Below are positions 1 through 64,000 of a DNA stretch of 64,000 nucleotides, piece after piece (position 1 is the first letter of the stretch; each line of letters starts with the position of its first letter). The DNA comes from Streptomyces sp. NBC_01775. GTDB lineage: Bacteria > Actinomycetota > Actinomycetes > Streptomycetales > Streptomycetaceae. A model generated the notes under the pieces. That model was not told the origin of the DNA, did not search any database, and saw nothing but the letters and a program-made list of their open reading frames with translations. The stretch covers positions 8,556,001-8,620,000 of the forward strand of contig NZ_CP109104.1 in NCBI RefSeq assembly GCF_035917675.1, given 5' to 3'. Made by a program: the position numbers and the translations under genes.

Positions 1-117
1 CTCGGCGATGCCTACCAGCAGGCGCGCGGCGCCGAGGAGCAGGTCCGTATTCACCGCCCGGACGGCAAGGTCGTCCAGGGCGAGGTCGTCCGGGACGACG
101 AGCAGGGCCGGGACTGA
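1..117 (+). CDS. fxsA: FxsA family membrane protein, C-terminal end (partial)
   Basis: The window opens inside a gene whose last 38 codons read in frame 1 and stop with TGA at 115-117. The visible tail is hydrophilic and ends with IHRPDGKVVQGEVVRDDEQ-type sequence, which matches the C-terminus I recall for actinobacterial FxsA-like proteins. FxsA is a small inner-membrane protein with an N-terminal membrane part; none of that part lies in the window. Position supports the call: in Streptomyces an FxsA-like gene sits convergent to rbpA. A strong hairpin follows the stop. The function of FxsA in actinobacteria is not established. Confidence 0.6.
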   Translation, partial: LGDAYQQARGAEEQVRIHRPDGKVVQGEVVRDDEQGRD

Positions 118-222
118 CGCCACTGACAGAGCCGGGGCTGACAGGGTCGCCGCTGACCAGGGGCCCTGCCGGCCCGATCGGCCGGCTGCCCCCGCGCCGC
201 TCGCGGCACCCCGCGCACAACG

Positions 223-270
223 CAGCGAGAGGGCCTCAGACCACACACGTGGTCTCAGGCCCTCTCGCTG
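223..270. terminator. Bidirectional hairpin terminator
   Basis: Two 22-base arms (223-244 and 249-270) pair around a 4-base loop with a single internal mismatch. It lies between the convergent ends of fxsA and rbpA and can serve both strands. There is no clear U-tract, as is common for Streptomyces terminators. Confidence 0.85.
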
Positions 271-296
271 TTCTCACTCGGCGCGAGGCCGCCGGG

Positions 297-686
297 TCAG
301 GCGGACTTGCGCTTGCTCCCGCCGCTGTCGTCTCGAGGATGCACCGCGATGTTCATCGTGCCGGAACGCAGCACCGCGAGCCGCTCCGCGAGGACCTCTT
401 CGAGCTCCTCACGGGTGCGCCGCTCCATGAGCATGTCCCAGTGCGTACGTGCGGGCTTGCCCTTCTTCTCCTCCGGACCCTCGCCGTCGACCAGGAGTGC
501 CTGTGCGCCGCACACCTTGCACTCCCACTCGGATGGAATCTCGGCCTCTACCGAGAACGGCATCTCGAATCGATGTCCGTTCTGGCATGCGTACTCCACG
601 GCCTGGCGCGGGGCCAGGTCGATGCCGCGGTCGGTCTCGTAGCTGGTCACCACGAGTCGCGTGCCGCGAAGAGCTCGCTCACTCAT
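297..686 (-). CDS. rbpA: RNA polymerase-binding protein RbpA
   Basis: A 129-residue actinobacterial RNA polymerase accessory protein that binds the principal sigma factor and RNAP and stabilises open complexes. In Streptomyces it also raises basal rifampicin tolerance. The sequence starts MSERALRGTR. Its putative zinc ligands are Cys34, His38, Cys56 and Cys59, followed by a basic linker and a C-terminal sigma-interacting helix (MLMERRTREELEEVLAERL region). I chose the ATG at 684-686 over an ATG 10 codons upstream because a GGGAGG ribosome site sits about 10 bases before it and the family begins MSERAL. A perfect SigR-type promoter lies 63 bases upstream. Confidence 0.97.
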   Translation of the reverse strand: MSERALRGTRLVVTSYETDRGIDLAPRQAVEYACQNGHRFEMPFSVEAEIPSEWECKVCGAQALLVDGEGPEEKKGKPARTHWDMLMERRTREELEEVLAERLAVLRSGTMNIAVHPRDDSGGSKRKSA

Positions 687-748
687 GAATTCGTGCCTCC
701 CGGGCTGGTCGCCCACAGGACAGGTGTCGCTGTCGTCGTCATCCGGTC

Positions 749-774
749 AACGTCCGGTCGGCGGTGAAGATTCC
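749..774 (-). promoter_or_regulatory. SigR-type promoter of rbpA
   Basis: On the minus strand GGAAT (770-774) and GTT (749-751) are separated by exactly 18 bases, the consensus of the thiol-oxidative-stress sigma factor SigR. It would start transcription about 55 bases before the rbpA start codon. rbpA of S. coelicolor is known to be SigR-controlled, so the site fits established regulation. Confidence 0.85.
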
Positions 775-1003
775 CGTATCGGGACATGCGCCCACCCGTT
801 TACCCATCGTCACCCCTGAGGGTGCCGCTGTGCGCCGCTGCCTTCTCTGTATTCCGCCGCTTCGTTGAATCTGCGGTACCCCCCGGTGACCGGTTTGTCA
901 CAACTGACAGGAGATGTCACCCACTGTTCGCATCTCTTTAGCGTGCAGTAACGGTCCATCCGGTGAGCCAAACGCGTACACTACCGGCCCGGCGCGCGGA
1001 GGT

Positions 1004-2404
1004 CTAAATCCGGCCCGGCGCCACGTTGCCCACGGCGGCTGTCGCTCGTCCTATGGGTACCCGCGCAAGCAGGGCGAAACCGAGTACGAAGAAGGCCACG
1101 AGCGACAAGATCGCGTACCGGTAATCACCCGTGAGCTGGTACGTCAGCCCGAACAGCAGCGGTCCCAGCCAGCTCGTGCCCCGGTCGCTCACCTCGTACA
1201 GCGCGAAATACTCCGCCTCCTTGCCCGCCGGCACCAGCTGGGAGAACAGGGAGCGGGAGAGTGCCTGGCTGCCGCCCAGCACCAGGCCGATCCCCGCGGC
1301 GAGCGCGTAGAACCACACCGGCTCCCCGGGCGGCAGGAAGTACGCGGCACTCACCGCCACCGTCCAGGCCGCCAGCGAACCCAGGATGGTCCGTTTGGCG
1401 CCGAAGCGGGCCGCGAGCCTGCCCAGGAGCAGCGCACCCGCCACCGCGAGCAGCTGCACCAGCAAGATTGCCCCGATCAGCGTCGTCTGCTCCAGGCCGA
1501 GCGACTCGGAGCCGTAGACCGAGGCCTGGGTGATCACCGTCTGGATGCCGTCGTTGTAGAGCAGGTACGCCAGCAGGAACAGCAGCGTCAGCGGATAGCG
1601 GCGCAGCTCCCGCAGCGTGCCCCTCAGCTGCTTGAACCCCTCACCCAGCGCGGTGCGCCCGGGCGGGCCGTGCGTGCCCGACGCCGGGCGCTCGCGCAGC
1701 CGCAGCAGCGGGACGATCGTGAAGGCCCCCCACCACAGGCCGGCCGAGGCCAGGCATATTCGTACCCCCGTCGACTGGCTGACGCCCAGCGACTCGTGGC
1801 CCAGGAAGAGCCCGAGGTTCACCACCAGTACCAGCGCCCCCGAGGCGTAGCCGAACGCCCAGCCGCGCGAGGAGACCGCGTCCCGCTCCTCGGGCGGGGC
1901 TATCTGGGGCAAGAAGGCGTGGTAGAGCACCACCGAGACGGCGAAGGACACGTTCGCCACCACCAGCAGCAGGCCGCCGAGCAGATAGCGCTCGCCGTCC
2001 AGGAAGAACATCCCCGTCGTCGCGCCGGCGCCCAGGTAGGCGGCGGCTCCCAGCAGTGGCTTCTTGCGGCCCGTGCGGTCGGCGACCGCCGCCGCCAGCG
2101 GCATCACCAGCACCGACAGCAACACCGAGGCCGAGACCGCGTACGGGAAGAACGAGCCGGCGCGTACCGGGATGCCGAGCGGATGCACATAGCCGTCCGC
2201 GTCGGCCGCCGCCTTGGTGACCTCGGTCAGATACGGGCCGAGGAACACCGTGAGCACGCTCGTGGAGAAGACCGAGTTCGCCCAGTCGTAGAAGTACCAG
2301 CCGCGCTGCTCGCGCCGTCGCTCCCGAAGTGCGGCGGAGTCCCCGGTCCCGGCGTCCTCCGCTTCGGCACCCTCCTCCGGTGCTTCCTGTGTGCTCGTGC
2401 CCAT
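1004..2404 (-). CDS. UMF1-type (Atg22-like) MFS transporter
   Basis: A 466-residue polytopic membrane protein of the major facilitator superfamily. After a charged cytoplasmic N-terminus (about residues 1-36) comes the RGWYFYDWANSVFSTSV signature typical of UMF1/Atg22-like permeases. It is followed by about 12 hydrophobic segments and a DRTGRKKPLL loop after the third. The substrate is unknown; fungal Atg22 exports amino acids from vacuoles, but that cannot be transferred here. The start ATG at 2402-2404 has a GGGGAGGA ribosome site. The gene is divergent from the hydrolase at 2600, and a strong palindrome lies just upstream of its ribosome site. Confidence 0.88.
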   Translation of the reverse strand: MGTSTQEAPEEGAEAEDAGTGDSAALRERRREQRGWYFYDWANSVFSTSVLTVFLGPYLTEVTKAAADADGYVHPLGIPVRAGSFFPYAVSASVLLSVLVMPLAAAVADRTGRKKPLLGAAAYLGAGATTGMFFLDGERYLLGGLLLVVANVSFAVSVVLYHAFLPQIAPPEERDAVSSRGWAFGYASGALVLVVNLGLFLGHESLGVSQSTGVRICLASAGLWWGAFTIVPLLRLRERPASGTHGPPGRTALGEGFKQLRGTLRELRRYPLTLLFLLAYLLYNDGIQTVITQASVYGSESLGLEQTTLIGAILLVQLLAVAGALLLGRLAARFGAKRTILGSLAAWTVAVSAAYFLPPGEPVWFYALAAGIGLVLGGSQALSRSLFSQLVPAGKEAEYFALYEVSDRGTSWLGPLLFGLTYQLTGDYRYAILSLVAFFVLGFALLARVPIGRATAAVGNVAPGRI

Positions 2405-2424
2405 CCCCGGTCCTCCCCGTTCCG

Positions 2425-2453
2425 CCCGGAACGATCTTCGAAATCGTTCCGGG
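2425..2453. promoter_or_regulatory. 29-bp palindrome between divergent genes (candidate operator)
   Basis: Perfect 11-base arms CCCGGAACGAT and ATCGTTCCGGG flank a 7-base centre (cttcgaa). The element lies 21-49 bases upstream of the MFS start codon and about 150 bases from the divergent hydrolase. Its AT-rich core and symmetry suit a dimeric repressor site. A hairpin in the transporter leader is the alternative. Confidence 0.55.
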
Positions 2454-2599
2454 GGAGACTACAGCGCGTGCCCGTGTCACAGGGGAAAGCCGTGGCGTCT
2501 CGGCCTGCGGCACGGCATGCCGGCCCGCTCGGCCCCGCCGAGTGGTAGGCGCGCCGCCACCCGTCCCGTCAACTCCCGCAGCGAAGGAGCCCGTTCGCC

Positions 2600-3445
2600 A
2601 TGCCCCCTTTCCGTGACCCGCTGGCCGGCACCGAGGCCGAGCACTACCGCATCGCCACCGTCGCCGGGCGTCGCGTCGCCTACCTGGACTCGGGCGGAAC
2701 GGGGCCCGTACTGCTCGCCCTGCACGGGCACTTCGGGCGCGGCACCATCTTCACCCCGCTCGCCCGGGCCCTCGCCGGCCGCTACCGGGTCATCGCGCCC
2801 GACCAGCGCGCACACGGCCTCTCGGCCCCCGCCGTCGACCTGCGCCCGGAGGCCTACGCGGACGAGGCCGCCGGGCTGCTGGAGGCCCTCGGTATCCCGC
2901 GCGCCGCCGTGCTCGGTCACTCCATGGGCGGCGTTGTCGCCTTCGTCCTGGCGGCCCGCGCTCCCGAGCGGGTGGCGGCGCTGCTCGTCGCCGACATGAC
3001 GGTGCTCAACCAGGAGCCGGAGGCCCACCCCGTCCTCGACTGCTCCGGCTGGCCGCGCCGCGCCCCCAGCCGGGAGGCGCTGGGCGCCGCCATCGAGGAG
3101 CACGGCATCCCGGACGCGGGCTACTTCCTGGACAGCGCCGCGGAGTTCGCGGACGGCTGGGGCCTGCTCTTCGACACCGACGCCATGATGGCCTCGCAGC
3201 GCGCCTTCGAGGGCGATCTGACCGCGTACTGGCTCGCCTCCCGGCAGCCGGCACTGCTGCTGCGCGCCGAACACAGCTTCATGCTCACCCCGCCCACCGC
3301 GCTCCGGATGGTCCAGGGGCGCCCGCACACCGAACTGGTCGAACTCGCCGGCTGCGGCCACTGGCTCTACGCCGACGACCCGGCGGGCTTCGCCGACGCG
3401 GTCGGCGGCTACCTGGATCGCACCCTGGAGGGCGGCACAGGGTGA
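2600..3445 (+). CDS. Alpha/beta-fold hydrolase
   Basis: A 281-residue cytoplasmic serine hydrolase. It shows the LHGH oxyanion region (about residue 41), the nucleophile elbow GHSMGG with Ser108, an acidic residue in the cap/loop region and a C-terminal catalytic His in the GCGHWLY motif (about residue 253). It resembles haloperoxidase-like esterases or epoxide-hydrolase relatives; the substrate cannot be named. GAAGGAG lies 10 bases upstream of the ATG. It is transcribed away from the UMF1 transporter across a shared promoter region containing a palindrome, and ends 41 bases from the convergent GDPD gene. Confidence 0.85.
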   Translation: MPPFRDPLAGTEAEHYRIATVAGRRVAYLDSGGTGPVLLALHGHFGRGTIFTPLARALAGRYRVIAPDQRAHGLSAPAVDLRPEAYADEAAGLLEALGIPRAAVLGHSMGGVVAFVLAARAPERVAALLVADMTVLNQEPEAHPVLDCSGWPRRAPSREALGAAIEEHGIPDAGYFLDSAAEFADGWGLLFDTDAMMASQRAFEGDLTAYWLASRQPALLLRAEHSFMLTPPTALRMVQGRPHTELVELAGCGHWLYADDPAGFADAVGGYLDRTLEGGTG

Positions 3446-3486
3446 GTCGGGTGCTCGCCGTGAAGGGCTCTCGCGCGGTACCCGCG

Positions 3487-4305
3487 TCAGTTCTGCGGCC
3501 AGGCGCCCCGCCGCTCGAACACCTCGCGCAGCATCTCCAGGCGGTCCGTGATGATCCCGTCCACCCCCAGGTCCAGCAGCGCCTCGGCACGCGCGCGCTC
3601 GTTCACCGTCCACACGTGCACCTGGAGGCCGCGCGTGTGCGCCGCCCGCACGAAGGACCGGTCCACCACCCGGACCCTGCCGTGCCGCTCGGGCACCTGT
3701 GCGCAGCCGGCGCCCGGCGGCAGCCGCCAGGGGAGGCCGAAGGCCCGCATGCGCAGGCCCAGCACGCCGCCGGTGCCGAGGGAGGTCAGCAGCCGGGGTC
3801 CGGCCAGCGCTCGTGCGCGGCGCACCCGGCGCTCGTCGAAGGAGCCCACGCACACCCGCGCCCAGGCGTCCTCGGCCGCCACCAGGTCCAGCAGAGGCAC
3901 GAGCGCGGCCTCCGCCTTCACATCCACGTTCCAGCGCGCCTGCGGGAAGCCGCGCAGCAGGTCCGCGAAGAGGGGTACGGGCTCGCTCCCCGCGACGCGT
4001 GCCCTGCTGACCTCGGCCCAGGACAGGCGGGCCAGCGGGCCGCTGCCGTCGGTCGCCCGGTCCAGCGTCGCGTCGTGGAAGGCGACCAGGGCGCCGTCCG
4101 CCGTCGCGTGCACGTCGGTCTCCATGTAGCGGTAGCCCAGGCGCGCCGCGCGGGCGAACGCCGCGCAGGTGTTCTCCGGGGGACGGCTGCCCGCTCCCTC
4201 TTCCGGCGCGCCGCCCCGGTGGGCGAAGGCCAGCGGGGCCGGGTGCGCCAGGAAGGGGTGGAGCGAGGCGGGGGAGGGGCGCTCGTTCGGCCGTACGTTC
4301 GTCAC
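3487..4305 (-). CDS. Glycerophosphodiester phosphodiesterase (GDPD)
   Basis: A 272-residue enzyme that hydrolyses glycerophosphodiesters to glycerol-3-phosphate and an alcohol. Hallmarks are HRGG (residues 29-32), PENT (43-46), the metal-binding ETDVH (62-66), HD (77-78) and NVDVKAE further on. No signal peptide is visible, so it is probably cytoplasmic. The GTG at 4303-4305 overlaps the stop of the upstream membrane-protein gene (GTGA), so the two are probably translationally coupled. Longer reading frames upstream merely run through that neighbour. Confidence 0.93.
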   Translation of the reverse strand: MTNVRPNERPSPASLHPFLAHPAPLAFAHRGGAPEEGAGSRPPENTCAAFARAARLGYRYMETDVHATADGALVAFHDATLDRATDGSGPLARLSWAEVSRARVAGSEPVPLFADLLRGFPQARWNVDVKAEAALVPLLDLVAAEDAWARVCVGSFDERRVRRARALAGPRLLTSLGTGGVLGLRMRAFGLPWRLPPGAGCAQVPERHGRVRVVDRSFVRAAHTRGLQVHVWTVNERARAEALLDLGVDGIITDRLEMLREVFERRGAWPQN

Positions 4306-5021
4306 CGCCGCAGTATCGCGCGGCGCGCCGGGCCGCGCGCCACCACCCGCGAGTCGTCGTCCTCGGCCGGGACGGTGAAGAACCGGAGGAAGAACTGGGA
4401 CAGGGGGCCGATGGCCAGCGCGTACAGGACGGTGCCCGCGCCCGCCGAGCCGCCCAGCAGCATGCCGGTGGCCAGGACGGTCAGCTCGATGCCGGTCCGC
4501 ACCAGCCGGATGGACCTGCCGGTCACCTTGTGGAGGCCGGTCATCAGGCCGTCCCTGGGGCCGGGGCCGAAGCGGGCCGTGATGTAGAGGCCCGTCGCCA
4601 GGCCGTTGAGTACCACGGCGGCCACCAGCAGGGGAATGCGCAGGGCCAGCGCCCGCAGCTCGGGCAGGAGCCACAAGGTGGCATCCATCGAGAGGCCGAC
4701 CAGGAACACGTTGGAGACGGTGCCCAGGCCGGGGCGCTGCCGCATCGGCCACCACAGGAGCAGTACGGCGGCACCCGCGATGATCGAAACCGTACCGATC
4801 GAGAGCCCCGTGAGCTTCGAGACGCCCTGGTGGAAGACGTCCCACGGATCCAGCCCCAGCCCCGCGCCCACCATCAGGCCCGCGCTCGCTCCATAGAGCA
4901 GCAGACCCACGTACAGCTGCACCAGCCGGCGGACCAGGTGACTGCCGGAACCACTCGGGCCGGAACCACTCAATCCAGAACCCCTCAAGCCGGACAAAGA
5001 ACTACCCCTCTCTCGTGCCAC
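4302..5021 (-). CDS. YczE/YitT-like membrane protein
   Basis: Up to 239 residues with about five to six hydrophobic segments and the GLGLDPWDVFHQG and GPGPRDGLMTGL repeats typical of YczE-family integral membrane proteins of unknown transport role. The first ~25 residues are Gly/Ser-rich. A TTG at 4995-4997 has a better ribosome site (GAGAGGGG, 9 bases away) than the GTG at 5019-5021, so the protein may start at residue 9. It overlaps the downstream GDPD gene by four bases. It is divergent from a MocR regulator, the known yczE-yczR arrangement, which predicts control by that regulator. Confidence 0.8.
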   Translation of the reverse strand: MARERGSSLSGLRGSGLSGSGPSGSGSHLVRRLVQLYVGLLLYGASAGLMVGAGLGLDPWDVFHQGVSKLTGLSIGTVSIIAGAAVLLLWWPMRQRPGLGTVSNVFLVGLSMDATLWLLPELRALALRIPLLVAAVVLNGLATGLYITARFGPGPRDGLMTGLHKVTGRSIRLVRTGIELTVLATGMLLGGSAGAGTVLYALAIGPLSQFFLRFFTVPAEDDDSRVVARGPARRAILRR

Positions 5022-5097
5022 TCCCTTGACTCATGGCATCCTGTGGGCAGGAAGCAGGCCACTTCTACGGCCAATCCAGGGAAGGTGGACTGACCAG

Positions 5098-6717
5098 ATG
5101 GCGCAGTGGAACTCCGCAGTAGGCGCTCCCCAGCTCGCGCGGCTCCTCAGCTCTCAACACCCTGGCCGGCGCGGGCAGGACGGCCGTGCGCACTACGGCC
5201 GCGGACTCGACGGCGAGGCCGCCGCGCAGGCCGCCGACGGCGGTCGGTCCGCCGCGGTTCCTACCGCGCGCAAGGTGCCCGCCTACCGTTCCCTGGCCGA
5301 TGGCCTGCGCCTCCTCGTCCTCGAAGGGCGTATCCCCGTGGCGACCAGGCTGCCCGCCGAGCGCGAGCTGGCCGCGGCGCTCCACGTCAGCCGCACCACT
5401 GTCGCGGCTGCCTTCGAGGCGCTGCGCGCCGACGGCTTCCTGGAGTCCCGCCGGGGCTCCGGGAGCTGGACCGCCGTGCCCGCGGGCAAGCCACTGCCCA
5501 CCCGTGGCCTCGACCCGCTTCCGCCGGACAGCGAGGGCACCGTCATCGACCTGGGCTGTGCCGCGCTCCCCGCGCCCGAACCGCACCTCACCCAGGCGTT
5601 CCAGGGCGCACTGGCCGCGCTGCCGCCCTACGCCCACACCCATGGCGACTACCCCGCCGGGCTGCCCGTCCTGCGTCAGGCACTCGCCGACCGCTACACC
5701 GAGCGCGGTGTGCCGACGATGCCGCAGCAGATCATGGTCACCACCGGTGCCATGGGCGGCGTCGGCGCCCTCGCCCGGATGCTCGCCCCGCACGGGGAGC
5801 GCATCGCTGTCGAACACCCCTCCTACGCCAATGTGCTCCAGCTGTTGCGTGAGACGGGCGCTCGCCTGGTGCCCGTCCCCATGGCGGACCGGCTCGCGGG
5901 CTGGGACCTGCCCGCCTGGCACCGCACGCTGCGCGAGGCGGCGCCCCGGCTCGCCTACGTCGTCGCAGACTTCCACAACCCCACCGGCGCCCTGGCCGGG
6001 GCCGAGCAGCGCCGTGAACTCGTGGCGGCGGCCCGCGACTCGGGCACCATCCTGATCGCCGACGAGACCATGGCCGACCTCCCGATGGGCCCGCCCGGCT
6101 CGACGCGAGCCCTCAGCACCGACGCGCCGGAGTGCCAACTTCCGCCCCCGATGGCCTCGTTCGACACCGGCGGCTCCACCGTCATCACCGTCGGTTCGGT
6201 CAGCAAGTCCATCTGGGCCGGCCTGCGCATCGGCTGGGTGCGGGCGGCGCCCGAGGTGATCCGCAGTCTCACCGCGGCCCGCGCCTACGCCGATCTGGGC
6301 AGCCCCGTGCTCGAACAGCTCGCCGTCACCGAACTGCTGACCGGCGACGGCTGGGAGCAGGCGGTCACCCTGCGCCGGGCCCGCGCGCGGGAGAACCGCG
6401 AGGCGCTCACCGCGGCGCTGCGCGCCCAGCTGCCCGACTGGGAGTTCACCGTCCCGCACGGCGGCCTCACCCTGTGGGTGCGCACCGGCGGGCTGTCCGG
6501 CTCGCGGATCGCCGAGGCGGGCGAACGCGTCGGGGTGCGCGTGCCTTCCGGGCCGCGCTTCGGGGTCGACGGGGCCTTCGAGGGCTTCGTACGGCTCCCG
6601 TTCACCATCACCGAGCCGCTTGCCAGGGAGGCCGCGGCCCGCCTCGCCGCCGCCGCCGACCTGGTGCGTTCCGGTGCCCCCGCGCTCTCGGACGTGCCGC
6701 GCTCGTACGTGGCCTGA
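5098..6717 (+). CDS. MocR-type (GntR/aminotransferase) transcription regulator, YczR-like
   Basis: A 539-residue regulator with an N-terminal GntR winged helix (about residues 60-130, including LPAERELAAALHVSRTTV) fused to a fold-type I aminotransferase domain. The PLP Lys is in SVSKSIWAGLRIGWV and the DFHNPTGA motif is present. Such proteins sense PLP or amino-acid adducts rather than catalyse transamination. The ATG at 5098 follows a GGAAGGTGG ribosome site; the in-frame ATG at 5026 would overlap the divergent promoter. Its likely target is the divergent yczE-like gene 76 bases away. Confidence 0.9.
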   Translation: MAQWNSAVGAPQLARLLSSQHPGRRGQDGRAHYGRGLDGEAAAQAADGGRSAAVPTARKVPAYRSLADGLRLLVLEGRIPVATRLPAERELAAALHVSRTTVAAAFEALRADGFLESRRGSGSWTAVPAGKPLPTRGLDPLPPDSEGTVIDLGCAALPAPEPHLTQAFQGALAALPPYAHTHGDYPAGLPVLRQALADRYTERGVPTMPQQIMVTTGAMGGVGALARMLAPHGERIAVEHPSYANVLQLLRETGARLVPVPMADRLAGWDLPAWHRTLREAAPRLAYVVADFHNPTGALAGAEQRRELVAAARDSGTILIADETMADLPMGPPGSTRALSTDAPECQLPPPMASFDTGGSTVITVGSVSKSIWAGLRIGWVRAAPEVIRSLTAARAYADLGSPVLEQLAVTELLTGDGWEQAVTLRRARARENREALTAALRAQLPDWEFTVPHGGLTLWVRTGGLSGSRIAEAGERVGVRVPSGPRFGVDGAFEGFVRLPFTITEPLAREAAARLAAAADLVRSGAPALSDVPRSYVA

Positions 6718-6778
6718 GCCCGCGTCGTCGCGCTCTCGGACGTGCGGTGCCGCTACGTCACTTGAGGCCGCGTCCATA

Positions 6779-6814
6779 GTGCCGTGACCGGGCGAAGCTT
6801 GCCGGGAGGGGCAC
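6779..6814. repeat. Dispersed hairpin repeat, copy 1
   Basis: A 36-bp element beginning GTGCCGTGACC and ending GGGAGGGGCAC, with an AAGCTT core. The end arms GTGCC/GGCAC and inner GGC/GCC can pair. A copy identical at 34 of 36 positions lies at 38429-38464. Both follow the 3' end of a gene. Confidence 0.8.
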
Positions 6815-6997
6815 CGGGGGTGCGCGCGGCGGGCGCCGCGTGCGGTGCGAGGACGCCACCCGTTTCCACCCGCACGGTCGAGCGATGTGATCACTCAATC
6901 GTGAGTTCTCCGCCTCTCCCGCCCGGTGTGACGCGATGCTCGGCAGGACGGCGAGTGACCGGCACAGCCTGGATGTGCAGCGGGTGGGGGAGATGGC

Positions 6998-7276
6998 ATG
7001 ACGCAAGAAGCGGGACGACGAGGGGGCGTGGACGGCCAGGCGCTGCTGCTGGCGGCCGGGCTGGCCGATCTGGCGGTGAGCACGCTGGGTTCGGCCCTGG
7101 GGACGGTGCGGGGGATGCTGCGCCGCTCGGACGCCGCGCAGCTGGCGGCGGAGGCCGAGCAGGACCTCATGGCGCGTGGGCGCCTGGTGCTGGACCGGTA
7201 CGCGGCCGTGCCCCCGGCCCATTTGGAGATCCTCGCCCGGCACGCCCTGGCTCGGAAGACCGCCGATGACATCTGA
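6998..7276 (+). CDS. Small protein of unknown function, first gene of polyprenyl operon
   Basis: A 92-residue protein with an Ala/Leu-rich helical N-terminal half and a charged C-terminal half; I do not recognise a family. Its last 11 bases (7266-7276) overlap the start of the polyprenyl synthase gene, which argues that it is translated and co-expressed. A GTGGGGGAG ribosome site precedes the ATG. It could be a regulatory or partner subunit of the prenyltransferase; this is inference from coupling only. Confidence 0.6.
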   Translation: MTQEAGRRGGVDGQALLLAAGLADLAVSTLGSALGTVRGMLRRSDAAQLAAEAEQDLMARGRLVLDRYAAVPPAHLEILARHALARKTADDI

Positions 7277-8321
7277 CCGGTGGGAGCCGGCCGCCTTCAA
7301 GGCCCGCGTCGATGAGGTACTGCGCCGGTTCGTCGCCCAGCAGGCCGACGAGTTCGCGGCGATCGATCCGAGCCTGGGCGCCGTGGCCGAGCAGCTGGAG
7401 GCAGCGGTCGCGGACGGCAAGCGGCTGCGGGCGGCGTTCTGCTACTGGGGATGGCGTGCGGTGGGACAGCCGGACAACGACGCACTGTTGCGGGCGGCGG
7501 CCTCCATCGAGCTGGTCCACGCCGCCGCGGTCGTGCACGACGACCTCATCGACGACAGCCCGCTGCGGCACGGGCGCCCTACCGCACATGTCACCCTGCG
7601 TGGTGCCGTAGGGCGCCGCCCAGGCGCCGACGCCGCCGGGAGGTCGCTGGCGATGCTGGTCGGGGACCTGCTGATGGCGCTGGCCGGGCAGCTGTTCGCC
7701 ACCAGCGGTGTGCCCGCCGCGTATCTCGTCCGGGCCCGCCCACTGTGGTCGGTGATGGCCCGCGAGCTGATCGCGGGCGAGTGCCTGGAGATCCTGCATA
7801 CCGGAGCCGGCCCGGATACCGAGACGTCGCTGAAGGTGATCCGGTACAAGACCGCCAAGTACACCGCCGAGCAGCCCCTGCTGATCGGCGGCGCCCTGGC
7901 CGGGGCGGGCGCGCGCCTGCGCGAGGGCTACTCCGCGTACGGCCTGCCGCTGGGCGAGGCGTTCCAGCTTCGGGACGACCTGCTCGGCCTGTTCGGAGAT
8001 CCGGAACGCACCGGCAAGGCCAGTGCCGACGATGTGCGCGGCCAGCGGCCCACGGCGCTGCTGGCAGAGACGTGGCACCTCGCCGGCGACAGCGAGCGGG
8101 AGCTGCTGCACGCCCTGCTGGGCCGAGGTGACCTGGACACGAAGGGGCTGGACGCAGTGCGCGGGATGATGCGCCGGCTCAAGGCGCCCGACCGCATCGA
8201 GGACATGATCGGGGCACGGGTCGAGGAGGCCCTCGATGCCCTCCACCAGCTGGAAGTACCAGCGCACGCCACCGCTGCCCTGACCGCGCTGGCGCATTCG
8301 GCGGCGGTCCGCCTGTTCTGA
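7266..8321 (+). CDS. Polyprenyl diphosphate synthase (trans-isoprenyl type)
   Basis: A 351-residue head-to-tail prenyltransferase that condenses allylic diphosphates with IPP. The first aspartate-rich motif DDLID is at residues 92-96 and the second, DDLLGLFGD, at 237-245. The GKRLR IPP-binding motif is at 51-55. The residues four and five positions before the first motif are Ala88 and Ala87. Small residues there usually allow C20 or longer chains, so a geranylgeranyl or longer product is inferred. The ATG lies inside the end of the preceding small gene. The next gene encodes an isoprenoid-type oxygenase. Confidence 0.92.
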   Translation: MTSDRWEPAAFKARVDEVLRRFVAQQADEFAAIDPSLGAVAEQLEAAVADGKRLRAAFCYWGWRAVGQPDNDALLRAAASIELVHAAAVVHDDLIDDSPLRHGRPTAHVTLRGAVGRRPGADAAGRSLAMLVGDLLMALAGQLFATSGVPAAYLVRARPLWSVMARELIAGECLEILHTGAGPDTETSLKVIRYKTAKYTAEQPLLIGGALAGAGARLREGYSAYGLPLGEAFQLRDDLLGLFGDPERTGKASADDVRGQRPTALLAETWHLAGDSERELLHALLGRGDLDTKGLDAVRGMMRRLKAPDRIEDMIGARVEEALDALHQLEVPAHATAALTALAHSAAVRLF

Positions 8322-8415
8322 CCCTCGCACCGGGGCGGCGCAAGCCCGTGCCGCCCCGGGCAGCCCGCCCTCCCCCCTGTCGTGGACGAAACCGTGGAAG
8401 ACCAGGAGCCCTGCC

Positions 8416-9576
8416 ATGACCTACACCGAGGCATCGATGGACGCCCTGCGGCAGGCCGGTGACGAGTTCGCCGACGCCACCGTCGCCGCTCTCTTCGAAC
8501 GCGGGGAGGTGGGCGCCTTCAACGCGCTGATGCGCTACGTCTCCACCGCCGGAGCTCCCCTGCCGGACGGGCTGCCCGATGTCGCGCGCGAATACCTTGA
8601 GGCGACCCGCGTCCCGCCGGCCTGGGTGGACTGGTCGGAGATGGAGAAGGCCCGGCTGTTCTTCACCGACAACAACGTGCACATCTCCACCGCGCTGTCC
8701 TTCGCCTCCATGCCCGCCTGCTACCTCGTCCCGCACGTCGCGAAGCTGCTGTCGACCACCCACGGCATGAAGTACCCCTCCAAACGGATGGCGGAGACCG
8801 GTCAGTTCACCGTCTACCTGATGCGGCCCGACGCCTTCGAGGCCGGTAGCCGCTTCATCCCCGCCGCTCAGAAGGTCCGCCTCCTGCACGCCTCCATCCG
8901 CCACCACCTCAAGAGCGAGAACCGCTGGGACGCCGAAGCCCACGGGAGGCCGATCTGCCAGGAGGACATGATCGGCGGGCAGATGTTCTTCTCCCTGCTC
9001 GTGCTGGACAGCCTGCATCGCCTCGGCATCCACATGTCGACCGAAGGCGCGGAAGCCTACTACTACGCGTGGCGCGTCGTCGGTGCCATGCTCGGCGTCG
9101 ACCAGGCCACCGTCCCCCGGACTCTCGACGAGGCCCGCCGGTTCCTCGACCTGTACATGGTCCGGCACATGGGGCCTTCCGTGGAGGGCACACACCTGAC
9201 CCGGCAGCTGATCGACCTCTACGAGGAAGTGGTGCCCGGTGACCTCTTCGACCCGATCGTCTCCGCCCTCATCCGCTACCTCATCGGCGACACCTGTGCC
9301 GACTGGCTCCACGTGCCGCGCACGCCGTGGGACACCCTCGTAAAGGCCGCTCCCCACCTCCTCGGCGTCCTGGAGACCATCGAGGACCGCTCCCCGCTCG
9401 GCGCCTGGGCCCTGGACCGCCTCGGCCACCTCACCACCGTCTTCGAGCTGTCCTCCCTCACCCGCGGACGCGTCATGCACTACGCGATCCCCGACACGCT
9501 GAAGAAGGACTACGGCATCTCCAGCGCGGTGTCCCACACCCACCGGTGGACCCCACCAGCCGCCACAATCTCTTGA
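8416..9576 (+). CDS. MpaB / latex-clearing-protein-like oxygenase (DUF2236)
   Basis: A 386-residue protein of the MpaB/Lcp superfamily, heme b proteins that cleave isoprenoid double bonds oxidatively (rubber in Lcp, a farnesyl chain in fungal MpaB). Arg124, Thr128 and His158 (RMAET and VRLLHASIR) have the same spacing as Arg164, Thr168 and the axial His198 of Lcp from strain K30. The position matching Lcp Glu148 is not Glu, and Lys167 is replaced by Glu127, so chemistry or substrate may differ. No signal peptide is seen, unlike secreted Lcp. Located 94 bases after the polyprenyl synthase, it probably acts on that product. Confidence 0.85.
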   Translation: MTYTEASMDALRQAGDEFADATVAALFERGEVGAFNALMRYVSTAGAPLPDGLPDVAREYLEATRVPPAWVDWSEMEKARLFFTDNNVHISTALSFASMPACYLVPHVAKLLSTTHGMKYPSKRMAETGQFTVYLMRPDAFEAGSRFIPAAQKVRLLHASIRHHLKSENRWDAEAHGRPICQEDMIGGQMFFSLLVLDSLHRLGIHMSTEGAEAYYYAWRVVGAMLGVDQATVPRTLDEARRFLDLYMVRHMGPSVEGTHLTRQLIDLYEEVVPGDLFDPIVSALIRYLIGDTCADWLHVPRTPWDTLVKAAPHLLGVLETIEDRSPLGAWALDRLGHLTTVFELSSLTRGRVMHYAIPDTLKKDYGISSAVSHTHRWTPPAATIS

Positions 9577-9760
9577 CCCCCACACTCAACCTTCAATGAG
9601 AACCCCTCAACCCTCACTGCGACAGGTCAAGCCGTGACGGAGCGCCGCAGGCGGCGTCCGCGCCCTCAAAGGCGCCGCTGACGGGACCGAGTCCGACCGA
9701 CCGTCGCTCATGCTTGGACCGAGGAGGGACGCGGTCGCCCGACTACTGGTGCTCGCGGGG

Positions 9761-10441
9761 CTACGACAGCAGGTGGTCGAGGCAGAGGTTCAGCCCGGCC
9801 TCCAGATGTTCCGCGGAGCCGGTGGAGAGCAGGACAGTGACACCGCCTTGGACGGTGGCGATCACAGCCGCGGCCGTGCGGTCGGCGTCGAGCGCCGGGT
9901 TGGCCTCGCCAGCCGCTTGCGTGGCCTCGATACCGGCTCGGACGCACTCCTGCCACCGCCGCACCAGCTGCGCCGACACGGCCTGCGCGGCCGGGCTGTA
10001 CCGGCCCACGTCGGCGATCAGCACCCCGAGCGGGCAGTGCAGCCCTTGGTCGCGGTAGCGCTCGACGATGAGGTCGCGCCACGCCTCCCAGGCCGCGCGC
10101 GAGGTGAGTTCGCCCAGGTACGGCTGCTGGTCGTCGAAGACGCGCTCGGCTTCAAGTTCGGCGACCGCGGGAAGAAGCTGTTCCCGGCCTTCCGGGATGT
10201 AATCGAACATTTGCCCCTTGCCGGTGCTGCTGCGCCGGCACACGTCGTCGAGCGTGGTGGCGTTCGTGCCGCGTTCCCGGATCTCGGCTGCGGCGGCTTC
10301 GACATTGCGCAGGCGGGTGACCGCGGCCTTTCGGGCCGAAGCCGACCAGTGGCAAGACGGCGAACGAGACAGCTGGACGGCGCCTGCGACGTGATGCGTG
10401 ATGTCCTTGGCGAAAACCCGTTGGTGGACCACGGCGACCAT
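9761..10441 (-). CDS. TetR family transcription regulator
   Basis: The recognisable part is a TetR repressor: helix-turn-helix ATTLDDVCRRSSTGKGQMF, then EGREQLLPAVAELEAERV and a ligand-binding domain with the CPLGVLIADVG motif seen in TetR proteins beside hydrolases and oxidoreductases. The start is uncertain. Family members begin about ten residues before VTRLRNVEAA, but no ATG, GTG or TTG occurs there in frame. The nearest is the ATG at 10439-10441, giving 226 residues with an odd ~40-residue leader. The N-terminus may be damaged or use an unusual start. It probably controls the divergent hydrolase gene. Confidence 0.75.
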   Translation of the reverse strand: MVAVVHQRVFAKDITHHVAGAVQLSRSPSCHWSASARKAAVTRLRNVEAAAAEIRERGTNATTLDDVCRRSSTGKGQMFDYIPEGREQLLPAVAELEAERVFDDQQPYLGELTSRAAWEAWRDLIVERYRDQGLHCPLGVLIADVGRYSPAAQAVSAQLVRRWQECVRAGIEATQAAGEANPALDADRTAAAVIATVQGGVTVLLSTGSAEHLEAGLNLCLDHLLS

Positions 10442-10547
10442 TGCTGCTTTTCCGGAGGCCGTGCGAGAGAACGAGGAGGTGGTACCCGTGAACGCAGTAT
10501 CGGCATGGGTGCTTCCCTCCGGGGTCACGGTCGGGCGAAAGGTCGTC

Positions 10548-10574
10548 CGGGAGCGCCGTCTTTGAGCACTCCCG
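10548..10574. promoter_or_regulatory. Inverted repeat upstream of hydrolase (candidate TetR operator)
   Basis: CGGGAG and CTCCCG are separated by 15 bases and end 12 bases before the hydrolase ATG, in the divergent region shared with the TetR gene. A direct repeat CGAAAGG(T/C)...CGACC brackets it. This is a candidate repressor site only. Confidence 0.35.
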
Positions 10575-10586
10575 AAAGGCACGACC

Positions 10587-11324
10587 ATGCAATTCACTTC
10601 CGAACAGCGTCTCGACGACGGCGTCCTCGAGCGCGAATTCACCCTCGGCGAGATCCCCGGCGCCCTGTGGACGCCTGGCTCTGCTGGATCTTCTGGGGCC
10701 GCACCGGCCCCGCTGATCCTGATGGCCCACAACAACGGCCTGCCCAAGGGGGAATCCCGGCTGGTGGCCCGGGCCCGGCATTCCGCGGCGTACGGCTACG
10801 CGGTCGCCTCCATCGACGCCCCCGGGTGCGGTGACCGGCCCCGTTCCGCCGCCGACGAGCAGGCCCGCGCCGACATCCGCCGGGCGATGCAGGCCGGCGA
10901 GCCGGCCGATGAGATCTTCGAGTCCTTCATCGGTCCGTTGGTCGAAAAGGCGGTCCCGGAATGGCGGACCACCCTGGATGCCCTCCTTTCGCTGCCCGAG
11001 ATCGGCGGCCCGGTCGGGTACTCGGGGTGGACCGCCGTCGGCATTCGGCTGGCGGTGGCCGAGCCGCGCATCTCGGCCGCCGGTTTCTTCGCCGGGGGAT
11101 TCGTGCCCCGCGCCCAGCGCGAGGAGGCCCGGCAGGTCACCGTTCCGCTGCTGTTCCTGTTGCAGTGGGACGACGAAGGGAACCCCCGGCAGCGGGCCCT
11201 GGACCTGTTCGACGCCTTCGGCAGCAGGGAGAAGACGCTGCACGCCAATCCGGGCGGACACACCGGCACCCCGTGGTTCGAGGTGGAGGACGGGAACCGG
11301 TTCTTCGGCCGGCACCTGAAGTGA
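10587..11324 (+). CDS. Alpha/beta hydrolase family protein
   Basis: A 245-residue cytoplasmic protein resembling dienelactone-hydrolase-like esterases: a beta strand with the LILMAHNNG oxyanion turn, DAPGCGDRP, a nucleophile elbow GYSGW (shorter than canonical GxSxGG) and a C-terminal GGHTG motif with the probable catalytic His. Substrate unknown. The ATG at 10587 follows an AAAGG-type ribosome site. The gene is divergent from the TetR gene, the usual layout for a repressor and its detoxifying target. A long hairpin follows 48 bases after the stop. Confidence 0.78.
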   Translation: MQFTSEQRLDDGVLEREFTLGEIPGALWTPGSAGSSGAAPAPLILMAHNNGLPKGESRLVARARHSAAYGYAVASIDAPGCGDRPRSAADEQARADIRRAMQAGEPADEIFESFIGPLVEKAVPEWRTTLDALLSLPEIGGPVGYSGWTAVGIRLAVAEPRISAAGFFAGGFVPRAQREEARQVTVPLLFLLQWDDEGNPRQRALDLFDAFGSREKTLHANPGGHTGTPWFEVEDGNRFFGRHLK

Positions 11325-11372
11325 GGCCGGGCCGTCAGGCCGGCAGCAGACGGTAAGCGGTGCCGGCCGGGG

Positions 11373-11415
11373 TGCCGCCATCGAGGACAGGCCCCGGCCC
11401 TCCTCGATGGCGGCA
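11373..11415 (+). terminator. Hairpin terminator after hydrolase
   Basis: Perfect 15-base arms (11373-11387 and 11401-11415, beginning TGCCGCCATCG) enclose a 13-base loop. No T-tract follows. It lies in the 468-base stretch 11325-11792, whose only other recognisable content is the reductase remnant at 11556-11717. Confidence 0.7.
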
Positions 11416-11555
11416 GCCGGCAGATGCACAACCGCCCCGATCGCGGCGGTAGCGGCCATCGGCGGTACCGACCGGTCGGGGCGGCGCTCGGCCACCAGCG
11501 CCCCCCATTAGCCGGCCCCACGCCGCGTCAGGCACTCGGCCCGTACCCTGCGGAT

Positions 11556-11717
11556 CGCCGACTCGGCTTCGACAGGGTCGATGTCGGCCCCCTGACCGAG
11601 AGCTGGCGGTTCGAGCCGGAGACGACGGCGTCCGCAGCGTCGTACTTCGCCGACTCTGACGCCTTCAGATCCGCCATGGTTCGCACTGGCGCCGGTGAGG
11701 ACGAGGCAACGCGGCTC
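11556..11717 (+). pseudogene. 3' remnant of F420-dependent NADP reductase-like gene
   Basis: One frame reads GFDRVDVGPLTESWRFEP and then ADSDAFRSAM. This resembles the C-terminal end of NADPH-dependent F420 reductase-type Rossmann proteins (GYDAVDAGPLxEGWR motif). Nothing upstream in any frame continues the homology, and no start or ribosome site is present. I read it as a decayed 3' fragment. The match is from memory of the family. Confidence 0.45.
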
Positions 11718-11792
11718 GTCAGACCCCCACGGCCCATGTCCTCAGCCCGGCCTCGACACCCCACTGACGTCGCGCGATCCGAGAAGCAGCGC

Positions 11793-13382
11793 CTAGGTCT
11801 CCCGAGCTGTCGGCGCGCCCGGATCCCCCGGCGTTCCGACGACGCCCCGCAGCCCGGCCGGGGCCGACAAGACGGCGTCGGCGGCCGGTTCCGGCAGCAG
11901 CGCCCACACCGCCGCACGCTCCGGCTTGCCGGCCGACTCGTCGAACGGGTCGGGTGTCGCGGGTACCTGGAGGCGCAGCACCGGGCCCGAGCCCAGCCGC
12001 GCGAATCCCCGCCCCGCCGGTGCGTGCGGGGCGGGGCCCGTCCGCGGGGCCAGTCCGAGCACACTGCCCGCCTGCTCGGGGGAGACCGCGCCCAAGACCA
12101 CCCGCGCCCCGGTGTGCGCGAGCACCGCTTCGCCCAACCCCTCTGCCCCTTCGAACTGTTCGGCCACCACCACGCTCACCCCCGCGGCTCTCCCGTGCCG
12201 CAGGGGCGCCGCCAGCAGATCCTGTGGGTCGCGCTGTCCCTCGGTCCTGGCCAGATGACTCAGCACGGCCGGCCGGTCCAACAGCACCCACAGGGGCTGC
12301 CGTTCGTCCTCAGGGGCGTACTCACCGCGCTGCCCGGCCCGGCCCGCCGACAGCAGCCGCCGCTCCGTCTCGCGCTCCACCCATTCCAGCGCCGACAGCA
12401 CCCCGGGCAGCGCGGACTCCACGCCGAGCACCCCGCGCCGCGCGGCCAGACAGGCGAACTCCCCGCTCCCGTCGCCGTCCACCACCAGCACCTCGCCACG
12501 CCGCAGCGCCTGGAGCGCCACCGACCGCAGCAGCGAACTCGTGCCCGAGCCGGGCAGCCCCATCGCGAGCAGATGCGGCTCGGTCGCCCGCGGGCCCGTG
12601 CGCCACACCACCGGCGGCACGTCACGGGGCCCCGCGACGCCGAGGATCTCCACGGGGACGGTACGCCGCACCTCGGGTCCGTCCGTGAACCCGAGCACCG
12701 TCTCGCCGGGCGCGGTGACGAAAGGCTGCGCGTGGATACCGGTGGGCAGCGGCTCCAGCGCTGTCATCTCCAGCAGGTTGCACTCCTCGTCCCACGCGAA
12801 GCGGTACTCGCGCCCGCGCCCGGACTTGGCCGCCAGCAGCTGCTCCACGTACAGCCGCCGGCCCGCCTCCCCGTCCCGGAACCAGGCCGGGTAGCGCAGC
12901 AGCAGCGTGCTCAGCCGGCCCTCGTGGAAGACGAAGTCCTCGAAAGCGCGCTCCCACGCCCCGTCCAGCGTGTACAGAGGCTCGGGGTGGGGGTCGCCGT
13001 CCACGGCGAAGTACGGAACCAGGGCCTCGTACAGGACCCGGAGGCGGTCGGACTCCTCATCCGAGGGGGCGCGCTTCCCAGCCTCCGGCCCCCGGGCCCG
13101 CGCCCTCCCGCACCACGCGGCGGCGCCCACCAGTGAGAGCGCGACGAGGGCGGGTCCGTACGGCATCAGCCACAGCAGCAACCCGCACGCCGCCACCAGG
13201 AACAGCGTGGGACGCCGCCGCTCCTCGGGGGTGCGGGCCCACCACTTCCGGCCCATCGCGGCCAGCCGCACGAGCCCGCGCCAGAGCACCAGCAAGGGGT
13301 GCAGCACATCGAGCACACCCTTGGTGCCCGCCCGCAGGGCATCCCGTGCGGCCCACCGCGACGGCAGTGCCCACCGGCTCAC
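11793..13382 (-). CDS. sffA: SpoIIIE/FtsK-like protein SffA
   Basis: A 529-residue membrane-anchored FtsK/SpoIIIE-family protein. Residues ~58-90 form one or two membrane segments, followed by a linker and an ATPase-like domain. Directly downstream of smeA it matches the S. coelicolor smeA-sffA operon, where SmeA brings SffA to sporulation septa and the pair affects spore maturation and chromosome handling. The GTG start at 13380-13382 has AAGGAG seven bases upstream. The nucleotide-binding motifs look degenerate: the Walker A region reads GLPGSGTSS (residues 275-283), with Thr where Lys is expected, and the Walker B-like strand is LWVLLDRP. ATP-driven pumping is therefore uncertain. Confidence 0.85.
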   Translation of the reverse strand: MSRWALPSRWAARDALRAGTKGVLDVLHPLLVLWRGLVRLAAMGRKWWARTPEERRRPTLFLVAACGLLLWLMPYGPALVALSLVGAAAWCGRARARGPEAGKRAPSDEESDRLRVLYEALVPYFAVDGDPHPEPLYTLDGAWERAFEDFVFHEGRLSTLLLRYPAWFRDGEAGRRLYVEQLLAAKSGRGREYRFAWDEECNLLEMTALEPLPTGIHAQPFVTAPGETVLGFTDGPEVRRTVPVEILGVAGPRDVPPVVWRTGPRATEPHLLAMGLPGSGTSSLLRSVALQALRRGEVLVVDGDGSGEFACLAARRGVLGVESALPGVLSALEWVERETERRLLSAGRAGQRGEYAPEDERQPLWVLLDRPAVLSHLARTEGQRDPQDLLAAPLRHGRAAGVSVVVAEQFEGAEGLGEAVLAHTGARVVLGAVSPEQAGSVLGLAPRTGPAPHAPAGRGFARLGSGPVLRLQVPATPDPFDESAGKPERAAVWALLPEPAADAVLSAPAGLRGVVGTPGDPGAPTARET

Positions 13383-13404
13383 ACGCAGCTCCTTCTGGCC
13401 CGTC

Positions 13405-13599
13405 TCAGGGCTTGATGCCGCCCAGCAGGCCGGCGAGGCTCTCGCCGCCCGCCTTGATGCCGGGCGCCATGGCGGTGCTCGCCAGGTAGAAACCCAAGAG
13501 CGCGCACACCAGGGCGTGCGAGATCTTGAGGCCGTCCTTGCGGAAGAACAGGAAGACGATCACACCGAGCAGCACGACACCCGAGATGGAAAGAATCAC
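13405..13599 (-). CDS. smeA: Small sporulation membrane protein SmeA
   Basis: A 64-residue protein with two hydrophobic segments: residues ~1-19 (ILSISGVVLLGVIVFLFF) and ~28-46 (SHALVCALLGFYLASTAMA). They are joined by a short basic loop (RKDG), and the tail is Gly-rich. Size, topology and position before the SpoIIIE/FtsK-like gene match SmeA of S. coelicolor, needed for septal targeting of SffA and for normal spores. The GTG at 13597-13599 has AGGAG seven bases upstream. sffA follows after 22 bases, so the two form one operon. In S. coelicolor the operon is sporulation-specific; I could not identify a whi-type promoter by eye. Confidence 0.85.
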   Translation of the reverse strand: MILSISGVVLLGVIVFLFFRKDGLKISHALVCALLGFYLASTAMAPGIKAGGESLAGLLGGIKP

Positions 13600-13869
13600 C
13601 AGTACTCCTGATGTAGGGGACGGTCACCATGAGCTTCACTATCTTCACAGATCGTGCGGATCGTATGAATCTGGCAAATAGGTGATTTATTGCGTAACCC
13701 CTTAAATGAGCTCGCGTCGGGCGTCTCCTGTCGCCTCTCCGCCCCCGGCAGGGATGCCCGAAACCGCCTCGGTGCCCGTCGGCCCTCCGCTACCGTGCCG
13801 AGGACCGGGACGGTGGAACGGATGTGACAGACGGTCAGCCTGCCGGGCCGGTGAGGGAGAAGATGCCCG

Positions 13870-14331
13870 GTGTCCGACGCCCGCAGGCGGCCCGCGGCCG
13901 TGCTGGAGTACTCCGAGGATCTCGTCAGCGCCGACGTGGCGCCGCTGCGCGCTTTCCTGGAGGCCCGCATCGCCGAGGCCACCGTGGACATGACCGAAGG
14001 CGGCAGAGCACACATGGCCCTCCAGGCGCTGGCCGCGCACGTCACCATGGACTGCGTCGACCTGTGCGACTGCCTCTCGGCCTGGGAGCGGTACGTGGCC
14101 CAGGGCCGCGCGCACCGACCGGGCCACATCCAGGCCCTGCACCAGGACATCTCCCGCCGTTGGAACCTGCTGTGCCGCACCGCTGAGGGCTGGGGCGACC
14201 ACCCGGGGCACAACCCCCGCTGGCGACAGCTGCCCTACGCGTGCGCCGCCGACCAGGAGTTCATGGAGTCCGTGCTGGCCGAACGCAAGGGCGCCAGCCG
14301 CGGCCCGTACGAACGCGGCGCGCACCCCTGA
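13870..14331 (+). CDS. Conserved hypothetical protein, 153 residues
   Basis: A soluble, largely helical protein with several Cys (VTMDCVDLCDCLSAWERY) and a basic N-terminus. I do not recognise the family. The GTG at 13870 is preceded by GGGAGAAG at suitable spacing. A TGAC-N5-GTCA palindrome lies at 13825-13837, within the probable promoter. Transcribed away from smeA. It encodes no signal peptide or membrane segment. Confidence 0.6.
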   Translation: MSDARRRPAAVLEYSEDLVSADVAPLRAFLEARIAEATVDMTEGGRAHMALQALAAHVTMDCVDLCDCLSAWERYVAQGRAHRPGHIQALHQDISRRWNLLCRTAEGWGDHPGHNPRWRQLPYACAADQEFMESVLAERKGASRGPYERGAHP

Positions 14332-14637
14332 GCGGCGGGGGAGGGGCATGCGCGGAACGGCCCCCGTCTACCGCTCCACCCGTCCTCCCCGGAGGGTCGC
14401 TGCCGGAGAGTGCGACCTGGGGCACGAGGGGGGGAGCCATGCTGTGCCCCAGGTCGCGGGCCGGCCGGTCGGCGGAATCGCGAGGATGGCGGCCGGCCGC
14501 TCTCCGAGAAGTGGCCGCCTGTGGGCCGTCGCTTCCCGAAGTCGTCTCCACTATCCACCAGTCAATGCATATATGCAGTAGGAGAGTTGGGCGGTTTTTT
14601 CTCGTACAGCCGTCCGGTCGGTGTACGCCCCCGGCGC
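14332..14637. other. Gene-free stretch before double gene remnant
   Basis: About 300 bases without a supportable gene. It contains a perfect 12-base AT-rich palindrome (14566-14577) followed by a purine-rich GTAGGAGAG and a run of six T (14595-14600). It looks like a leftover promoter/operator region next to the decayed TetR and monooxygenase fragments. Confidence 0.5.
14566..14577. promoter_or_regulatory. AT-rich perfect palindrome TGCATATATGCA
   Basis: A 12-base perfect palindrome that is conspicuous in such GC-rich DNA. It resembles a repressor operator. With the neighbouring genes truncated it may be an orphan site. Confidence 0.35.
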
Positions 14638-14781
14638 TCAGTGGGTCAGACGCGCCGCGATGCCGTCGAGGAGATGGCCGAGGCCCTCGTCGAAGACGGT
14701 CTCCGGGTCCGTGCGGGTGCCCTTGTGGACGGCCTCGGCGATCTCCTTCCGGAGCGCGCCGCACGGATAGGCGTGCACCCC
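14638..14781 (-). pseudogene. 3' remnant of a TetR regulator
   Basis: Read on the minus strand, this gives CGALRKEIAEAVHKGTR, then DPETVFDEGLGHLLDGIAAR and a stop at 14638-14640. That is the typical C-terminal end of TetR-family ligand-binding domains. The helix-turn-helix and most of the protein are absent; upstream on this strand the sequence runs straight into a truncated monooxygenase of opposite orientation. Confidence 0.55.
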
Positions 14782-14856
14782 CCGACGGCACTCCAGAGCG
14801 TGTCGAGGTCGAGGTCGAAATCGCCGTTGCCGTTGCCGTCGCCGGCACGGACACCG

Positions 14857-15345
14857 CCGGCGCCCCAGCGGGCCTGGCGGAGCTGTTCGCCGGCTGGGTC
14901 CCGGGGATCACCGCGCTGATCCACGTCTGCGAGGGGCCCTTCGTGCCGCGTCCGCTCTTCGGGCTGCCGCCCGGACTCACCTGGCCCGCCACCCCGGGTG
15001 TCACCCTTCTCGGTGACGCCGCCCGTCTGATGCCGCCCGTCGGGCAGGGGCAGGGCGCCAACTTGGCGATGCTCGACGCCGCCGGACTCGCCCTCGCGCT
15101 CGCCGCCTCGCCCGGCGACCAGGAAGGCGCGCTCCGGCGCTACGGGACGGTGATGTTCGCACGCGCCTCCGAGGCCGCCCGGGGAGTCGGCGTACATCGC
15201 GGACCTCCTCACGTCCCCCCCGCTGCCCAGGACATGCTCAGGTTCTTCCAGCCCGCCGGCCGTGCAGGCGGTCGCGTCGCCGCCATTCCCTTGTGGTGGA
15301 ACACGTTCTACGGTGAGCGCCGCCGCAGGGTCGTACCACGTGGAG
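14857..15345 (+). pseudogene. 3' remnant of FAD-dependent monooxygenase
   Basis: The frame shows LAELFAGWVPGITALI, PRPLFGLPPGLTW, then the FAD-binding GDAARLMPPVGQGQGANLAM motif and the ALRRYGTVMFARASEAAR helix. This is the C-terminal third of a PHBH/TetX-like FAD monooxygenase. The N-terminal GxGxxG domain is missing, and the reading frame appears to slip after SEAAR (15180-15240), where homology continues in other frames as QDMLRFFQPA. Decayed and probably non-functional. Confidence 0.6.
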
Positions 15346-15355
15346 CGGAGGGGCC

Positions 15356-16546
15356 GTGTACCTCGAATACACCACCGAACAGCAGGAGCTGCGCGCGGAG
15401 TTGAGGGAGTACTTCGCCCGGCTCGTGCCGCCGGACGCGCACGAACGCTACGCCGAGGCCGCCGAGCAGAAGCGGTTCTACCGCGACACCGTCCGACGAC
15501 TGGGCGCTGACGGCTGGCTGGGTGTGGGCTGGCCGCGCGAGTACGGCGGGCGGGGCATGACGGCGGTCGAGCAGTTCGTCTTCTTCGACGAGGCGGCACA
15601 GGCCGGCGTCCCGCTGCCGCTGATGGCGCTCAACACCGTCGGCCCCACGATCATGCGCTACGGCACCGACGAGCAGAAGGAGTTCTTCCTTCCCCGGATC
15701 CTCGCCGGCGAGCTGGACTTCGCCATCGGATACAGCGAGCCCGACGCCGGCACGGACCTCGCCGCGCTCAAGACCCGCGCCGTGCGGGAGGGCGACACCG
15801 AGACCGGCCACTACGTCGTCGACGGGCAGAAGATCTGGACCACCAACGGCGACACCGCCGACTGGGTCTGGCTCGCCGTACGCACCGACCCCGAGGCCAA
15901 GCCCCACAAGGGGATCACCCTGCTGCTCGTACCGACGAGCGACCCCGGATACTCGTGCACCGTCATCAACACCCTGGCCTCGCACGACACCACGGCCAGC
16001 TACTACGAGAACGTCCGCGTCCCCGCCTCCCGCCGCGTCGGCGAGGAGAACAACGGCTGGCGCCTGATCACCAACCAGCTCAACCACGAGCGTGTCACTC
16101 TCGCCGCGCACGGCACCATGGCCATCCGTGCCCTGGCCGACACCCGGCGCTGGGCTGCGGAGACCAAGCTCGCCGACGGGCGCCGTGTCATCGATCTGGG
16201 CTGGGTCCGCACCCGTCTCGCGCGCAGTCACGCCCGCCTGGACGCGATGAAGCTGCTCAACTGGCAGATGGTGGACGCGCTCGACAAGGGCACGCTGACC
16301 CCGCACGACGCCTCCGCCGTCAAGGTCTACGGAAGCGAGGCGCGCCGCGACGCCTACGCCTGGCTCATGGAGGTCGTAGGCGCCGCCGGACCGTTCAAGG
16401 AAGGCTCGGCCGGTGCCGTGCTGGGCGGCGAACTGGAGCGCGGCTACCGCAGCGCCGTCATCTTCACCTTCGGCGGCGGCAACAACGAGATCCAGCGCGA
16501 GATCATCTCCTGGATCGGCCTGGGCATGCCCCGCGTACGCCGCTGA
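15356..16546 (+). CDS. Acyl-CoA dehydrogenase (FadE-like)
   Basis: A 396-residue flavoenzyme that forms an alpha-beta double bond in acyl-CoA thioesters. It has the three-part acyl-CoA dehydrogenase fold: an N-terminal helical domain, YSEPDAGTDLAAL (substrate/FAD loop, about residue 123), IWTTNGDTADW and a C-terminal helical domain with FGGGNNEIQREII (FAD/dimer motif). It resembles mycobacterial FadE proteins acting on bulky or steroid side chains, which fits the acyl-CoA genes from 21 kb onward. The GTG at 15356 has GGAGCGGAGGG upstream. The preceding sequence is the decayed monooxygenase, so its promoter may be recent. Confidence 0.92.
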   Translation: MYLEYTTEQQELRAELREYFARLVPPDAHERYAEAAEQKRFYRDTVRRLGADGWLGVGWPREYGGRGMTAVEQFVFFDEAAQAGVPLPLMALNTVGPTIMRYGTDEQKEFFLPRILAGELDFAIGYSEPDAGTDLAALKTRAVREGDTETGHYVVDGQKIWTTNGDTADWVWLAVRTDPEAKPHKGITLLLVPTSDPGYSCTVINTLASHDTTASYYENVRVPASRRVGEENNGWRLITNQLNHERVTLAAHGTMAIRALADTRRWAAETKLADGRRVIDLGWVRTRLARSHARLDAMKLLNWQMVDALDKGTLTPHDASAVKVYGSEARRDAYAWLMEVVGAAGPFKEGSAGAVLGGELERGYRSAVIFTFGGGNNEIQREIISWIGLGMPRVRR

Positions 16547-16696
16547 ACCGGCCACTCCGCGTACGCGGCTGGAAGAGCCGGCCCGAACTCGCCCACGTCT
16601 GCGTCGTCACCGCCCGACACCATCCCCTTCAGCTGTCCCCGAGGAGGGAGGCCTGAGCGCCTGTTTTTCGAAGCCCTGGCCGTCTAGGCTCGGCGG

Positions 16697-17050
16697 ATGA
16701 CCTTGGAATGGGAACAGGTACTTGTTCACTCGGAAGATCCGGTGGCCTTGGGGCAGTGGTGGGCTACGGCTCTTGGCTGGGTTGTGGTCCACTCCTCTGA
16801 CGAGGAGTTCGAGATCCGTCCGGAGCCGGATCGTCTGCCGGGGTTGGACTTCGTCCGGATTGACGAGAGCAAGAAGGCCAAGAGCCGACTGCATCTCGAC
16901 TTCAGGCCTGATGACCAGGAAGCCGAGGTGGCTCGGCTGGTGGCTCATGGCGCACAGCGTGTTGATATCGGCCAGGGTGACCAATCGTGGGTCGTGTTGG
17001 CGGATCCCGAAGGCAACGAGTTCTGTGTCCTTGGCCAGCGGCGTCAGTAA
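16697..17050 (+). CDS. VOC (glyoxalase-like) family protein
   Basis: A 117-residue single-domain vicinal-oxygen-chelate protein with two beta-alpha-beta-beta-beta units. HSEDPVALGQWWATALGW opens the first unit, RLHLDFRP gives a possible metal His, and DPEGNEFCVL closes it. Proteins of this kind include antibiotic-binding proteins and small lyases; the role here is unknown. Codon use is less GC-extreme than its neighbours (several tgg/gtt/gat codons and more A/T), hinting at recent acquisition. Confidence 0.8.
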   Translation: MTLEWEQVLVHSEDPVALGQWWATALGWVVVHSSDEEFEIRPEPDRLPGLDFVRIDESKKAKSRLHLDFRPDDQEAEVARLVAHGAQRVDIGQGDQSWVVLADPEGNEFCVLGQRRQ

Positions 17051-17053
17051 GGC

Positions 17054-17357
17054 TCACGCCTGGGCGGGGTCGATGGTTAAGCATCCGGGGTGGGCCGCGC
17101 GGACGTAGTGGATCGCGGTGTGCGAAGTGATGCCGGACAAGCGCGTCAGCCGGGTCGGGTCCGCGGTCTCTCGTGCCTCCTCCGGGAACCGGCCCTGCCG
17201 ACCCACCCCACCAGTCCTTGGCCGGCCGCAGGGCGAACTCCTCCAGGAAGACCTGGTGGCGGAGCCGCCCGGGGATCCTGACGGGTGTGGTGAGGTGCAC
17301 GTTCCTGGCTGGATCGCGAAAGCTCCGGCGCTCACGGTGTTTGTGATGCGGGGTCAT
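17054..17357 (-). pseudogene. Integrase/recombinase-like gene remnant
   Basis: The minus-strand frame ends with EARETADPTRLTRLSGIT, SHTAIHYVRAAHP and a stop at 17054-17056. This resembles the C-terminal helix-turn-helix tail of Streptomyces phage-integrase-like proteins (DPxHLxRLFGIxxxTAMHYV). The upstream portion (LRHQVFLEEFAL and others) lies in another frame, so it is frameshifted and truncated. The rest of the 610-base stretch 17051-17660 holds no gene I can support. Confidence 0.4.
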
Positions 17358-17660
17358 GCTGCCGACGCCATGGACATCGCAGGGGGTGCCACCCTGGCGG
17401 CCCTGGAGTTCGCCTGGATCGCCGACGGGATGCCGAGTTCCCCGCCGTCCGTCGACCGGATACCGGTCACCGTGCGCTGTCCGCTCGCGCCCCGGGCATG
17501 ATGTCGCGCCGTTCGTCCATCCAGCCTTGGCCGGTGGAGCCCCTTGGCCGATGGCGCCGCCACGTCACGACGTGCGGGGGCCTTCGCGCGTCATAGGGGT
17601 AGTGGCGCGGCTACCTTCAGCGCTCCCCGTCTCCCCGCTTGCGGGCCTACCGTTCGGGAC

Positions 17661-18566
17661 ATGGACAAGGAGAATCTGCTCGGCCGGTTCCTGCGGGCCC
17701 GCCGGGAGCTGGTGCGGCCCGAGGATGTGGGGCTGCCGGCCGGTGAGCGGCGGCGGGTCGCTGGACTGCGGCGGGAAGAGGTCGCGGTGCTGGCGGGAGT
17801 GAGCACCCACTACTACATGCGTCTCGAACAAGGCCGTGAGCGCCACCCCTCCGCGCAGGTGGTCGAGGCGCTGGCCCGCACCTTCGGGCTGGAGCCGGAG
17901 GCGGCGGCCCACCTTCACATGCTGGCCCAGCCGGCAGCCGCCCGCTCCTCCTCGCGCCGGGCACCCCGGCACGAGGAGGAGCGGGTGAGCGAGAGCCTGC
18001 TGCGGATGATGAGGTGCTGGGACCGCACCCCTGCCGTGGTCCTGGGCCGCCGTATGACCGTCCTGGCCCACAACCCCCTGGGCGAGGCCCTCTTCGCCGG
18101 ACACACCTACAGCGGGGACCTGGTACGGCTGGTCTTCCTCGACCCCGACGCGCGGAGCTTCTACCCGGACTGGGACCAGGCCGCCCGCAACGTTGTCGCC
18201 GGGCTGCGCGCCGCTGCCCGCGCCGAGTACGACGACCCCGGGCTGGTCGCACTCGTCGGCGAACTCTCGCTCAGGAGCGAGACTTTCCGCCGTCTGTGGG
18301 CCCGCCACGAGATCCGCAGCAAGGCCCACGAGGCCAAGCGCTTCCAGCACCCCCGGGTCGGTCACCTCACCCTCACCTTCGAGTCCCTGACCCTCAACAG
18401 CGCTCCCGGCCAGCAGCTCGTCGTCTACCAGGCCGCCCCCGACAGCCCCTCCGAGCACGCCCTCACCCTTTTGGGCAGTCTCATCGCGGACGATCCGCCT
18501 TCAGCGGGCCGCAACCAGCCAAACGCGTATACGGCGCCCCCTCACGGCATACACATACAGGAATGA
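17661..18566 (+). CDS. XRE-type regulator with MmyB-like ligand domain
   Basis: A 301-residue transcription regulator. Residues ~5-75 form the helix-turn-helix (GLRREEVAVLAGVSTHYYMR, LEQGRERHPS), followed by a PAS-like MmyB ligand-binding domain (RMTVLAHNPLGEALF to HLTLTFESLTLN) reported to bind fatty-acid-like molecules. Such regulators normally control an adjacent dehydrogenase; here no obvious target is next to it. ATG at 17661; in-frame codons upstream lack a ribosome site. The kinase gene starts 63 bases downstream on the same strand. Confidence 0.88.
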   Translation: MDKENLLGRFLRARRELVRPEDVGLPAGERRRVAGLRREEVAVLAGVSTHYYMRLEQGRERHPSAQVVEALARTFGLEPEAAAHLHMLAQPAAARSSSRRAPRHEEERVSESLLRMMRCWDRTPAVVLGRRMTVLAHNPLGEALFAGHTYSGDLVRLVFLDPDARSFYPDWDQAARNVVAGLRAAARAEYDDPGLVALVGELSLRSETFRRLWARHEIRSKAHEAKRFQHPRVGHLTLTFESLTLNSAPGQQLVVYQAAPDSPSEHALTLLGSLIADDPPSAGRNQPNAYTAPPHGIHIQE

Positions 18567-18629
18567 GGCAGCCATACTGGGCAGACAGGGGAGGGACGTA
18601 CTGAGCAACGACGGGGGCGACAGCACGCG

Positions 18630-21002
18630 ATGGCGGAGGACACCCTGATTCAGGGCCGTTACCGTCTGCTCGATCTCATCGGGCGCGGCGGCATGGGCGA
18701 AGTGTGGCGCGCACGCGACGAATCACTGGGCAGAAGAGTGGCGGTCAAATGCCTCAAACCGCTCGCGGAACACGGCGACAGCGCTTTCATGCGCGTCCTG
18801 CGCGAGCGGTTCCGGCGCGAGGCCCGGGTGGCCGCCGCGCTCCAGCACCGCGGTGTGACGGTGGTGCACGACTTCGGCGAACACGAAGGACAGCTCTACC
18901 TGGTGATGGAGCTGCTGGAAGGGCGCAACCTCAGCCAGCTGCTGGAGGACGACAAGCAGTCCCCGTTGCCCGTCATCGAGGTGATCGAGGTGGCCGAACA
19001 GGTCGCGGCGGCGCTCGCCTACACCCACGACCAGGGCATCGTGCACCGCGATCTGAAACCGGCCAATGTCATGCGGACCGGTGACGGCACGGTCAAGATC
19101 TGCGACTTCGGCATCGCCAGGCTCGGCCACGACATCGGCTTCACCGCCAAGCTCACCGGCACCGGCATCGCCATGGGCACCCCGCACTACATGTCGCCCG
19201 AGCAGATCGCCGGCACCACCGTCGATCACCGCAGCGACCTGTACTCGCTGGGGTGCGTGCTCTACGAGATCGCCACCGGTGCGCCTCCGTTCGAGGGCGG
19301 CGACGCCTGGTCGGTGCTGGTGGGCCACCGTGACGCGACGCCCCCGCCGCCGCGTGCCAGGCGCCCTGAGCTGCCCCGCGCGCTGGAGCACATCATCCTC
19401 GGGCTGCTCGCCAAGGATCCGGACCAGCGTCCGCACTCCGCGACCGCACTCGCGCCGGGCCTGGTGGCGGCCCGTTCGGGCACCTCGGAGGGCGGCCGTG
19501 CGACGGCCTCCGGTGCCCGCTCCGGGTCCTTCACCCGGCTCGGCGCCGCTCCGGTCTCCTCACAGGTCCCCGTGCGGGTTCCGGGTCCGGTCCCCGCCCC
19601 GGCGTCCTTCCACGCCGCCGCCCCGGCGCGGCCTCCCGCCTGGAGCGAGGGCATCGGCGGCGGCTCCCGTGCCAGCGGTGCCTGGGCCGCGGTGGACACC
19701 GCGACCCCGCCGTCCGGAGCGGCCCGAGAGTCCGGCGCGGCCGGCGCGCTGAGCGCGTTGACCGGCCAGTGGACGGGCCCCCACGGCTCCGGCGAGCCGC
19801 CGCTCGTCGGCATACCGGGCCAGGGCGGGCCGCCCGCCGTCTCCTCGGCGCGCCGCCGAACCGTCCCCGCCGCGCCCTCGCGCGAGCTGCTCGCCGTCCT
19901 GGCCGACAGGCACGGCGGCGGGCTCAGCCTGGGCCGGCTCGGCAGATGGGAGGAGGCGCACGAGGTGCACCGCGCCGTCGCCGCCGAGCGGGAGCAGGTG
20001 CTGGGGCCCGGCCACCCCGACACCCTCGCCAGCCGCTACGAGACGGGCTTCACCCTCTCCCGCCTGGGCCGCCACCAAGAGGCGCTGGAGGAGTACACCC
20101 AGGTGGCCTCGGGCCGCGGGACGACGCTCGGCCGCGAGCACCCCGACACCCTCGCGGCGCGGCAGGAAACGGCCTACGTCCTGGGCCAGTTGGGGCGGCA
20201 CACCGAGGCGCACGAGATGTACGCCGCTGTCCTGGCGGCCCGCGAACGCACCATGGGCCCCGATCACCCCGACACGCTGCGCTGCCGCCACAACCTCGCT
20301 TTCAACCTCAGCCGGCTCGGCCGGCTGGAGGAGTCGTACGCGCTGGCGGACGAGGTCGCCCAGGCCCGCGCCCGGGTCCTTGGCGCCCAGCACCCCGACA
20401 CGCTGGTGACCCGCTACGAGGTCGGCTACGCGCTGGGCAGGCTCGGGCGCTGGGCCGAGGCGCTGGAGACCTACCGCGCCGTCGCCGCCGCCCGCGGCGA
20501 CATCCTGGGCCCCGACCACCTCGACACCCTCGCGGCCCGCTACGAGTCGGGCGTGTGCCTGGGCCGGCTCGGCCGCCCCGCCGAGGCGCTGGAGCTCTAC
20601 CAGGATCTCGCGCTCGCCCGCGCCCGCGCCCAGGGGCCGGACGATCCGGAGACCCTGCGCGCGCTGCACGGGCTGGGCGTCAACCTCGGACGGCTCGGCC
20701 GCTGGCCGGAGGCGCTCGCCCAGGCCCACGAGGTGTGTGAGGCCCGCGTGAGGGTGCTCGGGCGGGAGCACCCCGACACCCTCATCAGCCGCCGCGAGAT
20801 CGCCGTCGGTCTGGGGTGGCTGGGCCGCTGGGAGGAGGCGCTGGAGGTCTACAGACACGTCGCCGAGGTGCGCGAACGCGTGCTGGGCCCCGCCGACCCC
20901 GACACTCTGGCCAGCAGGGACGACGAAGCGCACTGCCTGGAGCAGCTCGGCCGCTCGGGCGAGGCGGCCGAGATCCACCGCGAGCTGGCCCGCAGACGCT
21001 GA
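18630..21002 (+). CDS. Serine/threonine protein kinase with C-terminal TPR repeats
   Basis: A 790-residue Hanks-type kinase. The glycine loop GRGGMG is at 18-23, the ATP Lys40 in [12 protein letters not shown] at 139-146 (catalytic Asp141), DFG at 159-161 and the SPEQ activation segment near 189. A Pro/Ala-rich linker (~280-425) leads to about eight tandem 42-residue TPRs of the kinesin-light-chain type (HPDTLxxRYExGxxLxRLGR). No transmembrane segment is visible, so unlike PknB-type receptors it appears cytosolic, with TPRs replacing a sensor domain. The repeats are also near-repeated in DNA with a 126-base period. Partner and substrates unknown. Confidence 0.93.
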
Positions 21003-21087
21003 CCGGAGCGGGCGCGACCAGAGCGGGCGTGACCGAGCGGGCGTGAGCGACCGGAGCGGACTCCAAGGCAACCGCACACAGGTCGAT

Positions 21088-21102
21088 CTGACAGAGCATC
21101 AG
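21088..21102. promoter_or_regulatory. Shared operator motif CTGAC-N5-ATCAG
   Basis: CTGAC, five bases, then ATCAG, followed by AAAATCTCTT, 45 bases before the nitronate monooxygenase start. Nearly the same element (CTGAC-N5-GTCAG then AAAACTCTT) occurs at 28196-28210 between the divergent acyl-CoA synthetase and crotonase genes. Probably a common TetR-type operator. Confidence 0.5.
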
Positions 21103-21146
21103 AAAATCTCTTCCCTCCGCCGCGCCGCTGCGGCATCCTGCCGCCC

Positions 21147-22253
21147 ATGCAGACGGAGCTGAGCAGACAGCTGGGAGCAGAGCACGCCCTCTTCGGCTTC
21201 ACGCCCTTTCCCGCCGTCGCCGCGGCGCTCACCCGCGCCGGTGGCTTCGGCGTCCTCGGCGCCGTGCGCTACGGCGCCTCGGACGAACTCAGACGCGACC
21301 TGGACTGGATGGAGGCCCATACCGACGGCTTGCCCTACGGCCTGGACGTGGTGATGCCCGCGAAGAAGGTCGAGGGCGTCACCGAGGCCGAGGTCGAGGC
21401 GATGATCCCCGAGGGGCACCGCCAGTACGTACGCGAGACCCTCGCCAAGTACGGCGTGCCCGAGCTGCCCGAAGGGGAGAGCGGCGGCTGGCGCATCACC
21501 GGCTGGATGGAGAGCGTCGCCCGCAACCAGCTCGACGTCGCCTTCGACTACCCCGTCAACCTCCTGGCCAACGCGCTCGGCTCGCCGCCCGCCGACGTGA
21601 TCGAGCGCGCGCACCGGCAGGGCATCCTCGTCGCAGCGCTCGCGGGCAGCGCCCACCACGCCGAGCGGCACAAGGAGGCGGGCATCGACATCGTCGTCGC
21701 CCAGGGCTACGAGGCGGGCGGCCACACCGGGGAGATCGCCTCCATGGTGCTCACCCCCGAGGTCGTACGCGCCGTCGACCCGCTTCCGGTGCTGTGCGCG
21801 GGCGGCATCGGCAGCGGCGAACAGGTCGCCGCAGCGCTGGCACTGGGCGCGCAGGGGGCCTGGCTCGGCTCCGTCTGGCTGACCACCGCCGAGGCGGAGC
21901 TGCACTCGCGCGCCCTGACCCGCAAGCTGCTGGCCGCCGGGGCCGGTGACACCGTGCGCTCGCGCGCGCTGACGGGGAAGCCGGCGCGGCAGCTGCGGAC
22001 GGACTGGACCGACGCCTGGGAGACCCCCGAGGGACCGGGCACACTGCCCATGCCGCTCCAGGGGCTGCTGGTGGCCGAGGCCAACAGCAGGATCCAGAAG
22101 TACGAGGTCGAGCCCCTGCTGGGCACTCCGGTGGGGCAGATCGTCGGCTCCATGAACTCCGAACGCTCGGTCCAGGCCGTCGTGGACGACCTGACCCGTG
22201 GCTTCGACCGTGCCATCGCCCGCCTGAATGTGATCGCGGGTCCCGACCGCTGA
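21147..22253 (+). CDS. Nitronate monooxygenase / 2-nitropropane dioxygenase family
   Basis: A 368-residue FMN TIM-barrel oxidoreductase. It shows the AAALTRAGGFGVLGA N-terminal strand, AQGYEAGGHTGEIA (FMN phosphate loop with the His-containing motif) and PVLCAGGIGSGEQVAAAL. In actinobacteria such NPD proteins are common in steroid and acyl-CoA degradation clusters, where some may be enoyl reductase-like; the substrate is unknown. The ATG at 21147 lies downstream of a shared operator motif, and the acyl-CoA synthetase gene follows 112 bases later on the same strand. Confidence 0.88.
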   Translation: MQTELSRQLGAEHALFGFTPFPAVAAALTRAGGFGVLGAVRYGASDELRRDLDWMEAHTDGLPYGLDVVMPAKKVEGVTEAEVEAMIPEGHRQYVRETLAKYGVPELPEGESGGWRITGWMESVARNQLDVAFDYPVNLLANALGSPPADVIERAHRQGILVAALAGSAHHAERHKEAGIDIVVAQGYEAGGHTGEIASMVLTPEVVRAVDPLPVLCAGGIGSGEQVAAALALGAQGAWLGSVWLTTAEAELHSRALTRKLLAAGAGDTVRSRALTGKPARQLRTDWTDAWETPEGPGTLPMPLQGLLVAEANSRIQKYEVEPLLGTPVGQIVGSMNSERSVQAVVDDLTRGFDRAIARLNVIAGPDR

Positions 22254-22365
22254 TGCGGCCCCCGCCCCCGGCCGGTTCGAGCCCGTCCGGGGGCGCCTCC
22301 CGTCGGAGGCCGGGGGAGGGGCTGGGGCAAGGGCAAGAGGCGTATCCACCGAGAGGAGCAGCAAC

Positions 22366-23916
22366 GTGCCGGACGCACCCAACGGGTTCTGGGCGCAGGC
22401 CCAGGCGGACCCCGACCGGACCGTACTCATCGCCCCGGACGGCGGGGAATGGTCCGCCGACCGCCTGCACGCGGAGTGCAACAAGCTCGTCGGCGGCCTC
22501 AGAGCGGCGGGGCTGGAGGCGGGCGACGCCTTCGCGACGGTGCTGCCCAACGGCCCCGAGTTCCTCGCCGCCTATCTGGCCGCCGCCCAGGCGGGGCTCT
22601 ACATGGTGCCGGTCAACCACCACCTCGTGGGACCCGAGATCGCCTGGATCCTCGCCGACTCCGGCGCCAAGGCGCTCCTCGCGCACGCCCGCTTCGGCGA
22701 GACCGCGCGCGCCGCGGCCGACGAGGCGGACCTGCCCGGGGACCGCCGTTACGCCGTAGGCGCGATCGACGGCTTCCGGCCGTACGCCGACCTGCTGGCG
22801 GAACAGTCCGGGGCACCGCCCGAGGCAAGGACCAGTGGCTGGGTCATGAACTACACCTCCGGCACCACCGGCCGACCGCGCGGCATCCGCAGGCCACTGT
22901 CCGGCAAGCGTCCGGAGGAGACCTATCTCGGCGGCTTCCTCGGGATCTTCGGGATCCAGCCCTTCGACGACAACGTCCACCTCGTCTGCTCGCCGCTTTA
23001 CCACACCGCCGTGCTCCAGTTCGCCGGCGCCGCGCTGCACATCGGCCACCGGCTGGTGCTGATGGACAGGTGGGAGCCCGAGGAGATGCTGCGGCTCATC
23101 GACACCCGCCGCTGCACCCACACCCATATGGTGCCCACCCAGTTCCACCGTCTCCTCGCACTGCCGCAGCGCACCCGGGACGCCTACGACGTGTCGTCCA
23201 TGCGACACGCCATCCACGGTGCCGCGCCCTGCCCCGACCATGTGAAGCGGGCGATGATCGAGTGGTGGGGGAGCTGCGTGGAGGAGTACTACGCGGCCAG
23301 CGAGGGCGGCGGCGCCTTCGCGACGGCGGAGGACTGGCTGAAGAAGCCCGGCACCGTCGGCAGGCCCTGGCCCATCAGCGAGCTGGCCGTCTTCGACGAC
23401 GAGGGCAACCGGCTGCCGCCGGGCGAACTGGGCACCGTCTACATGAAGATGAGCACCGGCGGATTCTCGTACCACAAGGACGAGGGCAAGACCCGCAAGA
23501 ACCGCATCGGGGACTTCTTCACCGTGGGCGACCTCGGCTACCTGGACGAGGAGGGCTACCTCTTTCTCCGGGACCGCAAGATCGACATGATCATCTCCGG
23601 TGGTGTGAACATCTACCCCGCCGAGATCGAGTCGGCCCTGCTCACCCATCCGGCCGTCGCCGACGCCGCCGTCTTCGGTATACCGCACGACGACTGGGGC
23701 GAGGAGGTCAAGGCCGTCATAGAGCCGGCGCCCGGGCAGGATCCCGGCCCCGCCCTCGAACAGACCCTCCTGACGCACTGCGAGCAGCGCCTCGCCGGCT
23801 ACAAGCGCCCCAAAACGGTGGACTTCATATCCGAGATGCCCCGCGATCCCAATGGCAAGCTCTACAAGCGCAGGCTGCGCGAACCGCACTGGAAGGGGCG
23901 GCAGCGAGCCCTGTGA
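22366..23916 (+). CDS. Acyl-CoA synthetase (FadD-like, AMP-forming)
   Basis: A 516-residue ANL-superfamily ligase activating a carboxylic acid to its CoA thioester through an acyl-adenylate. The P-loop TSGTTGRPRG is near residue 165, YYAASEGGG near 307, TVGDLGYLDEEGY near 388, the hinge RDRKIDMIISGG near 403 and the catalytic Lys in NGKLYKRRLR near the end. The GTG at 22366 follows GAGAGGAGC. It resembles mycobacterial FadD enzymes of steroid or branched substrates. Likely cotranscribed with the nitronate monooxygenase gene. Confidence 0.92.
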   Translation: MPDAPNGFWAQAQADPDRTVLIAPDGGEWSADRLHAECNKLVGGLRAAGLEAGDAFATVLPNGPEFLAAYLAAAQAGLYMVPVNHHLVGPEIAWILADSGAKALLAHARFGETARAAADEADLPGDRRYAVGAIDGFRPYADLLAEQSGAPPEARTSGWVMNYTSGTTGRPRGIRRPLSGKRPEETYLGGFLGIFGIQPFDDNVHLVCSPLYHTAVLQFAGAALHIGHRLVLMDRWEPEEMLRLIDTRRCTHTHMVPTQFHRLLALPQRTRDAYDVSSMRHAIHGAAPCPDHVKRAMIEWWGSCVEEYYAASEGGGAFATAEDWLKKPGTVGRPWPISELAVFDDEGNRLPPGELGTVYMKMSTGGFSYHKDEGKTRKNRIGDFFTVGDLGYLDEEGYLFLRDRKIDMIISGGVNIYPAEIESALLTHPAVADAAVFGIPHDDWGEEVKAVIEPAPGQDPGPALEQTLLTHCEQRLAGYKRPKTVDFISEMPRDPNGKLYKRRLREPHWKGRQRAL

Positions 23917-23989
23917 CCCGGCACGGCCCGCACGGGCCCGGCCGCGAACGATGCCCAATGGAGACGGCATGACTACGTTCCGCATATTC

Positions 23990-24020
23990 CTGCCACGGTC
24001 ATGCTGATCGATCGTGGCAG
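23990..24020 (+). terminator. Hairpin between acyl-CoA synthetase and permease
   Basis: Eleven-base arms (23990-24000 and 24010-24020, CTGCCACGGTC/GATCGTGGCAG with one G-U pair) enclose a 9-base loop. It lies 74 bases after the ligase stop and 55 before the permease start, so it may end the first operon or act in the permease leader. Confidence 0.55.
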
Positions 24021-24074
24021 CGGGCCCCGCCCGCGCCTGTGTTGTCACCCGCACCCACGGCAGGAAGAGGATCC

Positions 24075-25529
24075 ATGGCCGGGCTCTGGAGTGGCGAGGG
24101 TGTCCTCCGCCGCAAACCCATCGAACACATCGAAGAGGCAGAGGGAGGCTCGGGCCAGCAGCTCTCCCGCACACTCGGCCTCCGGCACCTGACCGCGATC
24201 GGCGTCGGCGGCATCATCGGCGCGGGCGTCTTCAGCCTCGCCGGGACGGTGGCCAACGGCAAGGCGGGCCCCGCCGTGCTGATCTCGTTCCTGGTCGCCG
24301 GTCTGGCCAGCGCCTGCGCCGCGCTCTCCTACGCGGAGTTCGCCGGGCTCATTCCGAAGGCCGGGTCCGCCTACACATACGGCTATGCCGTGCTGGGCGA
24401 GATCGGCGGCTGGTTCATCGGCTGGGACCTGCTGCTGGAGTACACCGCGATCGTGGCGGTGGTCGCGATCGGCATCTCCGGATACTTCTCCTTCCTGATC
24501 AACGAGATGGGTGCCTCGGTGCCCGCCTGGATGCTCGGCGCACCCGGCACCGGGCACGGCCACCGGATCGACCTGTTCGCGGCACTGCTGTGTCTGCTGA
24601 TCGCCTTCGCGCTGACCCGGGGCATCAAGAGCGCCGCGCGCTTCGAGCTGGTGGTCGTCGTCCTGAAGGTCGCGGTCGTCCTGCTGGTGATCGTCGTCGG
24701 CGTCTTCCACGTCAAGACCGGCAACTACGAGCCGTTCTTCCCCTTCGGTGTCTCCGGCGCCTTCACGGGGGCCGCCACCGTCTTCTTCGCCGTCTTCGGC
24801 TACGACGCGATGAGCACAGCGGCCGAGGAGTCCAAGGACGCCCAGAAGCACATGCCCAAGGCGATCATCTACTCGCTGGTCATCTCCATGGTGCTGTACG
24901 TCGCGGTCTGCCTGGTGCTGACGGGCATGCAGAACTACAAGGACATCAGCCCCGAGAGCGGCTTCTCCACCGCCTTCAAGTCCGTCGGTCTCAGCGGGGT
25001 CGCCGACGTCATCGCCGTCGGTGCCATCATCGGCATCCTCACCGTGATGTTCACCTTCATGATGGGCGTCACCCGCGTCTGGTTCTCCATGAGCAGGGAC
25101 GGGCTGCTGCCCAAGTGGTTCGCCAAGACCCACCCCGTGCGCAAGGTTCCCACCCGCGTCACCTGGATCGTCGGCGTGGGCTCCGCGGTGATCGCGGGCT
25201 TCCTGCCCATCGAGGAGGCCGCCGAGATGACGAACATCGGCATCCTGCTCGCCTTCGTCGTGGTGTGCGTCGCGGTGATCATGCTCCGGTACAAGCAGCC
25301 CGACCTGCCGCGTCAGTTCCGCCTCCCCGGAATGCCCGTGGTCCCGGCGCTCGGGGTGATCTTCTCGGTGTGGCTGACGACCTACCTGTCCTGGGTGACC
25401 TGGGTGCGCTTCGGCGTCTGGCTCGTGATCGGCCTCATCGTCTACTTCGCGTACTCCTACCGGCGCTCGGAGCTGGCCAAGCTGCCCCCGGGTGACGCGC
25501 CGCCGCCCTTGGGGAAGGGGGACGAGTAA
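24075..25529 (+). CDS. APC-family amino acid permease (CAT-like)
   Basis: A 484-residue integral membrane transporter with about 12 hydrophobic segments. The conserved first-helix substrate motif GVGGIIGAGVFSLAG is at about residues 43-57, then EFAGLIPKAGSAYTYGYA and the FFAVFGYDAMSTAAEESKD consensus of cationic amino acid transporter-type APC permeases. The specific amino acid cannot be read from sequence. The ATG at 24075 has AGGAAGAGG eight bases upstream. It overlaps no neighbour; the hydrolase gene begins 17 bases downstream and may be cotranscribed. Confidence 0.93.
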   Translation: MAGLWSGEGVLRRKPIEHIEEAEGGSGQQLSRTLGLRHLTAIGVGGIIGAGVFSLAGTVANGKAGPAVLISFLVAGLASACAALSYAEFAGLIPKAGSAYTYGYAVLGEIGGWFIGWDLLLEYTAIVAVVAIGISGYFSFLINEMGASVPAWMLGAPGTGHGHRIDLFAALLCLLIAFALTRGIKSAARFELVVVVLKVAVVLLVIVVGVFHVKTGNYEPFFPFGVSGAFTGAATVFFAVFGYDAMSTAAEESKDAQKHMPKAIIYSLVISMVLYVAVCLVLTGMQNYKDISPESGFSTAFKSVGLSGVADVIAVGAIIGILTVMFTFMMGVTRVWFSMSRDGLLPKWFAKTHPVRKVPTRVTWIVGVGSAVIAGFLPIEEAAEMTNIGILLAFVVVCVAVIMLRYKQPDLPRQFRLPGMPVVPALGVIFSVWLTTYLSWVTWVRFGVWLVIGLIVYFAYSYRRSELAKLPPGDAPPPLGKGDE

Positions 25530-25546
25530 CGGGTACGGTCCCCCGT

Positions 25547-26248
25547 ATGAGCGAAAACGGAACGCGGACCGTCCGCACGGGCGGGGTACGGCTCGTCTAC
25601 CGCGCTTGGGGCGCGGAGACGGGCGTGCCCGTCGTGCTGCTGCACTGCCTGGGCGAGGACGGCGAGGACTGGCGCGGCCCGCTGATCTCCCAGCTCGGCG
25701 CCGCGCACCCCGTGTACGCGCTGGACCTGCGCGGACACGGTGACAGCGACTGGCCAGGCACCTACGCCATGGACGACTTCCGGCGGGATCTCCTCGGCTT
25801 CCTCGACGCGCTCGACATCGGCGAGGCGATTCTGGTCGGCCACTCCTTCGGGTCCGTGGTCGCCTACCTCTTCGCGCAGGAGCACCCGGGCCGGGTGGAG
25901 CGGCTCGTGCTGGAGGAGACCGGCGCGATGAAGCCCCTGCGGCCTCCGCAGGAGGTGCCGCAACCGCCGCCGGGCGAGCAGGCGTTCGACTGGGAGGTCA
26001 AGGTCCAGTGGACGCGTCAGCGCAACGAGCCCGACCCGCGCTGGTGGGACGACCTCTCCCGGATCACGGCGCCGACGCTCCTGATCGGCGGCGGCGACCG
26101 CAGCCACCTGCCCCAGGAGGACCTCGCCGAGATGGCCGAACGGATCCCGCGGGCGCGGCACATCACCATCGACGGGGCGGGCCACATGGTCCATGAGGCC
26201 CGCCCCCGGGAGTTCACCACGGCGGTGCTGACCTTCTTGGCCGAGTAG
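25547..26248 (+). CDS. Alpha/beta hydrolase
   Basis: A 233-residue alpha/beta hydrolase with a small cap. It has the LLHCLGEDGEDW oxyanion turn, DLRGHGDSDWPG, a nucleophile elbow GHSFGS (Ser near 97), a DR acid position after LLIGGG and the catalytic His in GAGHMVHEARP. Closest in look to haloperoxidase/arylesterase-type proteins; substrate unknown. It starts 17 bases after the permease stop (ATG at 25547) and is probably in the same transcript. A dispersed hairpin terminator follows. Confidence 0.85.
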   Translation: MSENGTRTVRTGGVRLVYRAWGAETGVPVVLLHCLGEDGEDWRGPLISQLGAAHPVYALDLRGHGDSDWPGTYAMDDFRRDLLGFLDALDIGEAILVGHSFGSVVAYLFAQEHPGRVERLVLEETGAMKPLRPPQEVPQPPPGEQAFDWEVKVQWTRQRNEPDPRWWDDLSRITAPTLLIGGGDRSHLPQEDLAEMAERIPRARHITIDGAGHMVHEARPREFTTAVLTFLAE

Positions 26249-26322
26249 CCCCCTCTTTCCGCCGCGGGTGGGGGCGTCCGCCCCTCTTTCCGCCGCGATG
26301 GTGAGCACCCCGACGGCGGCAT

Positions 26323-26369
26323 CGGCGGTGCCGAACGGATCCCGGTCCGGGGCGGGTTCGGCACCGCCG
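26323..26369. terminator. Bidirectional hairpin, dispersed-repeat copy A
   Basis: Perfect 14-base arms (CGGCGGTGCCGAAC / GTTCGGCACCGCCG) enclose a 19-base loop between the convergent hydrolase and acyl-CoA synthetase genes. Its left flank and both arms recur at 47405-47453. A 17-base direct repeat (26250-26266 and 26281-26297) lies just before it. Confidence 0.75.
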
Positions 26370-26445
26370 GTCATGTGTCCTGTGGCTGGGCGCCGCTGCG
26401 GTGGGGAAGAGAGGCACCCAATGCTGCGGGGAGAAGGGCGCGAGG

Positions 26446-28077
26446 TCAGGAGTCGGCTGCCATCTGCGCGGCCGTCTCCTTCGCCCACCGGTAGTCCGCC
26501 TTGCCGCTGGGCGAGCGCTGGATGTGGTCGGAGAACACGACCGTGCGCGGCACCTTGTAGCCCGCGAGGCGGGTGCGGCAGTGCGTCGTGACCCCCTCGT
26601 CGGTGAGCCGCGCCGCGCCCTCGCGCAGTTGGACGACGGCGGCGACCCGGCTGCCCCATTTCGGGTCCGGTATGCCGGCCACCAGCGCGTCGTAGATGTC
26701 CGGGTGGGACTTGAGCGCCTCCTCGACCTCTTCCGGGTACACCTTCTCGCCGCCGGTGTTGATGCACTGCGATCCCCGGCCCAGGACGGTGACCACGCCC
26801 TCCTCGTCGACGGTCGCCATGTCGCCCAGCAGTACCCAGCGGGCTCCGCGTGCGGCGAAGAAGGTCTCGGCGCTCTTGGCCGGGTCGTTGTAGTAGCCCA
26901 GCGGCACATGGCCGCGCAGCGCTATCCGGCCCACATCGCCGGGCGGTACCGGCTCGTGGGTGGCGGGGTCGACAACGGCGATGCCGTCGTTCACGGCGAT
27001 GCGGAAGCCCTTTCCCGGTCCCGAGTCCGCCGTCGCGGTCCCGTTGAAGCCGGACTCGGAGGAGCCGAAGTTGTTGATGAGCAGCGCGTCCGGTACCAGC
27101 GTGGTGAACTGCTCGCGCACCGTCTCCGACAGGACCGCGCCCGAGCTGGAGACCGCCAGCAGCGAGGAGCAGTCCGAGCCCTTCAACGGCCCGGCCAGCG
27201 CGTCGACCAGGGGCCGCAGCATGGCGTCCCCCACCAGCGAAACCGTCGTCACCCGCTCCCGCTCGATGGTGCGCAGAACCTCCTCGGGCACGAACTTGCG
27301 GTGGATGACGACCTTCTGTGCGAAGTTCAGCCCGATGAAGAGGGTCAGCGTCGAAGTGCCGTGCATCAGCGGGGGAGTGGGGAAGAAGACCAGCCCCTCG
27401 CCGCCCGCCGCCGCGCGCTCGGCCAGTTCCTCGGGGCGGGAGACGGGCTCGGCCGTCGGCGCACCGCCGCCCAGGCCGGAGAAGAACAGGTCCTCAGCGC
27501 GCCACATCACTCCCTTCGGCATCCCCGTGGTGCCACCGGTGTAGATGATGAACAGGTCGTCCCCCGAGCGGGGCCCGAAGTCCCGCTGCGGTGATCCGGC
27601 CGCCGCCGCCTCGGCGAAGGGCACCGGTGTGATGCCCGGCTCCGGCGCCCCCTCGGGGGCCGGGCCGACGCGCAGGAGGTGACGGAGCTTCTCCGCGCGG
27701 GGCAGCGCGGCGGCCACCCGGTCGGTGAACTCGCCGTCGAAGACGAGCGCGGCCAGGTCGGCGTCCCGGTAGAGGTAGACCAGCTCGTCCTCGACGTAGC
27801 GGTAGTTGACGTTGACGGGCACGGCGCGGATCTTCAGGCAGGCCAGCAGCGTCTGCACGTACTCGATGCCGTTGTAGAGGTGCAGGCCCACGTGCTCGCC
27901 CGGTGCCACCCCGCTGTCGGCCAGGTGGTGGGCGAGGCGGTTGGCCGCGCGGTCCAGCTGCGCGTAGGTCAGCCGTCGCTCCTGGCCGGTACCGGGATGG
28001 TCCACGTACACCAGCGCCTCGCGGTCCGGGACGGTGTCGGCGATCGACTCGAACAGGTCGGCAAGGTTGTACTCCAC
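26446..28077 (-). CDS. Acyl-CoA synthetase (FadD17/FadD19-like)
   Basis: A 543-residue AMP-forming acyl-CoA ligase. It shows YTGGTTGMPKGVMW (P-loop), NNFGSSESG, LLGDMATVDEEG, LGRGSQCINTGGEKV and the catalytic Lys in SPSGKADYRW. The start MEYNLADLFESIADTVPDREAL closely resembles mycobacterial FadD19/FadD17, which activate C8-branched or steroid side-chain acids. I chose the GTG at 28075-28077 because a perfect GGAGGAG lies six bases upstream; upstream in-frame ATGs overlap that site. Divergent from the crotonase operon, with an operator palindrome in between. Confidence 0.93.
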   Translation of the reverse strand: MEYNLADLFESIADTVPDREALVYVDHPGTGQERRLTYAQLDRAANRLAHHLADSGVAPGEHVGLHLYNGIEYVQTLLACLKIRAVPVNVNYRYVEDELVYLYRDADLAALVFDGEFTDRVAAALPRAEKLRHLLRVGPAPEGAPEPGITPVPFAEAAAAGSPQRDFGPRSGDDLFIIYTGGTTGMPKGVMWRAEDLFFSGLGGGAPTAEPVSRPEELAERAAAGGEGLVFFPTPPLMHGTSTLTLFIGLNFAQKVVIHRKFVPEEVLRTIERERVTTVSLVGDAMLRPLVDALAGPLKGSDCSSLLAVSSSGAVLSETVREQFTTLVPDALLINNFGSSESGFNGTATADSGPGKGFRIAVNDGIAVVDPATHEPVPPGDVGRIALRGHVPLGYYNDPAKSAETFFAARGARWVLLGDMATVDEEGVVTVLGRGSQCINTGGEKVYPEEVEEALKSHPDIYDALVAGIPDPKWGSRVAAVVQLREGAARLTDEGVTTHCRTRLAGYKVPRTVVFSDHIQRSPSGKADYRWAKETAAQMAADS

Positions 28078-28195
28078 GGCGCGCTCCTCCATACCCGGAC
28101 CGGACGGTGGCAGTCGGTGACCGTCGGTGGCGGACGGTGTGCCGGTCATCAGAGCACCGGGGAGGAGAGACGGGAAGGGGGGCGGCACAAGAAAA

Positions 28196-28210
28196 CTGAC
28201 TACCTGTCAG
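28196..28210. promoter_or_regulatory. Operator palindrome CTGAC-N5-GTCAG
   Basis: Perfect 5-base arms around TACCT between the divergent acyl-CoA synthetase and crotonase genes. The same motif occurs at 21088-21102. Its symmetry fits a TetR-type repressor; no such regulator gene is adjacent. Confidence 0.55.
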
Positions 28211-28287
28211 AAAACTCTTGAAGTCGCGGCGCCGCTACTGCAACCTGTTCCAGGTCCCAGGCGGACCGCAGACGGGAGGACACCGCG

Positions 28288-29091
28288 ATGGGCGGCACCG
28301 AACACCTGTCCCTGGAGCGCGTGGGCGCCACCCTCGTGCTCACCCTGAACCGCCCCGAGGCCAAGAACGCCCTGTCCCTGCCGATGCTCGTCGGGCTGTA
28401 CGACGGCTGGCTGGAGGCCGACGAGGACGACGACGTACGCTCCGTCGTCCTCACCGGCGCCGGCGGTACCTTCTGCGCCGGCATGGACCTCAAGGCGCTG
28501 GCGGACGGCGGCGGCATGAGCGGCGACCACTACCGCGAGCGGCTGCGCGACGACCCCGACCTGCACTGGAAGGCGATGCTGCGCCACCACAGGCCCCGCA
28601 AACCGGTCATCGCCGCCGTCGAGGGCCACTGCGTGGCGGGCGGCACGGAGATCCTCCAGGGCACCGACATCCGGGTCGCGGGCCAAAACGCGGTCTTCGG
28701 GCTCTACGAGGTGCGCCGCGGGCTGTTCCCCATCGGCGGCTCCACGGTCCGCCTCCCGCGTCAGATCCCGCGCACCCACGCGCTGGAGATGCTGCTCACC
28801 GGAAGGCCCTACCCGGCCGAGGAGGCCGCCCGTATCGGACTGATCGGCCACGTCGTCCCCGACGGGAGCGCGCTGGAGAAGGCGCTGGAGATCGCCGAAC
28901 GCGTCAACGCCTGCGGGCCGCTGGCTGTCGAGGCGGTCAAGGCATCCGTCTATGACACGGCCGCTCTGCCGGAGGCGGACGGGCTCGCGCTCGAACTGGA
29001 GCGCGGATGGCCCCTGTTCGGCACGGCCGACGCGAAGGAGGGCTCCCGTGCCTTCGCGGAGAAGCGCGAGCCGCGCTTCCGCCGCGAATGA
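28288..29091 (+). CDS. Crotonase / enoyl-CoA hydratase family protein
   Basis: A 267-residue crotonase-fold enzyme. It has the oxyanion-hole motif GAGGTFCAGMDLKAL (about residues 57-71), then AGGTEILQG (Glu near 118) and FGLYEVRRGLFPIGGS, with a second acidic residue near the usual catalytic position. Both glutamates expected for hydration appear present. It hydrates enoyl-CoA or acts on a related thioester. First gene of a four-gene operon; the ATG at 28288 has GGGAGGAC upstream. Confidence 0.9.
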   Translation: MGGTEHLSLERVGATLVLTLNRPEAKNALSLPMLVGLYDGWLEADEDDDVRSVVLTGAGGTFCAGMDLKALADGGGMSGDHYRERLRDDPDLHWKAMLRHHRPRKPVIAAVEGHCVAGGTEILQGTDIRVAGQNAVFGLYEVRRGLFPIGGSTVRLPRQIPRTHALEMLLTGRPYPAEEAARIGLIGHVVPDGSALEKALEIAERVNACGPLAVEAVKASVYDTAALPEADGLALELERGWPLFGTADAKEGSRAFAEKREPRFRRE

Positions 29092-29183
29092 GGACACGGC
29101 TGACAGCCCGCAGGACACGGCCGACGGGCCCGTAGCGCCCACCCGGCCACCGAGCCCCAGCCACTACGGGGAGGTACCCACCC

Positions 29184-30146
29184 TTGAACGCAGCCCCCTC
29201 ACACGAAGTGCTCAGCGCACCGCTGATCGTCGAGTTCCCGTTCACCAGGTCCCTCGGTCCCGTACAGAGCGCGTTCCTCACCGGGCTCAGGGAGCAGACC
29301 GTCCTCGGCGTCACGGCATCCGACGGGCGCGTGCTGGTACCGCCGGCCGAGTACGACCCGGTCACCGCCGAGGAGATCCGCGATCTGGTCGAGGTCGCCC
29401 AGACCGGCACCGTCACCACCTGGTCCTGGAACGGGACACCGCGCCGCGGCCAGCCGTTGGACCGCCCCTTCGCCTGGGTCCTGGTCCGCCTCGACGGCGC
29501 CGACAGCGCCCTGCTGCACGCGCTGGACGCACCGGGCCCCGACGTCGTGCGCACCGGCATGCGCGTCCGCGTCCGCTGGGCGGCCGAGCGCACCGGCGCC
29601 ATCACCGACATCGCCTGCTTCGAACCGGCCGACGAGGCCGCCCCGGCAGGTGCAGCCGCCCCGCACAGCGGGCAGTTCGCGGAGCCGGTCACCGGCATCG
29701 TCGCCCGGGCCCGCCTCGACTACACCTACACCCCCGGCCGCGCCCAGACCCGCTACCTCGCCGCACTGGCCGGACAGCGCACCCTCGGAGAGCGCTGCCC
29801 CCAGTGCCGCAAGGTCTACGTACCGCCGCGCGGCGCCTGCCCCACCTGCGGCGTCCCCACCGACGAGCAGGTCGAGGTCGGACCGGCCGGGACCGTCACC
29901 ACCTTCTGCGTCGTCAACATCAAGGCCAAGAACCTGGACATCGAAGTTCCCTACGTCTACGGCCACATCGCGCTCGACGGCGCCGGGCTCGCGCTGCACG
30001 GCCGCATCGCCGGAATCCCCTACGACCAGGTGCGCATGGGCCTGCGCGTGGAGCCCGTCTGGACCGAGGGCGGGCGCTACCCCGACCACTACCGCCCCAC
30101 GGGCGAGCCGGACGCCGCCTACGACACCTACAAGGAGCTGCTGTGA
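29184..30146 (+). CDS. DUF35/OB-fold zinc-ribbon acyl-CoA-associated protein
   Basis: A 320-residue protein with two OB-like halves. The C-terminal half carries a four-Cys zinc ribbon (CPQCRKVYVPPRGACPTC, about residues 210-227) and the OB fold typical of DUF35. The N-terminal half looks like a degenerate duplicate without cysteines. DUF35 domains partner thiolase-fold lipid-transfer proteins; in mycobacterial cholesterol side-chain degradation the DUF35 domain of ChsH2 is required by the retro-aldolase Ltp2. The TTG start at 29184 follows GGGGAGG. Its stop overlaps the next thiolase gene by four bases (GTGA). Confidence 0.85.
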   Translation: MNAAPSHEVLSAPLIVEFPFTRSLGPVQSAFLTGLREQTVLGVTASDGRVLVPPAEYDPVTAEEIRDLVEVAQTGTVTTWSWNGTPRRGQPLDRPFAWVLVRLDGADSALLHALDAPGPDVVRTGMRVRVRWAAERTGAITDIACFEPADEAAPAGAAAPHSGQFAEPVTGIVARARLDYTYTPGRAQTRYLAALAGQRTLGERCPQCRKVYVPPRGACPTCGVPTDEQVEVGPAGTVTTFCVVNIKAKNLDIEVPYVYGHIALDGAGLALHGRIAGIPYDQVRMGLRVEPVWTEGGRYPDHYRPTGEPDAAYDTYKELL

Positions 30147-31294
30147 CAAGCCCCGGGGAGGTCGCCGTCGTCGCCTTCGCGCAGACACGGCACGTACGCG
30201 CGGCCGACGACGTGTCCGAGGTCGAGATGCTGATGCCGGTGCTGCGCGAGGTACTGGACCAGACCGGGCTGAGCGCCGGCGAGATCGGCTTCACCTGCTC
30301 CGGCTCCTGCGACTACCTCGCCGGCCGCGCCTTCTCCTTCACCATGGCGCTGGACGGCGTCGGCGCCTGGCCGCCGATCTCCGAGTCGCATGTGGAGATG
30401 GACGGCGCCTGGGCGCTGTACGAGGCGTGGGTGAAGATCCTCACCGGTGAGGCCGAGACGGCGCTGGTCTACTCGTACGGCAAGTCCTCGCCCGGTGACC
30501 TGCCCGAGGTCCTCACCCGACAGCTCGACCCCTACTACGTCGCCCCGCTGTGGCCCGACTCCGTCTCGCTGGCCGCGCTCCAGGCCCGCGCGCTCCTCGA
30601 CGCGGGGGAGACCGACGAGCGGGAGCTGGCCGGGATCGCCGCGCGCAGCAGAGAGGCCGGCGCCGACAACCCCCGTGCGCAGCTTCGCGGTTCGGCCCCG
30701 GCGGAGGCGCTGCTGGAGGGCGGCTACCTGGCCGAGCCCCTGCGGATGCACGACGTGCCGCCGGTCACCGACGGCGCGGCTGCCGTCGTCCTGGCGGCCG
30801 GGGACACCGCGCGCCTGCTCGCGGCGCGCCCCGCCTGGATCCGCGGCATGGACCACCGGATCGAGGCCCACAGCCTGGGCGTACGCGACCTCACCGACTC
30901 GCCGTCCACCCGGCTGGCCGCCGAGCGCGCCGGGCTCTTCGACGCCTCCGCGCCCCCGCCCGACACTGCCGAGCTCCACGCCCCCTTCACCTCCCAGGAG
31001 GTCGTTCTCCGCAAGGCGCTCCGGCTGGGCGGCGAGACTGTGATCAACCCCTCCGGCGGGCCGCTGGCCGCCAACCCCGTGATGGCCGCGGGCCTCATCA
31101 GGATCGGCGAGGCGGCGGCGCGCATCAGCCGTGGCGAGTCGCGCCGCGCCGTCGCCCACGCCACCTCGGGACCCTGCCTCCAGCAGAACCTCGTCGCCGT
31201 CCTGGAGTCCGACCACTCCGACAACGCAACCCAGGGCGAGGCAGGCCAGGACGACGCAACCCAGGACGACGCAGCCCAAGGAGAGCCCGCGTGA
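30143..31294 (+). CDS. Thiolase-fold lipid-transfer protein (first paralogue)
   Basis: A 383-residue SCP-x/Ltp-type thiolase-superfamily protein. VAVVAFAQTRHV opens the fold, VINPSGGPLAANPVMAAG gives the conserved NPSGG loop and TSGPCLQQN the C-terminal Cys motif. At the place of the nucleophilic Cys of true thiolases the region reads SHVEMDGAWALYEAW, with no Cys. It may therefore act as an aldolase-type or structural partner rather than a thiolase. The GTG overlaps the DUF35 stop. The last ~20 residues are a low-complexity QDDATQ-type repeat. Confidence 0.85.
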   Translation: MTSPGEVAVVAFAQTRHVRAADDVSEVEMLMPVLREVLDQTGLSAGEIGFTCSGSCDYLAGRAFSFTMALDGVGAWPPISESHVEMDGAWALYEAWVKILTGEAETALVYSYGKSSPGDLPEVLTRQLDPYYVAPLWPDSVSLAALQARALLDAGETDERELAGIAARSREAGADNPRAQLRGSAPAEALLEGGYLAEPLRMHDVPPVTDGAAAVVLAAGDTARLLAARPAWIRGMDHRIEAHSLGVRDLTDSPSTRLAAERAGLFDASAPPPDTAELHAPFTSQEVVLRKALRLGGETVINPSGGPLAANPVMAAGLIRIGEAAARISRGESRRAVAHATSGPCLQQNLVAVLESDHSDNATQGEAGQDDATQDDAAQGEPA

Positions 31295-32469
31295 GCCGCG
31301 CCGTGCACAAGGAACCGGTGGCCGTCGTCGGCGTCGGCCAGACCAAGCACGTGGCGGCCCGCCACGATGTCTCCCTCGCGGGACTGGTGCGGGAGGCCGC
31401 TGTACGGGCACTGGAGGACGCGGGCCTGACCTGGCCGGACGTCGACGCCGTCGTGATCGGCAAGGCGCCCGACTTCTTCGAGGGCGTCATGATGCCCGAG
31501 CTCTACCTGGCCGACGCGCTCGGCGCGGTCGGCAAGCCGATGCTGCGCGTGCACACCGCGGGCTCCGTCGGCGGCAGCACGGCACTGGTCGCCGCCAACC
31601 TCGTCGCCGCCCGCGTGCACCGCACCGTCCTCACCCTCGCCTTCGAAAAGCAGTCCGAGTCCAACGCCATGTGGGGGCTGTCCCTGCCCGTCCCGTTCCA
31701 GCAGCCGCTGCTGGCGGGCGCTGGCGGCTTCTTCGCGCCGCACGTACGCGCCTACATGCACCGCACCGGGGCGCCGGACCACATCGGATCCCTCGTCGCC
31801 TACAAGGACCGCCGCAACGCGCTGAAGAACCCGTACGCCCACCTCCACGAGAAGGACCTCACCCTGGAGAAGGTCCGCTCCTCACCCATGCTGTGGGATC
31901 CCATCCGCTACTCGGAGACCTGCCCCTCCTCCGACGGGGCCTGCGCCATGGTGCTCACCGACCGCGACGGCGCCCGCGGCGCGGCGGGGCGGCCCGCCTG
32001 GGTGCACGGCGGGGCGATGCGCAGCGAACCCACCCTGTTCGCCGGCAAGGACGCCGTCTCACCCCGCGCGGGCAGCGACTGCGCGGCCGACGTCTACCGC
32101 CAGGCCCGGATCACCGACCCGCGCCGGGAGATCGACGCGGTGGAGATGTACGTCCCCTTCTCCTGGTACGAGCCGATGTGGCTGGAGAACCTCGGTTTCG
32201 CCAAGGAGGGCGAGGGCTGGCGGATGACCGAGTCGGGCGCGACCGAACTGGACGGCGACCTGCCGGTCAACCCCTCCGGAGGGGTGCTGTCCACCAACCC
32301 CATCGGCGCCTCCGGCATGCTCCGCTTCGCCGAGGCGGCCCTCCAGGTGCGCGGCATGGCAGGCGAGCACCAGGTGGAGGGGGCGCGCAGAGCGCTCGGA
32401 CACGCCTACGGAGGCGGCTCCCAGTTCTTCTCCATGTGGCTGGTCGCCGACACCCCGCCCGCCTCCTGA
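31291..32469 (+). CDS. Thiolase-fold lipid-transfer protein (second paralogue)
   Basis: A 392-residue SCP-x/Ltp-type thiolase-superfamily protein. AVVGVGQTKHVAARHDVS begins the first half, VHTAGSVGGSTALVAAN occupies the nucleophile elbow but has Ser/Gly instead of the catalytic Cys, and VNPSGGVLSTNPIGASGM carries the NPSGG loop. The C-terminal Cys is also replaced (HAYGGGSQFF). The GTG at 31291 overlaps the previous stop (GTGA), so DUF35 and both thiolase-like proteins are tightly coupled and probably form one complex. A retro-aldol role like Ltp2 is inferred. Confidence 0.87.
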   Translation: MSRAVHKEPVAVVGVGQTKHVAARHDVSLAGLVREAAVRALEDAGLTWPDVDAVVIGKAPDFFEGVMMPELYLADALGAVGKPMLRVHTAGSVGGSTALVAANLVAARVHRTVLTLAFEKQSESNAMWGLSLPVPFQQPLLAGAGGFFAPHVRAYMHRTGAPDHIGSLVAYKDRRNALKNPYAHLHEKDLTLEKVRSSPMLWDPIRYSETCPSSDGACAMVLTDRDGARGAAGRPAWVHGGAMRSEPTLFAGKDAVSPRAGSDCAADVYRQARITDPRREIDAVEMYVPFSWYEPMWLENLGFAKEGEGWRMTESGATELDGDLPVNPSGGVLSTNPIGASGMLRFAEAALQVRGMAGEHQVEGARRALGHAYGGGSQFFSMWLVADTPPAS

Positions 32470-32669
32470 CCCCCGCGCGCCGCACGACCCACCACACCGC
32501 CCCGTCACACCGCCCCACCACACCGCCCCACGACCGCCAGGCCCACCGGGGCCCGCCCCCGCGGCCCCGTGCTCCCGGCTCGTCCGTCTTACCCGGCTCC
32601 GCGGCCTGTCCGCGCGGGCACAGCCGTGGTTAGGGTGGCGCCGGGACGACGACCGGGAGGAGCACAGGA

Positions 32670-32888
32670 GTGGCCTACAGCACCACCGAGCAGCCGGAAC
32701 TCGATCTGAGCCACGCGCAGTGGCAGTCGAGCAGCCGGGGTACGGGCGATGTGGAGATCGCCTTCGTAGAGGGCTTCGTCGCGATGCGGCACGGCCGCCA
32801 GCCCGACAAGCCCGCGCTCATCTTCGACCCCGGGGAGTGGCGCGCCTTCGTGCGTGGCGCGCGCGAAGGCGAGTTCGACCTCACATGA
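32670..32888 (+). CDS. DUF397 domain protein
   Basis: A 72-residue protein containing the DUF397 signature: AQWQSSSRGTGDVEIAFVEG followed by KPALIFDPGEWRAFV. DUF397 proteins usually pair with an XRE/WhiJ-type regulator in Streptomyces development; none is adjacent, so this one is an orphan. GTG at 32670 preceded by GGGAGGAGC. Its 3' end overlaps the convergent helD gene by eight bases. Confidence 0.85.
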   Translation: MAYSTTEQPELDLSHAQWQSSSRGTGDVEIAFVEGFVAMRHGRQPDKPALIFDPGEWRAFVRGAREGEFDLT

Positions 32889-35274
32889 GCAGCCGCGCGA
32901 CGCCGGTCGGTTCCCCCTCGTGGACCAGGGTGAGCCGGTGCGTGACACGGGTGACCGCCACATAGAGGTCGTGCCCGCCCCGGGGTGACCGGGCGGCGAT
33001 GCCCACCGGGTCGGCGATCACGACCCGGTCGAACTCCAGCCCCTTCGCCTCCGTCACCGTCAGCACCGCCACCGGAGCATCAAGCGCCGCCACGCCGCCG
33101 CCGCGCACCGCCCGGACCCCGCCGGGCAGCGCGGTGGCCAGCGTGTCCGCCAGCCCGCCGGGAGCGATCAACGCGAGCTTCCCGCCGCCCTCTTCGCGCA
33201 GCCCCGCCAGCTCCTCGCCCACCGCGCGCACCGCCTCCTGGACGAGCGCCCCACGCGCCGCCCGCACGGTACGCGGTGCCGCCCCGCCCGTACGCACCGA
33301 GACGGGCGGCTCCAGGCCGGGCGCGACCTCGCCCAGCAGCCGAGCGGCCGGCTCCATCACCTCGGCCGGCGTGCGGTAGTTGACCGTCAGCGACTCCTCG
33401 CGCCAGCGCCCGCCGACGTAAGGGTCGAGCATCTGTCCCCACGAGCGGGCCCCCGCCGCGCTCCCCGTCTGCGCCACATCCCCGACCACCGTCATCGAAC
33501 GTCCCGGCACCCGCCGCATCACCATCCGCCACGCCATGGCCGACAGCTCCTGTGCCTCGTCCACGATCACATGTCCGTACACCCAGCGCCGGTCGCCGGC
33601 GGCGCGGTCCGCCGTCGTCCGCACAGGGCCGGGATCGCGGTGCCGGTCCACCAGCGTGGCCACGTCCACGGGCCCTTCGCCGTCCGGCCCGTCCAGCCCG
33701 GTGAGCTGGAGCACCCCGCGCGCGTACTCCTCCTCCGCGCGCCGCTCCGCCGCCGCCGCGCGCGCCCGCACCCGTGCGGCCGAGTCGTCCTCGCCCAGCA
33801 GTTCCGCCGCCTCGTCCAGCAGCGGCACATCGCCCACCGTCCACGCCCGCGCCTCGTCGCGCGTCAGTACGGCCCGCTCCACCGCCTCCAGCAGCCCCTC
33901 GCCCGCCGTGCGCAGCAGCGCCTCGTCGGTAAGCAGCGCACCGATCAGCCGCTCGGGAGTCAGCAGTGGCCACAGCTCCTCCAGCGCCCGGCGCACCGGA
34001 CGCCGACTCCACAGCTCGCCGGGTCCGTGGCGGAGTTCCTCCTCATCCAGAGGGCGGCCGTCCCGCCCCGCCCGTACGCGGACGAGCGCGGCCAGCAGGT
34101 CGGTCACATAGCGCTTCCGTGCCACGTTGTGGGGGGCTCCCAGCGCCTGCGCCCGCTCGCGTGCCCGTACACACACCTCCCGGGGCACCAGCAGCGTCTC
34201 CGTGCTGCCGGGGCGCGCCCCCTCCACGGTCACCCGCAGCCCGCCGGGGCCCGGGTCGCGCTGCTGCGCCCGCACCGCGCGCGCCACCACCTCCGCCATA
34301 CGCGGATCGCCCTTGACGACGGCGGCCCGGGGCCCGTCCTCCGCCTCGGCGCGTACTCCCGGGAACAGCCCGCCCAGGGTGCTGAGCACCACATCGGTCT
34401 CGCCCAGCGAGGGCAGCACCTCGCTGATGTAGCGAAGGAACACCGCGTTGGGGCCGACGACCAGAACGCCCCTGCGTGCCAAGGTGCCGCGGTGGGTGTA
34501 CAGCAGATACGCGGCGCGGTGCAGGGCCGCGACGGTCTTGCCCGTGCCGGGCCCTCCCTGGACGACCAGAACGCCGGGCAGCCCGGACCGGATCACCCGG
34601 TCCTGTTCGCCCTGGATGGTGGAGACGACGTCCGACATCCTGCCCGTTCGGCCCGACCGCAAGGACGCCAGCAGCGCCGCTTCACCCACCAGGGAGTGGC
34701 GGTCGTGCTCGGGGAGCCGCTCCAGGTCGAAGACCTCGTCGTCGAGTCCGGTGATCTCCCGCCCGGTGGCGTGCAGATGACGGCGGCGCAGTACGCCGCC
34801 GGGGGCAACGGGCGAGGCGGCGTAGAACGGCCGGGCCGCCGGAGCCCGCCAGTCCACCAGCAGGGATTCCAGATCGGGGCCGCGCAGGCCGATACGGCCG
34901 ATGTAGTGGGTGGCCCGGGTGGGCGCGGCGGGCGCGACGCCCTCCGCGTGCGTGCCCTGCGCGTGCGTGCCGTCCCCGTGCGCGGTGTCGTGAGCCAGGT
35001 CGATCCTGCCGAAACACAGCCCGCTGTCGACGGAGTTGAGCTGCCCGAGGCAGCGGGCTCCCTCGACGGACGCGGCCTCCCGTTCCTCGTACGCCTGGGG
35101 TGTGCCCCCGTCCGCGCCGTGCAGGTTGGTCTCGGCGAGCCGCTTCTCGGCCAGCTCACGCTCCTCGTCCAGCCGCGCGTACAGCGTGTCCACGTACCGC
35201 TGTTCGGCATCGAGTGCCCTGGTCAGGGCCGCACGTCCGGAGGGGGATCTGCGGTCCTCTTGACTAGTTCCCAT
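32881..35274 (-). CDS. helD: RNA polymerase recycling motor ATPase HelD (UvrD-like)
   Basis: A 797-residue superfamily-1 helicase-like ATPase. A long antiparallel N-terminal coiled coil (residues ~15-75, ALDAEQRYVDTLYARLDEER) that can reach into the RNAP secondary channel is the HelD hallmark. Walker A GGPGTGKT lies at 240-247, the Walker B motif is VIVDEAQELS, motif VI-like ends are present (LYVAVTRVTHRL) and the HelD-specific insert precedes motif III. HelD proteins release stalled RNAP from DNA; some related members give rifamycin tolerance. The ATG at 35272-35274 has GGAG 12 bases upstream. Inverted repeats lie in its leader. Confidence 0.88.
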   Translation of the reverse strand: MGTSQEDRRSPSGRAALTRALDAEQRYVDTLYARLDEERELAEKRLAETNLHGADGGTPQAYEEREAASVEGARCLGQLNSVDSGLCFGRIDLAHDTAHGDGTHAQGTHAEGVAPAAPTRATHYIGRIGLRGPDLESLLVDWRAPAARPFYAASPVAPGGVLRRRHLHATGREITGLDDEVFDLERLPEHDRHSLVGEAALLASLRSGRTGRMSDVVSTIQGEQDRVIRSGLPGVLVVQGGPGTGKTVAALHRAAYLLYTHRGTLARRGVLVVGPNAVFLRYISEVLPSLGETDVVLSTLGGLFPGVRAEAEDGPRAAVVKGDPRMAEVVARAVRAQQRDPGPGGLRVTVEGARPGSTETLLVPREVCVRARERAQALGAPHNVARKRYVTDLLAALVRVRAGRDGRPLDEEELRHGPGELWSRRPVRRALEELWPLLTPERLIGALLTDEALLRTAGEGLLEAVERAVLTRDEARAWTVGDVPLLDEAAELLGEDDSAARVRARAAAAERRAEEEYARGVLQLTGLDGPDGEGPVDVATLVDRHRDPGPVRTTADRAAGDRRWVYGHVIVDEAQELSAMAWRMVMRRVPGRSMTVVGDVAQTGSAAGARSWGQMLDPYVGGRWREESLTVNYRTPAEVMEPAARLLGEVAPGLEPPVSVRTGGAAPRTVRAARGALVQEAVRAVGEELAGLREEGGGKLALIAPGGLADTLATALPGGVRAVRGGGVAALDAPVAVLTVTEAKGLEFDRVVIADPVGIAARSPRGGHDLYVAVTRVTHRLTLVHEGEPTGVARLLM

Positions 35275-35289
35275 AGGGTTGATAGACTC

Positions 35290-35337
35290 CTCAACGGCTA
35301 GTCTTTGAGCTGAAGTTGATCGCTTCAAACCGTTGAG
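35290..35337. promoter_or_regulatory. Nested inverted repeats upstream of helD
   Basis: CTCAACGG (35290-35297) is complementary to CCGTTGAG (35330-35337), and TGAAG/CTTCA (35311-35315 and 35323-35327) lie between. The region is unusually AT-rich and starts 16 bases before the helD start codon. It may be an operator or leader structure. Confidence 0.4.
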
Positions 35338-35465
35338 CGTACCACACGCATCCGGTCGTACAGCTGGCCCAGCCCCCGTCACCGCGAATCTCCGCACACC
35401 TCCCAGCGGCACCGCCCGTCGGCGTACGCTCTGCCACACCTGCCCGGAGGAGTGAGGACAAGGAC

Positions 35466-37532
35466 GTGGCGCAGAGCGCGGGCCGCCCGGCCACGGGGAG
35501 CCGGGTGCTGCTGGAGCGGGAGGCCGAACTCGCCGCCGCCGCACGGAGTGTGGACCTGCTGTGCGGCCCTCGCGCCGGGCGGTTCGCGCGGGGTTCGAGC
35601 GGGTATGGAGCACGCCTCGAAGCGGGAGCGGGCGCGCATCCGGGGGCCGGAAGCGTCCTCGCCTTCACCGGCCCGTCCGGAGCGGGCAAGACGGCCCTGC
35701 TCCGGGAGACGGCACGGCGCGCGGCGGACGGCGGCTGCACCGTACTGACCGCCCAAGGACACGAGCAGGAGTTTGCCTTCCACCTCGTCAGGAGCCTCCT
35801 GCGGACCCTCTGCCAGGGCGCCCGGACGGCGGGGCCGGGCGAGCGCGGCCCCTGCTGCGATCTCCGCACGGCCCTGGGGCGTTGGTACGACATCGTCGCC
35901 CCGGCGCTCGGCACGGGGGAGGCCCACGGCGGCGCTGTCACCGGCTCCGCCCAGGCCCGTCCCGGCCCTGGCCCCGACCCCCAGGGCGTACGCGACGGAC
36001 TCGACCGCCTCCTCGCGTACCTCGCCGCCCGGCATGCCCCGCTGGCCGTACTCGTCGACGACGCCCACTGGGCGGACCCCGCCTCCCTGGCCTGGCTCAA
36101 CTCGGTGACGGCATCCGCCGCTCGGCTGCCCGTGCTGTTCGCACTCGCCTACGACCCGGACGAACTTCCGCCGTACGCCGACGGGTTGCGCGTGGTGACC
36201 GGGGCCCATGCCGCGCCGTACACGCTCGCACCCCTGAGCGAGGCCGCCGTGGGAGCCCTGACGGCCCGCACCCTGGGCGCCGCGCCCGACACCCCCTTCC
36301 GCGAGGAGTGCTGGTTCCTCACCGGCGGCAACCCCTTCGCCGTCACCGAACTACTGGCCCGCGCGCACGAGGACGAGCTCGGCCCGCACCAGAACTCCGT
36401 CCCCCGACTGCGCCGGCTCGCAGCCCCCGCCGACGGCGAGGACTTCCTCGACCGCCTGGAGAGCCTGGGCACCGCCTGCGTACGCCTCGCCTGGTCCACC
36501 GCCGTCCTGGCAGGCGAAGCCACCCTGCCCCTCGCCGCACGCGTCGCCGCGCTGGACGGCCGAGCCGCCCAGGAGGCCGCCGCGAAGCTGCGCGCCGCGC
36601 ACGTGCTGCGGCCCGGCCGTCCGCTCCCCGGGCCCCGGGGAGCGGACGCGGGGGCCCGCAGCGAGCTGATCGCCGTCCCCGAGGCGGGACCCGGGGAGGC
36701 GGAAGTGCTGGAATTTGAGCGCCCTTCGCTCGGGCGTGCCGTCTACCGGGCCATTCCGGACAGTCTGCGCACCGCTCTGCACGGGCAGGCAGCCGCGGCC
36801 GTTGCCGGCGCCGGGCTGGGGCCCGCGGCAGCCGCTCGCCATCTGCTGGAGATTCACCCGGACGACGATCCGGCCGTCGTCGAACAGCTGCGGCGCGCCG
36901 CGCGGATCCACCTGCGGACGGGCGCGCCCGAGGCCGCGTACCGCTGTCTGGGCCGCGCGCTGCGCGAGCCTCCACCGCTGCGGGACCGTCCCGCTGTGCT
37001 GTTCGAACTGGGCTGCGCGGCGCTCCCCGTGACTCCCGCCGCCACCGTCAACCACCTGCGTGCCGCACTGGAGGAGCCGTACCTCGCCCCGGAGCTGCGC
37101 CTGCGTACCGTATGCCGGCTGGCCCAGGCGCTCGGGCGCACGGGGAGGGCGGATGAGGCGGTACGCACGCTGGAGGCCGAGGCCGAGGCCCTGGCCGAGA
37201 CCCCAGGGCCTGGGCCAGGGCTGCGACTGGCGTTACACGCCGAGCTGTTCATGTGGCACGCCCTGAGTGCCGCCGAGGAGGGGGGCGCGGACGAGGAGCC
37301 CGGTGCGGCACGGGACCGGTCCCGCGCCCTGGCCCGGCTCGCCGAAAACCTGACACCGGAGGCCCGGCACGGCATGCCCGAGCGGCATCTTCGTGGCCTG
37401 CGGGCCTGGGACGCCCTCGTACGGGGCCGGCCGGCTGCCACGGTGCTGCACCACGCCGAGCGGGCGCGCGGCGACGGATTCTCCTGGACGGACGAGACGG
37501 GATCAGGCAGCCGCGCGCCCATGTGGAGGTGA
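35466..37532 (+). CDS. LAL-type AAA ATPase regulator lacking its LuxR DNA-binding domain
   Basis: A 688-residue protein whose N-terminal two thirds match LAL (large ATP-binding LuxR) regulators: Walker A GPSGAGKT at 69-76, Walker B LAVLVDDAHWADP near 200, a sensor-type LTGGNPFAVTELL and TPR-like helices afterwards. The family normally runs to 900-1,000 residues and ends in a LuxR helix-turn-helix. Here the frame stops shortly after FSWTDE, a motif usually in the middle of the TPR part, and no LuxR motif follows in any frame up to 37782. It is probably a 3'-truncated gene. GTG start with GGAGGAGTGAGG upstream. Confidence 0.75.
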   Translation: MAQSAGRPATGSRVLLEREAELAAAARSVDLLCGPRAGRFARGSSGYGARLEAGAGAHPGAGSVLAFTGPSGAGKTALLRETARRAADGGCTVLTAQGHEQEFAFHLVRSLLRTLCQGARTAGPGERGPCCDLRTALGRWYDIVAPALGTGEAHGGAVTGSAQARPGPGPDPQGVRDGLDRLLAYLAARHAPLAVLVDDAHWADPASLAWLNSVTASAARLPVLFALAYDPDELPPYADGLRVVTGAHAAPYTLAPLSEAAVGALTARTLGAAPDTPFREECWFLTGGNPFAVTELLARAHEDELGPHQNSVPRLRRLAAPADGEDFLDRLESLGTACVRLAWSTAVLAGEATLPLAARVAALDGRAAQEAAAKLRAAHVLRPGRPLPGPRGADAGARSELIAVPEAGPGEAEVLEFERPSLGRAVYRAIPDSLRTALHGQAAAAVAGAGLGPAAAARHLLEIHPDDDPAVVEQLRRAARIHLRTGAPEAAYRCLGRALREPPPLRDRPAVLFELGCAALPVTPAATVNHLRAALEEPYLAPELRLRTVCRLAQALGRTGRADEAVRTLEAEAEALAETPGPGPGLRLALHAELFMWHALSAAEEGGADEEPGAARDRSRALARLAENLTPEARHGMPERHLRGLRAWDALVRGRPAATVLHHAERARGDGFSWTDETGSGSRAPMWR

Positions 37533-37782
37533 CCGTCGAGAGGGCAGGCGGGCGCGCAGCGGGTCACGAGGGCCGAGATGATCGGCTCGGCCCGGGGCGA
37601 GGCGGGTTCGATGCCGGCCGCGCGCGCCCGTGCGCGGGAGCAACCCACGCTGAGGGGCACAGGTGTGCACTGTGTGCCGCCATGGGCCCGCCCCAGGGCC
37701 CGAGCGGCACGCCGGAGGCGGGGTCCTCCCCGTACGGGGACTCTGACGCGGGTGCGGTGCGGTGGCCACGTACTATTGCGGC

Positions 37783-38280
37783 ATGTCGTTCCTCCGCCGC
37801 CGCAGTGCTGCCGTGCCAGCGGGCCCGGACTTCGATGTCCTGGCCATGGACCCGTCCGACTGGCCCGGAAATCTGGGTGCCGGGCTGCTGCCGGCGCCCG
37901 ACGGCACCTGTCAGGGCGTCTTCCTGCGGTACGACCTGTTCGGCGGACGCGGCCCAGCGATGATCATCGGCAATCTGCCGGAGGGCTCGCCCGCGCGGGA
38001 GGTCGGGGACGACCAGGTGCCCTTCGAGGTCGCCCAGCTGCTCGCAGCGCTGGAGAACGAGGAGCCGATCGAGGTCACCGGCACCGAGGACGACCCGGTG
38101 ATGCACGAGGACAACCTCCTGATCGTGCGCCGTATCAAGCTGTCGGAAGACCGCATCTCCTGCGTGCAGTTCGACCGCAGCGACGGCGTCCTGGTCACCA
38201 TCGCCAGCTGGGACCGGCCGATCACCAACGACCTCTACGCGCTGCTCAAGCCGCTGCCCGCCGAGATGTTCCAGCAGTGA
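37783..38280 (+). CDS. Conserved Streptomyces protein, 165 residues
   Basis: A soluble acidic protein I recognise as widely conserved in Streptomyces but without known function. It has MSFLRRR at the N-terminus, DVLAMDPSDWPGNLGAGLL, GPAMIIGNLPEGS and WDRPITNDLYALLKPLP at the end, and a probable alpha/beta fold. The ATG at 37783 lacks a ribosome site. A TACTAT box ends seven bases before it, so leaderless transcription is possible. An in-frame ATG/GTG seven codons upstream is less likely. Confidence 0.75.
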   Translation: MSFLRRRSAAVPAGPDFDVLAMDPSDWPGNLGAGLLPAPDGTCQGVFLRYDLFGGRGPAMIIGNLPEGSPAREVGDDQVPFEVAQLLAALENEEPIEVTGTEDDPVMHEDNLLIVRRIKLSEDRISCVQFDRSDGVLVTIASWDRPITNDLYALLKPLPAEMFQQ

Positions 38281-38314
38281 CCTCCTGACCCCCCTGACCC
38301 TTAGCGCAAGTCCT

Positions 38315-38334
38315 CCGTCGGCCTTCGGCGACGG
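38315..38334 (+). terminator. Short GC hairpin after conserved gene
   Basis: CCGTCGGC and GGCGACGG pair (one mismatch) around a CTTC tetraloop, 35 bases after the preceding stop codon. Confidence 0.5.
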
Positions 38335-38428
38335 TGTCACCGCTGCCGTACGCCACGAGGGCGGCGGCACTTCCGTGCTCACCGCCCTCGCCGGACGCAC
38401 TCGCCTCCTCACCGCCGAGCGGTGACCA

Positions 38429-38464
38429 GTGCCGTGACCGGGCAAAGCTCGCCGGGAGGGGCAC
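38429..38464. repeat. Dispersed hairpin repeat, copy 2
   Basis: A 36-base element differing at two positions from the copy at 6779-6814. It lies between two convergent genes, 13 bases from the amidase stop, and may assist termination. Confidence 0.8.
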
Positions 38465-38477
38465 CAGCGCGTGGTGA

Positions 38478-40499
38478 CTAGCGGGAGCTGATCACCCGCA
38501 CATCCTCGGCCCGTACGAACGCCACGCGGTGCCCGAGCTGGATCTGGTAGTACGTCTGCTTGCCGCGGACCACCTGGAAGTTGCGGGCATCCGGGTCGAA
38601 GTCCACGGCGTACAGATACTCGCCCTTGGTCCTCAGCCCGGCCACATACCGCTGGCCCGCCAGAACCTTGTAGGGCAGCGGCGACAGCGCCTGGACGGGG
38701 ACGTTCGCGGGGTAGGCCGCCTTCTCCGGGTAGGCGCGGCCGTAGACGGGGATCTCAGCATGGCCGGCTTTGGGGGTGATCGTGACGCCCTTGGCGGGTA
38801 CGGCGGCCGGCTGCGAGGACGGGTTGTGGAACCACGCCTTCTGCCCCAGATACCAGATGGCCGTCCACTCGCCCTCGCGACCGGCCACCGCGTACTGCTG
38901 ACCGGTGGTGGCGCGCGCTCCGGTGTCGTTCACGCCCGTGGTCGACGGCCCGGCGTCGGGCCGCAGCCCCACGTCCTTGACCAGCGGCGATGAAGCATCC
39001 GGTGCGGTGTGCAGCCGCACCGCCGCCGAGCCGTGCGCCGGGCACGGCTTGCCCGCGCTCTCGCACCCGGTGAACACCGGCTTGTTCTTCTCGTATCCGG
39101 GCCGGATGGTCACCACCCCGGAACCCTTACCGGCCCCCGGGGTGAAGGGCTTGCCCAGCAGCTTGAAATAGCGCTGCCAGTCCCAGTACGGGCCCGGATC
39201 CGTGTGCATGCCGGCAACCGTCGAGGCCGTCGTGCCCGGAACGTTGTCGTGCCCCAGGACGTGCTGGCGGTCCAGCGGAATGCCGTAGCGGTCGGACAGA
39301 TACCTCACCAGCCGCGCCGAGCTGCGGTACATCGCCTCCGTGTACCACGCGTCCGGATCGGTGAGGAAGCCTTCGTGCTCCAAGCCGATCGACTTGGAGT
39401 TGACGTACCAGTTGCCCGCGTGCCAGGCCGCGTCCTTGTTCCGCACGTGCTGCGCCACATGCCCGTCCGAGGAGCGCAGCGTGTAGTTCCACGACACGTA
39501 GTCCGGGTCCTTGATCAGCTTCAGCGTCGTCTCGTACGAGCCCTCGGTGTCGTGCACCACGATGTAGTCGATCTTCTGCGAGGCGGGCCGCCGCGTCCTG
39601 TCGTGGTTGCCGTAGTCGAGCTGGCCCTGGTCGTTGGTGAACTGCTCGTAGGGCGCCGGGTACCACTCGCAGTCCACCGTGCGCGGACACTCGGCCCCGC
39701 CGTCGGCCTCCGGCGCCCGGGTGGCGGGCCGCTCGGCGCGCAGCTTCGGGCTCGACTTGAGCGTGACGGCCTCACCCGTGTCGGTGACGCGGCGCTCGCC
39801 CTTGCGCAGCACGTCGTAGACCTCGTCGGCGAACCCGGTGGCCGTCGGCCGTCCCTGGCCGCCGCCGGGGAACGCGGCGACCGCCTCGTACCAGTCGGCC
39901 GGATCGGCGCTCAGCGGGTGGCCGAGCCGCTTCTGGGCCGCGGCCAGCAGCGCGGCGCCGCCCGCTACGTTCGCGCCGACGGAGGAGCGCAGCTCGGCAC
40001 GGGGCCTGCCGGTCAGCTCGGCGGCCCGCTCCAGCGTCCGCAGCCGGGCCGGCGGACTCTTCTCCTGGAGGGCTTCGAGGGCCTTGGCCGCCTTGGACGG
40101 GGCGGCCGTGCGCGCGGCACGCCGGGTGTCGCCCCGCGCGTCCTCCGTGTCCTCGTGCCCCGCGGAGCCGGAGTGGGCCAGCGCGGTGCGCGCGTCGGTG
40201 AGGTGCATCGGGCCGTAGCCGCCGGAGACACTGGGCGCCCCCTGGTGCGCATCCCAGCGCGACTGGAGGTACGAGACCCCCAGCAGCACGCTCTCCGGCA
40301 CCCGATAGCGCTCGGCGGCGTCGGCGAACCGGCCCTGGAGCGAGGTCTCACCCGGCTGGTCGGCCGCCGCGTGGGTGCCCGCCGAGAGCAGCGGGACCAT
40401 CAGCGCGGCCGTCGCCACACCGACAGCCGCCGAGCGTGCCGTGCGCCGGGCGGTGCGTCTGGCCGTGCGTCTGTTGGGGTCACGGAAGGATCCTGGCAA
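38478..40499 (-). CDS. Secreted N-acetylmuramoyl-L-alanine amidase (Amidase_2)
   Basis: A 673-residue exported peptidoglycan hydrolase. The N-terminus is very Arg-rich (repeated RRTA) followed by a hydrophobic stretch (~24-40) ending AGTHAAA, so a Sec or Tat signal peptide is likely. Residues ~50-240 are helical and Ala-rich. The amidase domain (~300-445) shows VVHDTEGS (His316), GLEHEGF (Glu374), GHDNVPG (His417) and MHTDPGPYWDW (His432), the zinc and catalytic positions. The C-terminal ~230 residues contain SH3-like beta repeats that may bind the wall. The TTG start at 40497-40499 has GAGGAGG upstream. Confidence 0.92.
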   Translation of the reverse strand: MPGSFRDPNRRTARRTARRTARSAAVGVATAALMVPLLSAGTHAAADQPGETSLQGRFADAAERYRVPESVLLGVSYLQSRWDAHQGAPSVSGGYGPMHLTDARTALAHSGSAGHEDTEDARGDTRRAARTAAPSKAAKALEALQEKSPPARLRTLERAAELTGRPRAELRSSVGANVAGGAALLAAAQKRLGHPLSADPADWYEAVAAFPGGGQGRPTATGFADEVYDVLRKGERRVTDTGEAVTLKSSPKLRAERPATRAPEADGGAECPRTVDCEWYPAPYEQFTNDQGQLDYGNHDRTRRPASQKIDYIVVHDTEGSYETTLKLIKDPDYVSWNYTLRSSDGHVAQHVRNKDAAWHAGNWYVNSKSIGLEHEGFLTDPDAWYTEAMYRSSARLVRYLSDRYGIPLDRQHVLGHDNVPGTTASTVAGMHTDPGPYWDWQRYFKLLGKPFTPGAGKGSGVVTIRPGYEKNKPVFTGCESAGKPCPAHGSAAVRLHTAPDASSPLVKDVGLRPDAGPSTTGVNDTGARATTGQQYAVAGREGEWTAIWYLGQKAWFHNPSSQPAAVPAKGVTITPKAGHAEIPVYGRAYPEKAAYPANVPVQALSPLPYKVLAGQRYVAGLRTKGEYLYAVDFDPDARNFQVVRGKQTYYQIQLGHRVAFVRAEDVRVISSR

Positions 40500-40728
40500 A
40501 GCCGCCTCCTCGGACTGTGCGCCGTGGGATCACGGGCGCGGGCAGTCCACAGACGTATCGGCTGGCCGACGATCCGTCAATCATCTCTGAGGCAGGGCAA
40601 GCCACACCTCTGAGGCGGAGGAAGCCGAATCTCCGGGGAAAGGGATGCCGCACGTCAGCACGGGAAGTCGCAGGTCGCACGGGCAGTCACACGTCGCACG
40701 TCGACGTCACACGTCGGTCCGCACTGCC

Positions 40729-40765
40729 CCGCCCCCGCCGAGCCCTCAGCCCTCGGCGGGGGCGG
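40729..40765 (-). terminator. Hairpin terminator of APH-like gene
   Basis: Perfect 14-base arms (CCGCCCCCGCCGAG and its complement) around a 9-base loop, 33 bases beyond the stop of the minus-strand kinase gene. Between it and the amidase start, the sequence contains repeated CACGTC/CGTCACACGTC units but no gene. Confidence 0.8.
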
Positions 40766-40797
40766 AATGTCACCGGCCCCGACCGGCGACGCCGGCC

Positions 40798-41979
40798 TCA
40801 GCGCGTACCGACCGCCGCCCGCACCGCACGGCGCGCCATCCCGCAGTCGTCGTGCAGCCGCCGCAGCAGGAGCCGCTGCTCCTCGCCCGTCGGTATCCCG
40901 CCGGCCTTGACCGCGGCGGCGGACTGCGCCGCGGTCTGCGGCGAGGCGTCCCGCATGGTGCGCTGCACCGCCGTCTCGTACGTCTTGATCTCCCGGGTGA
41001 GGACGAGCATCAGATTCACCAGAAAGGCGTCCCGGGCCGCGGGACCGGCCGCTTGGGCGAGCTGGCTGATCTGCCGCCGCGCCATCGGCGCGTCCCCCAG
41101 AACGGACCACAGCGTCGCCAGGTCGTACCCGGGCAAATACCAGCCCGCGTGCTCCCAGTCGACCAGCGAGGGGCCGGTGGGGCCCAGCATCACATTGGTC
41201 AGCAGCGCGTCTCCGTGACAGAACTGCCAGGACACGCTGCGCCTGCCGCCGGGGCCCGAGGGTTGTGCCAGGCCGTGGAGAAGCTTCTGAAGGTCGCCCA
41301 GATCCCGGTCGGTCAGCAGCCCCTGTTCGTGGAAGCGGGTGATGCGCGCCGGATAGTCGACCGGACGCTGGAAGAGCGACACCGGAGGCAACCACGAATT
41401 GATCCGCGTGAACGAGTCGATCACCGCCCGCAGATCGGCCCGCGGCGGTGCCTCGAACGGGTGACGCTGGGCGGCGGCCACCCGGCCCGGCACCCGCTCG
41501 ATCACCAGCGTGCAGGCATCGGGGTCGGCCGCGATCAGGCGCGGCACCCGAACAGGGGGCCGGTGCCTGACGAAGGCACGGTAGGCGGCTATTTCGTGCC
41601 GGAAGCGCTCCGCCCACGCGGGGGAGTGGTCCAGCAGACACTTGGCGATGACGGTGTTACGGCCGGCCGTGCCCGCCAGCAGTACGGAGCGTCCCCGCCT
41701 GCGCAGCATCTGCGCGGGCGCGAAGTCCGGACAGATCCGGTGGATGGAGGCAATGGCGGTACGGAGCTGCACACCCTGAGGGCCGGACAAGTCCAGTCTC
41801 CCGCTGAGGGTTTGGGACACGGTGCCGTGCGCGCGCCGGGGCTGTCCGGTACCGGTGAGCGGACCGGCCGTACGGGACGGTCCGGGCGGCAGGACGGCGG
41901 GCCCCACGGTGTAGGGCTGCGCCGGGGGCGCCGCTCGGGGCCGGGGCTGCACGGACACGGGGGACGTTGCTGGATACAT
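40798..41979 (-). CDS. Aminoglycoside phosphotransferase (APH)-family kinase
   Basis: A 393-residue small-molecule kinase-fold protein. A Pro-rich N-terminus (~1-50) precedes the kinase fold, which has [16 protein letters not shown] (ATP Lys), [13 protein letters not shown] (Brenner motif, Asp257/Asn262) and [11 protein letters not shown] (metal Asp274). It may phosphorylate a sugar, choline-like compound or antibiotic; this cannot be decided. The ATG at 41977-41979 is preferred over upstream in-frame codons that run into the divergent promoter of the Nsd-like gene. A strong terminator follows. Confidence 0.85.
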
Positions 41980-42160
41980 GGGTGAGCAGGATCCCTTCGT
42001 GTGCCGACGGGTTGGCCGCGCCTCCCCGGCCTCGCCCCCGTCCGCTCGCACGGGACGGAAGAGCCCTCCGCCGACCTGTGCACCCTGGGGAATGCGGGTC
42101 GGACAGAATGACCGGGGTGGCGCGTTCCTACAGGACACCCGGCGGCGGGTGGCACACCAT

Positions 42161-42190
42161 CTGGCGAACCCTGGCGAACCCTGGCGAATG
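42161..42190. repeat. Three tandem 10-bp repeats upstream of Nsd-like gene
   Basis: CTGGCGAACC occurs at 42161-42170 and 42171-42180, and as CTGGCGAATG at 42181-42190. The 10-base spacing puts the copies on one face of the helix. They end 60 bases before the regulator start and could be an operator. Confidence 0.55.
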
Positions 42191-42249
42191 CTCGCCGGGC
42201 CGCTGCGCTGAAGTTACTGTCAACTCAGCCGAGAACCTGGGGGCTTGAC

Positions 42250-43794
42250 GTGACAAAGGGACCCAACGCGCGCCTCGCGGACCTCTTCGGCCTCGCCGGC
42301 TGGTCAAAGGGCGAACTCGCCCGGCTGGTCAACCGGCAGGCGGCAGCGATGGGGCATCCGCAATTGGCGACGGACACCTCGCGTGTGCGGCGTTGGATCG
42401 AGACGGGGGAGACCCCGCGAGATCCGGTGCCGAAGGTGTTGGCCGCCCTGTTCACCGAGCGACTCGGCCGTGTCGTGACCATCGAGGACCTCGGGTTCAG
42501 CAGGCCAGGGCAAGCGGGGAGAGGCGAGCCCGCCGAGGGGTTGCCACTGCCGCCCGGGCAGGTTGCCGCGGTCCTCACCGAATTCACGGGAATGGACCTC
42601 ATGCTCAACCGACGCGGCTTGGTGGGCGCGGGCGCCGCGCTCGCCGCAGGATCAGCACTCACCAGTGCAATGCACGACTGGCTCCAAACGGATCCGGCAC
42701 GACTCTCCGCCACCAACACCCCAGGCGCCCCCGGCGAGCTGTCCCACGCGGGCCAGGCGTCCTTCGACCGTTACGAAGCGGCCCCGGTGGGGGCCCAGGA
42801 GATCGCGGCGTTGGAGCGCTCCGTGGAGGTCTTCCGGGCCTGGGACGCCGCACGCGGCGGCGGCCTCCAGCGCAAGGCCGTCGTGGGCCAGCTCAACGAG
42901 GTGGGGGGCATGCTCGCCTACCACCACCCCGAGCCGCTCCAGAACAGACTGTGGGGGGTGGCCGCCAACCTCGCGGTGCTCGCCGGCTGGATGTCGCACG
43001 ACGTGGGCATGGAGCCCACGGCCCAGAAGTACTTCATCATCGCCGCCCACGCCGCCAGAGAGGGCGGTGACCGGCCGCGTGCGGGAGAGGCCCTCTCGCG
43101 TGCGGCGCGCCAGATGGTGCACCTGGGAAGGCCCGATGACGCACTCGATCTGGTGAAGCTCGCCCAGTCGGGCTCCGGAGACCGGGCGCTGCCCCGCACC
43201 CGCGCCATGCTCCACACCATCGAGGCCTGGGCACAGGCGTCTATGGGGCGCGGCCAGGCCATGCGGCGGACCCTCGGCAAGGCCGAAGAGCTGTTCGTCT
43301 CGGACAAGGGCGATGTGCCGCCGCCCAGTTGGATGCAGATGTTCGACGAGGCGGACCTGCACGGCATGCAAGCGCTCGCCTTCCGCACGCTCGCCGAGTA
43401 CGAGCCGGTGGCGGCCAAGACGGCGGAGCGGCACGCCCGGCGGGCTCTGGCGCTGCGCGAGGACGGCCGGGAGCGCTCGCAGATCTTCGACTACATCTCG
43501 CTGGCCTCGGCCTACTTCATCTCCGACGACCCCGAGCAGGCCGACCGCTACGCCCGGCTCGCCCTGCTGTCCATCAACGAGAACTCCTCCCACCGCACCT
43601 GGGACCGGCTGCGCGAGATGTACCGCCTCACCGGGCAGTACGCGGGCTACCCCAAGATCGAGGATCTTCGCGAGGAGATCCAGGACGCGCTGCCCCGTGC
43701 GCCCAAGCCGTCCAGAAGCGGCAAGGGCCTCAAAGACCCCGGTGACATCCGGCGCTCAAGGAGCGGGGGCGTCAGGGGAATCAGGTCCGTATGA
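42250..43794 (+). CDS. NsdA/NsdB-like regulator with HTH and TPR-like repeats
   Basis: A 514-residue regulator. The N-terminal ~75 residues form a divergent helix-turn-helix (GWSKGELARLVNRQAAAMG, DTSRVRRWIETGETPRDPVP). Residues ~190-480 are TPR-like helices (FIIAAHAAREGGDRPRAGEA, DYISLASAYFISDDPEQADRYA). This matches the Streptomyces NsdA/NsdB family, where NsdA negatively affects sporulation and antibiotic production; which paralogue this is cannot be said. The GTG at 42250 follows CTGGGGG. Three 10-bp repeats precede the gene. Confidence 0.82.
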   Translation: MTKGPNARLADLFGLAGWSKGELARLVNRQAAAMGHPQLATDTSRVRRWIETGETPRDPVPKVLAALFTERLGRVVTIEDLGFSRPGQAGRGEPAEGLPLPPGQVAAVLTEFTGMDLMLNRRGLVGAGAALAAGSALTSAMHDWLQTDPARLSATNTPGAPGELSHAGQASFDRYEAAPVGAQEIAALERSVEVFRAWDAARGGGLQRKAVVGQLNEVGGMLAYHHPEPLQNRLWGVAANLAVLAGWMSHDVGMEPTAQKYFIIAAHAAREGGDRPRAGEALSRAARQMVHLGRPDDALDLVKLAQSGSGDRALPRTRAMLHTIEAWAQASMGRGQAMRRTLGKAEELFVSDKGDVPPPSWMQMFDEADLHGMQALAFRTLAEYEPVAAKTAERHARRALALREDGRERSQIFDYISLASAYFISDDPEQADRYARLALLSINENSSHRTWDRLREMYRLTGQYAGYPKIEDLREEIQDALPRAPKPSRSGKGLKDPGDIRRSRSGGVRGIRSV

Positions 43795-43884
43795 ACCGAA
43801 GTCTCTGAAGGTCCACAGCCTCTGACGGTCCGCGGTCCCGGACGGTTCATGTGTTGTCCCGGGACGCCGGTGATGCCCGGCGGC

Positions 43885-45480
43885 CTACGGGGTGATGCGC
43901 GCGACCAGCACGCAGGCGTCGTCCTCGCGCTCCCTGTCGCCGAACTCCTCGGCGACAGCGCGTACGCATTCCTGTGCCGTGCGCGCGGAGGCGAACCGGG
44001 GCGCCAGACCGAGCAGCCGCTCCGCACCCGTGCGGGGCTCCTCGCCGTCGGGCTGAGGGCTCAACTGCGCGCTGCGGGGCGCCAGCCCGTCGGTGTGCAG
44101 CACCAGCAGGTCGCCCGGCTCCAGGCGCTCGGTGCGCTGTCCGTATGTGGCGCCCGAGGTGACGCCCAGCAGCACGCCCTCGGGCCTGTTCAGCACCTGC
44201 CCGGCGCCGTCGCGGAAGAGCAGCGGCGCCGGGTGGCCCGCCTGCGACCAGGTGAGACTGCGCGCGCGTGGTTCGTAGCGGCAGCACACGGCGCTGCCGA
44301 GCGCTGGCTGTGCCGCCGAGTCCAGCAGTTGGTTCAGATACCCCATCAGCGCGCCCGGCTCCACCCCGGCGACGGCCATGCCGCGCACGGCGCCCAGCAG
44401 CATCGCCATCCCGGAGGTGGCGGTGACTCCGTGCCCTGTCAGGTCGCCGGCCGTCAGCAGCATGGACCCGTCGGGCAGCTCCATAGCGTCGTACCAGTCG
44501 CCCCCGATCAGGGCTCCCGTGGCCGAGGGCAGATAGTGCGCGGCCAGATCCAGCGCACCGACGGCCTCGCCGTCGCCGTGCGGGAACCGCAAAGAGCCGC
44601 GCCACGGCGGCAGCACGGCTTCCTGGAGCTCCACGGCGACCCGGCGCTCGGTCTGCGCGATCTGGCGCTCGCGCTGGAGCGAGTCCCGGGTCTCGCTCAC
44701 GGCACGCTCGCTGCGGCGCAGCTCGCTGACGTCCCGCAGCACCGCCCACATCGAAGCCGTCCCGCCGTCGTCGTCGAGCACGGGCTCGCCCACCATGTGC
44801 AGCGTCCGTACGGAGCCGTCGGGGCGCACCAGCCGGAACTCGCGGTCGATGGCCCTGCCGTCCACCAGGCAGTCGGTGAAGGCGGCGGCCAGCGCGGGCT
44901 GGTCCTCCGGCATCACCCACGAGGGCAGCTCGTCCAGGGAGAGCGGGCCGTCCTCCCTGGTCCTGCCGAAAATGGCGTACAGCTCCTCCGACCAGGTCAC
45001 CTCGTCGTTCAGGAGGTTCCAGTCGGCGCTGCCGACCCGGCCCACCAGGGGAGAGGTCGTCGGCGTGCCCGCACGGGGGGTCGGCACCGCGCCGTAGGCG
45101 GCGCCCAGCGGTCCCTCCTGGACGGGGCCCAGGGGCTCCCCGTAGAGATCCGGCCCCAGGTGCTCGGCCTCCGGCGTGGGCGGCGCGAGAGGAGGGCCGT
45201 CCAGCCCCTGGAGCGATTCCGCGGGCAGCCCTTCGCGTAACTGATCGAGGTGGCTGCCGAGGTCGTCCAGCTGGTGCACGGCCAGCTCGCACAGCGCGCG
45301 CTGCCAGCGAAGGCGCAGGTCAGCCGCGCCCGGAGGGCCCTCGTCCGCCTCGCCTCCGGCACCCCGCCGCACCGCGTCGACGCCGCCGCGAAGCCTGCGT
45401 GTCTGCGTGATCAGGGCATCCAGCGCGCCGCGCTCGGGGGGCTGCGCGGCGGGTCGGTCCGCATGGAAGTGGGACGACAT
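43885..45480 (-). CDS. PAS-domain PP2C (SpoIIE/RsbU-type) protein phosphatase
   Basis: A 531-residue Ser/Thr phosphatase likely acting on anti-anti-sigma proteins. A ~100-residue N-terminal helical segment (TRRLRGGVDAVRRGAGG to HLDQLREGLP) precedes a PAS domain (~150-260, DWNLLNDEVTWSEELYAIFG, DREFRLVRPDGSVRTLH). A coiled linker (RRSERAVSETRDSLQRERQ) leads to the PP2C domain with GGDWYDAMELPDG, AGDLTGHGV (metal Asp), HTDGL and REREDDACVLV. No histidine kinase-like domain is fused. The ATG at 45478-45480 has GGGAG six bases upstream. Confidence 0.93.
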   Translation of the reverse strand: MSSHFHADRPAAQPPERGALDALITQTRRLRGGVDAVRRGAGGEADEGPPGAADLRLRWQRALCELAVHQLDDLGSHLDQLREGLPAESLQGLDGPPLAPPTPEAEHLGPDLYGEPLGPVQEGPLGAAYGAVPTPRAGTPTTSPLVGRVGSADWNLLNDEVTWSEELYAIFGRTREDGPLSLDELPSWVMPEDQPALAAAFTDCLVDGRAIDREFRLVRPDGSVRTLHMVGEPVLDDDGGTASMWAVLRDVSELRRSERAVSETRDSLQRERQIAQTERRVAVELQEAVLPPWRGSLRFPHGDGEAVGALDLAAHYLPSATGALIGGDWYDAMELPDGSMLLTAGDLTGHGVTATSGMAMLLGAVRGMAVAGVEPGALMGYLNQLLDSAAQPALGSAVCCRYEPRARSLTWSQAGHPAPLLFRDGAGQVLNRPEGVLLGVTSGATYGQRTERLEPGDLLVLHTDGLAPRSAQLSPQPDGEEPRTGAERLLGLAPRFASARTAQECVRAVAEEFGDREREDDACVLVARITP

Positions 45481-45733
45481 AGAGGCTCCCGTACGGGGTG
45501 AGGGACGATTACGACTTTCGCACAGCCCGCGACCGCCCGTAAGGGATTCGGCCACACACGATCGGTGGTGCTTCGGGCATATGTCACAGGCGCCGTGACG
45601 TACCGACCGGTCGGCCCGATCCGTCCCGACTCGGCGGAACGGATTCTTCCGGGTAAGCTCCGGCTCTTGACCAGGCACCTGCTCCCGGAGGTAAAACTCA
45701 GGAGTAGAAGCGCGGTCACCGGCAAGAATGGCG

Positions 45734-45754
45734 GGCAACGGAAATCCCGTTGCC
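45734..45754 (+). other. Hairpin in the leader of the HEAT-repeat gene
   Basis: GGCAACGG and CCGTTGCC form a perfect 8-base stem with a 5-base loop, 32 bases before the gene start. It is the only clear structure in the 306-base intergenic stretch 45481-45786, which also contains a purine-rich GGAGGTAAAACTCAGGAG at 45689-45706 not followed by a gene start. Confidence 0.45.
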
Positions 45755-45786
45755 AGTCGAATACCCCGCACCGGATGCTGACTCTT

Positions 45787-47355
45787 ATGTTCGTCGATTC
45801 CGTCGATTCAGACATAGCGCCCAGCGGCACGCTGCTCGGCCTCCTTCAGCGAGGCCGTGGCGACGGGACGCTGCACGCGCTCGCGGCGCCCCGTGCCGAA
45901 GCGCTCGCCGCGCTGCGGCACTGCGTCCTGCACGACCCCAGGCGCGACTGGCAGATCGAGCACCGCTCGTTGTATTACGCCCGTCTGCACCGCGAGCTGG
46001 ACGCCGGCCTCGACGACATCGCCGCGCACCTCTTCGACCCCGAAGACCTGCTGTGCACCCCCGAGGAAGCCGAGGTCCGCACCGGACTCGCGCTCTCCGT
46101 GCTCGGCCACCTCGCCTCCTACGCCTCGTCCTGGGGAGAGGACGGTGCGAAGGCCGAGTCCGGTGCGGACGCCGAGGCCGACGCACCCGCGGAGGCGGGC
46201 GCGCTGAGGCAGGCCGAGGAGGCCGGCGAGGCCGGTGACGACAACGCCGCGCTGCGGCTGCTGCGCCGCTACGCCACCTTCGGCACCAACTGGCAGTGGG
46301 CGCTGGACGAACTGGCCGTCCGCGACGACGACGCCGGGCTGCGCCCCCTGGGCCCCGCCATCCTGGCCCGCTTCCCGCAGACCCCCGAGGGCGATGCCGA
46401 GCTGGCCGCCGCCGCACGGGGCGCCTTCGAGCCCCGCCCCTGGCGGCTGTGGGCCGAGGACCCGGACCACCCCGAGCAGGCCGACCGGCTGCGGCGCGTT
46501 CAGGAGAGCGGCTTCTTCGACCGCTGGCAGCGCCAGCTGCGCTCACCGGGCCCCCGCCCCGGCTGGAGCGTCCAGGAGATCCTCGACTGGGCCCAGGACG
46601 GATACGAGCAGCACCCCCCGCAGCACCGCGTGGCACCGGCCGCCCGCTGTCTGTCGGCCGTCGCCGGGACTGAGGAGCGGCCTCAGCTGCTGGCCGCGGC
46701 GCGAGGCCCGCGCGAAGCCGCGCGCGCGGCGGTGCTCCGCCACCTCGCCGACCGCAACGACCCCGATGTGCTCGACCTGATCGAGGAGGCGGCGGGTCAC
46801 CCCGACGAAACCGTCTCCAGCTCCGCGCTCTCCGCCTTCGCCCGGATGCGGTCCCTGGCCGCGCTCGAACGCGCCAGGCGGTGGGCCGAGGCCCCCGAGG
46901 ACGCGCTGGCGCCCGGGCTCCCCACCGTCGCCGCCGAGATGCTGGCCTGCCGGGGCGGGGCGCGGGACGCCGACGCGGTGCTCGCCGCGCTGCGGCGCAC
47001 CGTGCGGCTCGAAGGCCCTGACAGTCCCGCGCTCTGGCCCCTCGTCGACGGGGCCGGCCGCCTGACCATCGGCTGCGCGACGCCCATCTTGCGGCACATC
47101 TACCGGGAGACCGCCTCCTCCCAGCTGCGGCTGCGCACGGCCCGCTCGCTGGCCGCCACCGACCCGTCCTTCCCCGCGGGCTTCGCCATCGAATGCCTGT
47201 GGGACTGCGAGGAGGCCACCCGAGAGGTGGCCGCGGGACACGCCGCCACGGGTGACGCCCGCGTCGTCGAACGCCTCCGCCGCCTCGCGGCGGATCCGGC
47301 CGAGGAGGCCGGAGTCCAGGACGCGGTCCGCGACCGCCTCCGCCCGCGTCGCTAG
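45787..47355 (+). CDS. HEAT-repeat protein
   Basis: A 522-residue soluble protein rich in helical pairs. The C-terminal two thirds show HEAT-like repeats (AARAAVLRHLADRNDPDVLDL, SSALSAFARMRSLAALERA, ASSQLRLRTARSLAATDPSF). The N-terminal segment has APSGTLLGLLQRGRGDGTL and an acidic insert (GADAEADAPAEAG). The role is unknown; such proteins are scaffolds. ATG at 45787 (an in-frame ATG at 45775 is possible). Neither has a ribosome site, so the start is uncertain. Longer upstream extension to 45565 has no support. Confidence 0.78.
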   Translation: MFVDSVDSDIAPSGTLLGLLQRGRGDGTLHALAAPRAEALAALRHCVLHDPRRDWQIEHRSLYYARLHRELDAGLDDIAAHLFDPEDLLCTPEEAEVRTGLALSVLGHLASYASSWGEDGAKAESGADAEADAPAEAGALRQAEEAGEAGDDNAALRLLRRYATFGTNWQWALDELAVRDDDAGLRPLGPAILARFPQTPEGDAELAAAARGAFEPRPWRLWAEDPDHPEQADRLRRVQESGFFDRWQRQLRSPGPRPGWSVQEILDWAQDGYEQHPPQHRVAPAARCLSAVAGTEERPQLLAAARGPREAARAAVLRHLADRNDPDVLDLIEEAAGHPDETVSSSALSAFARMRSLAALERARRWAEAPEDALAPGLPTVAAEMLACRGGARDADAVLAALRRTVRLEGPDSPALWPLVDGAGRLTIGCATPILRHIYRETASSQLRLRTARSLAATDPSFPAGFAIECLWDCEEATREVAAGHAATGDARVVERLRRLAADPAEEAGVQDAVRDRLRPRR

Positions 47356-47379
47356 CCGCCGGGCCCCACGCTCTTCCCG

Positions 47380-47481
47380 CCGCGACGGCGGGACCTCCGG
47401 CGTAGGCATCCGGCGGTGCCGAGCGGCCTGGGCCGGTCGTTCGGCACCGCCGGGCCGCCGGTGGGCGTCCCGCCGTCGCGG
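47380..47481. repeat. Nested palindrome containing dispersed-repeat copy B
   Basis: The outer arms CCGCGACGGCGGGAC (47380-47394) and its exact complement (47467-47481) enclose an inner hairpin CGGCGGTGCCGA/TCGGCACCGCCG (47411-47422 and 47441-47452). The inner hairpin and its left flank match the element at 26323-26369. Located 25 bases after the HEAT gene; it may end transcription. Confidence 0.7.
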
Positions 47482-47564
47482 CCGAAGAACGGCATCGCCC
47501 GTCCGCGGCGTAGCGGGGCTCGTCGTTGCGGCGGTCAGGGAAGAGCCCGGGGCACCATGGGGGA

Positions 47565-50500
47565 ATGGGTGCGCGGTGGGAGTTCTGGGTGGACAGGGGC
47601 GGGACGTTCACGGATGTCGTGGGGCGGCGTCCGGACGGGACCGTCGTGGCCGAGAAGGTGCTGTCGCACGATCCGCGCCGCCCGGACCAGGACGCCGCCG
47701 TCACGGGAATCAAACGGCTGCTGGGAACCCCGCCGGACGCCCCGGTGCCGGCGGACCGTATCGACGCGGTCAAGATGGGCACCACAGTGGCCACCAACGC
47801 CCTCCTGGAGCGCAGGGGCGAGCCGACGGTCCTGCTCACCACGCGCGGCTTCCGTGACGCGCTCCGTATCGCGTACCAGAACCGGCCGCGCATCTTCGAC
47901 CGCCACATCGCCTTGCCGGAGGCGCTGTACGACCGGGTGATCGAGGTGCCGGAGCGGGTCGACGCCGACGGCGGGACGGTGCTGCCGCTCGATGAGCGAG
48001 CGACCACCGAGGCCCTGCGCGCCGCGTATGACGACGGCTTCCGCAGCGCCGCGATCGTGCTGCTGCACTCCTACCGTCACCCGGCGCACGAGCGTGAAGT
48101 CGCGCGCCTGGCACGCGAGTGCGGGTTCACGCAGGTGAGCTGCTCCTACGAGGTGAGCCCGCTCATCAAGCTGGTGCCGCGCGGCGACACCACCGTCGTG
48201 GACGCCTATCTCTCACCCGTGCTGCGCCGTTACGTCGACGAGGTGGCGGCCGAACTGCGCGGGGTGCGCCTGATGTTCATGCAGTCCAACGGAGGGCTGC
48301 GCGAGGCGGGGCACTTCCGGGGCAAGGACGCGGTGCTCTCCGGGCCCGCGGGCGGCGTGGTGGGCATGGCCCGCAGCTGCGCGGAGGTCGGACACGATCG
48401 GGTGATCGGCTTCGACATGGGCGGCACGTCAACCGATGTGTCGCACTACGCGGGCCGGCTGGAGCGCGTCTTCGGCACACAGGTCGCGGGGGTGCGGATG
48501 CGCGCTCCCATGATGGACATCCACACCGTGGCGGCGGGCGGCGGCTCGGTGCTGCACTTCGACGGCGCCCGCTACCGCGTGGGCCCCGACTCGGCGGGGG
48601 CCGTGCCCGGCCCCGCCTGCTATCGGCGGGAGGGCCCGCTGACCGTCACCGACGCCAATGTGATGCTCGGCCGGATCCAGCCCGCGCACTTCCCCTCGGT
48701 CTTCGGGCCCCAGGGTGAGGAGCCGCTGGACGCGGCGGCCGTCCGGGCGGGCTTCGCCCGGCTGGCGGAGGAGATCGGCGACGGCCGCGCGCCGGAGGAG
48801 GTGGCCGCGGGGTTCCTGGAGATCGCCGTGCTCAGCATGGCCAACGCCGTCAAGAAGATCTCCGTGCAGCGCGGCCACGACGTCACCCGCTACGCCCTCG
48901 CCAGCTTCGGCGGCGCCGGCGGCCAGCACGCCTGCGCGGTCGCGGACGCGCTGGGGATCAGCACCGTGGTGGTGCCGCCGCTGGCCGGAGTGCTCTCCGC
49001 GTACGGCATCGGGGTGGCCGACGCGACCGCGCTGCGCGAGCAGTCCGTCGAGTCCCAGCTGACGCGCGAGCAGCTCGCCGACGTACGGGAGCTGTGCGCG
49101 AGCCTGGAGCGGCAGACCCGCCAGGAGCTGCGCGAGGACGGCATTCCGGAAGAGGCCATCAGCACCTCCTCCCGACTCCAGCTGCGTTACGCGGGAACGG
49201 ATGCTTCACTCACCGTCCCGCTGAGCGACGCCGACCGGATGGCGGAGGATTTCGCCGCCGAACACCGTGCCCGCTACGGCTTCACCATGGACAAGCCGCT
49301 CGTGGTCGCCACCGCTGTGGCCGAGGCGACGGGTGCCGCGGGCCCTGTCAGCGCTCATCCGGTGACGCCCGAACCGGGCGGGGGCATCCCGGAGCCGGCC
49401 GACCAGGTGCGCATGTTCACCGGCGGGCGATGGCGGGAGACGCCTTTGTTCCGGCGGGAGGAACTGCGCCCGGGGCAGCGCGTGGAGGGCCCCGCCGTCA
49501 TCGCGGAACCGGATGCCACCACGGTCGTGGACCCCGGCTGGGAGGCGGCGGCCGATCCGCGCGGGCACCTGCTGCTGACCCGGGTACGCGACCGGGACGC
49601 CACGCCCGCGCTGGGCACGGCCGTTGATCCGGTGCGACTGGAGGTCTTCAACAACCTCTTCATGGCCATCGCCGAACAGATGGGCGTGCGCCTGGAGAAC
49701 ACCGCGCACTCCGTCAACATCAAGGAGCGGCTCGACTTCTCATGCGCCCTCTTCGACCCCGAGGGCAACCTCATCGCCAACGCGCCCCACATCCCCGTGC
49801 ACCTGGGTTCCATGGGGGAGTCCATCAAGGAGGTGCTGCGCCGCAACGAGGGCCATATGCGCCCGGGGGACGTCTACGCGATCAACGATCCGTACCACGG
49901 CGGCACGCATCTGCCTGATGTCACCGTGGTTACCCCTGTCTTCGGGGACGGGGACGGGGACGGGGACGGGGACGAAGGCGGAGGCGAGAACGTGGGCCAG
50001 GAGCAGCGGTTGCTCTTCCTCGTCGCCTCGCGCGGCCACCACGCGGAGATCGGCGGCCTCACCCCCGGCTCCATGCCCGCCTTCAGCCGCACCGTCGAGG
50101 AGGAGGGGGTGCTGTTCGACAACTGGCCGCTGGTGCGCGACGGCACCCTGCGCGAGGAGGAGACCCGCGCACTGCTCACCTCGGCCCGCTACCCCTCGCG
50201 CGACCCGGACACCAATCTCGCCGACCTGCGCGCCCAGATCGCCGCGAACGAGAAGGGCATCGCGGAACTGCGCAACATGACCGGACAGTTCGGCCTGAAG
50301 GTCGTCCAGGCGTACATGCGCCATGTACGCGACAATGCCGAGGAGTCGGTGCGGCGCATCATCGCCACCCTCAGCGACGGCGAGTACGCGTACGAGACCG
50401 ACAGCGGCGCCGTCATCCGGCTCGCCGTCACCGTCGACCGCGAGCGCCGCACCGCGCGCCTCGACTTCTCCGGCACCTCGCCCCAGCGCGACGACAACCT

Positions 50501-51212
50501 CAACGCGCCCAGCTCTGTGGTGATGGCCGCCGTGCTGTACGTCTTCCGTACGCTCGTCGCCGACGACATCCCGCTCAACAGCGGCTGTCTGACGCCGCTG
50601 GAGGTGCACATCCCCGCCGGGTCGATGCTGGCGCCCGCATACCCCGCCGCGACCGTCGCGGGCAACGTGGAGACCTCCCAGGCGGTGACCGGCACCCTCT
50701 ACGCGGCCCTCGGCGTCCAGGCGGAGGGCTCGGGCACGATGAACAACGTGACCTTCGGCAACGACCGCGTCCAGTACTACGAGACGGTCGCCAGCGGCTC
50801 GGGCGCGGGGGACGGCTTCGACGGTGCCGACGCCGTGCAGACCCATATGACCAACTCGCGGCTCACCGACCCCGAGGTGCTCGAGTTCCGGTATCCGGTG
50901 CGCGTCGAGGACTTCCACATTCGGGCGGACAGCGGAGGCCGGGGCCAGTGGCGCGGGGGAGACGGGGTGGTGCGGGAGCTGCGCTTCCTGGAACCCGTCA
51001 CCGTCGCCCTCCTGACCGGACACCGGCGGGTTGCCCCTTACGGGATGAAGGGCGGGGCACGGGGCGCACTGGGTGCCAACACCGTCCGGCGCGCCGACGG
51101 CCGGACGGAGGAGCTCGCCGGGCGGGACGTCGCCGACCTGGCGGTGGGCGACGTCCTGGTGTTGCGCACTCCGGGTGGCGGCGGCTATGGCACGCCGCCG
51201 CTCACCGGATGA
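47565..51212 (+). CDS. 5-Oxoprolinase / hydantoinase (fused HyuA-HyuB type)
   Basis: A 1,215-residue ATP-dependent amidohydrolase that opens 5-oxoproline (pyroglutamate) to glutamate, or a related hydantoin. The N-terminal HyuA half has [43 protein letters not shown] and [14 protein letters not shown]. The HyuB half begins around residue 695 with [14 protein letters not shown] and [31 protein letters not shown]. Both halves in one chain match eukaryotic-type full-length oxoprolinases. A short Gly-Asp repeat interrupts the HyuB half. The ATG at 47565 follows GGGGGA closely. The convergent neighbour is a D-glutamate cyclase-like gene. Confidence 0.92.
49944..49973 (+). repeat. Five tandem GGGGAC hexamers inside the oxoprolinase gene
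   Basis: Five perfect GGGGAC units encode a Gly-Asp repeat between the [10 protein letters not shown] strand and [11 protein letters not shown]. Being six bases long, changes in copy number would keep the frame. Confidence 0.85.
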
Positions 51213-51270
51213 GACGTGATCCCGCCGCTCACCGGATGAGACGCGGTTCCGCCGCTCACCGGATGCAGCG
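51195..51270. repeat. Three tandem 27-bp repeats at the 3' end of the oxoprolinase gene
   Basis: A 22-base unit starting CCGCCGCTCACCGGATG recurs at 51195, 51222 and 51249 (period 27; third copy 20 of 22 identical). The oxoprolinase stop codon (51210-51212) lies in the first unit. Confidence 0.8.
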
Positions 51271-51362
51271 GGTTTCCGCCGATGCCGCTGATCGCGGGGA
51301 CGGTGCCGTCCCGCGAGCGGGTTCCGCGTGCCGTGGCCGGTCCGTGCGCCCTCGGCGGCGGG

Positions 51363-52148
51363 TCACCTCGGCAGATCGGTGATGAGCATGTGTCCCGGCG
51401 CGTGTGTCAGGGCGAACGGCGGGCGGGCGGACATGAGCGCCGCCTGCACGGTGAGGGAGCTGGCCCAGAACACGGGCACGTCGCCGGGCGCCGGGCGCAC
51501 CCGGCCGCCGAAGTCCGGCCGGGACAGCGCCCGGATGCCCAGCGCGCCCGGGTCCCCGGCGTGCACGGGCGCGCCCTGTCCCAGCCGGGCACCCGTCCCG
51601 GCCCTGCTGACCGCGCGCGCCGTCGCCACGAGTGCGGCGGGGATCGGCCGCATCGCCACCACGAGCGGCCCGTTGAGCCGCCCGGCCGGGCACGAGGAGC
51701 GGTTGGTCACATACAGCGGGAGAGGCCGCTCCTGCTCCATATGACGCAGCGGAACACCGGCCGAAGCGAGCTGGGTGTCCAGCGAACGGTCCCGCCCCAG
51801 CAGGAAGGTGACCAGCCCACCGTGCCAGTGGTCGCGCACCTCGCGGGGCTCCGCGACGATCTGGCCGTCCTCCCACACCCGGTAGCGGGGCAGATCGGTG
51901 CGCAGGTCGGCCTCCGCGGCCAGCCTGGTCGTCCAGGCGCCCGCGTCGCAGATGTCCAGGACGGGGCAGGAGCCGCTGTTGCGGGCGCAGAAGAGGGACA
52001 TGTCCGGCGCCCATGCCGACGGCAGCGCGACCAGGTGTGCCTGGGCGTGGCCGAGGGCCCAGCCGGCGGTGCGGGCCGCCAGTCCCGAGCGGTACAGGGC
52101 GCGTGCCTGAACGGGGCTGGTGAGTCCTGGCGGTGTGCTGGGGAGCAT
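51363..52148 (-). CDS. D-glutamate cyclase-like / DUF1445 putative hydro-lyase
   Basis: A 261-residue protein of the DUF1445 (YcsI-like) family, related to the C-terminal domain of mammalian D-glutamate cyclase, which interconverts D-glutamate and 5-oxo-D-proline. Motifs include HAQAHLVALP near the start, YRVWEDGQ, VTFLLGRDRSLD, RHMEQERPLPLYVTN, GPLVVAMRPIP and GDVPVFWASSLT. The ATG at 52146-52148 has AGGAGG seven bases upstream. It lies convergent to an oxoprolinase and 100 bases after the AAHS transporter gene on the same strand, so a transporter-cyclase operon feeding the oxoprolinase is inferred. Confidence 0.85.
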   Translation of the reverse strand: MLPSTPPGLTSPVQARALYRSGLAARTAGWALGHAQAHLVALPSAWAPDMSLFCARNSGSCPVLDICDAGAWTTRLAAEADLRTDLPRYRVWEDGQIVAEPREVRDHWHGGLVTFLLGRDRSLDTQLASAGVPLRHMEQERPLPLYVTNRSSCPAGRLNGPLVVAMRPIPAALVATARAVSRAGTGARLGQGAPVHAGDPGALGIRALSRPDFGGRVRPAPGDVPVFWASSLTVQAALMSARPPFALTHAPGHMLITDLPR

Positions 52149-52248
52149 GGTGGGTCCTCCTGTCTGGGACCGGACGTGCCGACAGCGTCAGTCAGCCGTT
52201 CGGGCGGGACTTGCGGTAGGTGCCGAACGCGCCCTTTGCCGGGGTCGT

Positions 52249-53526
52249 TCAGACCAGTTCCCGGCCCTGGGTCTCCGGCAGCCCCAGGAGTGCCAGCGCG
52301 GCGATCGCGTACGCCACGGAGCCGAACACCAGCGCGCCGCCCACGCCCATGCTCTCGGCCAGGGCACCCACCAGAGTCGGGAAGAAGGCGCCCAGGCCGC
52401 GCCCCACGTTGTAGGTGAAGCCCTGTCCCGTGCCGCGTACGGAGGTCGGGTACAGCTCGGCGAGGAAGGAGCCGAAGCCGCTGAAGATGGCCGACATGCA
52501 AAAGCCCAGCGGGAACCCCAGCACCAGCAGTAGCCCGTCGGCGCCGTCCGGAACGCGGGTGTATCCGAGCACGCACGCCGCCGAGAGGGCGGCGAACAGC
52601 GCGATGGTCTTCTTGCGGCCCAGCCGGTCGGTGAGCAGACCGCCGGTCAGATAGCCGAGGAAGGCTCCGAGGATCTGGGTGGCCAGGAAGCCGCCGGTGG
52701 TCACCACGGTCAGGCCCCGCTCGTCGCTCAGATAGGCGGGCACCCAGGTGGCGAGCGTGTAGTAGCCGCCCTGGACGCCGGTGGCCATCAGGGAGGCGAA
52801 CACGGTGGTGCGCAGCAGCCCGGACCGGAAGATCGCCGAGAAGGAGCCCCGCTCGGAGCTCTCCATCCGGCGCCGCGTCGCCTCGGGCGCGTCCTGGACG
52901 TTCTTGCGGACGTAGAGCACCAGCAGCGCGGGAAGTGCCCCGGTGAAGAACATCACGCGCCAGGCCAACTGCGACTCCAGGAGCTGGAAGACGGCCGTGT
53001 AGACCAGCACCGCCAGTCCCCAGCCGACGGCCCAGGCGCTCTGCACCGCGGCGAGGGTGCGCCCCCGGTGCCGCGCCGAGGTGTACTCGGCGACCAGGAT
53101 GGCGCCCACCGCCCACTCGCCGCCGAAACCGAGCCCCTGGAGGGCGCGGAAGACCAGCAGGATCTCGTAGTTGGGCGCGAAGCCGCACAGGACGGTGAAC
53201 AGCGCGTAGGTGAGCACCGTGACCAGCAGGGCCCGGACCCTTCCGATCCGGTCGGCCAGCACGCCGGCCAGCGCGCCGCCGAGGGCCGAGACCACCAGCG
53301 TGGTCGTGACCAACAGCCCTGTCTGACCGCTGCTGAGGCCGAAGTACGCCGCGATGGCGACCATGCTCAGCGGCAGTGCGTAGAAGTCGTACGAATCCAG
53401 GCCGTACCCGCCGAACGCGCCGGCGAAGGCGCGCCGTCCACGGGGGCCGAGCGCGCGGAGCCAGGCGAAGGCTCCGCCGCCGTGCGTGTCCTCGCCCGGA
53501 ATCCGGGCCGTCGGTGTCGTGCTCAT
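52249..53526 (-). CDS. MFS transporter of the AAHS/sugar-acid type
   Basis: A 425-residue, 12-segment major facilitator protein. GGYGLDSYDFYALPLSMV forms the first helix; GVLADRIGRVRALLVTVL the loop 2-3 motif; GLGFGGEWAVGAILVAEY helix 5 and LTDRLGRKKTIALFA the repeated motif. It resembles proton-driven aromatic-acid or sialate importers; here probably a pyroglutamate, glutamate or hydantoin-type substrate, given its neighbours. The ATG at 53524-53526 has GAGGTG at six bases. Divergent from the GntR regulator. Confidence 0.9.
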   Translation of the reverse strand: MSTTPTARIPGEDTHGGGAFAWLRALGPRGRRAFAGAFGGYGLDSYDFYALPLSMVAIAAYFGLSSGQTGLLVTTTLVVSALGGALAGVLADRIGRVRALLVTVLTYALFTVLCGFAPNYEILLVFRALQGLGFGGEWAVGAILVAEYTSARHRGRTLAAVQSAWAVGWGLAVLVYTAVFQLLESQLAWRVMFFTGALPALLVLYVRKNVQDAPEATRRRMESSERGSFSAIFRSGLLRTTVFASLMATGVQGGYYTLATWVPAYLSDERGLTVVTTGGFLATQILGAFLGYLTGGLLTDRLGRKKTIALFAALSAACVLGYTRVPDGADGLLLVLGFPLGFCMSAIFSGFGSFLAELYPTSVRGTGQGFTYNVGRGLGAFFPTLVGALAESMGVGGALVFGSVAYAIAALALLGLPETQGRELV

Positions 53527-53632
53527 GGGCACCTCGCAGTCAACGGGCCGCCATCGCGCGGATGGGCGGCAACACACGAGCCATGAAGCGGAGTTGGAGT
53601 GATGTGCGTCCGCTCCGAAATTTCAAAGTAGA

Positions 53633-53657
53633 GGATTGTTGAACGATTCGGCAATCC
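53633..53657. promoter_or_regulatory. Inverted repeat between MFS and GntR genes (candidate operator)
   Basis: GGATTG and CAATCC are separated by 13 bases that include TTGAACGATTCGG, resembling FadR/FCD-type GntR sites. It lies in the 171-base divergent region, 41 bases before the GntR start codon. Confidence 0.45.
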
Positions 53658-53697
53658 TCGTGTTGTCTCGTTCTTCGGTCTGCGGTTCACTTCAGCC

Positions 53698-54387
53698 ATG
53701 ACCGACGACGTGCTGGCCGAACTCTCCGACGACCGGGTCCTGTTGGGGCGTACCAGCACGGCCGAGCGCGTGGCCGACATCCTGCGCAACCGGATCATGG
53801 AGGGCGGCTTCCAGCCCGGCGCGCGGCTCGCCGAGGAGGAGATAGGCGGCGCGCTGGGCATCTCGCGCAACACCCTGCGCGAGGCGTTCCGGCTGCTCAC
53901 CCACGAGCGGCTGCTCGTCCATGAGCTCAACCGGGGCATGTTCGTCCGCGTGCTGACCGTCGAGGACCTGGCGGACATCTACCGCGTACGCGGCCTGGTC
54001 GAGTGCGCCGTGCTGCGGGCGCTCGGGGCCCCGCCCTACCCGCTCGAAGCCGTCGAGGCCGCCGTGCGGGCGGGCCGGCGCGCGGCCCAGCTGCGGCGCT
54101 GGCGCGACCTGGGCACCGCCAACATGCGGTTCCACCAGGCGCTCGTCGAACTGGCCGAAAGTCCGCGCACCAACGAGGCGATGCGCGGCGTGCTGGCCGA
54201 ACTGCGGCTCGTCTTCCACGTCGTGGATGACCCTCAGCGCCTCCACGAGCCCTACCTGAGCCGCAACGAGGAGATCCTGCGCGCGCTCCAGGGCGGTGAG
54301 GCGCGCGCCGCCGAACAGCTCCTCGACGTCTACCTCGACGACTCGCGCCGCCAGCTCGCCGAGGCGTACGCGCACCGGCTGAGCTGA
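53698..54387 (+). CDS. GntR (FadR/FCD) transcription regulator
   Basis: A 229-residue repressor. The winged helix at ~20-85 contains ADILRNRIMEGGFQPGARL and LGISRNTLREAFRLL. The FCD ligand domain (~90-225) has RVRGLVECAVLRAL and the metal-binding Asp/His pattern (RFHQALVELAESPR, HEPYLSRNEEILRAL). FCD proteins sense small carboxylates. It probably controls the divergent transporter and D-glutamate cyclase genes. The ATG at 53698 lacks a strong ribosome site. Confidence 0.9.
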   Translation: MTDDVLAELSDDRVLLGRTSTAERVADILRNRIMEGGFQPGARLAEEEIGGALGISRNTLREAFRLLTHERLLVHELNRGMFVRVLTVEDLADIYRVRGLVECAVLRALGAPPYPLEAVEAAVRAGRRAAQLRRWRDLGTANMRFHQALVELAESPRTNEAMRGVLAELRLVFHVVDDPQRLHEPYLSRNEEILRALQGGEARAAEQLLDVYLDDSRRQLAEAYAHRLS

Positions 54388-54526
54388 CCGAAAGGCGACG
54401 GGGCCGCCCACCCTGCCCGTCCGCAGCGCCGCGTAGGATCCGCCGGACACCGTGGGGGCGGGCGCACGGACCGTGACAACCGTGCCGTTTCGGATCTTGT
54501 CAGTGCTAACGCTTAATGTGTCCGTC

Positions 54527-56053
54527 GTGACTGAGCACGCCATGACGAGCACCGCGAGGGGGCGAGGTGCCCCCGCTCCCTCCCCGGCTCCGGGCCCCGC
54601 CGCCGACGAGGGCCTGGCCCGCCGTCTGCGCGCGCTCGCCTGCACCGCCCCGCTGCACGACCTGGACACGCGCAAGGCCAACCTCGCCGGCGAGTACAGC
54701 ACCTACGAGATGGCCGAGCTGGCCCTCGCCGCGATCGATCAGGTCACGCTCCAGATGGACTTCGACACCGGAGCCGACCACGAGCAGATAGTGACCAGGC
54801 TCCTGCCCCGCGTCGCCGCCCAGGCCCCCGCGCGAGGGGCGGCCGAGCACGAGCGCGTGGCCCGCTGGGTGCTGGAGAACCTGATCAATGTCGGCAGCGT
54901 CGACCGCGGCTTCCGCGCCGTCTACGGCACGTTCGGCCCCGACGGCGTCTACGTGCGCAGGGACTACGACTTCAAGCTCATCGAGGAAGTCCCCGGCCCC
55001 GGCGGCAGCGTCTATCTGCGCACCACCGACGAGGCCGTCAACGTCCTGGTCGGTGCGCTCGACACCGACGTGACCAGCGCCCAGATCGCCGCCGAGGTCA
55101 AGCTGGAGGTCCTCATCAGCCGGGGCCGCCTCGCCGACGCCCAGCTCGCCGCCGAGCAGGCCCGCTACCGCACCGTGCAGTACGCCGAGGTGCTGCGCCG
55201 CACCCTGGACGCCACCCGGCGCGACGTACGCGCCGTCGACTGGCTCAGCGCCGTCCCCGACATGATCACCGAGGCGCTCGACCACGTCGCCGACCGCTAC
55301 CGCCACGAGAACGCGATCCTCACCAACATCCGCAAAGCCCGCGACGAGGCCGAAGAGGCCGACCACAAGCGCCGCGCCGCCGAGCTGGTCGACATCGTGA
55401 AGGACTGCATCCGCCGCCACACCCAGCTCCAGTCCCGGCTGCTGGAGGCCGGGCCGCTCTTCCGCGCCGAGCAGGACCGCCAGGCGTTCGCCCCGCCCGC
55501 GGCCCGCGCGGGCCTGGACCTGTACGGGCAGGTGTTCGCTCCCGTGCTGCCCCTCCCGCTGGAGCGGGCCGCGCGGGTGACCGACGCCTTCTTCGCGCGC
55601 GGCGCCGGATTGCGCACCCCGGGCGCGATGCGCCTCGGGGATCTGGTCGACCTGCTCCTGACGCCGCCCGCGCCCCGCGAGCACCTGGGTGCCGAGATGC
55701 CCGAGCCCGACCTGGTCGCCACCCCCGACGACAGCCGCTTCAGCGAAGAGCAGTTGGAGGCGGCCATGGAGCTGCTGGAGCTGCCGCCGGACGCCCCGCG
55801 CAGGCTCTCCGGCCTGCTGGCCGACGCCCGCCGCCGCGATCCCGGACTGCCGTATCTGGTGGCCCTGCTGGCCGTCCACGCCGCGAGTCCGCCGGTGGGG
55901 ACCGCCTACCGGCAGGGTGAGCCGCGACTGCTGTTCGCGGTGGACGACGGCGAACAGCTGGACGATCCCGAGTTCGGCGGCGCCGACCTCATCGTGGGCA
56001 CCGCCCTGCTGGACGCCGCCGGGATGGCGGCCGACCGGACGGAGGCGGCATGA
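54527..56053 (+). CDS. MukF/JetA-like kleisin candidate of an SMC complex
   Basis: A 508-residue, largely helical protein of unassigned family. The N-terminal part (~25-190) includes EYSTYEMAELALAAIDQVTL and YGTFGPDGVYVRRDYDFKL and could hold winged-helix domains. The centre (~195-320) is long charged helices (KLEVLISRGRLADAQLAAEQ, HVADRYRHENAILTNIRKAR, coiled-coil-like) and the C-terminal part is compact. Size, order and helical layout parallel MukF/JetA subunits, which bridge the SMC heads. The GTG at 54527 follows a TAATGT box by seven bases and has no ribosome site, so leaderless expression is possible. First gene of the three-gene set. Confidence 0.6.
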   Translation: MTEHAMTSTARGRGAPAPSPAPGPAADEGLARRLRALACTAPLHDLDTRKANLAGEYSTYEMAELALAAIDQVTLQMDFDTGADHEQIVTRLLPRVAAQAPARGAAEHERVARWVLENLINVGSVDRGFRAVYGTFGPDGVYVRRDYDFKLIEEVPGPGGSVYLRTTDEAVNVLVGALDTDVTSAQIAAEVKLEVLISRGRLADAQLAAEQARYRTVQYAEVLRRTLDATRRDVRAVDWLSAVPDMITEALDHVADRYRHENAILTNIRKARDEAEEADHKRRAAELVDIVKDCIRRHTQLQSRLLEAGPLFRAEQDRQAFAPPAARAGLDLYGQVFAPVLPLPLERAARVTDAFFARGAGLRTPGAMRLGDLVDLLLTPPAPREHLGAEMPEPDLVATPDDSRFSEEQLEAAMELLELPPDAPRRLSGLLADARRRDPGLPYLVALLAVHAASPPVGTAYRQGEPRLLFAVDDGEQLDDPEFGGADLIVGTALLDAAGMAADRTEAA

Positions 56054-56200
56054 CCGCGGCGCGGGAAGGCCACCCGACGTCGGCACATGGACACAGCCCG
56101 GCCGTGGCGCGGGAAGAGAGTACAACCGTGGCGCGCGCAGACCGCATGTGCGTGGCGCACCGAGGAGATGAGTGCCTGTGACCGACCGAGAAGAGCGCCC

Positions 56201-57091
56201 GTGACCGAGTTCGCCGACTTCGCGGCAGACCCCGAACCGGACGCGTCCGAGGGCACCCGCCCCGCCGGGCCCGTCACCCCCGCCGACGCCGCCGACGCCG
56301 CGCGTCTTGTCTCCTTCGGCCTGCACCCCAAGCTCGTTCCGGCCCGGGACGCCGAGTACACCGAGCTGTTGCGGCGCTATCGCGACGAGCCCGCCTTCGC
56401 CCGGCTCGCCGACGCGGTCGCCACCGGGCTCGGCCTGGTCGTCCTGGAGGTCTCCACCCGTGCCGGGATGGCGCTGGCGGCGGCCGAGGACTCGGTGTTC
56501 GCGGTCCGCATGGGCGACTACGCCCGCCGTGCGAGCGCCGACTCGGCCGACCGCTTCCTGCACGGCCTGGCCCACCTCGCCGTCGCCGTCATGGCCTTCC
56601 CCCGTCCCGAGGACCTGGCCGACGACGGTTACATCGGCCGCATCACCGTCAACGGCGTCGACTCCTTCGTCCGGCAGGCCTGCCGGAAGCTCGACGAACG
56701 CGCCGAGGCCGAGGGCGAGAACACCGACCCGGCCACCGACGCGCCCGGTCTGGAGGCGGCCTGGCGGGTCTACGCCCGGCGCAGTTCCACCGGGGCCACC
56801 AAGGACGCCCGGCGGCTGGCGGGCTCGACCACCGGCATCATCGCCAAGGCCGTCGCCTTCCTCGCCGACTCCGGTTTCCTTCAGCGCACCGGCGACGACG
56901 CGGGAGGCACCTACCGCACCACGGCCCGCTATCAGCTCCAGGTCCGCGACATGGCGGGCAGCTCCGCCATGGCAGAGCTGCTGGAGCTGGGCGTCGTCCC
57001 CGTCTCCGACGGCACGGCCAGCCTGCTGCCGCCCCAGGACGCCGAGGGCCTCGACCTCGCGCCGGATGCCGGGCTGCCCTTCCATTCCTGA
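56201..57091 (+). CDS. MukE/JetB-like KITE candidate subunit
   Basis: A 296-residue protein with two probable winged-helix units: one around HGLAHLAVAVMAFPRPEDLA (about residue 123) and one around TGIIAKAVAFLADSGFLQR with the wing TYRTTARYQLQVRDM (about 210-255). Tandem winged helices between a kleisin-like gene and an SMC gene are the mark of KITE proteins such as MukE, MksE or JetB. The homology is structural inference, not a recognised family. The GTG at 56201 has GAGAAGAG upstream. The 147-base gap before it contains repeated GTGGCGCGGGAAG. Confidence 0.6.
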   Translation: MTEFADFAADPEPDASEGTRPAGPVTPADAADAARLVSFGLHPKLVPARDAEYTELLRRYRDEPAFARLADAVATGLGLVVLEVSTRAGMALAAAEDSVFAVRMGDYARRASADSADRFLHGLAHLAVAVMAFPRPEDLADDGYIGRITVNGVDSFVRQACRKLDERAEAEGENTDPATDAPGLEAAWRVYARRSSTGATKDARRLAGSTTGIIAKAVAFLADSGFLQRTGDDAGGTYRTTARYQLQVRDMAGSSAMAELLELGVVPVSDGTASLLPPQDAEGLDLAPDAGLPFHS

Positions 57092-57159
57092 AGGGCCGCC
57101 GCCATTCCTGAAGCCCGCCTCCTGAAGGCCCGCCACTCCTGAAGCCCGCCCGCTCCTGA
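57086..57159 (+). repeat. Five imperfect TCCTGA-containing repeats before the SMC gene
   Basis: TCCTGA(A/C) followed by GGGCC/CCCGCC occurs at 57086, 57106, 57120, 57137 and 57154. The first unit contains the stop codon of the KITE-like gene. They fill half of the 162-base gap to the SMC-like gene. Confidence 0.7.
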
Positions 57160-57253
57160 CGGCCCCGCGCCCCTGGAACGCCGCCACCCTCCCCGCACCG
57201 CAGCCAACCCGCCCTTCCCCCGACCGACCCGACAGACACGAGAGTCCGCCGCC

Positions 57254-60200
57254 ATGTACGAGCTGTCCCGGATCCGCCTCTACTCCATCGGGCCCGCCGG
57301 TGCGCGCTACGCCGACACCGTGCTGGACCTGCGGGGAGTCGGCGCGACCGTCCCCAGCCCGGCCCCCGCGCAGGCGGACTTCTTCGAGGAGGAGCCCCAG
57401 GGCCCGCCTCGCCGCCCCGCCCCGGCGGGAGTGCTGTTCCTGGAGAACGGCGGCGGCAAGTCCGTCCTCCTCAAGCTGATCTTCTCCGTGATGCTGCCGG
57501 GCCACCGCAACACCCTGGGCGGCGCCAGTTCCGGCGTGCTCCGCAAATTCCTGCTCGCCGACGACTGCGGCCATGTCGCCCTGGAGTGGCAGCACACCAG
57601 GACCGGCGAGACCATCGTCGTCGGCAAGGTCAGCGAGTGGCGCGGACGCCAGGTGTCCGGCGACCCGCGCAAGTTCGCCGAGGCGTGGTATTCCTTCCGC
57701 CCCGGCCCCGGCATGTCCCTGGACTCCCTGCCCGTGGCCGAGTCGGCGGCACTGCGGCCCTCGGCGGAAGGTGCCTCCGCGGCGCGCGGCAGGCGCCGCA
57801 CCATGAAGGGCTTCCGCGACGTCCTCACGGAGACAGGAAAGGCGTACCCCAACCTCGACGTCGCCTGGGAAGAGATCCACGAGCGCTGGAACGAACACCT
57901 CACCGGCCTCGGTCTCGACCCCGAACTCTTCCGCTACCAGCGGGAGATGAACGCCGACGAGGGCGAGGCCGCCGGCCTTTTCGCCGTCAAGAACGACTCG
58001 GACTTCACCGACCTGCTGCTCCGCGCCGTCACCGACACCCGTGACACCGACGGTCTCGCGGACCTCGTGCACGGCTTCGCCCACAAGCTGGGCCGCCGCA
58101 CCGAGCTGACCGCCGAGCGCGACTTCACCGCCGGCTCCCTGGACTTCCTGCACCGCATCACGGAGGCGGCCGGGACGCGCGCCCAGGCCCGCGAGGTCCA
58201 CGCCGGGGCCGAGCGCCGCACCCGCGCGCTCGCCCAGCGCCTGTCCGAGCGCGGCACCCAGGAGCACGGCCGCGCCGCCGAGCTCGCCGAACAGCTCGCC
58301 CACGCACACGAATCCGTCACCGAGGCCGAGACCGCCCGCTCCCGTGCGTCGCGTATCGCCGCCGAACTCGCCTACCGGCACGCCTCCCTGGCGCTCGCCG
58401 CCGCGGAGAAGTCGGCCGCCGCGCAAAAGCGTGAGCTGAGCGAGGCCCGTACGCTGCACGCCGCCTGGCAGGCGGCCGAGACCGTGCTCGCGCACCGCAC
58501 GGCCGCCGACCGCTCCGCGCGCGTGGCCGCCGCCATCCAGGAGGCCGAGCGTGACGCGGCCCCGGCCCTGGCCGCCCGCGCCACGGCGGCAGCCGCGCTC
58601 GTCCGCGCGCTCAACGCCTCCGCCGAGGACGGCGAGCGCATCGCCACCGAACAGGAGGAGCGCTCCGCCGCGCTCCAGCGCGAGAGCGAGAGCGCACACC
58701 GGGACGCCACGGCCGCCGCCACCGAGGCACAGCGCGCCCGCAGCGAGACCGAACACCTGCGCCAGCGCCTCGCCGAGGTCGAGCAGGAGACCGCCGAGGC
58801 CGTACGCGCCGGATGGCTGGACGACACCGACCCGGACGCCGACCCCGCACGCGCGGCGCTGGCCGCCAGCGACGCGGAGAAGACCACCGTCGCCGCCTTC
58901 GAGTCCGCGCGCGAGGCCGCCCGCCGCAGCGCCGAGCGGGCCCGCGAGACCGGAGCGGCGCACGCGAGCGCCGAGCTGGCCGCCGCGCGTGCCGAGGACG
59001 CGGCGGAGGCGGCCGAGTCCGCGTACACGGCGGAGCGCGTCGCGGCCGAAACACTCGGCGCCGAAGACCGGCTCGCCGAGCTGCTGGGTCTCCCCTCGGC
59101 GTCCGGCCCGGCCGCCGCTTCCGTCCCCGGCCAGCGCGGCACCGCCGGCACACGGAACGCGCACGGGCCGGACGACGGTCAGAGGACGGGGCCGGACCGG
59201 CAGCGACCCGCTGCCCAGGGCCCCCTGTCCGCCGATGAGCTGGACCGCAACGCCGACGCCGTCTCCCAGCTGCTGGAGGACGGCGTGGCCGCGGCCGAGC
59301 GGCAGCTGTTCGAGCTGCGCACCGGCGCCGCCGAGGACTCCCGGATGCTCGGCGCGCTCGGCGACGGCGGGCTGCTGCCACCGGGCCCCGATGTGACGGC
59401 CACCGTCGAATTCCTCGGCGAGCACGGCGTGCCCGCGCTGCCCGGCTGGCGCTACCTCGCCCAGGCCGTCGACCCCGCCGACCACGCCGCCGTGCTCGCC
59501 GCCCGCCCCGAGCTGGTCGACGGCGTCGTCATCACCGACCCCGACAGCCACGCGCGCGCCCGCGAGGTGCTGGCCGGCGCCGCGCTGCTGCCCCGCTCCG
59601 CCGTCGCCGTCGGGACGTCGGCGGCGCTGCTGGCCCCCACGCCGGCGCCCGGCTCCGGTGCGGAGAGCGGAGTCTTCCTCGTACCGCCCAACCCGGCGAT
59701 GCACGACGAGCGCGCGGCCGACGACGAGCGCCGCCAGCTCAGGGAGCGCGCCGCCGGGCGCGACGAGGAGATCCGCTCCCTCGCGGCGCGGCTCTCCGCC
59801 GACCGGGCGCTCGTGGCCCGGCTGTCCTCCTGGCGCGCCGGCTGCCCCGAGGGCCGCCTCGCCGAACTCGCCACCGCCGCCGTCGAGTCCCGCGAGGCCG
59901 CCGACCTCGCCCAGCAGCGCCTTCTCGACGCCCGGGGCGCCCGGGAGGAGGCCGAAGAAGCGGCGGCCGAGACCGCGCGGGTGCGCGACGAGCGCCAGGA
60001 GGAGGCCCAGCGCGCCCGGCGCAGCGCTGACGCGCTCGCGGGCCTCGCCTTCCGGCTGCGCGAGCGCGTCAGCTGGCAGACCCGGCTGCGTGAGCTGGCA
60101 GACGAGGCCGCAGCCGCCGAGGAGCGCGCCGCCGTGTGCGTCGAGCGGGCCGGGGCGGCCGACGAGGAGCGGCGCGCCGCCCAGCGCGCGGCCGACGACG

Positions 60201-62236
60201 CACGCCGTACGGCTCGCACCCTGCGTGCCGAGCGGGCCGAGATCGCCGGTGTGCCCGACGACCCGGACGAGCCCGTAGCCGAGGCCGGGACCGAGACCGA
60301 GGACGCGGCGGACGCCGACCCCACCCAGGCCGCCAAGAAGCAGACGAAGCAGCCGAAGCAGCCGGAGAGCGCCCGCCCCGCCTCCCTCCCCGACCTCCGT
60401 GAGGCCTACCGCTCCGCCTCACAGCTCTACGAGAAGGTGGGCGTCGGCGCCGACCTGCGCGCGGAGCAGGCCCGCGCCGAGAGCGACGAGTCGGCGGCGC
60501 TGGCCACTCTCGACCGGCTCACCAACAAGGTCCGCACCCGCGCGGCCCAGCTCCTCGAAGGCCCCGACGGCGCCGACGGTCCCTCCCGCCAGGCGGCAGC
60601 CGCCCGCGCCGAGGCCCTCGTACAGAAGCTGGAGACACGCGGCTCGGAGGCCAGCGAGCAGCTCGGCCGCCTGCGCGGCGAGGCCGAGCGCCTCGCCCCC
60701 CGGGACGGCGAGCGCCACACCGACCTGCCCGAGGAGCTCGTCCCCGCCGACGCCGCCCAGGCCCAGACCCTCCTGCGCACCGCCAACGCCGAACTGGCCG
60801 CGCGCGGCGACGAGCTGGACGCGGCCCGCGCGGCACACGGCGTGCTGGTCCGTGGCCACACGGCCGCCGAGGACGCGGCGGGCGGCTTCGACGAGACCGC
60901 CACGACCCTGCGCGACCTGCTGCGTGACCCTTCCCCGAGTTCTCAGCCCCGGTCGAACAGGGGAGACCCCGATCCGGGTCCGGACGAGCAGGAGGGCGAG
61001 GAGAGCATCGAGCCCTACCCGGGCAGCCCGGCCGAGGCCCGGCAGGCGGCGGCCGAGGCCCGGCGCTCGCTGCGCGGCTGCGCCGCCGACCTCACGGCGG
61101 CCGAGCAGGCCCTGCGCGAGGCGAGCGATGCGCTCGTACGCCACGCCAACTCCAGCCGCTACGAGCAGGTCCGCACCCCGGCCAGGCAGCAGATCCGCGA
61201 ACTGCCCGCGTCGGCGCTGCCCGAGCACGCCGCCGCCTGGGCCGCCGCTTTCGCTCCGCGGCTGCGCGTGCTCACCGACGAGCTGACCCAGCTGGAGCGC
61301 AACCGCGGCAGCATCGTCGACCGGCTGCGCGGCCTCGTGGAGTCCTCCCTCACCACCTTGCGCTCGGCGCAGCGCCTCTCACGGCTGCCGGAGGGCCTGG
61401 GGGAGTGGTCGGGGCAGGAATTCCTGCGCATCCGCTTCGAGGATCCCGACCAGGCCACCCTCACCGAGCGGCTCGGCGAGGTCATCGACGAGGCCACCCG
61501 CGCCGCCGTGCGCAAGAACTCCGACCTGCGCCGGGACGGCATGTCGCTGCTGCTGCGCGGAGTGCACGCCGCGCTCCGGCCGCGCGGGGTCTCCGTGGAG
61601 ATCCTCAAGCCGGACGCGGTGCTGCGCGCCGAGCGCGTGCCGGTCGGGCAGATGGGCGACGTCTTCTCCGGAGGCCAGCTGCTGACCGCCGCCATCGCGC
61701 TGTACTGCACCATGGCCGCGCTGCGCAGCAACGACCGGGGCAACGACAAGCACCGGCACGCCGGCACCCTCTTCCTCGACAACCCCATCGGCCGCGCCAA
61801 CGCGACCTATCTGCTGGAGTTGCAGCGCGCGGTGGCCGACGCGCTGGGCGTCCAGCTGCTCTACACGACGGGCCTGTTCGACACCACGGCGCTCGCCGAG
61901 TTCCCGCTGGTGATCCGGCTGCGCAACGACGCGGACCTGCGGGCCGGCCTGAAGTACATCAGCGTCGAGGAGCACTTGAGGCCCGGTCTTCCCCAGGCGG
62001 AGGCCGGGGAGGGCGAGCCCGCGGTGCACGGCGAGATCACCGCGACACGGATGTTCCGCCGCCCCGACGAGGGTTCGGCGGACGAGCGGCCGGAGGCAGC
62101 GGCACCGAACGGGACTCAGGAGCCGGATGGGGCCCGGGCGTCGGACGAGGCGCGGGAGCAGTATGCGCCGGATGCCCGGACGGACGTTCCCGCCCCTCAG
62201 CCGCCGCAGGACGAGCGGGACGAGGCATCCCGTTAG
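57254..62236 (+). CDS. Large SMC-like ATPase (MukB/JetC type)
   Basis: A 1,660-residue SMC/Rad50-like protein. The N-terminal head has Walker A in LENGGGKS (residues 63-70). Ala/Glu/Arg-rich coiled coils (~280-640 and ~815-1,350) flank a globular hinge-like region (~690-805, GHGVPALPGWRY and VVITDPDSHARAREVL neighbourhoods). The C-terminal head has the ABC signature FSGGQLL (Ser1472-Gln1475) and Walker B TLFLDNPIGRAN (Asp1509). The residue after Asp1509 is Asn, not the usual catalytic Glu. An acidic disordered tail follows from ~1,620. It is not the housekeeping chromosomal SMC (longer, no DE). It probably works with the two preceding gene products in DNA loop handling or plasmid exclusion. 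Confidence 0.88.
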   Translation: MYELSRIRLYSIGPAGARYADTVLDLRGVGATVPSPAPAQADFFEEEPQGPPRRPAPAGVLFLENGGGKSVLLKLIFSVMLPGHRNTLGGASSGVLRKFLLADDCGHVALEWQHTRTGETIVVGKVSEWRGRQVSGDPRKFAEAWYSFRPGPGMSLDSLPVAESAALRPSAEGASAARGRRRTMKGFRDVLTETGKAYPNLDVAWEEIHERWNEHLTGLGLDPELFRYQREMNADEGEAAGLFAVKNDSDFTDLLLRAVTDTRDTDGLADLVHGFAHKLGRRTELTAERDFTAGSLDFLHRITEAAGTRAQAREVHAGAERRTRALAQRLSERGTQEHGRAAELAEQLAHAHESVTEAETARSRASRIAAELAYRHASLALAAAEKSAAAQKRELSEARTLHAAWQAAETVLAHRTAADRSARVAAAIQEAERDAAPALAARATAAAALVRALNASAEDGERIATEQEERSAALQRESESAHRDATAAATEAQRARSETEHLRQRLAEVEQETAEAVRAGWLDDTDPDADPARAALAASDAEKTTVAAFESAREAARRSAERARETGAAHASAELAAARAEDAAEAAESAYTAERVAAETLGAEDRLAELLGLPSASGPAAASVPGQRGTAGTRNAHGPDDGQRTGPDRQRPAAQGPLSADELDRNADAVSQLLEDGVAAAERQLFELRTGAAEDSRMLGALGDGGLLPPGPDVTATVEFLGEHGVPALPGWRYLAQAVDPADHAAVLAARPELVDGVVITDPDSHARAREVLAGAALLPRSAVAVGTSAALLAPTPAPGSGAESGVFLVPPNPAMHDERAADDERRQLRERAAGRDEEIRSLAARLSADRALVARLSSWRAGCPEGRLAELATAAVESREAADLAQQRLLDARGAREEAEEAAAETARVRDERQEEAQRARRSADALAGLAFRLRERVSWQTRLRELADEAAAAEERAAVCVERAGAADEERRAAQRAADDARRTARTLRAERAEIAGVPDDPDEPVAEAGTETEDAADADPTQAAKKQTKQPKQPESARPASLPDLREAYRSASQLYEKVGVGADLRAEQARAESDESAALATLDRLTNKVRTRAAQLLEGPDGADGPSRQAAAARAEALVQKLETRGSEASEQLGRLRGEAERLAPRDGERHTDLPEELVPADAAQAQTLLRTANAELAARGDELDAARAAHGVLVRGHTAAEDAAGGFDETATTLRDLLRDPSPSSQPRSNRGDPDPGPDEQEGEESIEPYPGSPAEARQAAAEARRSLRGCAADLTAAEQALREASDALVRHANSSRYEQVRTPARQQIRELPASALPEHAAAWAAAFAPRLRVLTDELTQLERNRGSIVDRLRGLVESSLTTLRSAQRLSRLPEGLGEWSGQEFLRIRFEDPDQATLTERLGEVIDEATRAAVRKNSDLRRDGMSLLLRGVHAALRPRGVSVEILKPDAVLRAERVPVGQMGDVFSGGQLLTAAIALYCTMAALRSNDRGNDKHRHAGTLFLDNPIGRANATYLLELQRAVADALGVQLLYTTGLFDTTALAEFPLVIRLRNDADLRAGLKYISVEEHLRPGLPQAEAGEGEPAVHGEITATRMFRRPDEGSADERPEAAAPNGTQEPDGARASDEAREQYAPDARTDVPAPQPPQDERDEASR

Positions 62237-62582
62237 GCGGCACGGCGGACGAGGCGGACGAGGCGGACGCTGAGGGCGCGGCAGACGTCGCAGGCCGACG
62301 GTGGGGGGTGGCGCGCGCCCGCTGCCGCGCGGCGCTGCTCGGCTCGGAAAGGACGCCGTTGCGCTGTACCCACACCTGACGTGTGATCCACACATCCAGG
62401 ACCGCCCACGTCGCCACGACCGTGCTGCCCACCGTGGACAGCACCATCGGAAAGGCCAGCCACACGGCCGCCATCGAGCAGAAGAACGCGACCATGAGCT
62501 GCACCAGCGTCAGCGCGACGATGATCACCGCACGCACCGCCGCCGCCCGGACCGGGTCCGCAAGACGGGCTTTCGTATACAT
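62037..62582 (-). CDS. Small membrane protein overlapping the SMC gene on the other strand
   Basis: A 181-residue protein. Residues ~10-65 contain two membrane segments (AVIIVALTLVQLMVAFFCSM and FPMVLSTVGSTVVATWAVLD), ending at ITRQVWVQRNG. The rest is a Pro/Ala/Arg-rich cytoplasmic tail. The membrane part looks like a conserved Streptomyces protein of unknown role; the tail is antisense to the last 200 bases of the SMC-like gene and may be an extension without function. The ATG at 62580-62582 is chosen because GGGGGAG lies at good spacing, whereas the upstream GTG overlaps it. Confidence 0.7.
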   Translation of the reverse strand: MYTKARLADPVRAAAVRAVIIVALTLVQLMVAFFCSMAAVWLAFPMVLSTVGSTVVATWAVLDVWITRQVWVQRNGVLSEPSSAARQRARATPHRRPATSAAPSASASSASSAVPPNGMPRPARPAAAEGRERPSGHPAHTAPAPRPTPGPHPAPESRSVPLPPAARPPNPRRGGGTSVSR

Positions 62583-62817
62583 CTCTTTCACTCCCCCTTC
62601 ACGACCCCTCGCACCTCACACGGTTCCATAAACGTGTCCTGTGCCACAAACTTCGAACGTCCGGAAGGGCATCGACGGACAACTCGGGATGAGGCAGGCT
62701 GGTCTGCCTGTTCCAACGCTCATACACATCTACGAGTTGCCCGCGCCTCAGTAGTAAGCTCGCGCCGTTTGCTGTCGGTACACGCCCCCGCGCACCGGGG
62801 AGGACGTAGGGGAGGCC

Positions 62818-64000
62818 ATGCGCTTTCGCGGGAAGTCCATCCGCCGGAAGATCGTGGTGCTGCTGCTGGTGCCTCTGGTGTCGTTGGTGTCCATCTGGGG
62901 TTTCGCCACCTACATCACCGCCAGTGAGGCCAACGGTCTCCTCCAGCAGGACGAGATCACCCGCGAGATCGGCAACCCCACCGAGGGAGCCGTCAAGGCG
63001 CTTCAGCGGGAACGCCGCCAGATCCTCGTCCACCTGGCCGACCCGCGCCGCACCGACAGCCTGACCGCCCTGCGCAAGTTCCAGCGCGAGACGGATCGCA
63101 AGGTCTCCACCGTCCGGGGCAACGCCGCGCAGGGTGGTCTGCGCTCCGACCTCGACGCCGACGCCGACGCCCGCCTCGACGACCTCCTGGACGCGCTCGA
63201 CGGCCTGGGCAAGCTGCGCTCGAAGGTCGAGCACAACACCATCACCAGGGGCGGCGCCTTCCAGGCCTACAACGAACTCGTCGCCCCCGCCTACGCCGTC
63301 CTGGACTCGCTCAACGGTGTGGACGACGCCGATCTGGAAAAGCAGGGCCGCGCGCTGGTCGGCGTCACCCGCGCCCGCGAGTACCTCTCGCGCGAGGACG
63401 CGCTGATGGCCGCCGCCTACGTCGCGGGCCAGTTCACCCGGGGCGACCAGCGGGCGCTGTCCGACCGGGTGGCCGAGCGCAACATCGTCTACCAGGCCAG
63501 CCTCTCCTCGCTGCCCGCGGAGGACCGGCAGATCTTCGAGAACTACTGGGACGGCACCGACGGCCGCACCCTGCGCAGTTACGAGGACGCTGTCATCGCC
63601 GCCGGACCGCGTAGCTCCACGGGCCCGGTCGGCTCCCAGCGCTGGAACTCGGCCATGGGCACCGTATTGGACGACCTGGACCGGATGGACCAGAAGGCCC
63701 GGGACCGGTACGAGGAGCGCATCGCGCCGGTCGCCACCCGGGTGCTCATCCAGGCTGCCGCCGCCGGAGTCCTCGGCTTCCTCGCCGTCCTGGCCTCGCT
63801 CGTCATCTCCTTCCGCGTCGGACGCGGACTGGTGCGCGATCTGAACATCCTGCGCAAGGAGGCCAACGAGTCGGCCGGGGTGCGCCTCCCCAGCGTGATG
63901 CGCCGCCTCGCCTCCGGCGAGCATGTCGACGTCGAGACCGAATCGCCCCGCCTGGACTACCCGCCGGACGAGATGGGCCAGGTCGGCCAGGCGCTCAACA
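62818..64000 (+). CDS. Nitrate/nitrite-sensing (NIT) receptor, probable conservon sensor histidine kinase (partial)
   Basis: The first 394 residues of a membrane sensor that continues beyond the window. RKIVVLLLVPLVSLVSIWGF is the first membrane segment; residues ~45-290 form an extracytoplasmic helical NIT domain (ERRQILVHLADPRR near the start). AAAAGVLGFLAVLASLVISF is the second segment, and a HAMP linker begins at FRVGRGLVRDL. In Streptomyces this architecture is usual for CvnA, the sensor kinase of conservons, normally followed by roadblock, DUF742 and small-GTPase genes, which would lie downstream. The ATG at 62818 has GGGGAGG five bases upstream. Confidence 0.85.
   Translation, partial: MRFRGKSIRRKIVVLLLVPLVSLVSIWGFATYITASEANGLLQQDEITREIGNPTEGAVKALQRERRQILVHLADPRRTDSLTALRKFQRETDRKVSTVRGNAAQGGLRSDLDADADARLDDLLDALDGLGKLRSKVEHNTITRGGAFQAYNELVAPAYAVLDSLNGVDDADLEKQGRALVGVTRAREYLSREDALMAAAYVAGQFTRGDQRALSDRVAERNIVYQASLSSLPAEDRQIFENYWDGTDGRTLRSYEDAVIAAGPRSSTGPVGSQRWNSAMGTVLDDLDRMDQKARDRYEERIAPVATRVLIQAAAAGVLGFLAVLASLVISFRVGRGLVRDLNILRKEANESAGVRLPSVMRRLASGEHVDVETESPRLDYPPDEMGQVGQALN

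Follow-up and report, generated by a model that had tools for sequence, protein, structure and literature searches.

A nuclease-free JetABC trio of the Wadjet type III family as a probable resident second SMC complex of Streptomycetaceae

The window analysed here is a 64,000-nucleotide stretch of DNA from Streptomyces sp. NBC_01775 (NZ_CP109104.1, positions 8,556,001 to 8,620,000). As read from its sequence, the region 54527-62236 encodes a MukBEF/JetABC-type trio, jetA, jetB and jetC, on one strand. The features of the locus and its flanks are the following:

53698-54387, plus strand: GntR/FCD regulator, ending about 140 nt 5' of jetA on the same strand
54527..56053, plus strand: jetA, mukF/mksF-like kleisin, 508 aa; PADLOC JetA3 match (2e-190), closest to MukF in Foldseek
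56201..57091, plus strand: jetB, mukE/mksE-like KITE, 296 aa; predicted fold nearest MukE and JetB, conserved between jetA and jetC
57254..62236, plus strand: jetC, mukB/mksB-like SMC ATPase, 1,660 aa; PADLOC JetC3 match and motifs
62037-62591, minus strand: small ORF with no Pfam match that overlaps the last part of jetC
62818-63999, plus strand: nitrate-sensing histidine kinase ORF, cut by the window end and identified from a homologue in locus L002

The start of jetA is a GTG at 54527, in a frame open from 54452. The jetB frame is open from 56087 (56087-57091, 334 aa) and its aligned conservation begins later; a start at 56201 gives the 296-residue product. The jetA and jetC products match the PADLOC models PDLC00567 (JetA3, 2e-190) and PDLC00588 (JetC3, DUF3584; E 0, 1,379 bits), and JetC carries the motifs LENGGGKS, SGGQ and LFLDNPIG. 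None of the three proteins gave anything significant in Pfam or NCBIfam, and jetB has no PADLOC match, as is also the case for the JetB of the JetD-bearing locus L119. The original prediction of no named family for the first two proteins therefore holds for Pfam and NCBIfam but not for PADLOC, where the first is JetA3. Fold prediction followed by Foldseek ranked MukF chains highest for JetA and MukE chains highest for JetB, with modest scores, and the predicted JetB fold also resembles JetB of Wadjet. In these models, jetA thus encodes a predicted kleisin of the MukF/JetA type and jetB a predicted KITE protein with tandem winged helices, in line with the kleisin- and KITE-like folds anticipated for the first two proteins. 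Searches of PDB sequences with the proteins of the locus yielded nothing of use, the two designed HalluTIM chains that came up (1.4e-5) being treated as artefacts.

All three proteins were matched in 78 of the 80 fetched Streptomyces loci (L005 and L011 show the first protein alone), so that the three ORFs cannot be put down to chance, an explanation also ruled out by dN/dS values well below 1. The genes are ordered on one strand in 77 of these 78 loci, the exception being L065, which bears out the expectation that they are normally linked; their consecutive MukF-MukE-MukB / JetA-JetB-JetC order on the plus strand is confirmed by ORFs, PADLOC and folds. In nine pairs, dN/dS (NG86) was 0.06-0.10 for jetA and, leaving out the outlier pair L049/L041 (jetB 0.48, jetC 0.375), 0.04-0.11 for jetB and 0.12-0.25 for jetC. 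The L049 jetB sequence, at 39% identity, was wrongly trimmed or read in the wrong frame, and was left out of the jetB alignment. The core jetABC genes are under purifying selection.

With the JetA3 model, which covers one JetA family and leaves other Wadjet types outside the counts, 147 of 150 Streptomyces genomes were matched (146 with E<1e-100), usually in one copy; two of the three assemblies without a match are 82% and 78% complete, and the third is in about 1,140 contigs. The model also matched 80 of 81 Streptomycetaceae genomes and all 17 genera drawn from this family, the match in G497 being weak (5e-46). In a class-wide draw, 51 of 345 genomes were matched, 33 from the window's own genus and 18 from a single further family, f18, which we take to be Streptosporangiaceae and in which 19 of 35 genomes have a match. 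JetA is 82-90% identical to that of the window in 40 of 40 other genomes and ScpB 77-87% in 38 of 40, the two ranges resting on different alignment spans and ScpB having been missed in two genomes. The core copy looks like a housekeeping gene set, apparently about as conserved as ScpB. A JetA match was found in 5 of 72,556 plasmid records, always below 60% identity, the best being a Rhodococcus plasmid (54%) in which JetD is annotated 3' of jetC. Among the 120 JetA homologues listed of 1,148, none has a Pfam domain and most are annotated as “hypothetical protein” and a few as “membrane protein” or “DUF3375 domain-containing”, which makes the complex easily overlooked.

The absence of an adjacent JetD, the nuclease of Wadjet operons, was confirmed, since jetC is followed by the small minus-strand ORF and then by the sensor kinase. 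The search for JetD-type TOPRIM proteins that had been proposed for the rest of the genome was run with three models, PF09983 (JetD_C), PF11795 (DUF3322) and a JetD3 profile built from eight sequences, and the 9.3 Mb yielded no match. By tblastn with eight JetD3 proteins, no match was obtained in the window, L001-L080 or L132-L148 (148 loci searched), 75 of the 86 core loci reaching the end of jetC by motif scan and the rest being shorter contig pieces. Together with the genome-wide models, this rules out a nearby JetD that had been overlooked. Among the 150 Streptomyces genomes, JetD_C was found in 18 (PF09983, E<=0.01) and JetD3 in 14 (profile, E<=0.001), with a union of 22. The proposal that a distant nuclease is recruited hence finds no support, as the genome has no detectable JetD, and 128 of the 150 Streptomyces genomes have none by these two models.

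In Streptomyces, strong JetD3 matches go with additional copies of the system. At least two JetA3 matches, a count in which a split gene could figure twice, were found in 13 of the 150 genomes. A strong JetD3 match (E<1e-50, a cut set after the list was seen) is present in 11 of these 13, compared with none of the 134 genomes with one match (Fisher p 6.6e-15); no position relative to JetD is listed for the extra copy in G090 or G094. At E<=0.001, three of the 134 (G012, G028 and G137) also match JetD3, at 1e-7 to 4e-5. G128 and G141 have two JetA3 matches and no detectable JetD3, and may contain duplicated core copies or split genes. A JetD3 gene directly follows all ten copies fetched from the JetD side, seven from Streptomyces (L119-L125) and three from f18 (L126, L127 and L129); the sequences of L131 and L128 stop too early for a JetD to show. 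The PADLOC JetD3 match is 4e-123 for L119 and 5e-95 for L124, and E209, D260 and D262, presumably the TOPRIM acidic residues, are invariant in eight aligned JetD3 proteins. In the five genomes from which both kinds were fetched, the core copy (L144-L148) has no JetD and a JetA 84-89% identical to that of the window, and the extra copy has JetD and a JetA only 32-45% identical. Judging from these comparisons, the JetD-bearing type III systems of Streptomyces are rare, diverged extra copies. The idea of a Wadjet derivative is well supported because related copies carry JetD3. At one further locus (L130, G323:C1:1230000-1246000), a JetD 88% identical to that of L119 lies at about 10956-12397 beside no more than a C-terminal fragment of jetC (147 residues); jetA and jetB are absent, and the locus is a decayed accessory Wadjet. 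When the alignments were scanned for residues that tell JetD-less and JetD-bearing copies apart, a comparison of little power with eight JetD-bearing rows, two columns emerged in JetA (171 and 352) and none in JetB. No signature of JetD loss was found in either protein, which counts against the explanation favoured below.

The ATPase motifs are retained in the core copies: Walker A is present in 84 of 86 core loci and the signature and LDNP motifs in 75 of 86, the loci without them being shorter contig pieces. The Walker B-like LDNP(I/F)G is found in all 75 core, 10 f18 and 10 JetD-bearing loci where the motif was located, which rules out an ATPase change confined to the JetD-less copies. In this family, Asn occupies the position where a catalytic Glu is usual among SMC proteins; ATP hydrolysis by JetC therefore stays putative, which counts against the explanation favoured below. 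The Walker A pattern [LIV].NGGGKS was missed in four of the ten JetD-bearing loci (L119, L120, L123 and L129), and in L123 the jetC frame also appears split.

In the JetA tree, the core copies form one clade (33 of the 86 core rows, support 100/98) and the f18 JetD-less copies another (12 rows, 100/99), and both clades recur in a quick tree of the concatenated proteins (26 core and 12 f18 rows, SH-aLRT 100 each). The extra copies have long branches in these trees. In the free tree, the JetD-bearing rows fall, on such branches, between core and f18, and holding core and f18 together gave an AU p of 0.0506, in a test with 9 core rows that also left out L125, L128, L129, L005 and L137. The f18 loci L132-L143 represent a second JetD-less JetABC clade, with a JetA 59-65% identical to the Streptomyces core. 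Loss of jetD from a Wadjet system is the likely origin of the core copy; the change probably ran from JetD-bearing to JetD-less, in one loss or two, and the f18 clade may be a second, independent case. That the f18 copies are present in some genomes only counts against the explanation favoured below.

The two JetD-less groups also differ in their surroundings. Among the 86 core loci, of which the window is one, tblastn at 1e-20 detects the GntR regulator in 64 cases, the sensor kinase in 54, an MFS transporter in 48 and a hydantoinase-like gene in 27, and none of these four was found in the 12 f18 or the 10 JetD-bearing loci, which indicates a site common to many core loci, though not to every one, and a different site in f18. 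In 32 hand-picked genomes (one-contig G012 and G090 left out, sizes rounded, some assemblies possibly rotated), the median distance of the gene from the closer end of its contig is 16% of genome length, and in 29 of them it is oriented towards that end. The distance from the jetA stop to the conserved jetB core is 12-21 nt in JetD-bearing loci (n=10), 6-288 nt in f18 JetD-less loci (n=12) and 91-620 nt in the Streptomyces core (median 203, n=83), so that the JetD-bearing operons are tight, the f18 copies intermediate and the Streptomyces core loose. The locus itself encodes no ScpA or ScpB; both are encoded elsewhere, the only ScpB match (PF04079) being at G000:C1:7540289-7540762, more than 1 Mb away.

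Among known systems, the locus resembles Wadjet type III in its JetA3 and JetC3 matches and in its gene order, which is that of the JetD-bearing Streptomyces copies and of the Rhodococcus plasmid, but it differs from it in having no adjacent JetD and none detectable genome-wide, in being nearly universal and slowly evolving, and in its looser spacing. Cleavage of small circular plasmids is a Wadjet trait. E. coli MukBEF likewise has no nuclease subunit, and its MukF and MukE rank at the top in Foldseek; it replaces Smc-ScpAB, however, whereas the Streptomyces genome also has ScpA and ScpB. The MksBEF of P. aeruginosa is a MukBEF-like complex that, according to the part of PMC7485682 covered, organises and segregates the chromosome beside SMC; it belongs to a different host and presumably to a different sequence family. 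The closest studied actinobacterial case is the MksBEFG of C. glutamicum, also a second SMC complex beside Smc-ScpAB, although the JetA3 model has no match in the C. glutamicum control genome. Unlike JetABC, it carries a nuclease, MksG, which docks on the kleisin (PMC10123090, in part), and it reduces the copy number of plasmids and has no part in shaping the chromosome (PMC7083940, in part). This last point counts against a condensin reading, even though the nuclease is present there; by analogy, since the complex with its nuclease acts on plasmids, loss of the nuclease would point to chromosomal work.

The explanation that we favour, and regard as probable, is that JetABC is a nuclease-free member of the Wadjet type III family which serves Streptomycetaceae as a second, resident SMC complex alongside Smc-ScpAB. 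The complex would assemble as MukBEF and Wadjet do and, like its relatives, would bind DNA and extrude loops with the use of ATP. Without JetD, the outcome would be the folding, disentangling or positioning of chromosomes instead of cutting, and the complex would work beside Smc-ScpAB, as reported for P. aeruginosa MksBEF. A condensin, one of the options raised in the original prediction, is what we infer to be the best reading of these genes. Chromosome organisation is nonetheless an argument by analogy, and loss of the nuclease could equally have left a non-cutting immune complex.

Among the alternatives, it is unlikely that JetABC serves defence with another effector, sensing small circular or other foreign DNA and handing it over to some unrelated nuclease from another locus. 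Its sequence kinship to Wadjet type III would fit this, as would the reuse of SMC-like sensors with varied effectors in other systems such as Lamassu (PMC10586767, in the part covered). The genome has no JetD by any of the three models, though, no nuclease is among the best 25 recurrent neighbour families (read by eye, four of them Pfam-scanned), and the core copy, nearly universal and slow to evolve, does not behave like the patchily distributed accessory ones. Wadjet ancestry could also mean that loop extrusion by JetABC serves to compact or silence plasmids or phage genomes as they enter, somewhat as eukaryotic Smc5/6 is described to act on extrachromosomal viral DNA in the same part of PMC10586767; given the slow, largely vertical pattern, which is less typical of immunity genes, we consider this decidedly improbable. 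A remnant decaying after loss of its effector is scarcely credible, for although one defining gene is missing and real remnants exist (G323, L130), it is contradicted by the low dN/dS of jetA, jetB and jetC alike, by reading frames that are open and motifs that are retained, and by presence in 147 of 150 genomes.

Returning to the resident second SMC complex, a broader form of this reading can be put forward tentatively, as possible rather than probable: a plasmid-cutting Wadjet turned into a housekeeping condensin by nuclease loss, now a universal second chromosomal SMC complex working beside Smc-ScpAB on the linear, multi-copy chromosomes of the mycelium, with JetD-armed relatives that come and go as accessory defence. 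No description of the complex was found in the portion of the open-licence PubMed Central literature covered by our search. A survey of actinobacterial defence systems reports Wadjet as enriched in Actinobacteria and, in Streptomyces, located towards the chromosome ends, and its sections covered here make no mention of a JetD-less core copy (PMC10482375); papers on Streptomyces chromosome folding, as far as covered, treat Smc as the condensin (PMC8410768, PMC13121528 and PMC12511625). Defence censuses scoring JetA or JetC alone could misread the jetABC locus as immunity. Genomes that contain complexes both with and without the cutter would offer a natural contrast for the interconversion of immune and chromosome-folding SMC complexes. 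If the reading is true, there would be a second near-universal SMC player to consider when asking how chromosome arms align, how multiple genomes segregate in hyphae and how viable smc mutants are.
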